From assembly GCF_022201045.2 (NCBI RefSeq), contig NC_068559.1, forward strand, positions 27,845,501 to 27,909,500: a DNA stretch of 64,000 bases, given 5' to 3'. Numbering within the stretch: position 1 is the first letter of the stretch; every line of letters begins with the position of its first letter. The stretch is from Citrus sinensis (lineage: Eukaryota; Streptophyta; Magnoliopsida; Sapindales; Rutaceae). The notes below the pieces were generated by a model, which did not search any database, was not told the DNA's origin, and worked only from the letters and a program-made list of their open reading frames with translations. Positions 1-64,000 of the stretch are shown one piece after another. A program made the translations under genes and the position numbers.

Positions 1-180
1 CCAATTACAACAGTTGCTTCTGAATCAGCTTTTAGCACCGGTGGTAGAGTTGTGAGCCCACACCGTAACAAACTTCATCCAAGCACATTGGAGGCCTTAA
101 TGTGTTGTCAAAGTTGGTTACGAGCTTACAATAACAGTATGAGTTTATTTTACATTGTGATTATATTATACAGTTATTAA
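1..180 (+). CDS. hAT transposase, C-terminal fragment (cut by window edge)
   Basis: Frame 1 is open from the first base to a TAA at 178-180. It encodes the end of a hAT-family transposase (zf-BED/RICESLEEPER type). The segment TVASESAFSTGGRVVSPHRN followed by KLHPSTLEALMCCQSWL is the conserved hAT dimerisation region, which normally lies close to the C-terminus. Only about 59 residues are visible. No stop or frameshift interrupts them, so the copy may have been intact to the left of the window. The terminal repeat of the same element follows at about 370-535, and the reading direction points toward it. Confidence 0.85.
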   Translation, partial: PITTVASESAFSTGGRVVSPHRNKLHPSTLEALMCCQSWLRAYNNSMSLFYIVIILYSY

Positions 181-535
181 TATTTGCACTTATAAGTTAC
201 TTTACTTATATTATTTTCATTGTTTTATAATTATTTTAATAATTTATATTTTGAATGTGACTTTGTAATGGATCAATATTAATGTAAAATATATTTTGAA
301 CTTTATTTTTATCTGAATTTTTTATTTTAATATGATTAATTTAAAATCGAAAATAAAAATAATGTATTAGACTATTAGTTATTCGGGGACCGGGGACCCT
401 CGGGGATCCCCTGTTATTATTCGGGGAACGGATGGGGATTCTCTAAAGTAATTCTGACGGGGACAGGGACATATGCAAAATATCGGGGATGGGTATTGGG
501 AGATTGGTCTCCTCCCCTCCCCATTGCCATCCCTA
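1..535 (+). mobile_element. hAT transposon, 3' end (left part outside window)
   Basis: Downstream of the transposase stop is an AT-rich stretch (181-370), then a GC-rich subterminal block (378-535) of repeated CGGGGA/TCCCC motifs. It ends in TTGCCATCCCTA at 524-535. The same block, inverted, forms the left end of the complete element at 7295-8300, which fixes this end. The target duplication would start at 536, but its partner lies outside the window. Position 535 as the element end is therefore inferred from the other copy. Confidence 0.85.
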
Positions 536-567
536 ATATTTTGTATATTGAACGATCAATTTATTTA

Positions 568-1502
568 AGGATGGTAATGGATCGAATCTGACCCAAATCC
601 AATCCATCAATCAGATCGGATTTGGGTCAGACTAAAATTGATTTAGATTGGATTTAGATATCAATGCATGGATTTAAGGCGGATCTGGAGCAAGTCTGAA
701 TTTATCTTAATATCTATATCTAAATCCATATCTTTAAGTTTTTCACTCTACAATTTAGCCTATTTCTTTCTCTTTAGTCTACTCTCATTTCTCCACTTCA
801 ATTGAATGCTTGGATCAGTCCTTTAATTGTTAGAAAAATCTCTAGACTTGATTTTTTTTTCATTTTCTCATAATCTTATTCATGTTGTATAATCACTAAT
901 CAGTAGTGGGTATCAACTATAAAATAATTATGTTAATCATATATTTAGTTAAATATGGTCAAAATAAAAATAATAAAGCACTGAATATAATAAATAATTT
1001 TAAACTTATATGTTATTGTTTAATTGTATAGGAACAATGATGGAGTGCAGTGTGTGGTGTGCTGTGGATATCAAGATGGTAAAGGAGACATTAAAATATT
1101 ACAATGATCTTATTCCTGCAATTACTTTTGATAAATATTTTATTATCTTTTTTATTTGTTTGTTTCGGTGTAAAAGTAGAAGCTACAATACTTATTAGAT
1201 TTTTACACAAATTATATAATTTAATTGTGACCAATGTAGTTTAGTATTTAATTTTATTTCTAAAAAAATATTGTTCTCTTATTATTGAGATTTAGAATTC
1301 ATGAAGGATGTAAAGCAAATTTGAAATTTTCTTTTAGGATTTGGAGTAGATATAGATCTTTATTTTTTATTTCAAATCTGGATATGAAGTGAAAAATATA
1401 AATCCATAACGGATTTGAAGCAGTTACATATCTAAATTTTTATTATGAATCTGGATCTGGAGCAAAGTAGATCCAATCCATATCTACCTCATTGTCATCC
1501 AT
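568..1502. mobile_element. possible diverged hAT-like non-autonomous element
   Basis: The two ends are imperfect inverted repeats: AGGATGGTAATGG near 568 and, in reverse complement, ATGGATGACAATG at about 1490-1502. Subterminal regions on both sides share GGATCTGGAGCAA and ATATCTA/AAATCCA motifs in inverted arrangement (600-730 and 1330-1490). The centre is AT-rich without a long reading frame. I could not find a convincing 8-bp target duplication, so the borders are uncertain. Confidence 0.45.
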
Positions 1503-1610
1503 GTCTATTATATATTACATAATCATATTGAATTTATTTTTTTTTCTTTTAGTTTTATTCAAATTTTATTTTAAAAAATTAATGAAAGCTCAAGTTCGAC
1601 CGAAGACTAA

Positions 1611-2174
1611 GGTGGCGTTTGTTTTTTAACTTAATGACTTAAAGTAACTTAACTTAATTAATTAAGTTAATTAGAGGTGTTTGTTTTTTATAACTTAATG
1701 AGACTTTTTAGATAATTTTGAGTTAATAAAATAAGCTATTTTTTGGGCTTTTTACTTAATGGAGAAATCTAAATTAAGTCAATTACTTGCTAATGTCAAA
1801 AATATCCTTGTTTTATAATTTATTTTTCATGTCTATCCCAAAACTCACCCATAGACATTTACCCCACATAAAAATATCCATATTTTTTCTTTCTTATATT
1901 ATATACGATAAAATTTGAAATTTATGGCATTTCATCTATTAAAATTCTAAAATAATTATATATTCACTTGAAATAGTTTTATTTATAAATGTTAAAATAT
2001 TGTGGTATTTAATATATGATTTATTTGACATTCAAATTTAATAAGGATACAAATGTAAAAGTACATATTTTCAGCTTTTTAAGTTGAAAAAAAACATATT
2101 ATTCAGATTTAGATATTCAGATTTATTTAGAATTCAGACTAATTCAGATTTCGGATAAAAAGCAAACGGCACCT
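1611..2174. mobile_element. hAT-type MITE
   Basis: Begins GGTGGCGTTTGTTTTTTAAC and ends with GCAAACGGCACCT, whose reverse complement starts AGGTGCCGTTTGC, so the ends are inverted repeats. The interior is AT-rich with no coding potential. The flanks AAGACTAA (1603-1610) and AAGTCTGG (2175-2182) match at 5 of 8 bases and could be a decayed 8-bp target duplication. The GTGCGTTTG-type ends are typical of plant hAT miniature elements. Confidence 0.6.
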
Positions 2175-2725
2175 AAGTCTGGTCCGTCCAAATTTAGAAG
2201 GAATTTTAAAGAGTCTAAACCTATTGCCAACAGCATGAGCTTGAACCTAAACTTAAAAACACAAGGTCTAAGCATTTACCATCCCTAAACAAGCCATATA
2301 TAAAAGTAAAGATGAAAAGCCGACGTGTGCGCCATCAATTCCTTGGATGCGAAGATGGTTCGCCTTCCCCTGGCTTCATGCCAACGGCATGGTCAAAATC
2401 GTTGCTACTGCTTTAGAGCAATTCAATCAGACAAATGATTTTTCTGTTGAAGCACTTTTTATATATAATTGATTTCAACTTTTTTTTTTTTTTTTTTGTC
2501 TTGAAAGCAAAATCTGGTCCAGTGAGTAGACAATCAAGCTCTTCAAGAGACAATTACACTTGACCGGCAAGCAACTTTTACAACTTCCATAAAACTAAAA
2601 GCAGCCAACTATCTTTACAAATTACCACCATAAAACTATCAGAATACAAAAGTTGAAAAATCCCCGAGAATTGAGCCTATCTCCTCCTACAAAAGCAAGG
2701 TAAATTTGTACTCTCAGTAAAAATC
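2175..2725. other. 3' flank of the MOG1 gene
   Basis: There is no reading frame of note. A T16 tract lies near 2480-2497. The part next to 2725 is probably the 3' untranslated region of the minus-strand MOG1 gene, but I cannot place its poly(A) site. The rest is unassigned. Confidence 0.4.
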
Positions 2726-5166
2726 TCAAGCAGCAGCAGTACCACCGAAAAGGCTCCAATCATTCACTTTGAAGCTAGAAACTGCAAGTTTGAAGACCTC
2801 AGACATTTGCATAAATCCAGACTGTGTGGCAGGAACAGGTAAACCAGCACCAACTGTGCTGGCACTTTCACTCAGAGGGCTGCAAGTTACAATAGCAGAA
2901 CAGCAGAAACATCAAAGGCAGGAAAAACTATAAGCCTCTTAGCTTTTTACCCAGTTTTATTGCCAGGCTCATATGGTAGGCAACAAAACAGAGAACTACA
3001 TGATTATTAAACATTGTTTCAGGAAAATCACTTGCTCACCACAGATAAATTGCACATAGGACACCGTGAATTTTATATGAAGTTTTAATGCTTTTGATCC
3101 TATAATTAGGCATTCAAAAAATACCCTAGGTGGAACCACATAAGCTGAAGTACATCCTACTGGTCCATTCCATAATGCAAAGTGTATGAAATTCATGTAA
3201 GACGCTATATTTTAAAACTCATGAAAATGGTAATTCCTCAGCTGGTGTACTCCTAGTACTTACTTTATTAAGAGGGGCTCATAAGCAGTCACAAGCACAT
3301 CTGTACCAACTTCTTTAAGACGTAAATTTGCCAAGTAAACCTGCAGATATTATAATAAACTTCATTTAGTGTTTTGAGTCAACTAGCTGACGATGGTAAA
3401 AAGAAAACATGAAACAAACTTACCTTCACAATATTTTGCGCTTCCCTTCCTTGCCTTCCCTTAGAAATGGCCTTTGCATAAGGTATAAGAAAAGTTAGAG
3501 AGAAACATAAGCAAATCAGATGAACAGAGATCCAACAAACTTAAGGGCTGTTATTTATCATGCATGGTGCCTATGATTAAATCTATATGTAAAACCATTG
3601 GAACAATAGCTATATTTTGGCCAAGAAATTGACTACACATCACCATACTTGGTAACCTGCCAGAAGATGCTATTGCAGTCTCGAGAACTGTCAAAGAATG
3701 AAATTTGGACGCAATTTGTGATAAAAATTTCGGATTTGTAACAACAGCAAGAATGTAACACCCTTATCAGAGAAAGGACAATTTTGTTGGTTGGGTCTCC
3801 CCACTTCTGTTGTTACTCATACAATAACATCCGACTGTGTTTTTGTTACCGGTAAGAAAAAGCTAATTGTATTATAATGTGGTAGTTTTTTGAGCTTTCC
3901 TGATTGTGTTTGTTAATGATAAAAACAATCGTATAGGACCAGAGGTTAACCAAAGCTCATTGTAAAGTTATTGTCAAAAGTTCTTCTGAGGATATATAGC
4001 ACAGGAGTTAGGAAAAGAGTAAAAACCAATAAGAAAATGGAATCTTTAGCTCAAAGCAAATAATATGACGTCACATACCATTTGGCCAACCGCAGTTGTA
4101 ACAGTAGCAGGCAAGTCCTTGTAGCGCAATCCAGGGGCCTCAACCACTCCTGAGTGCTCTAACAACTGAAATGTGTGAAAAAAATGTGTTTTAATTGCAA
4201 CATGATCGAAGAAGTAATTAAATCATAAATTACATAGCAAATAAAGGGGCCCATCTTTCTCATCTCTTTCCCTTCTTCAGGTGCACCGTGCACATGAAAA
4301 AAAAAGTAAAAAGGGAGCACATAGTAATTTCTCTTCTTCAAACAGCCACGTACCCAGATAACATGGAGGCATCCACATTGTGACATAATACTAATCATAA
4401 TTACAACAATGTATCTAAAATTACATTAGCTATTATATGCTTACAAAAGACCAGAAAAGGCCCAAAATATCATACTTGGGAGTCGGGATCAGCAATTCAG
4501 ATGATAATATATAAAAGACCAGTCACAGGACTCCTCCAATTCATCACAAAACTTTTGCATCAAAATATCACCACAAAGATTTAGATGAAACAAAAGAGAC
4601 ATGTAAACAAATTATACCTACATTATACCTGAACTTTACTCTGTAACTATAAACATGAAGCTAAAATAATAAAATTTAGCAAATACACGAATTAAAAGTT
4701 TCAGTTTACCGTGCATCCTTCAGCATCTTGTTCGGTGGCAAGGTCTTGTAGAAACCAAGCAGCACTTCCATTATCTCCTACATCAAGCTTAAAATCTAAT
4801 AGCTCAAAGATCAAGCTTTCATCACGCGATGGGTCTACAAACACCTCCTTCGATTCCAGAAATTTCAAACTCAATAATATTGGGAAAAAAAAAATCATCA
4901 ACACTAATTATTGTGTCGTTGTTACCAAGTTTCACTAACTAACCTGATGATCAGGAACTTGCCGAATGTTGCTCACATCCTACAAATTTAAAAACTTTGG
5001 TCAATTAAACTGATGCCGATTGGTGAATGTACATTATTCATAAACATGAAAATAATTGATACAATAGCATATTTAACTTAATTAAACTAACCTGGAACCG
5101 ATGAGGGAAACTACTAGAAATTGCACCGCCAAACAAGGGACGTTCCGAATATAAATCTCCAGACAT
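2726..5166 (-). CDS. MOG1: MOG1-like Ran-binding protein (Mog1/PsbP/DUF1795 fold)
   Basis: Seven coding exons join in frame: 5166-5092, 4979-4944, 4847-4710, 4165-4079, 3471-3424, 3340-3264 and 2879-2726. They give 204 aa, about the length of the Arabidopsis homologue, and every border is GT/AG. The protein shows family hallmarks: RPLFGGAISSSFPHRFQ near residues 9-25, then RQVPDHQEVFVDP and ESLIFELLDFK, and a conserved WSLFGG near the C-terminus. In yeast and animals Mog1 binds the nuclear GTPase Ran and releases nucleotide, which supports nuclear import; that role here is by homology. The start ATG at 5166 directly precedes the conserved N-terminus. A 5'-leader intron from about 5325 to 5226 is possible (CAG/GTACTC donor, TTTAG acceptor). 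A Mutator-type element begins 271 bp upstream of the start codon. Confidence 0.93.
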
Positions 5167-5436
5167 CTTTTTGACTGAACAACCGGTAACATCAACATAA
5201 TCAAAAGCATGTTCTATTACAGCTAAAGATAAATAGTTCAATTTATTACAAAAACGACTGACTATTGATCGACGCAAATAAAACGAAATTTTTTTATTTT
5301 TAATTAATTGTAGAATGAGAGTACCTGCAAATGGAATGAAGGAAAGAGGAAAATGTGCGATTTTCCTTTTCTTTTTTTTTTTTAATCGTCGAAGTCTCTG
5401 CAAATTTCGCGGTTTGTGTTGTGTGGGTTTTATGTA

Positions 5437-6586
5437 GGGTTAATTGCGCCGAACCCCCAAATCTTTCGATGTTTCCCGCCGCGCACCATTTGTTTCAACT
5501 TCTTTCACAGCGCACGCAAAACGTTAGATTGGCTGTTGTCTTTAACGTTTAAAGGGTATAATAGGAAATTCGGTTTTAAAAATTAATGATCACAATATAT
5601 TTCCATTTTCCCCTTGCTTGTCTCTTACTTCCTTTCTTCTTCTTCTTCTTTTTATCTTGTCTCCTTCGTTTCTTCTCCTCTCTTTTTATTTTTTTCGTTG
5701 TGTCTTCTTTTTCATTTTTTCTTCGTTTCTTCTCTTCTCCCATATCACATCTTCATCCTACAATTTTCAAAAATCTCAAATATCCTTAAAAAGTATCAAA
5801 TTTGTTATTCATTTTACTAACTAAATAACTTTCCCCATTTTCTTCTCTTCTCTATCTTTGTTCATGGCTTTCAATTTTTTTTTCACCTTGCTTCTTTTTT
5901 GAGTGCTATTGGTTCAATTTACGTGAGACTGTGATTAAAGTGGTGAAAATTTTAGGTTATAGGTTTAGATTAGGGAATGAAGTTGGTTTGTAGTGGCGTA
6001 AAAATTGACGAGAGTTTTCAAAGAGTTAATGTGACTATCCTGACATTGGTTTAACCAGACAGTAGAGGTTATGATAGTTTTTGTAAAACTTTTCTAATAT
6101 TTTAGCACATACCTTTGATAGAAAGTTTCAAGAATTTACATTAATTAAAAGTGTGCTTTTTGTTCGTGGAGTTATTAGGCGTGATTTAAGTTAAGATATA
6201 ATTCATACGAATAACCTCTCAAAAAAAAAAAGTAATGTAATTTTTTTAATTTTTTTCTTCTTTAAAAAGATACTTGTGGAGATAATTTTTAATTACTTAG
6301 TATCCGTAGTTAAATTGAATGGTGATTTGGTCTTTCAGTAATTTAATAAGTTTAAATTCAAACAATTTAATGTCAGTAGTTAGATTGAAGGGTGATTTGG
6401 TCTTTTGGTAATTTAACAAGTTTAAATTCAAACAAGGGTTAAATTAGTCAATTAACTATATAACTGACAGAACCCGTTAAAATGACAGCCAAACTGACGA
6501 TTTTGGGTTTGCGGTAAAAGAAGCTGAAATAATTGGTTGTACGACGGAAAATATCAAAAGGTTTGGGGGTACGATGGAATTAACCT
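5437..6586. mobile_element. non-autonomous Mutator-like element (MULE) at the MOG1 promoter
   Basis: Terminal inverted repeats of roughly 120 bp. The left end begins GGGTTAATTGCG and carries CCCCCAAATCTTT. The right end, in reverse complement, begins AGGTTAATTCC and carries CCCCCAAACCTTT, and both continue through similar sequence to about 5555 and 6470. The flanks TTTTATGTA (5428-5436) and CTTTATATA (6587-6595) match at 7 of 9 bases, fitting the 9-bp duplication made by Mutator elements. Inside are a C/T-rich stretch (5610-5760) and a 70-bp tandem duplication. There is no transposase reading frame. Confidence 0.82.
6303..6437. repeat. 70-bp tandem duplication inside the MULE
   Basis: Two imperfect head-to-tail copies begin at 6303 (TCCGTAGTTAAATTGAA) and 6373 (TCAGTAGTTAGATTGAA). 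Each contains GGTGATTTGGTCTTT and ends in TTTAAATTCAAACAA. Confidence 0.8.
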
Positions 6587-7017
6587 CTTTATATATACTT
6601 TGTGGGCGCGTAATTTTGACGCGATAAAGCGTGAGAAATAGGCTGAAAATGGGAATTAGACGGACTCACATTAGTGCCTACGCTAAATTTGCAATCATGT
6701 AGTAAGGGGAAAGGGCTGAACGGGGATTACAAATCTTATTTTAGCTATTTAGAGTGAATCTGGTAATATTGTATTTTTTAAAATTATTACTATTAATTGT
6801 ACTGACTAAATAATGAATTGTAAAAATAATCAATTAAATTTTAGTAATATTATTTTTTAAAAGTAGTGTAAATTTTAAAAACAGTGGTATATGTTTAATA
6901 AATCTTAATAAAATGATTAAAATGGACATAAGATTGAATAAAATTTATTAACATATTTAAAAACATGTATATATAATATTTATCATGGTGTATATTAATA
7001 ATTGATAATTAAAAAAT

Positions 7018-7290
7018 AATTTTTTTATTTTGTTACCTCAATATAGTTGGTATTTGGTAATAATAATCATTTCCCTAAATTAATAATTTTATTTCCTAAT
7101 TGAATAAGGATAATTTTATAATTTTATAATATACATAAGTATAAATATGGAAATGTATTAAATATAAAACTAATTCTCATTATCAGATTTTGAAAAACTA
7201 CTCCTTCTTTATTTTTTAAAATCTGCTATAAAATTAGATAATTTTACAAAAAGTGATTTTTTAAAAAAAATTACTAAACGAGCCGAAGTA
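7018..7290 (-). mobile_element. AT-rich dispersed element, copy 1 (inverted)
   Basis: The reverse complement of this segment aligns along its length with 27225-27503. Both contain ATTCAATTAGGAAATAAAAT, then a run of TTATTATTA and TATATTGAG. A more diverged copy lies at about 51800-52080. It has no coding potential, is probably a miniature DNA transposon, and its borders are approximate. Confidence 0.6.
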
Positions 7291-7294
7291 TAAA

Positions 7295-8300
7295 TAGGGA
7301 TGGCAATGGGGAGGGGAGGGGAGGGGACCGATCTCCCCGTACCCATCCCCGATATTTTGCGTATGTCCCCATCCCCTCCCCGTCCCCGTCAGAATTACTT
7401 GAGAGAATCCCCATCCCCTCCCCGAATAATAACAGGGGATCCCCGAGGGTCCCCGATCCCCGAATAACTAATACATTTTTTTTATTTTGAGTTAATCATA
7501 TTAAAATAAAAAATTCAAATAAAAATAAAGTTCGAAATATATCTTACATTAATATTTATTACAAAAGTCACATACATTAAATTAGTAAGTAACGCAACAT
7601 GCAAGGGATACAAACTTATTTTACAAACTATCATGAACAAATTAATAGTCTAATACAAAATTGTTACAAATAAAATCGAATTTAGATTCAAAATTAACTT
7701 TTTCAATGGTGGCGTGGGCACTTTATAAATGTGAATTATTCCCTTTACAACACAATAGTTAAATCGGAGCAAATTAAAAGTAAATATTAGATTAGATTAG
7801 ATTAGATATTAAAATTGTGATTCGTTGTGGACAATTATAACATCTAAAATTAAATAAAAAATAGATTTAAGTTTAAAATATTTAAAGAATATCAAAATTA
7901 AAAAAAAATGTTTGGCTAATAGAATCTACTCGGTCTTTTTAATGTCCTAAATAAAAATTTAGAACTTTAATTAGCTAATTAGGCCTAAAAGTTTAATAAT
8001 ATAAATATTTTGATATTTTTTATTTTTACCAATATTTATAATTTTATAATTTAAATTTTATAATTTATTTACTAATAATTTTAAAAAATTAAAATTAAAT
8101 TAAAAATTAAAATGGGGAAATGGGTAGGGGATGGGGATTCCACCTCATCCCCGTCCCCTCCCCGAATAAGAAATTGGGTAAAAAAATTTCCCCGTCCCCT
8201 CCCCGAATAAGAAATTGGGTATGAAATTATCCCCATACCCTCCCCGAATGGGGAAAATCCCCGAGGGTACCCGTCCCCGTGGGGATTTTTGCCATCCCTA
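7295..8300 (-). mobile_element. complete non-autonomous hAT element with 8-bp TSD
   Basis: Perfect 12-bp terminal inverted repeats, TAGGGATGGCAA at 7295-7306 and TTGCCATCCCTA at 8289-8300, are flanked by the perfect direct repeat AGTATAAA (7287-7294 and 8301-8308). The left ~300 bp are the inverted counterpart of the 3' end of the hAT element at 1-535. This copy therefore looks like an internally deleted derivative in the opposite orientation. The right end has its own CCCCGTCCCC-rich subterminal block (8110-8290). It has no transposase reading frame, so it would need enzyme supplied in trans. Confidence 0.92.
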
Positions 8301-9589
8301 AGTATAAATAAGGAGTAAAGATGAGCAATAGTAAAGCACCCTACGGATACCTTGAATACACCCCATGCATTGCATAAATTGGCTGTGTTGAGGAATACAA
8401 GGGGAAAGGGTACAAGTACAAGCCTTTTTATTTGTTTCTACCACAATTGTTTTGTTTTCAGCTATTTATACTATGTTTATTTGCTAGAGTGAGAGTGAAA
8501 GTGTTGATTCCTTTTACTCAAGTGTATATTTGCTTATTTAAGGAGAGAGAATCCTCACTCCTGGTCCCAGCTACAGTTATTTTTAGAGTGAGAAGTAGGA
8601 TTCCCACCCTCGCAGAGGAGGTGTAAGTGCAAATTCACTTATATCTCTTCTTTTTTTACCATTTTCTTATTAAATATAATATAATTATATTTATCAAAAT
8701 AGAATATTGGTACATTTATTAAAAAATAATAATATCATATTTATTTAAATAATATTAAATTTAAAAAATAATAAAATTAATATTTATTTAAATATAATAT
8801 TAGTATATTTAATTAAGAATAATAATTTATGTAATCTAAGTTAAAATTATTCAAAAATAATATTATAATATTCGTAGACAATTAATAATATTACTATATA
8901 CTATCTTTATTTGAAAATATAATATTATTATATTTATTTAATTTTAATAGTACTAAACTTATTCAATATCGATAATTATAATAATAAATAATTTATTCTA
9001 ATAACATATTAATTCTATGCTATATTATTAATAACAATGTTTCATTTATATCGCTCTCATCAATAAATTTTAATTTACATAATTAAAATTAAAAGCAGTA
9101 GAAAATTGTGATTTACATAACTAAGAATATTAATTATTAGTTTATATATGTAAAATTAATATTAAAATAAATAGTTATTTCACAAATATTTTTTTTATTC
9201 ACTTCGTAATTAAAAATTACATTTGTTAAGTAAGGCTAAAATTATAATTTGAAACAATTCACTTATAATCTAAGATAAAATAAATATATAAATTAGATTT
9301 TGATTCTTCTTCAACACTCTCATTTTAGTATAAATAAACAACATATTCCCACGGTCACTTCACACTCTCAATCTTAAGATTTTCGTTTCTTGAGATTTTC
9401 ACTCCAATGTTTTATACATATATCTAAGAGAATTTTTTGCACTTTCGGATATACCCTACTAAAGCCAAAGAAAAAAAAAATTTGTGGAAAAATTGTAACA
9501 TAGAAAAAGAGGAGGAGGGGAATGGGCTTCCTTGTACAGGCGCCCAAATTGTTTAACCCGAAACGGCCGACTAGGAATCCAAGGAAGGA
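8301..9589. other. AT-rich intergenic DNA
   Basis: Very AT-rich with ATTATT/AATAAT-type simple sequence between about 8640 and 9340. Short open frames look accidental. I see no recognisable gene or element. Confidence 0.4.
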
Positions 9590-9611
9590 GGGGGGGGGGG
9601 GGGGGGGGGGG
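9590..9611 (+). repeat. G22 homopolymer
   Basis: Twenty-two consecutive G residues are followed at once by nine A residues (9612-9620). The run abuts the left end of the Mutator-type element that starts at 9621. A run this long is prone to length errors, so its true length is uncertain. Confidence 0.9.
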
Positions 9612-9620
9612 AAAAAAAAA

Positions 9621-10316
9621 GGGTAATTTTTAAAAATTTTCCCCGAGCTTCGAGGCTGTTGTAAGTAGATGGTAAAAATTATTTTATTTATAAAAGATCC
9701 CTTACCGTTAGTTAAAATTTTCATTGACTAACTATTGACTTTAAAAAGATAATATTATCCCCAATAATAGTTTACGTCAGTTAAAATTTTCTTAAAATTT
9801 TAAAAAAAATAAAATTATAAACTTAAAAAAAAATTATATTTTATATCAAATAATTAAGATTTGTAATTTTATTACAAACTTTAAAAAATTACATTTTTAT
9901 ATCAAATAATTAAGATTTGTAATTTTATTACAAACTTAAAAAAATTATATTTTTATATCAAATAATTAAGATTTGTAATTTTATTACAAACTTTAAAAAA
10001 TTACATTTTTATATCAAATAATTAAGATTTGTAATTTTATTACAAACTTAAAAAAAATTATTTTAAAATTTGTAATTTTATTTTTTTAAGATTTTAAGGA
10101 AATATACTTGATCATGGTAAAAATAATTTTTTTAATTACTTATGAAATTATAAATATTTAGAATTATAAATATTATGGTTAATATTATCTTTTCAAAGTC
10201 AACAGTTAGTCAATAAAAATTTTAACTAATAGTAGAGAGTATTTTATAAATAAAATAATTTTCACCGTCTACTTGCAACAGTCTCAATGTTCAGGAGAGG
10301 CTTTTAAAAATTACCC
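9621..10316. mobile_element. non-autonomous Mutator-like element with internal tandem array
   Basis: The outer ~150 bp on each side are inverted repeats. The left begins GGGTAATTTTTAAAA and includes CTGTTG(T)AAGTAGA; the right end, reverse complemented, begins GGGTAATTTTTAAAA and includes CTGTTGCAAGTAGA. Both continue through AAAATTATTTTATTTATAAA. The flanks are A-rich (AAAAAAAAA against TAAAAAAAA), compatible with a 9-bp duplication but weak because of low complexity. The core is an array of 56-bp repeats. Confidence 0.78.
9821..10060. repeat. four 56-bp tandem repeats with an alternating pattern
   Basis: The phrase ATCAAATAATTAAGATTTGT starts at 9845, 9901, 9957 and 10013, an exact 56-bp period. 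Copies alternate between two variants of the junction (ACAAACTTTAAAAAATTACA and ACAAACTTAAAAAAATTATA), so 1 resembles 3 and 2 resembles 4. That suggests a 112-bp dimer was duplicated. Confidence 0.92.
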
Positions 10317-10663
10317 TAAAAAAAAAATAAAAAGGAGAAAAAGTTCGAAGTTTCAACAACAGTGTTACGTGTGAAACAAAATGAAAAAGCTTGGTAGTAG
10401 TTGTGAACTTCTCTGAAACGGTATCCCAAAACCAAGAAAATGAGCCAAATCTCGCTACCTTACCCAAACCTCTCTACTCGTCTTTGCTAATTTAATTAAG
10501 AATTTCATAAATAAAAGAATAGAAAAAACTATGGGAAATTTACGAAAATAACCATAAAATTTTTACTATTTTCACAATTAACCCTCTCAACTTTTTTCTA
10601 TCAACATTAGCCAAACATACGCTTTTCTCCCCAAATTACCCTTCTTTACAAACGAAAAGAAGC

Positions 10664-10918
10664 TTGGTGCGACAGGCCCAAGTCTTGGTGCGACAGGCAC
10701 TCTGTCGCACCATGTTTTGGTGCGACAGGCACCTGTCGCACCAAGCTTTGGTGCGACAGGCACCCTGTCGCACCATGTTTTGGTGCGACAGGCACCTGTC
10801 GCACCATGTTTTGGTGCGACAGGCACCTGTCGCACCAAGCTTTGGTGCGACAGGCACCTGTCGCACCATGCTTTGGTGCGACAGGTAGCCTGTCGCACCA
10901 AGCTTCGTGCGACAGATT
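10664..10918 (+). repeat. array of ~31-bp palindromic repeats (GGTGCGACAGG...CCTGTCGCACC)
   Basis: Seven near-identical units of 31-32 bp, each made of TTGGTGCGACAGG, a 2-5 base centre and CTGTCGCACCA, with degraded half-units at both ends. Each unit is a near-perfect palindrome with arms of about 13 bp. Junctions alternate between AAGC and ATGT/ATGC. The array is GC-rich compared with its surroundings. Several frames on both strands stay open through it because of the short period, so the open frames there are not evidence of a protein. Confidence 0.93.
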
Positions 10919-11127
10919 GCCTTCTTCTACCTCAGTATTTGTTTGTTTTCGCCAGTCCTTTCGTCTTTGTTCGTCTCTTCTTATTCGTATGTAATATCTT
11001 CTTCTACCTCAGATCGAATCTCATCCGACAACCCAAACAACAAAACAAAATTAGCTTTTTAATTCTCCAAAATCCAATTTCGGAATTTAAATTCCCCGGG
11101 ATTTTCCATCAAAAGCCACATTGCGAA

Positions 11128-11493
11128 ATGCTAGGCGGGCTGTACGGAGACCTACCTCCACCCTCCGATGAGGACAAACCCACCAACACGACCACCACTG
11201 TCTGGTCACCTGCAATCGCAATCGCACCTTCCCCCGACGACGTGGTAGCGCTGCCGCAACCGGCATTGGTCGACGTCACTTCGACCGTAATCGAGGAGCA
11301 CGACCTCGCTAGACCGAACGATTACGAGGATTATAGGAGAGAGAAGAAGAAGAAAGAGGTGGATGCTAAAATTAGTAGAGAACTGGAGAGAAGAAGGCAA
11401 GAGGAAGAGGAAAGGGAGATGAGAGAGAGGGGTAATTTGGTCTCAATGGTTCTTTTATGGCTAATGTTGATAGAAATTTGTTTGAGGGGTTAA
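11128..11493 (+). pseudogene. captured N-terminal fragment of DRT111/SPF45 splicing factor
   Basis: From the ATG at 11128 the frame reads MLGGLYGDLPPPSDEDKP, then PALVDVTSTVIEEHDLARPN, then DYEDYRREKKKK and ELERRRQEEEEREMRERG. These match, from family knowledge, the start of plant DRT111/SFPS (splicing factor 45-like). Compared with that family the proline-rich linker after VWS is shortened. The G-patch and RRM domains are absent: the frame runs into the transposon's terminal repeat and stops at 11491-11493 after 121 codons. Upstream bases (about 10980-11127) look like captured 5' leader. The fragment is also open upstream through the palindromic array, giving a chimeric 258-codon frame. No function is implied. 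Confidence 0.88.
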
Positions 11494-11771
11494 GATGAAA
11501 AAAACTAAAATTTTTATGGTTATTAGTGTAAATTTCCCAAAAACTATCCCTCCAAATCAAATGATTACGTCCCTGTTTTGATATCCTCTTTTTTAATCTC
11601 GGCTCGCTCCGCTCCCTTCCCTTGTCCGTTTTCGAACCCTAGCCCCACTCTCTTAATCTTCAGTTATCTCCGTCTGATTCTGATCTTTCTGTATTACCGT
11701 CAGATTAAGAATTAAAAAGAAAGAAAGAATATTATCTTCAGATTCTTGGATCATAATTTTTATTTAGAAAT

Positions 11772-12056
11772 ATGAGTAATCAGAAGAAGAGGAACTTTCA
11801 AATTGAGGCTTTCAAGCATCGAGTCGTAGTGGATCCGAAATACGCAGAGAAGACGTGGAAGATTCTGGAGCATGCGATTCACGAGATTTATAATCACAAT
11901 GCTAGTGGCCTCAGTTTTGAAGAGCTTTACAGGTTTTGTTATCTGCTGCTTTACTATTTTACACAACTCTCTGTTTCTTTTTTTTCTTTTCAAGTTTGAT
12001 CACTTTTCTTAATGCTATTCTTCATTTCGGCTGCTTGATTGGAATTATTTTTATTT

Positions 12057-12087
<31 letters not shown>

Positions 12088-14781
12088 TGCGGCTTTATGT
12101 ATGTTCATTGTTTCAGACGGACATACGCTAGACTAGTTAGTGTACAGACTTGTTAAGGAGGTGTTATCAATTCTTTTGTAGTAAGTAATTTGATGATTTG
12201 CTGCAAATTTAGTATTGATTGTTGATCAGATAGTTTAGCATTCTATAGTGTTTTCTTGAAACTGTTAGTATGGAGTACTGGCGGTGTGGTAAATTCGTTC
12301 TAGCAAGATTTGTTATGTGCTTATGATTGTTATAGTAAAATGTTGTGCTGCCGCATATTGAGTGCCCCTGACTCGTTCCCACCGGATCAGGAGTTTTTCG
12401 AATAAATGTAAAATAGCGGCCAACATCATTGTGGTGTAAAATCTGACCGAATTCATTTCTGAGAGATGTTCTTGCTGTCTCTCATTTGTTCTTTTCTTTA
12501 ATTATATTCTTCTGGTAGATTGGCTGTATGAGTCATGCTAGAAGTAGTTCTTGGGTGCCGTATGTTTAAGAGTTAATCTGCTTGAATTGTTTGTTAGCTT
12601 TTAACGTCAAGTTTGGTCGGGGTTATGCTCAATGATCCTATGCGTGATTGGCATATTCTAATTCTGTGTCTGCCTGCATTCCGTGCTTCTTCTATCTTAA
12701 TTCAAGAGCTCCTGTTTACGTTATGTTTTTTGCTTTAATTCAGAAATGCCTACAATATGGTGCTGCACAAATTTGGTGAAAAGTTGTACTCCGGACTTGT
12801 TTCGACCATGACTTTGCATCTGAAGGAAATATCAAAATCGATTGAAGCTGCTCAGGGAGGTTCGTTTCTGGAAGAGCTGAACAGGAAATGGAATGACCAT
12901 AATAAGGCATTGCAAATGATCCGAGACATATTGATGTACATGGACAGGACTTATATTCCAAGTACGCATAAAACCCCTGTTCATGAGCTTGGACTGAATC
13001 TGTGGAGGGATAACATTGTGCGCTCCAACAAAATTCAGACGAGACTTTTGAATACACTTCTTGAACTTGTTCACAGAGAAAGGACTGGTGAAGTTATAAA
13101 TAGGGGGTTGATGAGGAATATAATTAAGATGCTAATGGATTTAGGTCCCTCTGTTTACCAAGAAGATTTTGAGAAACCATTTCTTGAGGTGTCTGCCGAG
13201 TTTTATAAGGTTGAATCTCAGAAGTTTATCGAGTGTTGTGACTGTGGGGAATATCTGAAGAAAGCAGAGAGACGTCTAAATGAAGAAATGGAGAGAGTGA
13301 CCCACTACTTGGATGCCAAGAGTGAAGCCAAGATTACTAATGTGGTGGAGAAAGAGATGATTGCAAACCACATGCCAAGACTAGTTCACATGGATAATTC
13401 AGGTTTGGTAAATATGCTCCTGGATGATAAATATGAAGATTTGGGAAGAATGTACAACTTATTCCGTAGGGTTCCCAGTGGTCTCTTAACAATACGAGAA
13501 GTCATGACATCTCATCTTAGGGAGACTGGTAAGCAGCTAGTTACTGATCCAGAAAGATTGAAGGATCCGGTTGAATTTGTGCAGCGGCTGTTGGATGAAA
13601 AGGACAAATACGATAATATTATTAGTTCAGCGTTCAACAATGACAAGACATTCCAGAATGCTTTAAATTCCTCTTTTGAATATTTCATTAATTTGAATCC
13701 GCGTTCACCAGAGTTCATATCATTGTTTGTGGATGATAAACTTCGCAAAGGTCTGAAAGGAGTTAGCGAGGAGGATGTGGAGACTATTCTAGACAAAGTA
13801 ATGATGCTGTTCCGCTACTTGCAGGAGAAAGATGTATTTGAAAAGTACTACAAGCAACATTTAGCTAAGCGGCTTTTGTCAGGAAAAACTGTCTCTGATG
13901 ATGCAGAGAGAAGTCTCATAGTCAAGCTGAAGACTGAATGTGGTTACCAATTTACTTCAAAATTAGAAGGCATGTTTACAGACATGAAGACCTCCCAAGA
14001 TACAATGCACGAATTTTATGCAAGCCATCCTGAGCTAGGGGACAGCCGCACACTGGTTGTCCAGGTTTTGACAACTGGATCTTGGCCCACCCAGCCTAGT
14101 GTTACTTGCAACCTGCCAGCCGAAATGTCAGCTCTGTGTGAGAAATTTAGATCATACTACCTTGGAACTCATACTGGTCGGAGATTGTCCTGGCAAACCA
14201 ACATGGGCTCAGCAGATATAAAGGCAACCTTTGGTAAAGGTCAGAAGCATGAGCTGAATGTCTCCACATACCAAATGTGTGTTCTCATGCTGTTTAACAA
14301 CGCTGATCGGCTTAGCTACCGGGAAATAGAGCAGGCAACAGAGATTCCTGCTTCAGACTTGAAAAGGTGCCTGCAATCTCTGGCTTGTGTGAGGGGGAAG
14401 AATGTTCTTCGGAAAGAACCCATGAGTAAAGACATTGGTGAAGATGATGCATTCTTTGTCAATGACAAGTTCACGAGCAAATTCTATAAGGTAAAGATAG
14501 GAACTGTGGTTGCACAAAAGGAGTCAGAACCAGAGAAACAGGAAACTCGGCAAAGAGTGGAGGAGGACAGGAAGCCTCAGATTGAAGCTGCCATCGTTAG
14601 AATCATGAAATCAAGGAGAGTACTCGATCATAACAACATAATTGCTGAGGTCACAAAGCAGTTGCAGTCACGGTTTCTGGCAAACCCCACGGAGATTAAA
14701 AAACGGATTGAGTCCCTCATTGAAAGGGATTTCTTGGAGAGGGATAATGTAGACAGAAAATTGTATCGGTATCTTGCCTAA
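11772..14781 (+). CDS. CUL3: cullin-3 (CUL3), scaffold of BTB-type E3 ubiquitin ligases
   Basis: Two coding exons, 11772-11932 and 12744-14781, join across an 811-bp GT/AG intron to give 732 aa, the length I recall for Arabidopsis CUL3A/B. The N-terminus (MSNQKKRNFQIEAFKHRVVV) is CUL3-specific and precedes the cullin repeats that bind BTB substrate adaptors. The cullin homology domain follows (FEKYYKQHLAKRLL at about 360-375), which recruits the RBX1 RING protein. The C-terminal winged-helix part contains IVRIMKSRR, whose lysine at about 676 is the conserved NEDD8 site, and ends in LYRYLA. No essential part is missing. The gene is divergent from MOG1, and the Pack-MULE ends 233 bp upstream of the start. 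A (TA)n tract lies in the intron at about 12060-12087. Confidence 0.97.
12059..12087 (+). repeat. (TA)n microsatellite in CUL3 intron 1
   Basis: About fourteen uninterrupted TA repeats lie inside the single CUL3 coding-region intron. Confidence 0.9.
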
Positions 14782-15371
14782 AGATTGGCATGAGAAGATT
14801 ACTTGTTTCTTGAGGAAAGTTTAGCACAAACAATTCAATTTGTACGTTAGTTGGTAAGTCGAAAATTGTTTTACAAATTCTGCAATCTCAGTTTGGTTTC
14901 AATGATACCCGTTATTTTCCAGTTTCCCCTCTTTTGTTACAATTGTTTTATCAGGTTTTAGTTGCATACGTACTAAGTCTGCCATCAAATTGATCCATTT
15001 TGCTCTCCGTAAATAATTCTGAGAAAATCATGAGTTCTTAATGATATATAGAATGTTCCAAAGAAATATTTTTTTAGATAATTCCAAAGGCATGACAACG
15101 GGAAGTTTGATGAATTGTGACTCTTAAGCACTACAGAGAATATGGAGATGTCTTCACCATTTAGTAGCTTCTTGCTTAATCAGCGTGGAAAAGGGAAGAC
15201 GGCATCGTGATCAGATGGTGGTTATCCACAATAAACACAATTTACAATAATTTCACTCCGATGTTTGTGAGAGTCCCAAGGACTTGAAACGCAGGCCTCT
15301 CTAAGGTTGTTTCCTTGGGACGCTACATGATGATCGTTTATTATAATGGCATCTAACTGACAAACAATGCC

Positions 15372-15478
15372 ACTAGCCTTTGGCCGATGTGGTTGGGGTG
15401 CGGGTTCAAACTCCCCACAAAAGTATTGTGAAGGAAAAAATATTTATAAATTATTCTCTCTTACAAAATGCGAGTAGA
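15372..15478 (+). mobile_element. possible tRNA-derived SINE
   Basis: Contains a pol III A-box-like TGGCCGATGTGG followed 15-20 bases later by GGGTTCAAACTCC, a good B-box match (consensus GGTTCRANNCC). A T/A-rich body follows. This arrangement is typical of plant SINEs. The sequence cannot fold into an intact tRNA. Borders and target duplication were not resolved. Confidence 0.4.
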
Positions 15479-15543
15479 ACATAAACATCTCTCGTCTGGA
15501 CATGTACTTCATTGAATTTAATGTAATAATTAATATAAATCTC

Positions 15544-15741
15544 AATTATATATATTTGATTGTAAATATCAATATAATATTTGCTATAATAGCAGTGTAA
15601 ATATCTACACAATACATTAATCTGTTGTGTAATGTAAGTCCAAATTATATATATTTGATTGTAAATATAAGTGTAATGTCTGTTATAATAGCAGTTGCAA
15701 ATATTTGTGCAATACAGTAATCTGATGTGTAATTAATATTA
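15544..15741 (+). repeat. 99-bp tandem duplication
   Basis: Two imperfect copies start at 15544 and 15643. Both contain AATTATATATATTTGATTG, then a TATAATAGCAG motif and GTGTAAT at the end. Confidence 0.85.
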
Positions 15742-15995
15742 GAAAAAAAGACAAACAATGTTATATATAGCATGCTCCTTTAGAGTAGTAATACAACTAC
15801 ATAAGCACTTGCAAATAAAGAGCCACGATCACCATTATTACAACGTAGTCAATTGTTTCAAAAAGGTTTTGAGAATATACAAGCAACTATTGAGATCAAA
15901 TGCATATTCTACCTAAATACACCGAACAAAAAAGATTGAACCTGAAATCGCAACAAAGAATGTCTCAAGCATTATTCTTAATTTATTGGGATCCA

Positions 15996-18965
15996 TTATT
16001 CTGTGATAAGGATGCGGTTTTGGACGTCTGAGAATGTCTTCACATCTATTCCCCACAACCTGCTTATTCACATCAATAGTCAGTATGGAGCACAAGATAT
16101 CAAATTTAGACAATAACACCTATTCTCATCTTTCTTAAACATCATGTCATTGTCGGCTTAAATCCTAGGAAGAAAATGATGCAGTGCCTGATGATGTTTA
16201 AAAGTAATGATTATGTATACATCTCGAAACAAAGACAGTAAATGCATCCAGCAAAACATATCCACCTAATGAGGTGTTTGTATAAGTCTGCAAGGTACTG
16301 ACCAGCAATCAATCCCAAGGGAATTAGCCCCCTGCTTGTCTGCTTTTTCATCATCTCCAATATGTACAGTCCTGCTAGCCTCTACGCTCATTTGATCTAA
16401 AAAATGCACAGAGTTTTCTCAATAAGGTTGTTTCAGCATTATTGCCAGACATGTATCTTAGGCATTGAAACAAACTATGGGCCAATAAAGAAATCATGTG
16501 CAGGACAATTTTAACTTTCAAACATCATCATAAGCCCCCACCATGAAAAGGGGTGATGGCATAACGCTGCAAGAAAGCTGAAAGCCATGCTCAGATGTTC
16601 CTTCTCCATGCAATTAAACAAGACTAAAAGACAGCAAAATAGGCAGTCACATCATAATCATGAAAGTAGATTTTGAATGCTGGATCCCATACTATTAGCT
16701 ATGATGATCAGTGATTTACTCTTAACATTTCTTCCAGATCATCAATCTGATCCTCTGGAAGTTATTTTTATTCCAAAAAAGAGAAAAGAAAAAAGTAACA
16801 TGAAAAAACAAACAAACTTTTGGAATTGGTATTACAACACAAACCTAAAGCAGCTTTAAATATCCTTGGATCCGGTTTTTCACATCCTACCTCTGAAGAT
16901 ATAACCACAGCATCAAATCTGAAAGAAAACCAAGGAAAAAAGCCTTCAATTAAAGACAAAATTGCATGTTTGGCTTCTCTTGCTTAGGTGAGCAGAGAAA
17001 TCACATATTGTATAGTGAAAGTCCAACAGCAAAGAAAGTGCCTCTATGGTCATATGCTGCCTCAATTAGAGGGGGGGTTAAATGATGGAAGTCAGAAACA
17101 ATACTTCACAATTTCTTTTATGAGCATTATATACTTATTAACATCACAAGAAAAGAACCAATTAGCTCCACAAAGAAAGTGATAAAACCTCAGACTCCAA
17201 ATTAGAGGATTGTAATTTTTCACCAGACAGCACAATGAACGCTGCATACTGTGCCCACAAAGATGTAGGAACAAAGTTACACAGATTAATGCTCTGAAGT
17301 ACAAGCTTCCTCTGATGAATATCCCATGCATGAAAAACAATAGCCCAATACTTGAAAGTGAGTGACAGAAAACTGGAAAGAAGATCCGATGCTTACAGAT
17401 CTATAACATTGAGGTCTTTCAATAGCTTCCTTAGTCGGGTATCAAAATTGGATACAACAGCCACTTTAACTACTCAGAAATAATGAAAGAAAAGTCAGAG
17501 TGATGTGTTTGAAAATCATTTGCAGTGAGAAAATAAAGAAGAATACTTGATTCATATGACCTCCAGCATCCTTGAGAAGTAAAATCGATTGGTAAGCTCC
17601 ATGTGGAAGATGCCACACTTCTCCCTTTGCATAATACTGAATAAAGCAGCTAATGGTAGATTACTTCAACTCTGAATTAAATTTTTTATAGTCTCAGCAG
17701 TTTCAGAAATTACTACCAGTTTCAAGTAGTCCTGAACATTCTTTCACTTACAAAGATAATTTAGGAATGAGAAAAGTAAGAACATAAGTCTCATAAAAAC
17801 TCACCTCGTAGACTTCTTCAAAATAATCATCATTGGTGCAACCAGTGGCTTCAGAAACAACAAGTCTCCAAAATGGTCTTCCATCTCCCTATCAACAAGA
17901 GAAAAGATGAAAACATTATATAGGCTTTCGCTTCAGTCAAAACTTCTGATGCACAACAGAAGGGATAGTCTGGGAAAAATTGGTGAAGATAAGCCTACTC
18001 ATGATGAGAAAACAATAAATATTCCAGTGGCAGCAGCAGAGCAGCAAATATATATATATATATATTGCACTTGGAGATCAAAGTAGTTTAATTTTGTAAA
18101 TTGTATTAATATTATTCTAAAAACTCCACAAATCATAACCACAAAGCACAATCACAAACCAGATAACCTCACACAAATTCTAGAGCATATTGATAAACAT
18201 AAGTAAAGAATCAAAACTTCGCTTAGGGAAAATCAAAAATCAACATAGTAACACAAATAAAAAGTAAAAAGTAAAAAAATAGAAATTAAAGAAGGAATGA
18301 ACACCAAAAGAAAGAAATACAGTTGACCTCATAACGGAGCTTCTCAGGCCATGGAGCAGCAAAAGCTTTCCTAAATCCTTTCTTTATATCAGCTGAATCC
18401 ACATTCAAACCTGAAAAAGGGCAAAAGTTTTACCACATTAAACCAAACACCAACAGCAAAACCATAAATTAAATCATACAAAGACAAATAAAGCTTGGAA
18501 TCAGTAACTATCAAAAGTCATGTAACGAACAGAATACCCTTTTTTTTTTTTAAATTCTAACCCTATTGTTGAGCTTCGCAAGTATAAGCTCTTGAGATCT
18601 TAAACTAACCGTATTTTCTGGCAATGGAGGCATAAGTCTCTTCAACAGGCTCTGCCAACTGCAAAAGGGTCCCACCAGCATCCAACAACAATGCATCATA
18701 CGCTTTTTTAACAGACTTTCCCACTCCTATTATAAATAGGGGGCAAAAAAAGAGTCATTTTTGGGTCACATATAGAAAGAACCAATGCGAATTTTAGTTA
18801 ATGAGTATAGTGATCGCAATTTGCTCGAGAGGAGACTGACTAACCAGAGTGAAGAGGCATGTAAGAGCAACGAAGTGTGTTTGAAATATTGAAACGGAGA
18901 GGTTTCATCTTCAGGGCTTTGAGAAGAGAATTTCCGCGACAGCATTTGCTGAGACAAGCTTCCAT
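15996..18965 (-). CDS. HAD-superfamily hydrolase (HDHD3-like)
   Basis: Nine coding exons: 18965-18845, 18726-18610, 18410-18328, 17888-17805, 17636-17561, 17469-17397, 16918-16845, 16396-16303 and 16059-15996. They give 261 aa with consistent phases. HAD motifs appear in order: LLLDAGGT (nucleophile Asp at about 56), VVSNFD (motif II Ser at about 167), EKPDPRIF (motif III Lys at about 199) and HIGDDEKAD (motif IV Asp 224/225, Asp 229). The second acid of the usual DxD is Gly (DAG). That is the general acid/base in HAD phosphatases, so catalysis may differ; as I recall, plant relatives share the change. The first ~40 residues are basic and Ser/Cys-rich, possibly an organelle presequence. The substrate is unknown. 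Confidence 0.92.
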
Positions 18966-19650
18966 TTTTCTGAGCAAAAAAAAATCTTTCCACAAGAAGT
19001 CAGTTCTATGCGATGCTGTGATCGTGAATTTCTCTTCAATTCGGTATTTATTTTTTAAGAGTTTTTCTCTCACTGTCTACGAGAGCGCAAAATGACAGAT
19101 TTTCGTTTCTCCCTCTCGATTGTTGAGGAATTTAGAGCAAAAGAAAAACGAAGCTTGTTTACTTTTAAACGAGGGGAAAAAAAGAAAAAAAAAATTGTTT
19201 TGTCACGATAAAAAGGGTGCTAATGTAGTGCAATTTAATTGTGTTTTGAACACTTCAAGTCCTCAGTAAATAAAAGGGCATATATTTTTAAATTGCTCCG
19301 TTATAAACAATACTTTTAAATTATATCATTCATCTATCTTAAATTTATAATTTATATTATTCATTTACTTAATCGTTAGATTCATAAAAAATTAACGTAG
19401 TAAAATTATTAGCCATATACCTTCTTAAGTTTATCCTATTATTAAAAATATTAAAAAAAATTAACTTATTTAATTTTCTAACCTAAACTTGTAAATTATA
19501 TCAACCGCCCAGGCGCCCACCGAAACATTAATACCGTTTAGAATATTTAATAGAATTTAAGTAAAATAGTCATTTTATCCTTAAATTCAATGATTTTTTT
19601 TTTTACTTTGAAACATATATAATAGAAATAAAATAAAATTTACCTTTTTC
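18966..19650. other. promoter side of the HAD gene and AT-rich DNA
   Basis: Bases just above 18965 should hold the 5' leader and promoter of the minus-strand hydrolase gene. From about 19290 the sequence becomes AT-rich and includes diverged pieces of the repeat seen at 19650-20870. No gene is recognised. Confidence 0.4.
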
Positions 19651-19652
19651 TA

Positions 19653-20870
19653 ATATGAAATCGTATTTAAGATTGGACTGATTATGTGTTTATGAATTAA
19701 GATTTAAGAAGTTCATGGAATTACTGTGATTGTGCGGGGGAAAATGAATAGAGTTTTAAGTGTATCTAATTGAATATTGATTATAAAAATAGTCTTTATT
19801 TTATATTTTAAACTGTTATTTTATTTTTTTATTTAGCATATTAAATGTCAAAATTACCCTTATAACATCATTAATTATAAACAACAATTAATATTTTGGT
19901 TGATGATTGATATAAATCACAAACTTATGGGAAAAAATATAACAAATTTAAACTTTTATAATATTTTTTATAACATGGTAAATTTAAAGTGGATGGCTAA
20001 TAATTTCACTTTTATTTAGTTTGCCTGTTAAATGTCTAAATTACTCTTGTGACGTCGTTACTTCATAATGAAAGTTAATGATTTAGTGGATGAATGATAT
20101 AGATTATAAGTACAATGAATGATATAATTTGAAAGTATTATAATATTTTAGCAAATACTAAGTTACATTTAATGTAACTTACACTACTCGCACACATTAT
20201 GTGGGCCCCACGCTGATGTTACTGTTCATGTGAGTGGTGTAAGTTACAACTGAATGTAACGTAGGGGCTCCCCAATATTTTTTATGATAGGACAATTTAA
20301 AGGTATGTGGCTAATAACTTTTTTAAATAATAAAATAAAAATAAAAATTAGCTTTTTTTTTTCTAATTATGAAATTGAATTTAAGGATCAGATTGATTGT
20401 GTGTTTATGAACTAGTGTTTAGATAATTTATGGATTTACAGGGAAAAAAATAGATTTTGAAGTGTATTTAATTGAATATTGGTTATAAAAAATAAATTGT
20501 CATTTTACATTTTAAAATGTTCTTTTTTATATTTAACATATTAAATGTCTAAATTATCATTTTGACGTCATTAATTAAAAACGGCCATTAATATTTTTGA
20601 TAGATGGTTGATATAAATTACAAATGTAGAGTTGAAAATTAAACAAATTCAAATTTTATAGTATTTTTTATAATATGGTAAACTTAAAGTGGGTAGCTGA
20701 TAATTTTTTTATTTTTTATTTAGCATGATAAATGTCAAAATTACCCAGTGATGTCGTTTTAAAAAAACTTCAAATTGTAAATTTAAGATAAATAAATGAT
20801 ACACTTAAAAGTATTGTAATATTTTTAACTACAGGACCAATTAAGAATATATGGCTGATAATTTCCCCCG
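19653..20870 (+). repeat. ~700-bp imperfect direct repeat (two copies)
   Basis: Copy A runs from about 19653 to 20310 and copy B from about 20358 to 20870. Shared landmarks in the same order are: TTTTTCTAATATGAAATCG against TTTTCTAATTATGAAATTG, GATTGTGTGTTTATGAACTA against GATTATGTGTTTATGAATTA, AATTGAATATTG(A/G)TTATAAA, CATATTAAATGTC, and TGGCTAATAATTT against TAGCTGATAATTT. Copy A is interrupted by the 123-bp MITE at 20151-20273. There is no coding potential. Confidence 0.75.
20151..20273. mobile_element. 123-bp MITE, GGGCCCC-core family, with 9-bp TSD
   Basis: A near-complete inverted repeat. The left arm contains CTAAGTTACATTTAATGTAA and CTTACAC. The right arm, reverse complemented, contains CTACGTTACATTCAGTTGTA and CTTACACCACTCACA. 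The arms meet around GGGCCCCAC. Flanks AATATTTTA (20142-20150) and AATATTTTT (20274-20282) match at 8 of 9 bases. Size and layout match the element at 52588-52709. Confidence 0.85.
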
Positions 20871-22775
20871 GATAAATGCATTAAATGCTAAATGTGAAAT
20901 TGCAAAGCAGTTAGTTCGTATTCCAGGATTCTCACGAACAACTTCTGTTGTGAGCTGTGCTACGAGTATAAAAGTTCGAAACTGAGACCATAAGAAATCA
21001 GATAGAAAGATGAATCAATGTCAATCAATTTACATTACTTATCTCCGCTGCCAAAAGTTTAACATTACCTAATAGTGAAAAATATAAAATTTACATCAAT
21101 AAAACAATTGTCAAATGCACGTTCCTGGTCATTAAGTATTCTTTCTTAGCACTTTTGTATGATTGTGAAATTATCAGATTAAGCAATTACAAAGTACAAA
21201 ATGAGCTGCTTTCAGATTGTTTAGCAAAATAATAATAATAATAATCGGAGATCTTTTTTTTTTATATATAAAAAAAAGAAATTATTAATCAGAATCATCC
21301 GTCAATTGATAAGCTCTTTGTAGTAGCATGTATCCTAATAACAAGATTTGACTGCTCTCAAACAGATAACAAGAGGGTAGAAAATGAAAGAATCGGGATT
21401 GTTCAGTCCTCCAAAAGTTATAAGCCAAAAGGATTGCCCATTATATCCCAATGTAATCCCAAGAAACAATAATTAAAATCAAAGAAAATGAACATATACA
21501 CTTTTGTTACGAGGAGGAAGTAATCTGGATGCCACTAGCGTGGTCTACCTTTGCAGTCTTGTTGACAAATCAACTGGCCACCCAACAATTATAACTTAAA
21601 CAAATTTAACTTTTGCTCTGCCCTTCTGGCTGCCTTGACTCAGGGCAATTAATAATCCCTCCTGTTTCTTTCTTCGATCATATAGTGCCAATAACATCAT
21701 TTTGTAGGGTCAACTACTTACATCTTTGTAGTGAAGTTACTGACTAACAAAGCCTTCGGCTATTTGTTTGCAGCAGCTATGCAATACATCTAATAGAGAA
21801 ACTGACCCAGGCTTCATTTATTTCAAGCTCATGTAGATTCTCTGTGTAGCCAGTTCTGTCAGAAACTTCAAAGACTCAGCAGATAAAAATTGTATTGCTT
21901 TTAGAATTATTATGGTTAAACAAATCAGTAATCCCTTAAATATTCATTTCACTCCATGCTCTCACTTATCAACTGAATATCTGAGAAATCATTGATCTGG
22001 TTCATTTCAAACCACACAGGTGGAATAGTCAGTCATGGCATCTGGATCCTGAACAAAAACTTTGCTGCACTTTAGAGACAGGTGGTTAGTGAGTGATGAA
22101 ATGCATAACTCCAATTAGAGAAAACAAAAACAAAAATTGTTTCATTGTGAGGCGGCTAAAGTCAGTATAATAGGTTAGTCAATACCATTTGCATCATTAT
22201 TCTTCTCCCACTTTTGCACAATCAAAAATCCGTTATTACACCTTCACTAAAATAACGAAGACCGTAATCAAAGCTCTGCAAACATTTGATCCCTTCCTTA
22301 CTAAAGAATGAAAAAATGCTCCTAAGAGTAGTATTCCAGGTCCAATCTTTTACCATTAAACCATCAGGATTCATTGATTTGGGCAAGGTAACCATCTTTC
22401 TGCCAACTGCCTTTAGTTTCCATGGTCTAACACGCAATTATTCCAGGTCCACTTGGAACTTAAACCTAAGAGTAGTATTCATTCTCCTTTGGCAGTAAAG
22501 TTACAGCAATAAAGTGTGGAGTTGAATTCTATAAAAAAGTCCATGTTTGCTATGGAAGAATGTTTAAACAGAATTTCAAAAGTCAAAGTGACAACGTAAT
22601 GCTTTCACGCATACTGAAAGTAGGATTTTATCCCAAAAGAAAAAAAGAAAGAAAGAAAGAAGGATAGAGACGCATCAGGACTCAGGAGTATATCAGGTTC
22701 AGTAAGAGAAAAGCACAATTTAAAAAGAAAAAGAAAAAGACTGGTTGACATACTTGAGTTGATTCATTCAATCGA
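20871..22775. other. region downstream of the DUF616 gene
   Basis: Contains an AAT/ATA repeat near 21224-21243 and a small hairpin of T and A runs at about 21254-21280. The portion next to 22775 may be the 3' untranslated region of the minus-strand DUF616 gene. Reading frames at 22222-22498 are short and unlike any family I recognise. Confidence 0.35.
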
Positions 22776-25309
22776 CTAAGTAGTAGATGGAGATGACAGT
22801 AGCCGATGCTTTAGCGTCTTTGCCGTTGCTCTACGCTCACAATCCTGTATAGAAGTAACAAAAGAAAAAAGAAAATGACTAAGATTTTGTTACTTGTTTA
22901 GCGCCAAAGGGTGATATTTGTTTTTTAAAGTGTTTGATGTGTAACAGTAAAAGTTAACGATGTCCTCCTACAGAACTACCTCAAAACTCATAAAACAATA
23001 ACAAACTTTTTTTATATGTACGTCACCTTAAACATATTTAGGTGAAAGGGTTTATCTGGATTCATTCTCCTCAACTTCAAGTAAGTATATGCGAAGCTTA
23101 GTTGGTCACGAGAAGTAAACCGATCAACCTCATTAAACCAGAGACATGAAAATAAATTTGACATTGGTGTATGGGCACGAATAATAAAAGAACCTTCAGG
23201 AACATCTGCAAAGCAGGTTGATTCAGAAGATTAGCATCTGACTTTCATAGGAAATGAGATAAAATCAAATGCATCCAAACAGAGAAAAGACACCAAGACG
23301 TACAACTTGGAAGAGGAGTATTAGGATCTTCCGGGTCAAAAACGGTTAGGCCATCAGACTGGTAAACTGCAAATTGTTCGTCGATAGCCGTGTGATTGTA
23401 CTTGTTTAGACGCTTATTCCGAAGTACCTCCTCCCAGACACAGTGACGTTCATAATGATTTGAAATGGCATACTCTGATCTTGTTCTCCACAAAAAGTAC
23501 TCAATGATCAGCATTGGATCAGCAATAAGTCGCAACTTACTATCGAGCCAAATTGAATACCTAAGAAATAATTAATTCTTAAATATTAGAAAAATGTTTA
23601 GCCAAAGACTGATCAAAACAAGATGAATGAAAAATGAAAACAAGGCATATGTACCAGATAACCAAATCTTACCTGGAAGAAGGGAAGAGACGATGTGACA
23701 AAAACTTGGGCACTTTTCCAGTTTTTCGCATGTCCTTGTATGGTAAGTTCCTAACAACAACAATTCTCCACAAACCCATATATCCTCGATCATTAGGAAT
23801 ATTTCCATCTGAAGACAATGTTGATAGTGTTTGCTTATCCACAAACATAACAAAACAAACATTTTTCTTGGAATATTCACTGATCTGACACAAATAAAAA
23901 TTGTTTGTGAGATTAGCAAGCAGGGGAAAAAAGAGTAAAAAAATTATGTAGCATTATATATTGAAAGGAGAGAAGCCATTTGTAATACTCTAAAACCAAT
24001 AACTAACAGTACAGAAGTTGATAGTCAATTGTTTTCCAACATATTATTCCATTCTCATTTATATTTATTCGATGGAATACCTAAGATTCTTTAGCATTGC
24101 ATTTATGAGAACAGGCGGGAACAGAGGAGGCAGGGCGGTAAGAAGACCGATCACTTCAAGGTTACTTTTGCATATCAGTAGAAAGTTTATCGGACAATGG
24201 GCATTTTAATTGAATGGTTTTCAATATCCGAAATACTCCTGTAAATAGTAGCTTTCTTGCTAATCCCTAATGTAATGCAAAGAATATTGCTATTTTTTAT
24301 TTACCATTCTGCGATCGGGCCGCCTCAGATAATCAGTGCTCCCAAAGATGCACGAAGAAACCACAATCACACAGGTATTCATGTATGCTTTATCGTTTTC
24401 ATCCAAATCGAAAAGAGTGCTTGATAGTCCAGGCGGTCCTTTGACAAAACCACAATGAAGAGTTTGATTGGCTGCATAGAAGGACTTCTCTCTTTCCTGA
24501 ATGGTTTGATGTCCTCCAAATCTAGGTTCAAAATTGTTGCTTCTGAAAGGTTTGTCTTCTTTTTCAATGTAGTCTAGCAAAAATTGAGTGAAATTTGTAA
24601 AATCCTTAGGCTCTACAAGACCATTAACTGAATCCAGAAGCCGAATTTCACAAGGATGGTCTGCAAGATTAGAGGAGAAAAAATGCAGAAAAGTGGGATC
24701 AAACAATCATAAAAGATTAAGAATTTCACTACCACAAAGAATATCAGTCAGAAAAAGTCAAGATCTAAAACCATTTCAATCATTTTATTGGAAATTAACG
24801 CAGCTTAATCCAACAAGGTGCAATAGTATTCCCCTAGTCCAGTAGTATCTAACTGTTTGAATCGAATAATGAGAACCAAGATAGGCTCCAATTTCCAGCA
24901 ATTCCAGGAACACAAAAATAACCAAAATCTTAGAGCTAACAGCAAGCAAACTACTCTTACACTGCTTCCGGTGCTTGGATGGTTGTTTTACAACTATAGG
25001 AGTTCCGTGGTGTACTTCTCGCAACAATAGCACTCTACTATCCAGATCACCTGCAGTGACATGTAGCAATTATTTGTAATTTTGAATCACATTAACATGG
25101 GCTTTTTCTTTATACAAATTGGAGTCTCTAATCTCACCATGAGAGAAGATATTCACGCCAAATGTAGCAAAATATGTCAAAAACAGTGCGGCGAGCAAAA
25201 ACACCCACTGCAAAAATCTCAGTTTACAAAATCCACCAAATCTCTTTCCTCGAGACACAGCTCGATAACTGTTAGGGAACAATTCAGTACTATGCTTCAA
25301 GAAAGTCAT
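22776..25309 (-). CDS. DUF616 family protein, probable Golgi glycosyltransferase (MUCI70/TOD1-like)
   Basis: Seven coding exons: 25309-25138, 25050-24961, 24660-24305, 23884-23673, 23560-23304, 23205-23027 and 22844-22776. They give 444 aa. A basic N-terminus and one hydrophobic segment at about residues 33-50 (LQWVFLLAALFLTYFATFGV) indicate a type II membrane protein with a lumenal catalytic part. Conserved DUF616 features include HPCEIRLL, VSSCIFGSTDYLRRP, the conserved segment YSIWLDSK (about 278-285), IIRAHTPMSNLFSCLWFNE and LNMFKDCERR. Relatives have been linked to mucilage/pectin synthesis (MUCI70) and to turgor control (TOD1); which applies here is open. The start was chosen because the frame is closed just upstream. 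At least one 5'-leader exon lies at about 25714-25860. Confidence 0.9.
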
Positions 25310-25355
25310 TGTGGCATAATTTGTAATCTCCAATTATGATACTAAACCAGCTCAT
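25290..25355 (-). CDS. uORF overlapping the DUF616 start codon
   Basis: If the 5'-leader intron ends at the good acceptor CTGATGCAG (AG at 25357-25356), the first bases of the exon are ATG. That begins a 21-codon frame (MSWFSIIIGDYKLCHNDFLE plus Ala) ending in TAG at 25292-25290. It passes over the main ATG at 25309 in another frame, so ribosomes starting here cannot reinitiate at the main start without leaky scanning. It depends on the inferred acceptor. Confidence 0.5.
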   Translation of the reverse strand: MSWFSIIIGDYKLCHNDFLEA

Positions 25356-25860
25356 CTGCATCAGAATTAATAAACATGAACCAAAAAAAAAAAAAAAGCA
25401 AAAATCATACCGATAATTAGTTTATTGAAGTTCATGAAGAGAGATCAGTAATTGCAAACGGAATTAAGTGTTTCTAATGACAGTATCAGTGACAAGTTTT
25501 GCTGGAAACAATTGTTTAAGATTTTCAAACACTTCCAAAATCTTGAGTAATAATAATTCGTAATGTAAGTAACTGTGCTTCACTTCACAGATCATAGAAC
25601 AAAAATAATTAAGTTAATAAACAAATAAAACGCCAGTGCATTCACATTCATAGCACAAAAATAACGTGCTAGTTCAAACTTCAACATTTTAAAAAAGAAT
25701 AATATTAACTTACAGGCGAAGCTCGAACCAGAGTTGTTCGGGACTCGGAAGTAATTAGGGGCTTTAAGAAGTTGAGATTTGAGAATCGGAAATTTCAAGT
25801 TCAAGATCTCGCCAGAAAAATTGTCGCGGGAACTTGACAAATTGATTCCGTCCGTGTCTT

Positions 25861-27224
25861 ATTATGTATAAAGCAAAGGACCAGTTGTGTAATTTACAAA
25901 AGTTCTGATATTCACAATCCAAATCTACTGCGATGAGGTATTTCATGCACAGACAAATCATCCAATTTCCAATAATATCTTCTCAATAATTTTGCTTTAT
26001 TTAATGATTTTTCTTTTCAATGGTAAATATGATTTGTCCATTTTAAATAAATTATTTGTTTATTAGACAAATGGATTGAATAATAACAATAATTTTATTT
26101 TAATTATTTAATGAGGTTTTATTAGGAAAGGTTTAAAAGGATTTTAGCGGACTGCTATTACCATAACTCTTGGCCAATACGATACATATGATAAAAGCGG
26201 GCCAAGATTAAAGTGGGCCGTTTGGGCGACTGATTCACTCTCTCTTTCTCCATTTGCACCTCTCTATTGCATTATTTTATTCATACGATAAATAGCAGTT
26301 TTTGCCTTTTTCCTCTTTAATGTTCAACATTACTAATAATTACCCATTACTTAAAATATAATTACAATTATACCACAGCTTTATTCTTTTTTCCCTTAAG
26401 GTGCAGCACTCATCCAAATTTAATTATTTATTGAAAGGAAACAAATTTAAATTTAAATCAATCTCTAATTTCAAGAAATTGTAGTCCTTAAAAAATGGAA
26501 AATATAATTAACAATAGAAATACTAACTAGGATCCCAATAATTGAGTCATAAACGTTGTAACTTTTGTCTATGAGATGATTAACTACTAATTTTGTTAAT
26601 TATCAAATTCATAATTCAATAGATAAATAACACATAATAGTTGGGACTTAATTATTGAGGTCCCAATGATTATTGAATTAAAAAATGTAACTAACAATAC
26701 TATATATATAATTTTTTAATTAAAAATATTTTCAAGTTAACAAAGTGAGGATACCACTATTAAATTAAAAAAACACAAGTTTCAATATACTAACAAATGA
26801 GAAAAGTCACCAATACATTGAAATATGTATTTTTTAAAATATTTTTCTGACATTCTCATTTTTTTAAAAGTGAGGATTCCTAATTAAAGAAGGAATATAT
26901 AATTAAATATAAAAGCAATCAATTTTTATATATACTTAATGATTAGTCAAAACATGACTTTGAAGAACTAATTTTTAGTGAAAAAATCGAAATTACATAA
27001 TAAATTTTATGATATAATTATAAACAAAAACACAAATTTTTACTGCATATAGTAACAATTATACTTTAACAATAAGAAATCATCATGACACTCAATGCAA
27101 TAAAAATAACAATAGTACTTTCAATTTTGCATAAATAATAAAAAAGAAACCTATATTTTTTTAGGTGATATTGTAAAATGAGGATTTAATAAAAGAAAAG
27201 CAAGATAAATTCCTCCAATATCCT
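25861..27224. other. AT-rich intergenic DNA
   Basis: AT-rich sequence with small runs and no recognisable gene. The stretch next to 25860 should hold the DUF616 promoter. A (TA)n run lies at about 26700-26710. Confidence 0.35.
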
Positions 27225-27503
27225 CTTAAAAGTGATCTTAAAAAGTAAAAAGTTCATTTTGGTGTTTGATAATTTTTTTTTAAAATCAACCCAACCAATA
27301 GTAGATTTTGAAAAGTAAGGAATGAGTACCTTTTAAAATTTAATTTTGTGAATCAATTTTATACTTAATGGAATTCCGTATATATCCTAATTAATATTGC
27401 AAAAATCTAAAAATATATTTATTCAATTAGGAAATAAAATTATTAAATTTATAAAGATTATTATTATTGCAAAATAACAATTATATTGAGACAACAAGAT
27501 AAA
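27225..27503 (+). mobile_element. AT-rich dispersed element, copy 2
   Basis: Inverted relative of 7018-7290. It shares AGTGAT...AAAAAGT at the left, AGATTTTGAAAAGTA, ATTCAATTAGGAAATAAAAT and TATATTGAG, and has no coding potential. Borders are approximate. Confidence 0.6.
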
Positions 27504-27546
27504 AAAAAAATTTGTTATCAATTATTAAAATACACAATAAAAAATA

Positions 27547-28043
27547 GGGATATTATCATTGTACCATCTAATTTTTTTTACATATCACTCTACCACTAAA
27601 GTTTTATAAAAGTTATTTTTTCCTACTTAATATTTCAGTTTTTATCATTTTACCATCAAATTGCTGACTCCATTAATAAATTGTTAATGTCATGGGGCTA
27701 ATTTAAGAATTTTAATATATTCAATATTTTAAGAATTTTACAAGGTGTAATATTTATAATTTTATTAATTGATTATTTTAGATATATAATATAACCAAAT
27801 GATTAAAGTATTATTATTTTTATATATACTTACTTTTTATTTTTCAAATTTATAATGTTAAATTATATTTACACATTTTAGGTGTAAAATAAAATTTTAT
27901 AATAATTTATGATAAAAATTTTATTAACTTTAATGGTTTAGTGGTAAAATGATAAAAACTGATTGTGTGAGAAAAAGTAAATATCAAAAAAATTTGGTAT
28001 AATATGTCAAAAAATTATCAGGTGGCAAAATATAAATATCCCC
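27547..28043. mobile_element. Mutator-like MITE just upstream of HGH1
   Basis: Inverted repeats of about 110-120 bp. The left begins GGGATATTATCATTGTACCA and contains CAGTTTTTATCATTTTACCA. The right, reverse complemented, begins GGGATATTTATATTTTGCCA and contains the same CAGTTTTTATCATTTTACCA at an equivalent distance. Flanks TAAAAAATA and an A-rich run could be a 9-bp duplication but are of low complexity. The right end is 110 bp from the HGH1 start codon. Confidence 0.78.
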
Positions 28044-28153
28044 CAAAAAAAAAAGACGGGGATAGTTTACATAATTACTGAATATTGGTAACATATTTGC
28101 TAGAAATCTCTCGTAACCGAAATTTGCGCAAACAGCGAAGCGCAGCAACAGCA

Positions 28154-31100
28154 ATGGCGAATGAACTGGAAGAGTTACTAGACTTCCTTTGTTCTCCTTC
28201 GCCTTCGGTAAGTTCCCTTCACTTGATTGCAGAGAAATAGCGGGAAAATACATGTGCACAACTCATTATTGTTTTTGTTTGAGTTAATTTCAGTCTTATT
28301 AAGCTATTGTCTTACAGCGTCTCTGCTTCGATTAACATCACGTAGTACTGTTCTAGGTAATCAAACTCTCGTGGCATTTTTGTTGGAAGATAATAAGTTC
28401 GGTTAGAAGAAATTGTTGTTTGATACTAAAACTAATCTCATTCTGTTTCATTGAATTAACTTCATCTTACCTGTGTTCGGTGAATGATTCCATGTGTTAA
28501 ATTTGTGACCTGGATTCTCTTGATTTGATAGTATTCGCTAAAAAAGAAAAGCGTTACCAATTTTCCCTGAATATAAGACACAAGTTACATGGTTCATTGA
28601 GAATTTGGTTTTGGTATATTTTGTAACAAATCAGTATTTCTTGTGCAAGCAAATCAGGTCAAGAAGGCAGCTGTCGATATTGTTCGAGGATTAACTGGGT
28701 CAGAGGATGGCTTGCAGTCCCTTTCCAAATACTCCAAAATTGCTCTGCCATCATTAGCTCGACTTTTGAGTGAAAATAAGGTGCTCATATTATGCAAATC
28801 AATGGCTTTTAATTGCTTAATATCTTGATGATGTTTAACCTCTTTTGATTGCTTTATCCCCAAATTCTGTTTGAGTTCGGTTGTATAATTCGTTAATCCA
28901 TGTGTAGGATTGTGTTTTAACCATTTTGGAACTGTGGGTTAACATTCCAGGAGGTCTCTGAACCTGCTGCTGAAGCTCTTGTAAATCTGTCACAGAATTC
29001 AGAATTAGCTGGAAAGATGGTTCAAATGGGAATGATTAAAACAGCCATTGATTTGTTGTACAAGCCAGATTCAAGTATCACCAGACTTCTGGTTATGCTT
29101 CTAGTTAATCTTACACAACTGGATTATGGCATCTCTTCCTTGCTTCAGGTGCTTTCCTTTTCATTTTATGCTAGTGTCCTGTGTCATCATTGCCTTTGTA
29201 GTCTATCGATTTTATATGTACATTTTATTTGAAGCTATCACAATCTATTATGTGCCCTAAGATGTTTTCACTGTATTAAATATCCAATATCAATACTGGG
29301 ATTTTGCTTGTTTGTTAGGTTGAAGATGAGCAAATACAAGGACTGTATGTTATGAAGCTTGTGAGATCCTTTTGTCAATCCTCAAGTGAAGCTAGCGGTA
29401 ATTTTGCTGCTTTCTGTTTGAGTTTGTTGTGGTAGCTAATTTATACTATCTTTACACCTACGAAAATTGTGTTCCCAGTTGCCTATCACATTGAGTCCTA
29501 TTGTTTTGTTTCAAGTTTCAATGGCTGTCCCTTAAGAGATTTTTTTGGGTGATAATAATGCATTTTACTTATGACCTTACCGTATTAGTTCTGAAAATTG
29601 TTAGAATATTGAAAAATCAAAATTTCCTTGAACAAGTTATGGGTTTGATTGGCTAAGATTTCATAGCACTGATGGTCAATTGATTTTTAGGTTATTCCTC
29701 TATGAAGTTTAGGCTCCGTTTGATACAGCTTTTTAAATAGAGCTTATATAAGTAGAGATTTTGTTAGTAGAGCTTTTGCGAATAGAGTTTTTACCCAAAA
29801 AATTTTAGTTGTTTGACTGTCAATGATAGCTTTTATTAAAAATTTATGAAATAAGTAGATGATATTTTAGATATTTTAACATTTAAAAAAAACTTTTCAA
29901 CCTCTACCCCTAAAAATCCAAAATTTGAGTTTTTGCTAGTAGAGGTAAAATAGCTTATTTAAACTTCAAAAGCGCTACTAAAAAAATTAACCAAATAATA
30001 ACAAAAATATTGATAAGAGCGTATGAGATTAAATAAGCACTTATAGCCATTAGATAAGTTATACCAAACAGACACTTACTAGCAGAAGAAGGATAATCTT
30101 TATAAGATTTTCTAATTTGCACTAAAATTTTATTTTCTTTTCTTTCCTTTTACCAATGATTTTTATATCTTTTTCTCTCATGAAAAATTATTATTATTAT
30201 TATTTTTGGTTCTGACAACCTGGTCGGACATTTTTATAATTCACCTGCCTACCAGATGATCCATTTGAACATGTTGGTTCTATACTAGTAAACATATCAA
30301 AGAAAGAAGCAGGGAGGAAAATTTTACTGGATCCAAAACGAGGACTACTGAAGCAGATTGTTAGACAGTTTGATTCAAGCAATTACTTGCGAAAAAAAGG
30401 GGTATGTATGGCAAATTACTTCCAATTTTGATTTCCTTATGAGGATTCTGGAATAAGTACTTTTGTTTTAAGGGGAAAAAAAAGCTATAAGGCGTGCGAA
30501 TGGAAAATATGTTTTTTGTAATAGATTTGCAACGGCTGTTTTTTTTTTTAAAAAAAAGGACATAGCTTGTGAAGTTCAATTGCCGTAGGTCTCTACTTGA
30601 ACATCTTTCTGGTCTAGGTTCTGTTTTTTAGGTTGTCTGTAACCAATGCATGAGCCGTGTTTGAATGCTACCCCAATACTGATGTTTTAAATATCATATA
30701 TTGTGTTGTCAGTTATATTTGAAAATTCTTGTCGTTTGGTAGTCTTTATTTGTCCTCAGTAACATTTAGACTTTTTAGACTGGCTCTGGTTCTTTTAGGA
30801 ATCTAGTCCTTCCGTTATAGAAGCCAAGCTTAATTTGAGGTTTGTTCCACTCCATTCTGATATCCTAAAGATAATACAGAAGGATTGATGCATGAGAACA
30901 TGCTCTGTCTAAGCTTTCAGTCAATATTATATTGACTGCATGGTGACTTGCAATGGTGAGGAATACCTGGCTCATCAAGTAAATAGTAATAAGGGTTACT
31001 CTAGTTTATAATATTGAAACAGATTCAACTTAGTTAAGATTGATTAGTCCGCTTCTTAGCTTGCTCAAATTTAGGTTCTGTCTGCTTGCAGGTCTCAGGA

Positions 31101-32294
31101 ACCATTCGAAACTGCTGTTTTGAAGCTGAGCATCAGCTGCAGAATTTGCTTCTGATTTCAGAGTTTCTTTGGCCAGCTCTACTTCTGCCTGTTGCTGGCA
31201 ACAAGGTTATATTCTGTTGATTTTCTTGATCCTTCAGACATTTATGCAATAAAGCAATCTCTCTTTCTTGCTCACTTGCTCCCTCCCTCTCTTTCTTGGG
31301 AGTTGGGGAAAGAAGAGGCATCGATATATATATTTTTTCATTTATTATTTAATGACTTTTTAACAATCAATAAGATCTTTGTTAATTTTTTTTTTCTTTT
31401 CCAATATGGAAATATTAGTAATATGTGTCATTCCAGACTATGTTTCTTGCTTGCATAAGATGCAGCTTCAGAATATTACTCCAAGTATTAACTTGAAAGA
31501 ACACTTAGCTGGATCAGTGCTTCGTTAGTGGTCTTGAGAAGATAGTCTTCATCTTTTGGCTTAATTTGAAAATTTCTTTTATTGGATCGTCTCTTTTTCC
31601 TTTGAACTAGTTCTACTGTTCTCTGTCTTTGTCGAAATTTTTGAGAGTTTTTTAACCTTGTTCTACTGTCCATATAATCATATAACATACGACTTCTTTT
31701 CTATTGGTCTGGTTGCATCTGGCCAGGTATACAAGGAAGAAGACACATCAAAAATACCTCTTGAGCTTGCAAGTGCACTCAGGATCGAGCGTGAACCAGT
31801 TGATGATCCAGAAATTCGTATTCAGGCACTAGAGTCTATTTACTTGATAACATTACAGGTCAGATGATAACTTATCTTATTTTCTTTCAATGGAATGTTG
31901 TCAAGTACATTAAAACTTGCTGTAGCCATCTGATGTGGACCTTTTCACTCTGTATGGGTGTCCATACATGTATTCATGCTTTTGGGTAATTGTATTTCTT
32001 TGTGATAACAAACATTGCATCTATACTCTTTTCTTGTGTCAGGAAGCTGGCCTGAGAGCCTTTTGGTCAGTCAATGGTCCACGGGTACTGCAAGTTGGCT
32101 ATGAAGACGAGGGAGATCCAAAAGTAATGGAAGCATATGAGCAAGTTGGCTCCTTGGTATGAACAAATTTTCCTCTATTCCGTATTTATATCTTGTGTTT
32201 TTCTTCTTGATTACAATTACCGACTAACTTTATTGTTTACCAGCTGGTCCATGGCAGTGGTACAGAGGACCCATCGACACAAACATCAAAATAG
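28154..32294 (+). CDS. HGH1: HGH1-like ARM-repeat protein (eEF2 folding co-chaperone homologue)
   Basis: Nine coding exons: 28154-28207, 28658-28780, 28951-29148, 29319-29397, 30256-30401, 31092-31205, 31727-31858, 32043-32156 and 32244-32294. They give 336 aa with all phases matching. The sequence is a run of helical ARM/HEAT-like repeats: VKKAAVDIVRGLTG, ALVNLSQNSELAGKMVQMG, LLVMLLVNLTQ, HVGSILVNISKKEAGRKIL, SGTIRNCCFEAEHQ. The C-terminus KIPLELASALRIEREPVDDP followed by IRIQALESIYLITLQEAGL and VMEAYEQVGSLL is characteristic of HGH1/FAM203. In yeast Hgh1 helps fold elongation factor 2 with the TRiC chaperonin; that role here is by homology. Intron 4 carries a hAT MITE. Confidence 0.94.
29710..30078. 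mobile_element. hAT-like MITE in HGH1 intron 4
   Basis: Starts TAGGCTCCGTTTGATACAGC and ends with CCAAACAGACACTTA, whose reverse complement TAAGTGTCTGTTTGG resembles the start. Internal sequence is AT-rich with repeated AGAGCTT/AGTAGAG motifs. A target duplication was not evident. It sits in the largest HGH1 intron, away from the splice sites. Confidence 0.6.
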
Positions 32295-32951
32295 CATTTT
32301 GTTATTTGTAAATTCATGAAACTGTCGCACAACATTCAACTAGCTTCCAAATGGAACTTGTAGTTGGTGAATTTCAAGGATACCGAGGCTACAGCTCAAG
32401 GTCATTAGTTTGGTTGTGGGGTGTTCTGATGTTTGTAAACTCGTCTGCCAGAATACCGATTTTGATGTGTCTGCCATAATCTGGAGTTCATTCAAATCGA
32501 TGTTTGTGAAGAAGAATAGAAGAGAGAGGCATTTTAAAATTATCAGGGAATTGGCCGTCTGTTTCGTGGCATATTGTAATTTGAACTGGGCTCGTAAACA
32601 TATTTGGTTTTTCGTTTGCATGGTGTCAATGTACACGTGTTTCTGAGAGGGTACATACATACATTTTATACGTTCTGTTCTGCCACTAATTGGTTCAGTG
32701 CGACCAAGTTAATAATACAAGGTATTGCGAAGCTCCATTTGTTAGGCTAGGCATCGTAAATTCATAAGCAAAACTTGAGTTGAATTGTCGTCTCTGGGAA
32801 AATTGTTGTGCCAGTAATTTCTGATAATTAACGGGGATTAAACTATAATTTGAGTGCCTAGCAATCGTAATAGTACGACTGCGTTTCATGTTTACGCAAT
32901 ATCTAGTATTAATAGAGTTGGAAAATTTCATTGGATCTCACATGGCCCCAA

Positions 32952-32960
32952 CCCGCCAAA
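32952..32960 (-). promoter_or_regulatory. E2F-type site upstream of ORC6
   Basis: On the minus strand the bases read TTTGGCGGG, matching the plant E2F consensus WTTSSCSS. It lies about 170 bp upstream of the ORC6 start codon. Replication-licensing genes in plants are commonly E2F targets. Confidence 0.6.
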
Positions 32961-33017
32961 ATTTATATGCATGCGTTGCCCGGGAAGATATGCAAGTGCG
33001 CAAAAATTTCAAAATGA

Positions 33018-33025
33018 ATTCCCGC
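33018..33025 (+). promoter_or_regulatory. second E2F-type site upstream of ORC6
   Basis: ATTCCCGC, followed by CAA, fits WTTSSCSS. It lies about 105 bp upstream of the ORC6 start codon and 58 bp downstream of the first site. Confidence 0.6.
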
Positions 33026-33128
33026 CAACTCGAACAGTTTTTGTTTTCATTTCGTCAAGGAAAAATGAAAAACATTTCTCAAAGAAAAATAAAAATATTC
33101 AGATTGAGATAACCCTTTTTTTGCAAAA

Positions 33129-35690
33129 ATGGATCTCTCGGATATCGCGAAGAAGCTAGGGCTCTCAGATTCCAAGCAGTTGATCCGGAAAGCCGCCGAG
33201 ATCCGCCGCCTCTGCGATGTCCAGTTCGACTCCTCAATTATCGGAGTTGTAAGTGCTTTAACATCTGATCAATTCTTTGATCTGTATATTTAAAACATCA
33301 AAAGGTATAACACCAAAATTGAACATCATTTATCGTATTTTTTTTTAATCTTATTATAGGGAGAGGTCTGTAAGGCTGTGATCTGCCTGGAACTCGCCGC
33401 CTCAAGGTATCAATAATTTTGCTTTACTGATAATCCCAATTTCTAATATGGGTCTTACCGTAAAATTGATCCGGGCTTTAATTTTTACAGATTTGATGTA
33501 ATATTTGACCGGAAAACAGCTATCAAGTTGAGCGGGATGTCGGAGAAGGCTTATAACAGATCCTTTAATTCTCTGCAAAACAGCATTGGTTTCAAGTGGG
33601 TTTCTTCCTATATTGTTAATTTCTATCTGACGTGGGCTGTGTTATTGATTGCAATTTTTTGGTGATAAAATGCAGGAATGAATTGGATATAAGAGAATTG
33701 GGGATTCGATTTGGGTGTATCAGGCTCATTCCTTTGGTGCAAAAAGGCTTGTCTCTGTAAGTTTGCCTTTTTCCTTTATTAGATTGTATCCGTTATTGTT
33801 GTTTTGCTCTTAGACTGATTGTACATATAGGTGGTACTCACTATGTGAATGCAAAAATGCCACAGAGAAGTGAATCCCAAACTCAGGATGTAGTTCATCT
33901 TTAAAATTTTTCCTTGTACTGAACTGCTGGTGTTGTGGATCTTGTTTTGTGGATGAGTTTCTTGGTTTGATGGGTGATGATTGAATGAACACTATTGGTG
34001 TCAGCTTCAAGGACCGTTTTACTGCTGCATTACCAGCTTCCAGGAAGACAAGTGCTGACTTTTCTCGCCCTGTCTTCACTGCTGTTGCTTTCTACTTGTG
34101 TGCAAAAAAGCATAAGGTAAGGATGAATAATCTCTTTAATTAAGGATGTTTGGAGAACTACATTCTCTGCAAATGTGTTCTGACTTGTGTTTGAGTGTTT
34201 TCTGACAGCTCAAGGTAGACAAGCTTAAGTTAATAGAAGTTTGCGGTACATCTGAAACTGAGTTTGCTAGTGTCAGTAATAGACTGCTCTCACAGTTCAT
34301 TTGTCTTTATGGTAGTTGTCCATTTTGAAATGATTTAGCGGACTATAAATGTAGGTTTCTACCACAATGAAGGATCTGTGTCATGATGTTTTTGGAATTG
34401 CAAAAGAAAAGAAAGATCCTAGGGAGTTAAAAAGCAATCGAGGTAACACTTTATCTTGATGTTAGAAATATTTCATCATGTCTACAATTGTTCTAATGTT
34501 AGTTGATTGTTGGTGATCCAATCTACGTGCGACTTGAAAACAATTAGTTGTAGTAATATTTATACTTCTATTTTAACTTCACGTGTAGCATAAATTTTCC
34601 TCTAATTTTGGCCATACTTATGCAGAACTTCTAGATGTGTTACCTGAAAAGAGGAAGTTTGAAGATGTGGAATATCTATCTGCTGATGAAGCAGAGGTAG
34701 TATAGTTGATTTCTAATTGTTGAAAGCCTGTTGATTCCCCTTGTACATCTGACCTCTGTTGTGAGATCACTGGGGCAAAGCAAAATATGGATCTTGAAAG
34801 TAATACAGTTTGATAGGGCTGTTCTCTACACGAATTTTGGGGAGTCTAAAGTCTCTTTAATTTTGATCTTACAAGGATTATTAAAGATATTCCTTCCTGA
34901 CTACTTCAATACCATCAAGTCAATTTACGTGCTTACCTATAAAGTATGAGACAGCTGAACTGTTAACATTAATCAAGAGTTGCACCAAAAAGCATAGCTT
35001 GGGCAGAATTGTAATCAGATTTCACAACCTTGTGATTATATAACTAGATTGAAGATGTTTTATGCATGACAAAAGATTCTCTGCACTTGCATAGGTCCAA
35101 ATTGTTATAGTTAGTTCTAGCCATCTCAATGTAAACCGTTGTCTCACAATTGCACATGGTTGTATAAAATTAATCATCTGCTCCTTCAATAGCAAGACAC
35201 AACTCCTGTCCTCCTCTACCTGCTTTTCCAATTTGCTGGTTCATTGTTATTTATCAAAAAATGTCTTGAAGCTTGTGATATCATGTTTAGAGGGTTCTTA
35301 CTGTAGAAACTGGTATGCGATTCTGCATATATCCCTATCTCCTAGTTCACTCTCAGTTGTCAAATTATTGTCAAAGTTTCATGACATAAAACTTGTGCAG
35401 GTTTCAAGTTACAAACGGCATAAAAAGACAGAGAAAGTTGCTTATGAGGAGTGGAAAACCTCTGTCTTAGCATCAAACAGAAACAAGGCAAAAGGTTTAT
35501 AGGCATTTGCATCTAATCCTTTGAGTTGAATGCGCATTTCTTTATATGAAGTCTTAGATACTAATCCTATGAGTTGGATGCAACTAATACAATCATTTGC
35601 TCTTTGTTAGCGCCTTGCAAGCGAACAACACAAGCTGGCCTCAACTTTCAGAAGAAAGCTCCTGAGACCCCGAAGTTGGAGGCTGTGTAA
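33129..35690 (+). CDS. ORC6: origin recognition complex subunit 6 (ORC6)
   Basis: Ten coding exons: 33129-33248, 33360-33406, 33491-33595, 33676-33756, 34005-34116, 34209-34271, 34355-34442, 34626-34696, 35401-35494 and 35611-35690. They give 286 aa, about the usual plant length. The N-terminus MDLSDIAKKLGLSDSKQLIR leads into the TFIIB/cyclin-like fold (IGVGEVCKAVICLELAASRF, LSGMSEKAYNRSFNSLQN, LGIRFGCIRLIPLVQKGL). A second region (ARP-V-FTAVAFYLCAKKHK type) follows, then a charged C-terminal tail. ORC6 is the smallest ORC subunit and helps load the MCM helicase at origins. Retaining the short last exon replaces an early stop (reading through the donor after AAAG would give only Gly-Leu-stop). 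Two E2F sites upstream fit S-phase expression. Confidence 0.95.
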
Positions 35691-37424
35691 GAGGCACATC
35701 CTTTTGATATCGTTTTTGTTCAATCATCTGGGTTGACGTTGACCGTGCTGGAATTTCACATGGGAAGAAAAATTATGAAGATTAAGTACAATTGTTAATT
35801 GTGTAGCAACCAAGAGTACAACTGCCATGCGTTGGTTTACCATGTGCTCAATGGAACCATGAAACGAAATTCCCAGCGCACACGGATTGGTTTAAAATAT
35901 TCTTCGTGGAATGATTGACAGTAAAGCTGCAATTTTGTCAATATTAAGGTCAAGTCCATCCATTTGTATGGTTGATTTTAAGGCGAAGTTTCGGATTCAA
36001 AGAATAATCAAGAGCTGATTTTTATTCATTAAAAATCTCGTAAAATTGCCACTGGGCCCACGGCTAATGTGGGGACATGGTTTGGGTTCTTTTCGGGACT
36101 ATTTGCATCCTTCTAATTAAAAATTGAGTAGAGATATGTTTTTTTTTTTGTTAGATTGTGGGTAAAATAAATATTCTTAAGAATAAAAGTTTAGGTTGGG
36201 TTATAATAAAATTTAATTTAGGTGAATTTAGTAGATGTTTCATGTAAATTTGAGTAAACTTCAATGATTTTTTTAAGAAAAAGAAAAATCTTAAAAATTA
36301 CTTATTTTTATCACTTCATTATTAACATGTCATTTTCTCGAGGGAGTGCAGACATAATAATGTTGTATTATATTATACATATATTTTATGAAATAATCGA
36401 GGTTTATCGAAGAACTTAAAAACCTTAAGATTTTTAAATTGAGACCGAGAGTAGGGGGAGAGAGCTGTACTTGTAGATGCTATACTCGAGTCAATTCTCC
36501 TTGCAATTTACAAAGAATAGAAATTCAGAAAATTTCTTCCCAAAAAAAAAAAAAAAAGCGGCGTGGTTTGTTATGAAATATGAATAATTGGTTCTTTCAC
36601 TATATATTTGTATTTTTCTTATTTTATCTTTTTAAGGAAAATCCTTCCAATTTTCAACAGATTGCAAGTATCATTATAAGTCCCGATAGTTATTAGACCT
36701 AACAGGTGACGTGCTAGTTGCTACTGCTCCAGGCTCCAGGCTCCGAGATTCAAAGAGAGCCGTTCACTCCTAATTAAACTTGCAAATTACCAATTAATGC
36801 AGCAAATTTTACATTAATAATTCATGTGATTTGTTCAATTCAAAAAAAAAAAAAAAAAGAAACTTCGTCAGGACCTGGCCACCACGCCGACGTATTTGAC
36901 TCGCCGGCCGCACGGAGAACACAGAATACGACTAAGAAAACCAGTAACTCGTGTCAGACTCATTCACAGAATGATGCAACTACAAACCGCCACGTAGCTA
37001 GTCCCCCCTACACACAAAAACAAATCGAAAACATTGTAGCGTAGTAACGGTGTCGACAGCACACGTAATAATTTCTCGCTCTCTCACATCTTTGATTACA
37101 ACGACGCCATTCGATTCTTCATTCTCCCAAAAGTCCAAAGTCCGAAGTCCAAACCGCCACGTAGCCTCTATAATTCTTATTATTTAATAATTAATAATCG
37201 TTATTCCAACCCACAACTTTATTAATTATTAATTTTCTAAAAGCTAAAGGCAATTGCGTTTGCATAAAAGGAAAGGGCCTGTTTTTTCCCGATTAGTTAG
37301 TTGTCAAACAAACACAGCTTAGGGTTTTGGTTGGTTTATCTCGTAAGAGCATTAATACTTTATATATTCGCAATAAAAGTTTAGGGCACTTTGAGCGAGT
37401 GTCCCGTTGGCGATCGTCAACACG
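35691..37424 (+). other. ORC6 3' flank and promoter side of the sphingoid hydroxylase gene
   Basis: Contains A-runs (36542-36556 and 36842-36857) and a duplicated 16-bp box at 36982-36997 and 37150-37165. A telo-box-like TTAGGGTTTT lies at about 37319-37328. The short frame at 36826-37044 is low in complexity and not convincing. Confidence 0.45.
36982..37165 (+). promoter_or_regulatory. duplicated CAAACCGCCACGTAGC box upstream of SBH
   Basis: The same 16 bases, CAAACCGCCACGTAGC, occur at 36982-36997 and 37150-37165, 168 bp apart on the same strand and 260-443 bp upstream of the SBH start codon. The centre CCACGTAG resembles an ACGT-core (G-box-like) element, and the GC content is much higher than the surroundings. 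A regulatory role is inferred from exact repetition only. Confidence 0.45.
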
Positions 37425-39151
37425 ATGGCGTTTACGATTTCCGACGAATTGTTGGGCACTTTCGTCCCAATTTTAGTCTATTGGTTGTATTCAGGATTAT
37501 ACGTCGTTCTTGGATCTTTTGATAAGCTTGATAATTATAGATTGCATTCGAGAATTGACGAGGACGAGAAAAATTTGGTCTCTAAGGGCGATGTCGTTAA
37601 AGGCGTTCTCCTTCAGCAATTTTTTCAGGCTATTGTTGCAATTCTCTTGTTTGCGGTGCGTACCCCTTTTTTTTTTCTTTTTCTTTTCTTTTTACTTGAT
37701 TTCTTTTACTTTTTACAACTGGTTTTAGTTTTAATAATTGTTTAAAGTTCGTCTCTTTTTTTTCTTTTTTCTTTTTTTCATTTTGCGATGTCTGATTGGA
37801 GTTTTTTTTTTTTTTTTTTTTTCGTGTTATAGCTTGTGCTCCTTTTCGTAAGCTTTGAATTGTAAGGGAATTGGAACTTGCTAGAGATGCTTTGCTTTTT
37901 GGAACTTGTTAATCTATGTGTGCGACTGTGTAGGGTTTGCGGTGGTTTTGCTTGATTGCTTTCTGTGGTTTTTATGTCAAATTTTGCTAATAGCTTTTGT
38001 CGGTTGAATTGTTGATTTAACCTGAGAACTGTGAAGGACCAACTTCCATATATTGTTTCTTTATCTCCTCAAAATTTTAATTCTTTTTCAGAGAATCTTC
38101 TCAATTGTTAAACATGCTCGTATAAACAGCTTTTTATTTGGCTATATGAAGCCTAACAAAATAGGTGGGAACAATCATCAAAACGATTGGATCAGGGTAT
38201 CAGCAGTATTTTGTCATTTTGATAGGATGGAATCAGCTGTTAATCTTTGTAACTTTGGAGATTTTATTTAATGCAAGAAGGATTTTGCAGGGATCTAATC
38301 CTGATAATTTGGATGTTTTCGCTTATAGGGAAAACTTGGACAGTTTTTCTTTTCTTTTTTTTTCCTTTTTTGGGCATCATAGCATGCTGTCAGCTATGTG
38401 TTAACTGTTATTCTTCTCTTCGTATTTATGCTCACTTTTTATCATCTTTCCTCTGTTATTGTTTTTGCTGGTATTGATGTATTTGGAGCCAGCAAATTGT
38501 TAATATCTTGGCTAGAGAAGATGTATGTTTTTTGCATTATTGCAGGAATTCATGTTGGAATCTTGGTTTTTTCTATAGGTGACAGGAAATGGTGCTGGGG
38601 CAGAAGCCAATCAACAGTCTTCTCCAATTGCTATAGCTCGGCAGTTTGTTATAGCAATGTTGGTTATGGATACATGGCAGTATTTTATGCACAGGTACAT
38701 GCACCACAACAAGTTTTTGTATCGACACATCCATTCTCTACATCACCGCCTTGTTGTCCCCTATGCATTTGGAGCTTTGTATAATCACCCCATTGAGGGG
38801 CTTCTTAATGACACAATTGGCGGAGCCTTATCTTTTCTCGTTTCCGGTATGTCTCCCCGAGTCTCCATCTTCTTCTTTTCCTTTGCCACCATCAAAACAG
38901 TGGATGACCACTGTGGATTATGGCTTCCTGGAAACCTCTTCCACGTGTTCTTCAAAAACAACACTGCCTATCATGATATCCACCATCAACTTTATGGGAG
39001 CAAATACAACTTTGCACAACCATTCTTCGTGATGTGGGATAGAATTCTTGGAACCTATATGCCCTATTCACTGGAGAAGAGACCAGATGGTGGCTTTGAA
39101 GCGCTGGCTACAAAGGATTACAATCAGACGAAAGATTACAAGGACAACTGA
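37425..39151 (+). CDS. SBH1: sphingoid base C4-hydroxylase (SBH, fatty-acid hydroxylase superfamily)
   Basis: Two coding exons, 37425-37655 and 38579-39151, joined by a 923-bp intron, give 267 aa (Arabidopsis SBH1/2 are about 260). The enzyme adds the C4 hydroxyl to dihydrosphingosine to make phytosphingosine (t18:0) for membrane sphingolipids in the ER. Iron-binding histidine boxes are complete: HRYMHH (about 115-120), HIHSLHH (127-133) and HDIHH (209-213). Hydrophobic segments lie at about 11-30, 63-77, 98-107 and 158-180. The start is the ATG at 37425, followed by MAFTISDELLGTFVPILVYW, which matches the family. The C-terminal tail (TKDYNQTKDYKDN) is polar and variable. Confidence 0.95.
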
Positions 39152-41185
39152 TTATACGTTAGGACCATCAGTTTGTACTAGCATTATTTAATTTTAATTT
39201 TTTTTTCTCTTTTTCACCTTTACTGATGAGCCACACTGCCCTGTGATTTGTACATATCTATATTGTTGTGTTTTATATTTCTCAACATTTTTGTCTATAT
39301 TAGTTAAATAATGAGGTTGAGCTACAATTAAAATAAATTAATGTCCCAGTTTGAAATTTTGGTTTTAAATTCATTTGATTTGAAGTGAATGCATCTCTAA
39401 GGAATTTGTCATGAGGCGCCTGCGCCCATTTGCCATAACAATTGTCGTGGGTTGTCTGTGACTGAGTTCTTAAAATGCAATGTGTCCGCACTTACCAGCA
39501 ACTATGGCTAGCTAATCTCGAGTCTTAGCAATTTTTTCTCTGTTTCCCTCTGCAGTTTCTCTTTTTTTTTTTTTTGAAATAAGTACGACTTATTCTTAAG
39601 CTTAAATGAAAGAGAAGGCCACAATTTCAATCACGAAAAGGACGTGGGGTTATATTTTTCCTAACAATATTTGTTAATAAAGGCGATTTAGGGACCATTT
39701 GGTCACTATTGATCTTTTATTTGGAACCAACATACTCGTAGTTGTAGACCTTTTTGGCTCATGAAATTGCTTTGCATAGATAACGATTTAGAGTTTGATT
39801 ATCTCATAATTGTTGGTCAGTTTCTTTCCAACATCCCCTTTTCACTTTTTGGCATTATCATCAGCTCATACAATTATTATTTGAAGGTTTATCCAGTTTC
39901 CCATCAAGCCAGTTTGCTTTCTTTGAGCCTAATTATGCAGTCTTAAAAGCTCTCAATTCCAGAGTGGTCCATGAAAGCTGTTCTACAACCCTTATCTCAA
40001 TACCAGAAGCAAATGCCTCATTAACATTATTGAATCAGACAGTTTAAGTAGTCTTCCACTACTGTCGATTGATCTGAAAGTTATAATTTCTTCCAGCAAT
40101 AAATTCTTGAAGAATTATGCTTACTCCCTTCTGTGGTGGTCAAAAATATATCATTTTTGTTGCAATTATGACACAGCTACCTTCAGCCCTTCACTTCTCT
40201 GTACAGCTTTCTCGATTCCTATTATTCACATGGTTCCGAGAGCTCAGCTTGTCAGAGTGATAGCAGTGGGGATACGAATGTCTTTGCAAAAGTTTCTCAT
40301 TGTATGTTTGGTAGGTATTTGGCTCTTTCAGATGCCACCATCCACTCATTTAACTTCTGTGATGTGTCACCATTTTAAAGGAGAATATATGATGCATTAT
40401 TTTGATTAGAGCTTTCTGAAAACTACCGCATTCACTTTGCTAAGAACCCATGAGGCTACTTCATTGTTCTGATGCTGGATATTTTTGTTGTTCTAAATGG
40501 AGGTAATAATATCTCATACAAGAATTGGAATGAAATATACTTGTACGAGGGCATGGACCACCTTATTTATAAGGTGGTCACACAATGGATCCAACCAACG
40601 ATCACCAACCTACATTCTTAATGGGGAGTTCGATAGGCGTGGTGAACCTGTCATTTTAATCAACAATCACTTCTTCTTCATGCAAAAGATCGTCTCTGAA
40701 ACAGATGTGATTGCAATTTTAGCAGCTGGAAATTTTTAGTGAATGTGCTTCTTCTTCATGCAATTAGGCACTGACAATGTGGAGTACTTATTTTTATGTT
40801 CCTTTGCAAATGGCCGAATTACTTGAAAAAAGAAATGGTAAAGAAGTAGTGAAAACAAAAGAAGGTTGCTTTTATTTTGCCGGAGCAAAAATAGCATATC
40901 TAAGGTTTTTGCAACAAATAAGATAAATTCATCAGAAGTAACCATTTCCTTCAAGATTTTGGGAGTTTCTTTTGCCTGGAGAGGCATCTTAATCCCTAGA
41001 TGCTGTCTTTGTGCCTGTTGGACTGAAACTCTTAATAAGATGGAGAATATAACATTACTAATCATCACAAGTAAACCTGGAATTATTCCGAGGAATTCAT
41101 AGTTACCACTAGGAAAGTAAATTTTCGTCATACTTAGTAGTAGAAAAATGCAATCTAAATGAACTCTCAACAAAGTGACTCTAAA
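39152..41185. other. convergent intergenic region between SBH and PKS genes
   Basis: Probably begins with the SBH 3' untranslated region and ends with that of the minus-strand PKS gene. A T13 tract lies near 39562. The frames at 40107-40739 and 40736-41173 do not resemble families I know and show no exon logic. I see no gene or clear element. Confidence 0.35.
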
Positions 41186-42685
41186 TCACTGAATATACAA
41201 CAGATGAGAAGGACGTGGCGAGTGTGATCTGGGGAGTGAATGGGTGGCGGCAAGAGCGGGTTGCCTCTGCCTGGAATGGAGTCCTGCAAGTTCAGCCTCA
41301 GCTTGAAACCTTGTCACAGGCGTAAAGGATTCAGACATGCGATGAATCCGTGCATCATGATTTGCCTTCTCATTTGTTCTATATGCTTCGCCGGCAACTC
41401 TAACTGCCTTGTGGCTATTGCAACCCAATGAAATGCTTGGAAGTCGCTTTGGTGTCTCTGGGATAGTCCGAGTTCTGTCATTTGAGGTAGCTGAAAATGT
41501 TTTCACTTGACTTGTTGCCGTTGTTGGTGCCTTTAGCTCTTCGTAATCTGACATCACCGAATAATCTGCAGCACTGGCAGTAACTACACTCCATTCTATG
41601 CTTGCCTCGCTTGGTGCATAACAAGCTGTTGGAGTTGCACAATCAGATGTAGCATCTGATCCTTGCCTTGCAAGAAAAGGGTTGGCTTTGCCTGTGAGGC
41701 TCTCAATTTCAAACAAGTCTGAGCTTGCATCACTCGTAGCATCATTATAGCTTTCACCTTGAGTGGCTGCAAATTCAAATTCCTCGAGTCTTGGAGCTGC
41801 ATCCCAGGACAACATTGATAGCCTCCTGTCGAAACATGAAGACTTGCTGCTCTTTTCCAACACAGGGAAACCAAACACTTCTAGGGACTTTCTTGGCTGG
41901 ATTTCTTCTTTTTCCTCTTGTTCATAGTGTACCTTGATCGGAAGATTTCCTGTTGTAGAATTCGCAGTTCGAAAACTAAAACAGTTTTCTTTGTTCAACA
42001 CCAGATCCTCTTTAGCAAAGCTTGATTCATCAATATTAACTTTGTCAACAAGATGACTACGCTTGATGGGTTCTTTTATGATTGCTTTCTCATGGACTGA
42101 ACTGCAGTTGGCGGTTTTTTTGAAGCTGGTCTCACCAATATGTTCATCAACGTCAACAGAATCTTTGTCAGAACAAGAACACTTGCATCCAAGACCAGCA
42201 AAAAAACTCTTCCCTTGTACTTTGTTTGCTTGTTTCCGCGATGGATTCCTTAGAACATTCTGCAATAAGGCGCTTTGACTGTTACAACTTGATTCAGAAC
42301 GAACACTTGGAGTTCCTGGTTGAATTTTGGGCTTCACTGGGGCAACTTTGATTTGTTCTTCTTTTATGCACTTGTGTTTCCTTGCACCAACGTTGGGAAG
42401 TCTTGGACTGTCATCCATTGCCCCATTGAAATATTTTTCAGCACTAAATACTCCAATTTCTTCTTCTTCTACTTTGTTTGCACCCAAGTATTCTTGCTCC
42501 TCTTGGGAAGCAATGCCAGGACTCAGGTTTTGATTTGATACTGTGAGTTTGCGCACGAAGTTCTCTGCAGTGCTGTTTAAGCTTGACGAAAAGGAAGCAT
42601 CGCGGTTGATGTTATTGTTACTCTCACAGGACAACGTTTTCGATAGATTTGTTTTGCAGCTTGATGTCAAGGTAATCATAGACAT
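41186..42685 (-). CDS. PKS1: PHYTOCHROME KINASE SUBSTRATE family protein (PKS1/PKS2-like)
   Basis: A single-exon frame of 499 aa. The family signature EIGVFSAEKYFNGAMD lies at about residues 76-91. A Cys-rich patch, GLGCKCSCSD (Cys 167/169/171), follows and may be lipid-modified, as in other PKS proteins. Further conserved blocks are SLEVFGFPVLE, the stretch DASSDLFEIESLTG, and CYAPSEASIEWSVVTASAAD. Much of the rest is Ser/Glu-rich and probably disordered. PKS proteins sit at the plasma membrane, bind phytochromes and phototropins, and act in phototropism and light-dependent growth. Whether this is the PKS1 or PKS2 orthologue cannot be told from the sequence alone; the symbol is approximate. 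Confidence 0.92.
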   Translation of the reverse strand: MSMITLTSSCKTNLSKTLSCESNNNINRDASFSSSLNSTAENFVRKLTVSNQNLSPGIASQEEQEYLGANKVEEEEIGVFSAEKYFNGAMDDSPRLPNVGARKHKCIKEEQIKVAPVKPKIQPGTPSVRSESSCNSQSALLQNVLRNPSRKQANKVQGKSFFAGLGCKCSCSDKDSVDVDEHIGETSFKKTANCSSVHEKAIIKEPIKRSHLVDKVNIDESSFAKEDLVLNKENCFSFRTANSTTGNLPIKVHYEQEEKEEIQPRKSLEVFGFPVLEKSSKSSCFDRRLSMLSWDAAPRLEEFEFAATQGESYNDATSDASSDLFEIESLTGKANPFLARQGSDATSDCATPTACYAPSEASIEWSVVTASAADYSVMSDYEELKAPTTATSQVKTFSATSNDRTRTIPETPKRLPSISLGCNSHKAVRVAGEAYRTNEKANHDARIHRMSESFTPVTRFQAEAELAGLHSRQRQPALAATHSLPRSHSPRPSHLLYIQ

Positions 42686-43250
42686 GGTGTTTTCGGAAAA
42701 TTTTGCTGCAGAAAAACGAAAATATACGGGCAGAAAAGGAGATCAAGAGTTTGTTTCTCGAGACAAGAAACTACAAAAAGAAAAATGAAAAAAGACCAAA
42801 CAGCAGAAGTCTTGGAACTAAAGAGAAGTATGTACTGAAAAGTATCGAGGTGTGTTAAAAGCTTGGAAGAACATACAAGTAGAAGCTTCTTTTAGGGACA
42901 AGAAGAATTGTCTTAAAGATGCCTTAGGTGGTGCCTTACTCCAAGGCCTTAGCTACCAAACCGAAAGAAACTCAACATGAATTATGAATGAGCTGAAATT
43001 AGCCACAAAGAAGGGGAAATGAATAGATGAAAGGGAGAAAATTATGCTGCTCAGCTTTGTAAGAAATTAGTCCTATAAGTAGGCATGTGAGTTGTGACAT
43101 ATGCAAGATGTCAAAAGAGAGTAGGCCCTTGTGCTTGTGGCCCGACTGACCTGTATAATTTTCTCTCATAAAAGCAAATAGTGCTGCGTGCTACAAGTTT
43201 TTTGGCATCATCTGGTAACCACCCATGAATTACTAGTGCCTAACACTTTT

Positions 43251-43368
43251 AACAGTTGGTAGTACTAACACGGATTATAGTTTTCTCTACGCTGGCGATA
43301 TCATCACTCACATTCTCATTTTAACTTCGTAGAGAAAACTCTAATCCGTACTAACACTACCGACTGTT
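43251..43368. repeat. long imperfect hairpin (MITE or small-RNA precursor-like)
   Basis: The left arm 43251-43291 (AACAGTTGGTAGTACTAACA, then CGGATTATAGTTTTCTCTAC) pairs with the right arm 43328-43368, whose reverse complement starts AACAGTCGGTAGTGTTAGTA and continues CGGATTAGAGTTTTCTCTAC. About 36 of 41 positions pair, around a 36-base loop. The size fits either a tiny MITE or an inverted-repeat RNA precursor. No clear target duplication was found. Confidence 0.75.
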
Positions 43369-45257
43369 GATTGTCAGGTAATGGGGTACACTTTTTTATG
43401 AAGAAAAAGATCCGTCAACGGTCAAAAAAATACTTTACAGCATCAATAATTCAATTGGAGCGTGAGTTTTCGGGCTTCTGTTTATGCTCTGTAACTTGTT
43501 ACACTTCATTTGTCCAAAGATGATTGAATCTGTTACCAAACTGCAGTAAACATGTAAAGCAAGGACACGATAATTTGGATTTTATCCCCCAAGAACTAAA
43601 TTTAGATTTTGGTAGAGGTTACAGCTGCACTGCAACCAATCCGACCACGTCCTTAAGGGCCGGTAAACATGTTTTGCCTAGCTCGCTTGTGGTAAGCTAG
43701 AGACAATGGCACATTGATATCATATCATAAGATAACAGACACAACTTGCTTCATGTTACAGATGCTTAATGGAACGACAGGATCTGAGGTCAGAAATCGA
43801 ACACGTACACATTCGGATTCATAATGGAGTGTCCAGCCGCAAAATTGCAATTCAGGACCAACAATCTGGCCATCCATAAACCCATCAGTATCAGCTTTGA
43901 GAAATAGTTCACATGTAAAGGCAAACATAAGCAAATTGCAATGCAAGCAAGCAATAGGCCGGCCCCTTCATGTCGAACTGCAAATGTTCAAAAATCAAAA
44001 CCGCACGCTCAATAAAGACAAAGTTATAATATGATTATTCAAATGCACTAGCGATAGCCGATAAGAAACGAATGACAAAAATTACAAATGTTGATCGACA
44101 AGACGACACATGTGAACGCCAATCCCGCATCTACACACAAAATTAATACTTCTAATGGTGCTCGCTAAATTTCGTGGACTAATCTTCTCATATTCTACTC
44201 TTCTGGCTCGAATCAATTACTTGAGCTTGTCCCCAAGTGGGGCCTTCTCGTCATTCAAAAGTATCTCAGTTGTCCCAGATGGGCCTTATTGGGCTCAATG
44301 TTTAGGGAGTCGAATCTCCTGGCCTAAAGCAAGGACACTATAATTTATTAATTTTCTCTTCTTCTTCTTCATTTTATTTATTTATTTATTGTTACGACGA
44401 AGAAAACTTCAAAAGATATGATTTTCTTTTTAATTCTTTATAATATGATTTATGGTTTACATTGTGTTGATGCTGATATCTAGTCACCTTTTGCCCGACC
44501 AGATCGTAACACGAACTTTATCAACTTTGTGTTGACAATGCACTCCACCAGCTTTAGCAATTGTCCGAGCTCCTGGGATCTAAATCACTCTTCCTCTTCT
44601 TTCCAAGTCTGCGTTCATAGAAACAAATCAGAGACGTCGGTGGTTTTTCCGGCATAAACCCTCCGATGCTTAAATCAGTACAAGATGTTTATGGGAAAAT
44701 TATATGATTCAAGTTGTACACATTAATTGCAATGTTCTTAAAACAAAATGTATCAGGGATTCTTATGTAATAATGCCAGGTACTAATTTGGCAGAGTTTC
44801 TCCCTCTCTCTAATTTTTTCGTGTCCCTTTCTTAATCGATTTCTCAACTTTTTACAGACAATCGTCCTGCTTTCTCAAGGCATTTTCTGTGCCCCTCATA
44901 TTCGGATGTTCAAGGGCCTTAATGGGTCTTCAACAACCGAACGTGGGTAAATGTGGGGCGTCGTGTTCTCCCCAATGGTTTAGGGCATGGCGGAACTATC
45001 ATGTATTCGTGAGATTGTGTCTTATTTATTTGAGTGACTGATGCATGGTCGGTATTCGTTTCTAGTCGTCATGTGCTCCATAAAGAGTATACTACCAAGA
45101 ACTGGTTCGTACCATTCAACCAAGAAGATTCGTTCCCAGGTATGGAATGGGAAGATGCTTGCCTAATACTTTTTATTACTCAACACATTGTTTAACAGTA
45201 CAATTCCTTTTTAAACTTTGATTCTGCAATATGATTGGTTTTTCTTATTATTTAGCC

Positions 45258-45259
45258 TA

Positions 45260-45296
<37 letters not shown>
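45258..45296 (+). repeat. (TA)n(GA)n compound microsatellite
   Basis: About ten TA repeats run directly into about ten GA repeats. Confidence 0.9.
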
Positions 45297-45310
45297 TCCA
45301 ATCATAATGC

Positions 45311-45519
45311 AATTTCACATCCACTCAACTTTTCAAATAAAGAAATAATAATAATAATTGAAATCATAGCATAAACACTTTTCTATAAAATGAATTTAAA
45401 AAAAAGGTAGAGATCATGTTTTTAAATGGGGTTTGCAAATGAAACTTCACATCCACTCAATTCTTCAGCAAAAAAATAAATTGCAATAATAGTATAAACA
45501 TAATTTTCATTATTTTTGT

Positions 45520-45560
<41 letters not shown>

Positions 45561-45655
45561 TTTGACATCTTGTTTTTAAATGGATTTCAAAAACATCCCC
45601 TTAATTTTTCCACAAAAAAAAAAAAAATTGGAATTATAGCATAAACACAGACAAA
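45311..45655 (+). repeat. 2.5 imperfect tandem copies of a ~140-bp unit
   Basis: Units start near 45311 (TTTCACATCCACTCAAC), 45441 (CTTCACATCCACTCAAT) and 45590 (AACATCCCCTTAATTT). Each continues with an A/AAT-rich tract, then AT(C/A)ATAGCATAAACA or a similar phrase, and the first two end in CTTGTTTTTAAATGG-like sequence. The second copy has an expanded AAT run (45520-45560). Confidence 0.75.
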
Positions 45656-45973
45656 TAACTACAGACCAAATTTCCACATAATACACGGATAAATGAGATG
45701 ACTAAAACTCAACGTACCATAAACATTGCAAAGCATAATCGTGTTTGATTTGTTTGTTTTTAATAAATTGCTACAAAAGAACATGGGCCAATTGATGGTT
45801 AGTAGTGAACATAAACCGTGTAATTCTCATCCCTTTGCTAAAACACTTGTGCAGCAAAAATGCTCAGGATGAATATGAAACAAATCAAATCCTATCAGGA
45901 CTCAGGATCCGTAAAGAGAGAGCAACGCCAACTTAGAACCATTCCAAAAACAAAAATACCCATTTGCTGCTCA

Positions 45974-48900
45974 TTATGAGGATGTGGAGTTTCCACTGGC
46001 AACCCAGTACTGCTTGACAGCAACTAATATTTTTTCCGGAACTAAAGGACCATCCTCATGGTCCACCATTTTGGTGTCCCACCTCATTCCTCCAACGATC
46101 TTCTTCACCTTAATTATCTCGTCTACTTCATCGCGAATTATGATTGCACCTTCTGGTCGCAGAATGCGGTCCATTTCTAGAAGAATGTCCTCAATATTGC
46201 ATCTGCATTGAATCCATTGATTGAATTAGCATATGTAAGTTACAAACAGATGAGCAAGCATACAATCAAACACATCTAAATGTGAACTCCTTGCAAATAG
46301 TGAACACAAGCACCAGCAAAATGATCCTTTTCCGTGCAAGCTGCTACGCAGGGAACCAACAAAACCTCCAATGCGCTCCAATAAACATAACTAAGTTTGG
46401 TTCATTGAGAAAAATCTAGGACTTCCACTCAAGCCCGGCTAAAGTTTAGATTTTGAGCTTGACAGCCTAGTAACTCCAACTAATTAAAACCACTCTCCCA
46501 TGAAACAATTAATGCAATGATGAATTAATAGAGATCCTGAGCATCAGATAGTGATTGAACAAACACAACTCTCCATGTAAAACATGATGATTTATGCAAA
46601 TCTTACAGGAGCCAAGCTACCAAGGCTTACTGAGATCAAGTTGTTACAAGCTCAATCCAAGTTTAGCCAACTAGAATTTAACAGCCTGCAGTTGGCTCAT
46701 CCGGGCTTAATAAGGGGCCTTAGCATAAAATTGTCAATGTCATATTGAAAATAAACCCTACCTGTCTGTACTGAAGCGCACACAATCAAATACAAAGTTG
46801 CAGCCACAAAAGGCAAGCATTTGACTCCTCTTATAAAGTAATGCCCATACAATGAATCCTAATCTACAGGAATAATAAATAACATAATAAAACACTTACT
46901 TGTCCTTGTATAGACTGAAAAGGCCATGAGCATGAATAAGATCATAGGTCCTTGGGTAAGTAGAGAAAGCTTCACACCTGAACCCAGAGAAACAAAGGAA
47001 ATATTTCAATATAGTCCATAACAAAAGGATCAAGAAAATGAGGGTAGGAAAACATCAGAATTGTGATCTGCTCTGCTCAAGAAAACATTGTGCAATGCAC
47101 GCACATTTAAAATCCAACCAAGATAGTACTACCTTTCAGGTAAGTAAATGAAGTATACTTGCAGGCTTCTATTTCACAATCAGAACTCACTAGTTTTCAA
47201 CAAAAGATCCTTAAATCTACAAGTTTTTCATCTTAAAATGCTGGCTACAATCTCTAAAAAAGTACATCTCCATAATAACCTGGCGTTGTTGGGTATTTTG
47301 CAAGCCATAAAACTGATGAAAGAAAAGATATCTATATGGGTGCTGGTATTGTCAAAATATTCAATTGAAGTATTGGAACTTCTGGCAAAACAATAATTTC
47401 CTTAAAATTTTATGATTCAAAGTTACCTCTAAGATAAGAGAAAAGCAAAAGTTCAGAAATTTGTACCAGTCATGATAGATGCCGATGAGTCCTCGCTCGT
47501 AAATGACACCCAGTGTGTTTTTATCAGCTATAGTGGGCACAACATTCATAACCCACAATTTGGGAGATTGAATTGCTGCAGCAAATCCTCCAAACCCAGC
47601 ATTCATATCCATAATGTTGCGATACCTTCCTGAGTCTAGAAGTCTGTTGATTTTCTTATAAGCATTTACGTGCTTCTTCCATTTGTTACTGTCCTCTTGG
47701 TATGACTCAGCAGAAACTCCAGGAATAGATCCACTAGAGATTCTGGGAGGAATAGCATAAAGCCTTTCTGGAAATGCCTTCAGTTCCCCACCAGCAACTT
47801 CAGGATAGGGAGTTATGCATCCTTCCATTTTCTTGTACCTAGAAAATACCATTAAATAAGATGATAAATTACATGAAACGTTTACCAAGTGACAACTTCA
47901 AAGAGATGCATATGAAATATGATTTCACTGCATATATCTCAACTAATCTGCAATAAGCAAAACCAGTACAATGATGAGAATTTCTAAGTGCAGCAACACA
48001 CCAGATATCATCAGCATCTGAAGATTTGCAGAAATTAGCACGAGAATCATCTCTTCTGGCACGACATGATTCATCATTTACTTTCTTCTGCCAAACGGCA
48101 ATTTCACCCTTCTCAGATTTCTTCTCCCAGCAAAGAAGATTGGCAATTTCCTCAATCTTTCTTTGTTCTTCCTGAAGTTCTTCCTTTGGACGCTGCCATG
48201 CTTTGTAATTGGTCTTCCAATTGATTGGAGGGCCTGAAAGGACCCAATAACCACCGGGTCTAAGGACACGGTCAACTTCTATCATGTATCTTCCATCTGC
48301 GAAAATTATCCAAGATACAGTCACCATGAACAGCTACTATAACAAATTGTATCAATAGTAGAATGTCAAAAATGACATTTGAAATCAAAATGTCAAAATA
48401 TTAACTTATTTTGCCTTACACAACAAAAGAATTATAATTTTTAATGATTCTCACCATTTGCTCCCCATGGAATCAAGCATCGGGAACAGTGAGCCATGTC
48501 AAAGGCCCTAGATGGATAGGGCATCTTTATGGTACCGAGAACACCAATAACAGCAGGCACACCCCTTTCAAGAGCAAATTGGACCTGAGCTTCGTGTGAA
48601 TCTCTTGGTGCAAACGACATGGCAATAACATTTCTACTCCAAAGGTAAGCTCCCCAGCTTGCAACCTACACAGGAAAACCATTGTAAGTGGATGATATGT
48701 GCAGATCAGACACAAGAAGAAGCCAATTTTGAACTTTTGAAAGATGGATTGTATACAAATTAAATAAAAATCGCCAAGGAAGTAAACATACCCCACAGCC
48801 AGTGTCCAGTGCGGTTCGAACTGTCCCATTCTTAATTGGTATAACTGAAGCAAGTTGGTCAATATATTTGTCAGCCCCTTGAGGAAACTGTGTTCCTCCA

Positions 48901-49439
48901 CCTGGGAATCTAAAGACGTTGCCCTCATATTGAATCCAATTCTGAATAGCCTTCTCCACCGTCAAACTCTTATACGGAGCATTTGCATATGGCACGTAGT
49001 CACGACTTTTTGGCCAGGGAAATGGTGTTACATATCCTTTGGGTGCAGGAATAAGGCAATGTAACTTCTCCTCCTCAGGAGGACAATGTCTCTCTCTATA
49101 ATTCATGCTCTCCCTAGGGAAAGTCATTGCACGCCTCTGATCTTGACAGGGGGTGTAATCAGTGTAGCGAGGGTGGCAAGGCTCAAACACTTTAGGTTTG
49201 GATTCAGATTCATTAATGCTCTCAACTTCACCACCATGATGGGTCTCAAAATTTAAACTTGGGACAATATTGCAATCCGCCCCACTCTTAGAAATTTCTA
49301 AAGCTATACTATCTCCCTTCCCAAATCCACTTCTTTGCCACGCACCCAATATATAAAAGAAACAACACAACCCAACTACAATAAATATTTGTATAGAACT
49401 CCTTGTTCTACCGTCGGATGAATTCGATTTCAACGCCAT
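45974..49439 (-). CDS. PMT2: PMT-type Golgi methyltransferase (DUF248; PMT2-like)
   Basis: Six coding exons: 49439-48792, 48665-48455, 48296-48002, 47838-47467, 46977-46900 and 46202-45974. They give 610 aa (Arabidopsis PMT2 is slightly longer). A short cytosolic N-terminus and one membrane anchor (about residues 16-33, [18 protein letters not shown]) make a type II Golgi protein. Lumenal family blocks follow: [43 protein letters not shown] and [19 protein letters not shown]. The SAM-binding motif [14 protein letters not shown] is at about 211-224 and spans the first intron. Then come [44 protein letters not shown] and [13 protein letters not shown]. These enzymes are proposed to methylate pectin (QUA2 relatives). 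A (CT)n tract lies in the leader/promoter about 825 bp upstream. Confidence 0.95.
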
Positions 49440-50262
49440 GATTGATCTGAAATAAATTCGATGATCAGATCAATTCAATCATAATTCAATTCAAATACAG
49501 AAAATGAACCACAATTGCGCAACAAAATTAAATAAATCATAATTTAAAGATCGAAGGAATTAGAAAAAATTTTAAAAAAAGGAGACCCACTCAGTAAAAT
49601 AATGAAAAATGAAAAATTGGAAAACTAAGAAACAATCCATGATCAGAGATCAGTAGATTTGAGCTTCAATTAAATTACAAAGTTCCCAACTTTCAACATT
49701 ACAGATCCGTAAAAGTTCAAGCTTTCGCTTTACTAAGCTCAGCAACTCTCTTAACACTACTTGCTAGCTTACTAGAGTTTACTTTACATCAAGCAAAACA
49801 CTAAAAAGATGACACATTTTGCAGCTAATTTTTAAGCTTAGGCTGTAAAGTATTCAAAACTCAAACGAAAACGAACATTGGAGGGGTAAAAAAAAAAAAA
49901 ATTCAGGAAAACGAATAAAATAGAAGAGGGGCAGCTAGTATCAGTCAGATCACGTACCAATCGTCAATCAAACACTGGCTGAACTTTGTCTCTGATCAAG
50001 CAAAGCAATGATGTATCTAAAAGGGAAATAATACCGTAGATATTGACGGCGCTTGATCCACAACGGCCGTAAGACGTGTCAATGAGTATCTGAAAAGCCT
50101 CGATTCATCAGCGTACGGCTATTGAAGTTTCAGAGTTTCACGTCTTTTTTACTGTGAAATTTGAAATCATCAACGTCTTACAACTAGTCTGCTACCACCA
50201 TACAGATATGTAGAATTATTATATAGATTTATAGATCAAACACAACGACGCACGTCTCTCAG

Positions 50263-50263
<1 letters not shown>

Positions 50264-50295
<32 letters not shown>
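50264..50295 (+). repeat. (CT)16 microsatellite upstream of the PMT gene
   Basis: Uninterrupted CT dinucleotides. Seen from the minus-strand PMT gene this is a GA repeat about 825 bp upstream of the ATG, in its promoter or 5' leader. Confidence 0.92.
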
Positions 50296-50303
<8 letters not shown>

Positions 50304-50407
50304 TTCTCCTTCGATATTTAAGAATTATAATATACAAAAAAAAAGAGTAAAATTTTTATTTTATATAGGATTTAAATGAAACATCGGGTCCTCTTTCCTT
50401 TTTTATT

Positions 50408-50447
50408 AGCTGTAAGTTACAGCTAATGTAACTTAGCATCTCCCTAT
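50408..50447 (-). mobile_element. end fragment of the 122-bp MITE family
   Basis: In reverse complement the segment reads GGGAGATGCTAAGTTACATT then AGCTGTAACTTACAGCTA. This matches the right terminal arm of the MITE at 20151-20273. The partner arm is not found nearby, so this is a solo end or a badly decayed copy. A weakly similar GTAAGTTGTAACTAATAG lies at about 50621-50638. Confidence 0.5.
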
Positions 50448-51063
50448 TATTATGTATATAAGAAGTAACAATACGGTGCCGCGTTGAGGGTGCGTAGTGC
50501 GCACGAGGACCCACGCGAGACAGTAAAAGAGGAAACTTTTTATGGGCCCCGGGTCCACCAGCATGTTACCAGAAGCGGGATCGTCGGGTAGAAATGGACG
50601 GCTGTGATTCGTTTGAAGAAGGTAAGTTGTAACTAATAGCGTGGTCACAGCAGTTTCAGCTTATAAAAGCCTCAAACTAGTTCTAGTTGAGTGCAGTCCG
50701 GTCCCTAATGCAATAGAAGTGTCTTGTTTCTAGCTATGTTATGTTTTGGGACACTAAATAAGTAAATATAGCAATTGAAGGCTGCCTTCAAAATATTTTA
50801 TATAGCCATTGTCCCATTATTTGCTGTTAATAATAATACTTTAGGTTAGTTAAGTCTTGAACTTCAATTGGAAAACGCTTTATTAAATTTAATATTTGAT
50901 AATGAAATTAACAAGAATATTAATATTATTGAACGAAAAAATAGTGTTTAATTGTGTGCTAATGATAGTGGTGTGCTACAGTAAATCCACCGACAAAGGA
51001 GTGATTGACTGTTGACGTCAAAGTAGCTAGCAGGCCTTTTGTCATGCACTCATGCTCATTAAA

Positions 51064-51069
<6 letters not shown>

Positions 51070-51104
<35 letters not shown>
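51070..51104 (+). repeat. (GA)n microsatellite
   Basis: About seventeen GA dinucleotides. Confidence 0.92.
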
Positions 51105-51109
<5 letters not shown>

Positions 51110-51369
51110 ATCGTCTTTGTATTTTTATAAGCAAAGCTTGCAATGGCAAAATCGTCCACCTATTTTTCAATTTTTGTCCCCGTGAATTGCGAATGAATAA
51201 TAATGATGCAAATGTTTTCTAACAGGATGTGATGTCTTACCAAATTGGTGAGTGCATTTTCATTTTGACCATTAATTAATATGATCTAAGTTCTTGCATA
51301 TTCAATATCTTTTGAAGATGCTTGATTCATCTCGGAGTCCTGGGGCGGGGGTAGGGTTTATTCACTAGG

Positions 51370-51666
51370 GGTGCATTTGTGATTGAGATTAAGCAGCTGT
51401 ATTTTAAAAGATACAGCACTAAAGTGTTTGGTAAACACTAACTATTGTATTTTAGAAGATATGTTGATATAATTTTTCACTTATATCATAAAAAATCTAT
51501 TATATTTTTAATAATTTTGTCAAAATTATTTTTTTTTGTTAATTATCAAAATTATTATTTAAAAGTTGTATTTACTACAAATTTTTAACTTTTATTTTAT
51601 AGTTATATTTTTTTCCCACAACAGCTATATCTTTTAAATTACAATGCTTCAATCCCAAACAGGACC
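51370..51666 (+). mobile_element. hAT-type MITE, copy 1
   Basis: Starts GGTGCATTTGTGATTGAGAT and ends CTTCAATCCCAAACAGGACC. The subterminal CAGCTGTA...TACAGCACTAAAGTGTTTGG is shared with the copy at 53350-53620 in the same orientation. AT-rich centre with no reading frame. The ends decay more than in copy 2. Confidence 0.75.
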
Positions 51667-51799
51667 TAAAAGAATAAAAATTCCCTTCACTTTTTTTTTA
51701 AAAAAGTAGAAATCATTCAATGATTTCTCCAACAAAATTAGCATATGCTTGAGTTAGTAATGTAACTTCATACTTCTTAAACTTTATGAGATATTCATT

Positions 51800-52080
51800 T
51801 GAAATTATTTTTTAGACATTCAAAAGTGATTCTAAAAAAATTAAAATAAATTTTTAATATTTGATTAAAAAATTAAAATCTCTTATAACAAAATTTGTCC
51901 CTCTTACAACAGATTTTGAAAAATAAAAAATGATTAGTTTTTAAAATTTTGATTTTGACAATCAATTCTATCTTTAATACAATTTCATAAATATTTTTAT
52001 AATTATTACCTAAACCCAAAAGTAGTTTTATTCAAACTGGAAACAAAGTTAATATTTTCAATAATTATTATTATGATTTT
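51800..52080 (+). mobile_element. AT-rich dispersed element, diverged copy 3
   Basis: Resembles 27225-27503 and inverted 7018-7290. It shares AAAAGTGATT at the left, AGATTTTGAAAAATAAA, TTATTCAAACTGGAAACAAA in the position of TTATTCAATTAGGAAATAAA, and TTATTATTATG. Borders are approximate. Confidence 0.5.
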
Positions 52081-52259
52081 TTTTAATTATTCATGCATCC
52101 CTTTAATCTATTTGTTCTTCATATTTTCCATTTCATTAAAAAAATTCAATAAATCAATAGTGTACATATTTTATTTTTTAGTTCAAATTATTATACATAT
52201 ACAATGAAAAATATTGTATGTATACGTTCCTATATATATAAGTCAAGCTCATCTTACAT

Positions 52260-52465
52260 TATACTCATTTTAGTCATTTGCTTTCTTATAGTAGTTTGAT
52301 AGTAAGATTCGTCAAATACTCATAATTGTTTTCACAATTCACGGCACTTCTGAAATTAAAATTTATCAAATACTTAATTGATTTTTTGAACTAATTATTT
52401 TTTTTATTACAAGTAATAGCAATTATTTTAAAAGATACATCAAGACCAAATTGGTTGTTTGATTT
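52260..52465 (+). mobile_element. AT-rich MITE-like repeat, related to 54330-54545
   Basis: Shares with the later copy the series ATCAAATACTTAATTGATTT / ACCAAACGTTTAACTGATTC, AACTAATTATT / AACTGATTATT, TAATAGCAATTA, TTTTAAAAGATACA / CTTTAAAAATTACA and a closing ACCAAATTGGT / ACTAAACTGAT. Ends are unresolved. Confidence 0.45.
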
Positions 52466-52587
52466 TTCGATAACATTTTATAATCCTCTTTACATTATTT
52501 TCATGTTTTGTACACATAATATTTTCATTTTCTTTTTTAGGGTTAATCTCTTCTTACTACTTAAGTTATTGTGAAATAACAATTTGG

Positions 52588-52709
52588 GGCTGGCGCTACG
52601 TTACGTTTAACGTAACGTACGCCACACACAGCAACAGTTATGAGCCCCGCCACGAAAACTGTTGCTGTGTGTGGGACGTACGTTACGTTAACGTAACGTA
52701 CTAGGACCC
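52588..52709. mobile_element. 122-bp palindromic MITE with perfect 9-bp TSD
   Basis: Arms are near-perfect inverted repeats. The left contains CTACGTTACGTTTAACGTAA, then CGTACGCCACACACAGCAAC and AGTT. The right, reverse complemented, contains GTACGTTACGTTAACGTAAC and the same CCACACACAGCAACAGTT. The centre carries GAGCCCC. The direct repeat ACAATTTGG flanks it at 52579-52587 and 52710-52718, a perfect Mutator-length duplication. Length and design match 20151-20273. Confidence 0.9.
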
Positions 52710-52980
52710 ACAATTTGGTATAACAAGTAGTCAAGTATTACCCCATACCATTTTACTACTAAAGCATAATAAAATATTATATTTTTCTACTTTCATGTTA
52801 GTTGACTTATAAAATACTAGTTTTTCCCTTACTTTAAGGAAAACATTAAAACACATAAAATCTAATAAAACTTAATAATTTTTGCTTGTGCATCAAAGCC
52901 CAAAATTTAAATAAAAGTTTACATTTACACAAAACCATGTAACCTAAGGTTTATTGTAATACATTACAAAAAATTTTCAT

Positions 52981-53030
52981 TCAATTAAATATCAATAAAA
53001 ATCAGCATGCATGCATACATACATACATAC
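52981..53030 (+). repeat. (CATA)n/(GCAT)n microsatellite
   Basis: A short run GCATGCATGCATACATACATACATACAG-type tetranucleotide repeat lies within AT-rich intergenic DNA. Confidence 0.8.
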
Positions 53031-53349
53031 AGTCACAGACATTTAGTAATGATTAATATTAATTAATAATTAATTTTTACGGATAATTAATAATTATTTC
53101 CTTGAAGTAAATGCAAAATTCATATTTTATATGTCAACAAATGGAAAAATTATAAAATATAATATTTTGCAATTTTTTTTAAAGTAAAATATTAGGTTTC
53201 AATAGTTGCTGCATGTATTTATTATTTCACAATAACTTAAGTAATAAAAATAATAATTATATTTTTTTAATTGCATTCTCAAGGTTATGCTAAAACTTTG
53301 GAGCCACTCATTATTAAATGATAAACCACTTTATTTTGAATGTATTAAA

Positions 53350-53620
53350 GGTGCGTTTGGGATTGAGGTTGGGCAGCTGTAGCTTAAAAGCTACAGCACT
53401 AAAGTGTTTGGTAAACACTAGCTGCTGTAGCTTTTAAGCTATGTTGATATGATTTGTCACTTGTATAATATAAAATTTATTATATTTTTAATAATTTTAT
53501 CAAAATTATTATTTAAAATTTATATTTACTATATATTATTAATTTTTGTTTCATAATTACCACCTTTTTTTCACCGCAGCTGTAGCTTAAAAGCTACAGC
53601 ATCTCAATCCCAAACACACC
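53350..53620 (+). mobile_element. hAT-type MITE, copy 2 (better preserved)
   Basis: The ends GGTGCGTTTGGGATTGAG and CTCAATCCCAAACACACC are inverted repeats (17 of 18 positions pair). Subterminal short palindromes GCTGTAGCTTAAAAGCTACA are present near both ends. It is a 271-bp element without a reading frame. The bases after its right end, GAGGTTCAAGTCCCCTCGAG, contain a B-box-like GGTTCAAGTCC, so it may have landed in or next to a SINE. Confidence 0.85.
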
Positions 53621-54639
53621 CTAAGAGGTTCAAGTCCCCTCGAGTGTGTGTGTGTGTCCAAATATTCGGTTGCATTTTTATGAGTATTATTCAGTAGGAT
53701 AGCTGAGTAAAAAATTGTTATTAATTTTTACTTTATTTTGGACACAAAATACCCACGAACTTTAAGGCGAAGTTATTTGATCACTGTAAGGACAACATGA
53801 TGGTCACCGGTGGTGAGGCATTTGGAAGAACCATGGACTAACAAAAGCGGAAAGAATCATGAATCATGGTACTAGCATTAGAATATGTCCAACTTTGTTT
53901 TCAAATTAATAATAATTGACAGGATCAGGTCACTTGCGATTTAGATCAAAAACATTTTGTTGGTGGCCACGTTGTCCCTCGTCCCATTATTCTAATTTAT
54001 TGTGATGTAGGGAGGGATGCGACTTTACGGGGAAGAAGAGGCCCCGCTGCGTTGAATTATTTTATGGTATTTCGTGTACACATAGACGTATGGTGCCAGC
54101 CAGCTTGCTTAATTCAAGCATCTTTTATTCGTATACTGCCTATATGTAATTTTACACTAATCTTTGAATTGTTCCATGGACTTCAATTCAGCATATGAAC
54201 AGCGTTTCGTTTCGCCGGTTTTAGATCTGATCTGTGGTTTAGACTTTGGATTAAGTTAGAATAATGAGAAAGGAATCTTGAGTCGCGTTTGTTTTTCATC
54301 TTAAATCTTAATTTAACTAATAATATATACACACACACACATATTTATAAATATGTAAATAAATTTTGTTCAACACTATATTAATTATCAAACACGTATG
54401 ATTATTTTTTAAAACTTATAGCACTTATAAAAATAAATTTTACCAAACGTTTAACTGATTCTTTTAACAACTGATTATTTCTATATTCAAAATTAATAGC
54501 AATTACTTTAAAAATTACAGTATTACTAAACTGATCTTGAGGAATACTAAAAATATTAATTAATTACACAGTCATAGAAAAGTAAGAAGATTGACAGAAC
54601 ATATTTATGCAAAAATAACAATAAAAATCACCACTAAAG

Positions 54640-54800
54640 CCTTGATGACTTGGCGCAATGGAGAGTTTGTTCCCTTAGCAAATTTGAGATCGTAAGTTTG
54701 TGTTTTTTTTTATGGACTAAAAATATTTTTCCTTCAGTAAATACGGATTAAAATAGATATCTATTAAGTGTTGGTAGATTTTACATTGTAATATATGTAG
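54640..54800 (+). mobile_element. possible SINE
   Basis: CTTGATGACTTGGCGCAATGG resembles a pol III A box (TGGCGCAATGG), followed by a weak B box (GAGATCGTAAG) and a T/A-rich body with ATATTTTTCCTTCAG. That tail phrase also occurs, inverted, in the unit at 15372-15478 (GAAGGAAAAAATATTT). Borders are not resolved. Confidence 0.4.
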
Positions 54801-54819
54801 ATGATGATGATGATAATAA

Positions 54820-54935
54820 AAGAATCAAACATCTATCAACGACACATATAGATGAGAAAATGAACATCACGGAGAACCCATGCACTCGTGATAAAGAAAT
54901 GATGTTTTACCACCAAGCCATTGGTCAAATGGCTA
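54820..54935 (-). mobile_element. possible second SINE, opposite orientation
   Basis: On the minus strand the segment reads CAATGGCTTGGTGGTAAAAC (A-box-like TGGCTTGGTGG), then CACGAGTGCATGGGTTCTCC (B-box-like GGTTCTCCG). This is the layout of a tRNA-derived SINE. It lies tail-to-tail with the unit at 54640. Confidence 0.4.
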
Positions 54936-56552
54936 CTTACCACTTTGTAAAACCAAAAATTAGCTTGCTAGGAAGTCATTAGAATGTGCGAAATCATACC
55001 TCTTGTAGATTAAGCAACTTAAATCCATCTTGTAATTTGTGGGTGTGTCCAATTGAAAGGCAATATACGAGTCATGAAACAAAATTATGGAGGCGATCGA
55101 TGTGATGGAAGAAAAGTGGTGGTCACCGGTGAATGGACCACGGAAGGGAAGCTGAAATGAGAGACACAAATATGGTAGTAGTAGGAGGTACCTATCGGGC
55201 ATTTAAGCCTACGTGAGCAGTGACCCGTGAGTCCACTCATAAAATAATAGGCATTGATGCAGATTTTTTGCAATGAATATCAAAATTCAAAGAAATATTG
55301 TGGTCCACGATTTGACAAATTAAATCTCCTACTCTAATACTCGGTCTCCGACGATGGAACTGCATGCTAATTCAGGCCCACAATACAATCAAACAACTTT
55401 CGTATGATTGTTCTCCTACCCTCGTTTGCTTTTGCTCAATCAGTTATCAATCCAGTCCAATAATCCAATCTGATCTGATCTGATTGTTTTTTTTGTTATT
55501 TAATCATATCATTCTGATTTAGATTCAGCGTGTGTGGATCATGGATGGCACTGGAAGCATGCATGTGGGCAAAACTGCCAATCATTACGTTACATTGTAA
55601 TATAACCTTCATAACTCTAGAGCGTGTGGGCTTCGCGTTGGGCTAGATCAGTAGATTCACGAAAAAGACTCCGACTATTAGCTATTAGCACCCTTCTTCT
55701 GAATTCCTCAACAAAGCCCCTCTCCTGAGAATATTACAGCTATAACCCTCATATTTAATTACACCCCTGTCCCTGTGTGAATTGTATCATCAACTGCTTC
55801 CAGTATTCATTTTTTCCCCGAAAAGTTCCGGTATTTATTTATTTAAAATAAAACATGGTTTTTTTTTAATGCCTTATTATGTTGAGAAACTTTCGGTCAT
55901 AAATATTTAGATTTAAAACCGACAACAAACAAAAAGATAGAAATCAAAAGTGGCTGAGATTTATAGTTAAATAAATATTAGAAAATAAGTTAAGCTAAGA
56001 TTTATACTCAAATAACTATTAGAAAGAATTAAGAGAAACTATTCCACCCCTGTTGGAGAATTGTAATTAAATACGCGATAATTATTCATAATTACTTGTG
56101 GAAATATTCTGTAGAAATCGTCTCGTTCATCGTTCGGATTTCGGAATGAGAAAAAAAAAATATTAAAGGATTTTTTTTATGGAATTTTAAAATGTGTGTG
56201 TAGAAATCAAAAGCAATTCTTATACATTTTAAACGGGTATATTGAGTAGAGGGTTTTCATTTCATAAACATTGCGGGGTGTCATTTTCCCTTTGAAGTGG
56301 TGACCGGTGAGCGAGTGAGAGCACAAACGACTTGTCGTGTTTTGAAGAAACCGCGTGTCGTCTTATTTCTGAGTTGTCGTTTCTTTATGAAATGAGAAAC
56401 GAGCTGCCACACGTCAATGTCTAAAATAAACGACTTTATGAGGTGTTTTCATGCCTTATCCTTGTCTCGACAAAACTGTGGAAACTGTCCACTCGCCACA
56501 CCAATACCTTCAGCTTCAAATATTTTTCCACAAAAAAAGAAAAGAAAAGACA

Positions 56553-59500
56553 ATGGCTTCTCCGATGATCGCTGCTCTGGCTCAGCCTTGCTTCTACAGT
56601 TTCTCAACTTCTCAGAAGCTATCAAAATTGAAGCCCAACAGCAATACGAGGGTAACAAAAACTTGTTACAGAAGGTTCAGTTCAATTTGCTTTTACAATG
56701 CTGGAAAAGACTCTGAATCCGGCAGCACCGAAGACAAGGTACTATTCTTGAGCTCGACATAATTAATTTCACTAATTAATTTTTACCAATTCAATTGCAT
56801 CCAATGCATTACAGGAAACTAAATTGGACTGGCCTGTACTGAAGCGATGGGACGTACCTTGGGGTTGGCAGACAGCTTCGTTAACTTCGCTTGCTTGTGG
56901 ATTTAGGTGTCTTTTAGTTAATATTTTTTCACTTTTACTGATATTTGTAAAAAAGATGGGTTTTTGTTGGATTTTTATTCGGAATGAAAATTTAAATATT
57001 GTTCAGGCAGTTTTGTTTTGACAGGGTTGGTGGAGGCAGCGGCTTTACCCTATTTAGGACTTAAAATTGAAGAACTGAGTTTAGATGAGAAGGCAGAGAT
57101 ACTATTTCTGGATCAAGGGTATGGTTTGAGTCTCATTATTTTGTTTATTATATTGGGCTGGTCAATGTTCTACTTGCAGAAACTGTATGAAAAACTTGTG
57201 AAATGACTGCAGCTGTTTTACTGCATATAAAATTTGATGCTGCATTAAGCTGTATTGATAAACAATAATTGCCTTGTTTGGAGTTTTGTATTGCGACTTT
57301 GTGAATTGCCGATGGGTCTGAGTTTGCTCACTTATTGTTTCGGCAGCATTACAACTGCAGTTATACTTGGAGTTCTGTATGGCATTTCCAGCACCTTTAA
57401 ACCGCTTCCTGAAGACCTTTTCTGCTATGGTATTTGTCTTGGAGAACTTGTATAATCAGCTTTTTGCTTTATCTTGGATACTGAAGTGGTTAAGTTATTT
57501 TTTTGGCTGCTTATATTCTCTTAACTTTCAACTTAATGGATTTGGCTTGGTTTTTACTTATTACAAAATGGTTCTTACAAACATTGTTTTGTGCATTGTT
57601 GTTACTTTGTTCTGAAGCTCATTATTAAAGTCATGGTGTTTCAGATTTGAGGGAACCTTTCAATCTGAAGAAAGGCTGGCTCTTGTGGGCAGGGATTGGT
57701 CTTGGAGGTGCTCTTTTGGCTGTTGCGGCAACAGGGGCTGCCTTGTCCTTGTTTAATGGTGAGAACCCTCCAGAAAGAGAGGTTAGAATTTTCCTGAAAC
57801 TTTGTAGTTTGTAATATATTTATACACATTTTAAGAATATTCATTTTAGGTTCAGGTTACATATTGCATATGACTTTCCTTTGTTATGTTGTAAATTATT
57901 GGTTCCAATTGATTGTGAGCGTACAGAGCAATGTTTTGTCTCCTCCTCTAGCTCAACTGCTGCTACTACAGCTATACTAAGGCTTGTAGTTTAAACAAAT
58001 TGTCAAGCTTTTTTTTTTTTTTTCAGTACGTAAGCTAATTGTGTGTTAAGTTCAGAATCAGTCAAGAGTTTTAGGGTTGGTTTGCTATCTGTAGATTATC
58101 TCTGCAGAGAAGCAAGGAAGTCAATTATTAATGTCATGTGATTTGATTGAGCTAGTCTCAGGCTTTGCATCATCTTTATACATAACAGCTCATTTGATAA
58201 TATCTGTAACTTTATTTCAGACTGATGCTCTTGTTCGCTTGCTTCCATTGATTGGATCTTCAAGTATTAGGTACTACAAGCAAAATATCTTCCAATTCAA
58301 GAGAGAGAGCACTAAACATCTTTTTATATTTGTGCCTTTTTTTACCATAAATTTCCACAAAAGGCCAAGGATCCGTCTCTTATTGAATCCAAGTGTATAA
58401 ATTCTGCGGTAACTGGAATTTTTGAGGATTAAAAGCCACTTTTTGTTTATTTTGAGCATCGGAAGTTAATTAATCATGTTTATTTCCACTGCAGCACTGC
58501 TTGCTTGGTGGGCATCACAGGTGTCTTGGCTCCCCTTCTTGAGGAGAATGTATTTCGTGGATTTTTTATGGTGTCTCTGACTAAGTGGTAGGTTTTCTTC
58601 TCTGACATCTGATTGTTATGTTCTTTTTTCAAGTGTTTCATCCTGTGAGTCCAGGATCTTGTGCTCGCATTCTAATCAGGAACTACTTATGCTTTGCTTT
58701 ATACTTGTTGACACACCATACTTACTTAAAAAACCTTTGGTTTTTCTTACTTCAACCAAATTCTGAGGTAATAGAGTGGATGTGTAGGATTTTGATTAGG
58801 TGTATGAAGCAACTTTTAGAAATCAAAACATTATAGTTAGTACTGAATTGTTTGAGTGCTTAAACTTTCATCCAAAGAAGTAATGTATTGAAAAATATAT
58901 GTGGCAAATCGTGCTGGATCCACCAAGATTTTGTGCATTATGAAAGAAGATAAGTATAGTATGGGATAATATTTATGAGTTGTGAGAATGAAATAGCTGA
59001 GTGGCAATACAAATATGCAGGGTGGATCAAACGAGAAAAATGCATTTGGAAGAAGGTTTAAGACTTTAAGCTTTGCCTGCTATTTATTTTTAACAGCTGC
59101 TCTGTGTTAACTCCCACAATCTGTTCTATAGGGTTCCTACACCAATAGCTGTGATCATCAGCGCTGCTGTCTTTGCACTTGCACATCTCACCCCGGGAGA
59201 GTTTCCTCAGTTGTTTGTGCTGGGTAACTTTTTACACCGTTAACTGATGAGCTTCTACAGAACTGTGGAAAATGAACTTATTCAACATTTCCATGGTTTT
59301 ATTCCATGGTCAAACTTGAAATGTTGATAATATTTATAAATTCGAAAAGTTTCATTCTTTGTTAATAAAACTAACAGAATTTTTGCATCATTATAGGGAT
59401 TGCTTTGGGATTTTCATATGCTCAAACCAGGAACCTCCTAACCCCTATCACAATACATGCTTTCTGGAACTCAGGAGTAATTTTGCTTCTGACCTTTCTT

Positions 59501-59694
59501 CAGGTAAATAATATACACAACACTCTTCAAGATTCTTTAGTGAGCATGTGTTAGCTTTTTGTAAAACCAATGAAATATGTAAACATAAATATATAATTTT
59601 CTTACCAAGAATTATAGGTTTTATTTCCATTGCTTCGTTGTGGATGTAGCTCCAAGGATACGATCTCAAGGAATTGTTGCAGGCAAGCTCATAG
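56553..59694 (+). CDS. CPBP (CAAX-type) intramembrane metalloprotease, plastid-type
   Basis: Ten coding exons: 56553-56738, 56815-56906, 57011-57118, 57347-57429, 57645-57781, 58221-58270, 58495-58587, 59132-59223, 59397-59503 and 59650-59694. They give 330 aa. The Ser/Lys/Arg-rich first ~60 residues suggest a chloroplast transit peptide. Several membrane segments follow. The three CPBP motifs are intact: EENVFR (Glu 235/236, Arg 240), FALAH (Phe 264, His 268) and HAFWN (His 301, Asn 305), which form the putative metal site. Exon 3 begins at 57011, not at the later AG at 57024: only that choice keeps the frame and gives GFSFVLTGLVEAA. The substrate is unknown; plant members include likely non-proteolytic scaffolds. 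Confidence 0.93.
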
Positions 59695-62600
59695 GGCCTG
59701 GGTTTCTTTCTCTATTGAGGCAATGAAGCTTTCACATGCTGCTTTTCTCAGCCTACTCTCCCATGTACCCCTTAATTCTTTTTAACTTTCTTCAATGGTT
59801 AGCACACAAAAGAAGTGGAAAGAATGTGAATGTACAGGGTTGATTGTGAACTCTTGGCAGTGACAATGAAGAATATTGATTTTTGGTAACAGGTGAGGAT
59901 ACGCTTACAGTGTGACGTGGAGGCGACCATCAATATACAATTTACTTCCATGTGGAAGTGAAACGATCAATAACCACTTGAATTATGTCACATTACACAC
60001 CGCATCTGTCGGTGTATATATATTCACAGGCTAAATCATGAGAAGACAGTCTCATGCACATTGATATGCAGGAACTCTACCATGTTCGGTCGGTTACGCA
60101 TTTCCCCGGAAAAGAAATTAAAGAAATCTATTTCCAATTTTTCTTAATTTTTTTTCCAAAGAAAAAGTAGATAAATTTTAGTGCAAATTTAAAGTCAAAA
60201 GTTAACTGTACTGTAAAAAAGTCGGTGGGTTAGCGCGAATTCAATAGATTATATGCCAAAATGCCTCGTATTTTAATAGTAGGTAGTGGACAATAGGTTC
60301 ATAAATTCATTTGACACAATACGATTATAATTAATTTGGATCCACACAACACTTGTGGGTTTTTTTTTTGTTGTAATTATTGTTTTTCTTCCAATGCCAG
60401 TTTGGTTCTGATTTAATATTTTATTTGGTTATGGGATTCAAACTCTTGAGTTGAGGACATGCGAGGATTAAAATTTTAAAGTGGCCAACAATATATAAAA
60501 TATATGGAATGGGTAAATGTGTGAGTAGTACTCCAATACTCACAAAAGTCAAACTAAATGCAAGGTAGGTTAGAACACGACCTACCAATTAAATGGCCCT
60601 TGATGTGTGTTTAAAGTAAAAGTTCCCACACAAGAATAGTAAATTTTGAGGCAAATCTACAATAAGTATTGTTAGAGAAACAAATTTAGTCGAACCATTA
60701 TAATATACAATATATATATATATATATACATATGAAATGGCACTTATGTCCTAAAATTTGATTTTAATAATTATATTTTTTCGTAAAAGTTTCACCGCTT
60801 CATAAAAATTAGACATCCAAACACACTTCTAATAGTGAATTTTAATTATTTAGATGGTGATATGAGCATCACATAGGGTACATTAATTTTAGTGGGTATT
60901 CTGGTACATTAATTATCTCTTCATTCAAACAGATTAAATTTATTAATAGAATGAAATCCCTATGTTTATTTATGAAATGTTGAATTGGCGATAGTCTAAT
61001 TATCTATTTCTGAAACAATGATGATAAAATTGTCTATTATGATTTGTATGAGATTTCTTTTTACCAACGAACGGTTAGCATAAAAAAAAAAAAAAAAAAA
61101 ACCGATCGAGAAAATAATTATAGTTGATAATCACAGGTTAAACTAAGAGACCTTGCCCAATTGTGACAAACGAGTGATGCTTAGGGTTGGTATCTTGGCA
61201 TGGCTATAATAAATGAACTATGTATTTATCAAAATTAATCTGAATTAATAAGTGGACTTGATATTATTAAGTGCGGTTAATGTTCCACAAAGAAAGAGGC
61301 AATAGAAGCTTCGGTCTAAGAGTTTGACTCTTTTTTTCAAGAGAGAAAAAATAAAAGGAAAAGGAAAAGAAAATGGTTGCACGCAGGGGAAGCAAAACCC
61401 AAGGACAAGGTCAAGGAACAGACAAAAATGGTTCAAAACCGAGGGCTAGATTTGGGGAGTTTCACTTAATTTGGAGTTCCAAGTTTAGCATTAATTTGAC
61501 TCAGTGAACCTCCCCATTAAATTCACAGTACCATACTTGTTGTCCAATTAGTGGACACAATTAGCTAATCAAAGTTAATTTTGTTCGAGAATTATGAACT
61601 TTGGACTTCATCATCATTCATCAACCATGCAAATTATAAAAGTTTTGTGGGTCTTTTAAGTGAAAAATTTTCAAACTTTTTAGCCTAGTTTCCGCATTAT
61701 CCAAAGCAAGAAATTGAGGAATCCTATATACTTTGGCTTTCCAATGCCCACAAAATAAGAGGAAATTGACTCTCGCCTTTTCAAAATAACCAAAGCAATT
61801 CATTATGATTAATTTATAGTGTTAATGAACCCTTAATTTCCACGAGGTTGTTGAAGATATATAATTTAATTTATTATATTTTAACTAAGTAATTAATCAG
61901 TGAACTTAATGAAAATGATGTATCTTGTATAATTTTATTATATATAGTTGAGTAGTTAAATACTAATCAAAGTGCGAACAAATAATTCGCAGTTTCCGAT
62001 TCACTTAATTTTGCCACTTAGCACATTAATTTAATTGGATTTGGATCCAATACTTAGTTGATTTGTACTCAACTCTTCATAATCTTCTACTACGCGTACA
62101 TGTATAGCAATATACATTTAAGATTTAATTAGTTTTATATTCTTATATAATAACTATCAATTGTATCTTTCAAATATATATATCAGAGCAGTTTTCCAAT
62201 TAGGAATCTCTGACTTTAATAAAGTCAAGGATTAGCTAAAAGACAAAAAAAATTAAATTTTAATGCACTACATGACAAAATATAGTGCATTGAAATTTGT
62301 GTTTATTTTGTTTTTTAGCTACCCTGATTAGAAAACTACTATATATATGTATATGTATATGTATATATTGAACTTGGAAAAAATGACAAATCAAATCCAA
62401 CCAAACTTTGATATTTCATTTTAAGTCAATTAGGAGCGATACTAATTCCATTCTAAATTTTATAATACTAACACAATATTGAATCAAATGATCACTAAAA
62501 CATCAAAATAAATCAAAATTTCAATTGAAATTAATTGTACGGAGACCGTGAACGTATAATTTTGAAAACATAGAACGTAAAGAAGATAAAACCATGCAGT

Positions 62601-62722
62601 AGTAGAGTTTCCTGAAAATTGGAGAGGTTAGAATGATAACAATAATTTCATATATGGTTGGACCTTTCAGGCTTCAATCTATATGTTGAAAAAAGACAAC
62701 ACATAATACACAATCACACACT

Positions 62723-62737
62723 TAAATAAATAAATAA

Positions 62738-62770
<33 letters not shown>

Positions 62771-62796
62771 TAAATAAATATATATATATATATATT
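62723..62796 (+). repeat. duplicated (AAAT)n(TA)n microsatellite
   Basis: An AAAT tract followed by a TA tract occurs twice in succession, as if the whole compound unit had been tandemly duplicated. Confidence 0.88.
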
Positions 62797-62909
62797 TACC
62801 CATAAAAGCTTAAAAAAAAGAATTATTATTTGTACAAAATTGTTTATGGTTATAATTATTTTTTTAAGAAAGATGTGTGAGCGCCCTATTTTTTTTTAAC
62901 GTGGGCACG

Positions 62910-63015
62910 TCATTAAGCCGTGCGGTTTAATAAAATAATTATTTAATACACTATAAAGTCGTGCGGTTTAATAGTACTAAAATCTAACTCTATTAAGTGG
63001 CACGACTTAAAAATA
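62910..63015 (+). repeat. three copies of a TAAGTCGTGCGGTTTAATAG motif
   Basis: Two direct copies occur at about 62915 (TTAAGCCGTGCGGTTTAAT) and 62956 (TAAAGTCGTGCGGTTTAATA), and one inverted copy at about 62993 (reverse complement TTAAGTCGTGCCACTTAATA). The unit is GC-richer than its surroundings and could be part of a decayed transposon end. Confidence 0.65.
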
Positions 63016-64000
63016 TGTCTGTATGAAAAAATAAAAAAATAAGGACACTAGCCCCAAAAAAAGACTATATCTATCTATCTATTTTAGACAATAGGGTTTT
63101 GAATATTGGTGTTAATTTTATTTTGTAGTTATGGTATTAAAATTAAGATAAGCTGAGAACAAATAAATAATAGCCAGAATTTCATTTCATTTTAGAGATG
63201 AATGCAATGATAATATAACAATACTTCATATGACATTCTGAATAACCAAACTGATTTTTCATATGACATTCTTAATGACCAAACTGATTTTCTTGAAATA
63301 TCCTTAATGTGAAAGGAGAAACAATTAAGCACACATATAGCTCGAATAAATTAAACGCACCCACCTCATTTGTTAGAACAAGTAATTAAAAGCTGACAGG
63401 ACTTTGTAATATTGAATCCTCCGATTGTAGTTCTGCAATTTCATCTAATTTTGGGAAGCTAATAAATCAAAACGTGTGGGTCAATTAGCCTCGTAGGTAA
63501 AAATCATTTAACGAAATGATATTTGATCAGGATGTGGGACTTTCTGAAAGTTTTTACTCCCAAGAATAGGATCAGAAAATAATTAGAGTAGTAGAAGTTA
63601 GAAATTTCCTGAATGATAGGCTGGCTTCTCTCTCTAAAGAATCAAAAGCCAATAAGTTAGTTTACTAATAAGGTTGATTAGTGGTCCCTTAATAAGACTT
63701 AAGGGTATCTCTAAATAAACACAAAATCTGACAGAGTCAGTGGAATAGAAGCTCTGGGGAATGGAATAGAAACTGAATTTTCGGATTCTGAGGCACTAAA
63801 ATTACTAAATTAATCTTTAAGTGGGTCTGATCAGAATTTATCATCAGTTGAATATATTTTTGAGCTTGTGTATTGGAAGTTGGTTTAGGGTCCACGTTTC
63901 CAAATATTAATTCAAATAAAGACCACACTTAAAATATTGTTTCTTTGGAAGCTAGCTTTGTCTTGATTTGCAGTGGATAGGGCAAAACGAAAAAACTCAA

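Follow-up and report, generated by a model that had tools for sequence, protein, structure and literature searches.

The element and its neighbour

The window, the 64,000-nucleotide stretch of DNA analysed here, contains a short transposable element whose right end lies 233 bp from the ATG (position 11772) of the gene on its 3' side. This gene is CUL3, as it matches the Pfam Cullin family with an E value of 5.4e-150, and its five best matches among solved structures are all Cullin-3. Both this distance and the orientation proposed in the preliminary description of the locus, with the gene fragment carried by the element reading toward CUL3, were confirmed, the two being on the same strand. Contig C6 carries a paralogue of CUL3 (87% identity over 674 residues), hence damage to the copy in the window could be buffered.

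The element is a non-autonomous Mutator-like element, of the type known as a Pack-MULE. Its first letters are GGGAAATTTACG and its last GTAAATTTCCC, and direct reading of the sequence finds AAAAACTAT twice (10524-10532 and 11539-11547), immediately flanking GGGAAATTTAC...GTAAATTTCCC and identical at 9 of 9 positions; for 9-mers drawn at random from the window, the rate of pairwise matches is 3.7e-5. The perfect 9-bp target duplication described previously is present, as are the inverted repeats of around 110 bp, albeit imperfectly: 82 of 113 positions pair without gaps, including 34 of the outermost 40, and an inverted-repeat search on the element returned 82-nt arms at 78%. The open reading frame at 11128-11490 had no Pfam match at an E value threshold of 0.001, and the 1006-bp element is without a transposase of its own. 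Hence it combines MULE-type terminal inverted repeats, a target-site duplication in the 9-11 bp range and a host gene fragment with a distant parent, but no transposase, as is characteristic of the Pack-MULEs that occur in rice and other plants.

Table 1. Coordinates within the window of the Pack-MULE, its component parts and the adjacent gene
Positions	Strand	Feature	Basis
10524..10532	.	Left target-site duplication, AAAAACTAT	Direct reading
10533..11538	+	Entire Pack-MULE, 1006 bp	
10533..10645	+	Left terminal inverted repeat	Arm pairing and likeness to the end of the coding relative
10664..10915	.	Palindromic array built from GGTGCGACAGG / CCTGTCGCACC half-sites in inverted orientation; 16 cores (GCGACAG/CTGTCGC), recurring mostly every 31-32 bp	
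10921..10935	+	15-nt junction filler CTTCTTCTACCTCAG, repeating a parental stretch found 77 bp further in	
10933..11429	+	Captured SPF45/DRT111 5' leader and part of first exon	Alignment to parent
11128..11493	+	121-codon frame: DRT111 N-terminus and tail from right MULE end	
11209..11217	.	Scar: in-frame loss of ~87 bp with 6 bp gained, unique to the window copy	
11426..11538	-	Right terminal inverted repeat; its inner edge is the (GA)n tract joined by the capture	
11539..11547	.	Right target-site duplication, AAAAACTAT	Direct reading
11772..14781	+	CUL3 gene, ATG through main exon; neighbour of the insertion	

The captured fragment and its copies

The cargo aligns to the genome's own SPF45/DRT111-type gene with DNA identities of 94.2% (10933-11208) and 93.9% (11218-11429). 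This parent (locus L042), which reads MLGGLYGDLPPPSDEDKPTN... and is found around 27.993 Mb on contig C2, has the top-scoring G-patch domain in a domain search of the genome, if barely ahead of the next, and its frame is open from MLGGLYGDLPPP through the G-patch region. The capture represents 624 bp of the parent, beginning in the leader, 196 bp upstream of the ATG, and ending near codon 142. The preliminary description had recognised the N-terminus of DRT111 in the internal frame, along with an apparent 5' leader, and had proposed alignment to the DRT111 locus as a means of finding the parent and the capture borders. Each of these points was upheld: the parent was found, at approximately 94% identity; the frame at 11128-11493 (121 aa) matches it at the DNA level; and about 196 bp preceding the ATG are present. 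The outcome named there as telling against the description, a lack of DRT111 homology, did not occur, as 10933-11429 matches the parent. The last codons of the frame, from GNLVS onward, derive from the MULE end. A longer open frame of 258 codons (10717-11493) spans the array, the captured leader and the DRT111 piece, and is probably the product of chance.

A genome-wide search revealed at least 37 loci with the DRT111 capture, of which 33, the window copy included, belong to lineage A and four (L041, L043, L044 and L045) to a sister lineage B; this search of the whole genome scored the best 40 of 675 candidates, from which 38 loci were taken, one being the parent. The lineage B elements are missing the middle of the capture, and their remaining pieces are nearer to the parent (95-96% in L043-L045). 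Lineage A copies have lost 45 bp (15 codons) of the capture at a repeated GTCAA, a site overlapped by the later deletion in the window copy. Scanning for the pattern of the right junction identified at least 33 places with the lineage A form and at least three with the lineage B form, both being lower bounds drawn from 100 of 129 places, the others of which were weaker matches. The 9-bp duplications are perfect in 30 of 34 elements and every one is different; those of L029, L030, L033 and L040 are imperfect, and the ends of L030, L031 and L040 were extrapolated.

Several copies have more complex structures, as judged by eye. L046 (C3:20003985-20005394), a rearranged copy, has extra, partly coding-looking DNA in mid-element, perhaps a second capture, whilst L041 (C2:3143661-3145665) of lineage B also contains pieces that read like an ABC transporter, a family to which we presume they belong. 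L031 (C8:2626891-2629692), of lineage A, holds a nested insert of ~1.9 kb with long direct repeats. At L039 (C3:30104149-30106135), a DRT111 Pack-MULE and another, similar-ended MULE are found about 73 bp apart.

The nearest relative of the window copy is L010, on contig C1, from which it differs by no substitution outside the array and the deletion scar; all six mismatches in 725 aligned positions adjoin the ~87-bp deletion. The window copy is therefore young, and this absence of substitutions, given a substitution rate of about 2e-9 per site and year, suggests an insertion at most a million years or so old, this being a rough date. In combination with the perfect target duplication, it agrees with the fairly recent insertion originally proposed. 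It is highly probable that the element is one copy of a multi-copy Pack-MULE with SPF45/DRT111 5' cargo, stemming from a clade that has a 7.2-kb coding member, and that it inserted recently in front of CUL3.

The evolution of the cargo was followed in an alignment of 30 copies, which omits L026 and L029 (where the start of the capture was not matched by the text search), the rearranged L041 and L046, the partial L043-L045 and the parent. A frame of 144-148 codons is retained in 21 of these 30 copies, and the deletion in the window copy, which leaves 121 codons, is in frame; both would be expected of a new chimeric gene under selection, joining the DRT111 N-terminus to a tail from the MULE end. 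However, young copies would have intact frames anyway, and the 93 distinct changes to the frame, comprising 59 nonsynonymous, 27 synonymous and seven stops, compare with expectations of 59.0, 29.7 and 4.3 under the mutation spectrum of the family itself, such that no constraint on the frame was detected in the 30 copies. A selected chimeric gene is therefore very improbable; since the changes fit the neutral expectation, the frame is probably evolving neutrally and the cargo is probably a passenger. Its high identity to the parent might also be taken to indicate a plain DRT111 duplicate or the remnant of a retrocopy, but this was ruled out, to near certainty, by the MULE ends, the target-site duplications, the start of the capture within the leader and the occurrence of the same right junction at a minimum of 36 places. 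Of 603 parental 21-mers, the window copy contains 99, and 215 occur in one or more of the 30 copies; because parental sequence recurs in this way, small RNAs directed against the parental DRT111 gene are possible.

The palindromic array and the capture junctions

Between the left end of the element and the capture lies an array of inverted half-sites, the cores of which alternate in orientation, save for the first two. The preliminary description had noted neither this array, nor the existence of further copies, nor the in-frame deletion peculiar to the window copy. Partners are 11-12 bp apart and units mostly 31-32 bp apart. Folded as RNA, positions 10655-10925 have a predicted energy of -202.4 kcal/mol, relative to -101.5 kcal/mol (SD 5.7) for shuffled sequences. 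Genome-wide, there are 89 exact occurrences of the 24-mer palindrome and none of its reversed control, and the 11-mer half-site has 1212 occurrences, compared with 35 for its control. At all 29 of the loci outside the DRT111 family with the exact 24-mer, covering 31 palindrome sites, at least one matching MULE end is found nearby, yet the captured parental segment, sought in the same 29 loci at an E value of 0.001, had no match. Perfect 9-bp duplications flank ten of the 15 palindrome loci that have both ends in view. That the array is a piece of the DRT111 capture is thereby ruled out; on this sequence evidence, it is instead common to, and a mark of, a large MULE clade. A separate MULE family of ~2.1-2.4 kb (L058, L069, L074, L078, L084 and L085, along with L065) has the same motif array and near-identical ends; one of its open reading frames was searched against Pfam, with no match.

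At the right junction of the capture, parental ...AAAGGGAGA meets MULE ...GAGATGAGAGAGAGGGGTA, the two having GAGA in common. The MULE tract at this junction is also found in elements without DRT111: in L071 and L080 (minus strand), the same (GA)n tract is joined to one other inner sequence, suggesting that the tract is a capture hot spot, and in L079 to a third. At the left junction, examined in a subset of copies and modified in certain elements (L038 and L040, for example), the array breaks at the centre of a palindrome (GACAGGTTGCCT) and is followed by CTTCTTCTACCTCAG, then by the main capture starting from CAG. The junction homologies are short, at 2-5 nt, and each could arise by chance. 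The capture may reflect template switches made in the course of DNA repair or replication. On the left, the switch would have taken place in the centre of the array palindrome GACAGGTTGCCT, with the parent first entered at CTTCTTCTACCTCAG; copying would then have slipped 77 bp upstream at CAG, run for 624 bp along the parent and returned to the MULE through GAGA at the (GA)n tract. The simplest account of the left junction appears to be a template switch at a hairpin.

A coding relative of the family is located at C4:3801919-3809097; it is 7179 bp long and has a perfect duplication, ATGATTCTT. Its left end is 89.7% identical to that of the DRT111 family over 126 positions, and its other end 88.2%. 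It encodes the MURA-type transposase domains PF10551 and PF03108, with a stop between the first open reading frame and the MURA frame in the copy examined. The strand opposite MURA encodes a DUF1985 domain and, further on in the same direction, a ULP1 peptidase domain (PF02902; E value 4.9e-22), which we infer to belong to a single gene. Given that the two ends are shared, the coding relative would supply, in trans, the MURA transposase that moves the DRT111 family.

The array motif is found in both subterminal non-coding parts of the coding relative, preceding the transposase gene on one side and DUF1985 on the other. This association was quantified on contig C1, which has a complete motif list, collapsed by hand to 39 places, with the ULP1 and DUF1985 searches scoring the best 150 of 363 and 150 of 332 candidates, respectively. 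The motif lies within 4 kb of 11 of 14 ULP1-like loci on this contig (0.13 expected at random places), and 310-415 bp before the domain at seven of ten DUF1985 loci (0.02 expected); it is absent there at three loci of each kind. At C4:19391872-19401900, seven DUF1985 matches are spaced exactly 1607 bp apart, as a DUF1985-containing unit is repeated there in tandem.

The length of the array varies between copies, being 279, 279, 281 and 173 bp in four that are identical over 806 positions. In a tree of the 30 aligned copies, for which the window copy was masked at 16 columns next to its deletion, array length declines with terminal branch length (rho -0.74, among copies related by kinship): the median array is 92 bp in the 11 copies with a terminal branch of at least 0.01 and 279 bp in the 17 with one below 0.004, the other two falling between these groups. 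Within the 14-copy young burst clade alone the correlation is not significant (rho -0.34, p 0.24), and in the other 16 copies rho is -0.70, kinship making the p-values of both unclean. Hence young copies have long arrays and old copies short ones, a trend that palindrome decay after insertion explains as well as a role in mobility would.

KIU/VANC proteins of Arabidopsis strip silencing by binding tandem motifs, and the array may be a switch that assists elements of this sort in evading silencing. Specifically, the GGTGCGACAGG array is a tentative candidate for the cis target of a KIU/VANC-type anti-silencing protein, with DUF1985 and ULP1 domains, produced by the 7-kb members of the clade; the gene-less Pack-MULE family would ride this system in trans, multiplying while its arrays are long and falling silent as they shrink, and at CUL3 the array could hold the promoter in an open state or couple it to the activity of transposons. 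There is a substantial chance, though short of an even one, that the array is instead an unstable hairpin repeat with no role, which shrinks over time as its palindromes delete. The differing lengths in otherwise identical copies and the location of long arrays in young copies would both follow from such instability; however, a roleless repeat would not be expected to place the same half-site in divergent subfamilies and at both ends of the coding relative, or so regularly in front of DUF1985 domains on contig C1.

Effects on CUL3 and comparison with known systems

The element separates the upstream DNA from the 233-bp stretch that precedes the CUL3 ATG. CUL3 could be affected by a moved promoter, by the spread of silencing or, most boldly, by an imported anti-silencing target; most likely its upstream promoter has been displaced by 1 kb, with an effect that would be mild or none. 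It is unlikely that the element provides CUL3 with a promoter or leader and so generates a chimeric transcript, as the preliminary description had entertained. The shared strand, the proximity of the two and the presence of a captured leader would all allow this, but 11 ATGs, ten of them inside the element, intervene between the captured leader and the CUL3 ATG, making a productive chimeric message improbable. Furthermore, no TATA-like stretch was found by eye in the captured part, that of the parent being situated ~120 bp outside the capture; with the intervening ATGs, this makes a donated promoter unlikely.

No description of the DRT111 Pack-MULE family was found among open-licence PMC papers, as judged by their titles and the starts of their abstracts. 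The window element resembles plant Pack-MULEs, as represented in passages of PMC13317346, in its MULE ends, 9-bp duplication, lack of transposase, host gene piece and position near the 5' end of a gene; it is unlike them in having a single capture at 37 or more loci and a palindromic array that separates the cargo from one end. CitMule of clementine, a MULE from what is probably the same plant genus, also has 9-bp duplications. However, it is about 7 kb long, carries a FAR1 and MULE transposase gene, and has neither long terminal inverted repeats nor, in the passages of PMC4334395 examined, a captured gene.

The capture itself is comparable to that of the multicopy Pack-TIRs of animals, for which a template-switch model has been proposed, its use for plant Pack-MULEs being termed 'worth exploring' in part of that study (PMC8277862). 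Judging from the same extracts, animal elements such as Ssk-FB4 of Drosophila likewise have repeats beside an end, short homology at the junctions and later amplification, and the FoSTeST model fits the window element, although the latter is a plant MULE (PMC8277862). With recurrent junctions, at a palindrome centre on one side and a reused (GA)n tract on the other, these copies bear on how plant Pack-MULEs capture DNA.

The clade as a whole invites comparison with the VANDAL and KIU (Kaonashi) elements. In a figure legend of PMC5735166, DUF1985 is one of the two domains of VANC proteins; VANC targets, in the excerpts consulted, are short motifs repeated in tandem in non-coding DNA, where they grow and shrink in extent (PMC5735166, PMC10398659), and KIU are ULP1-carrying VANC genes that act on their own kind (PMC13317346). 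Measured against these partial accounts, the coding relative is alike in having DUF1985 and ULP1 on one strand and non-coding short-motif repeats that vary in length between copies (PMC5735166, PMC10398659, PMC13317346), and the window element has such repeats in common with this DUF1985-coding element. Yet the same passages term VANDAL and KIU MULEs non-TIR or degenerate in their TIRs (PMC5735166, PMC10398659, PMC13317346), whereas the coding relative has long terminal inverted repeats, and for this reason the clade was not filed as VANDAL/KIU. The motif also differs, being G+C-rich, CpG-containing and palindromic here, in contrast to YAGTATTAY or AGTTGTCC in the parts of the literature seen, and the window copy carries no DUF1985/ULP1 gene. 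If the array is an anti-silencing target, the VANC principle would extend to long-TIR MULEs and to gene-carrying non-autonomous copies, one of which lies before a cullin gene. The copies constitute a natural series bearing on whether a non-coding motif array decides which of them keep moving.
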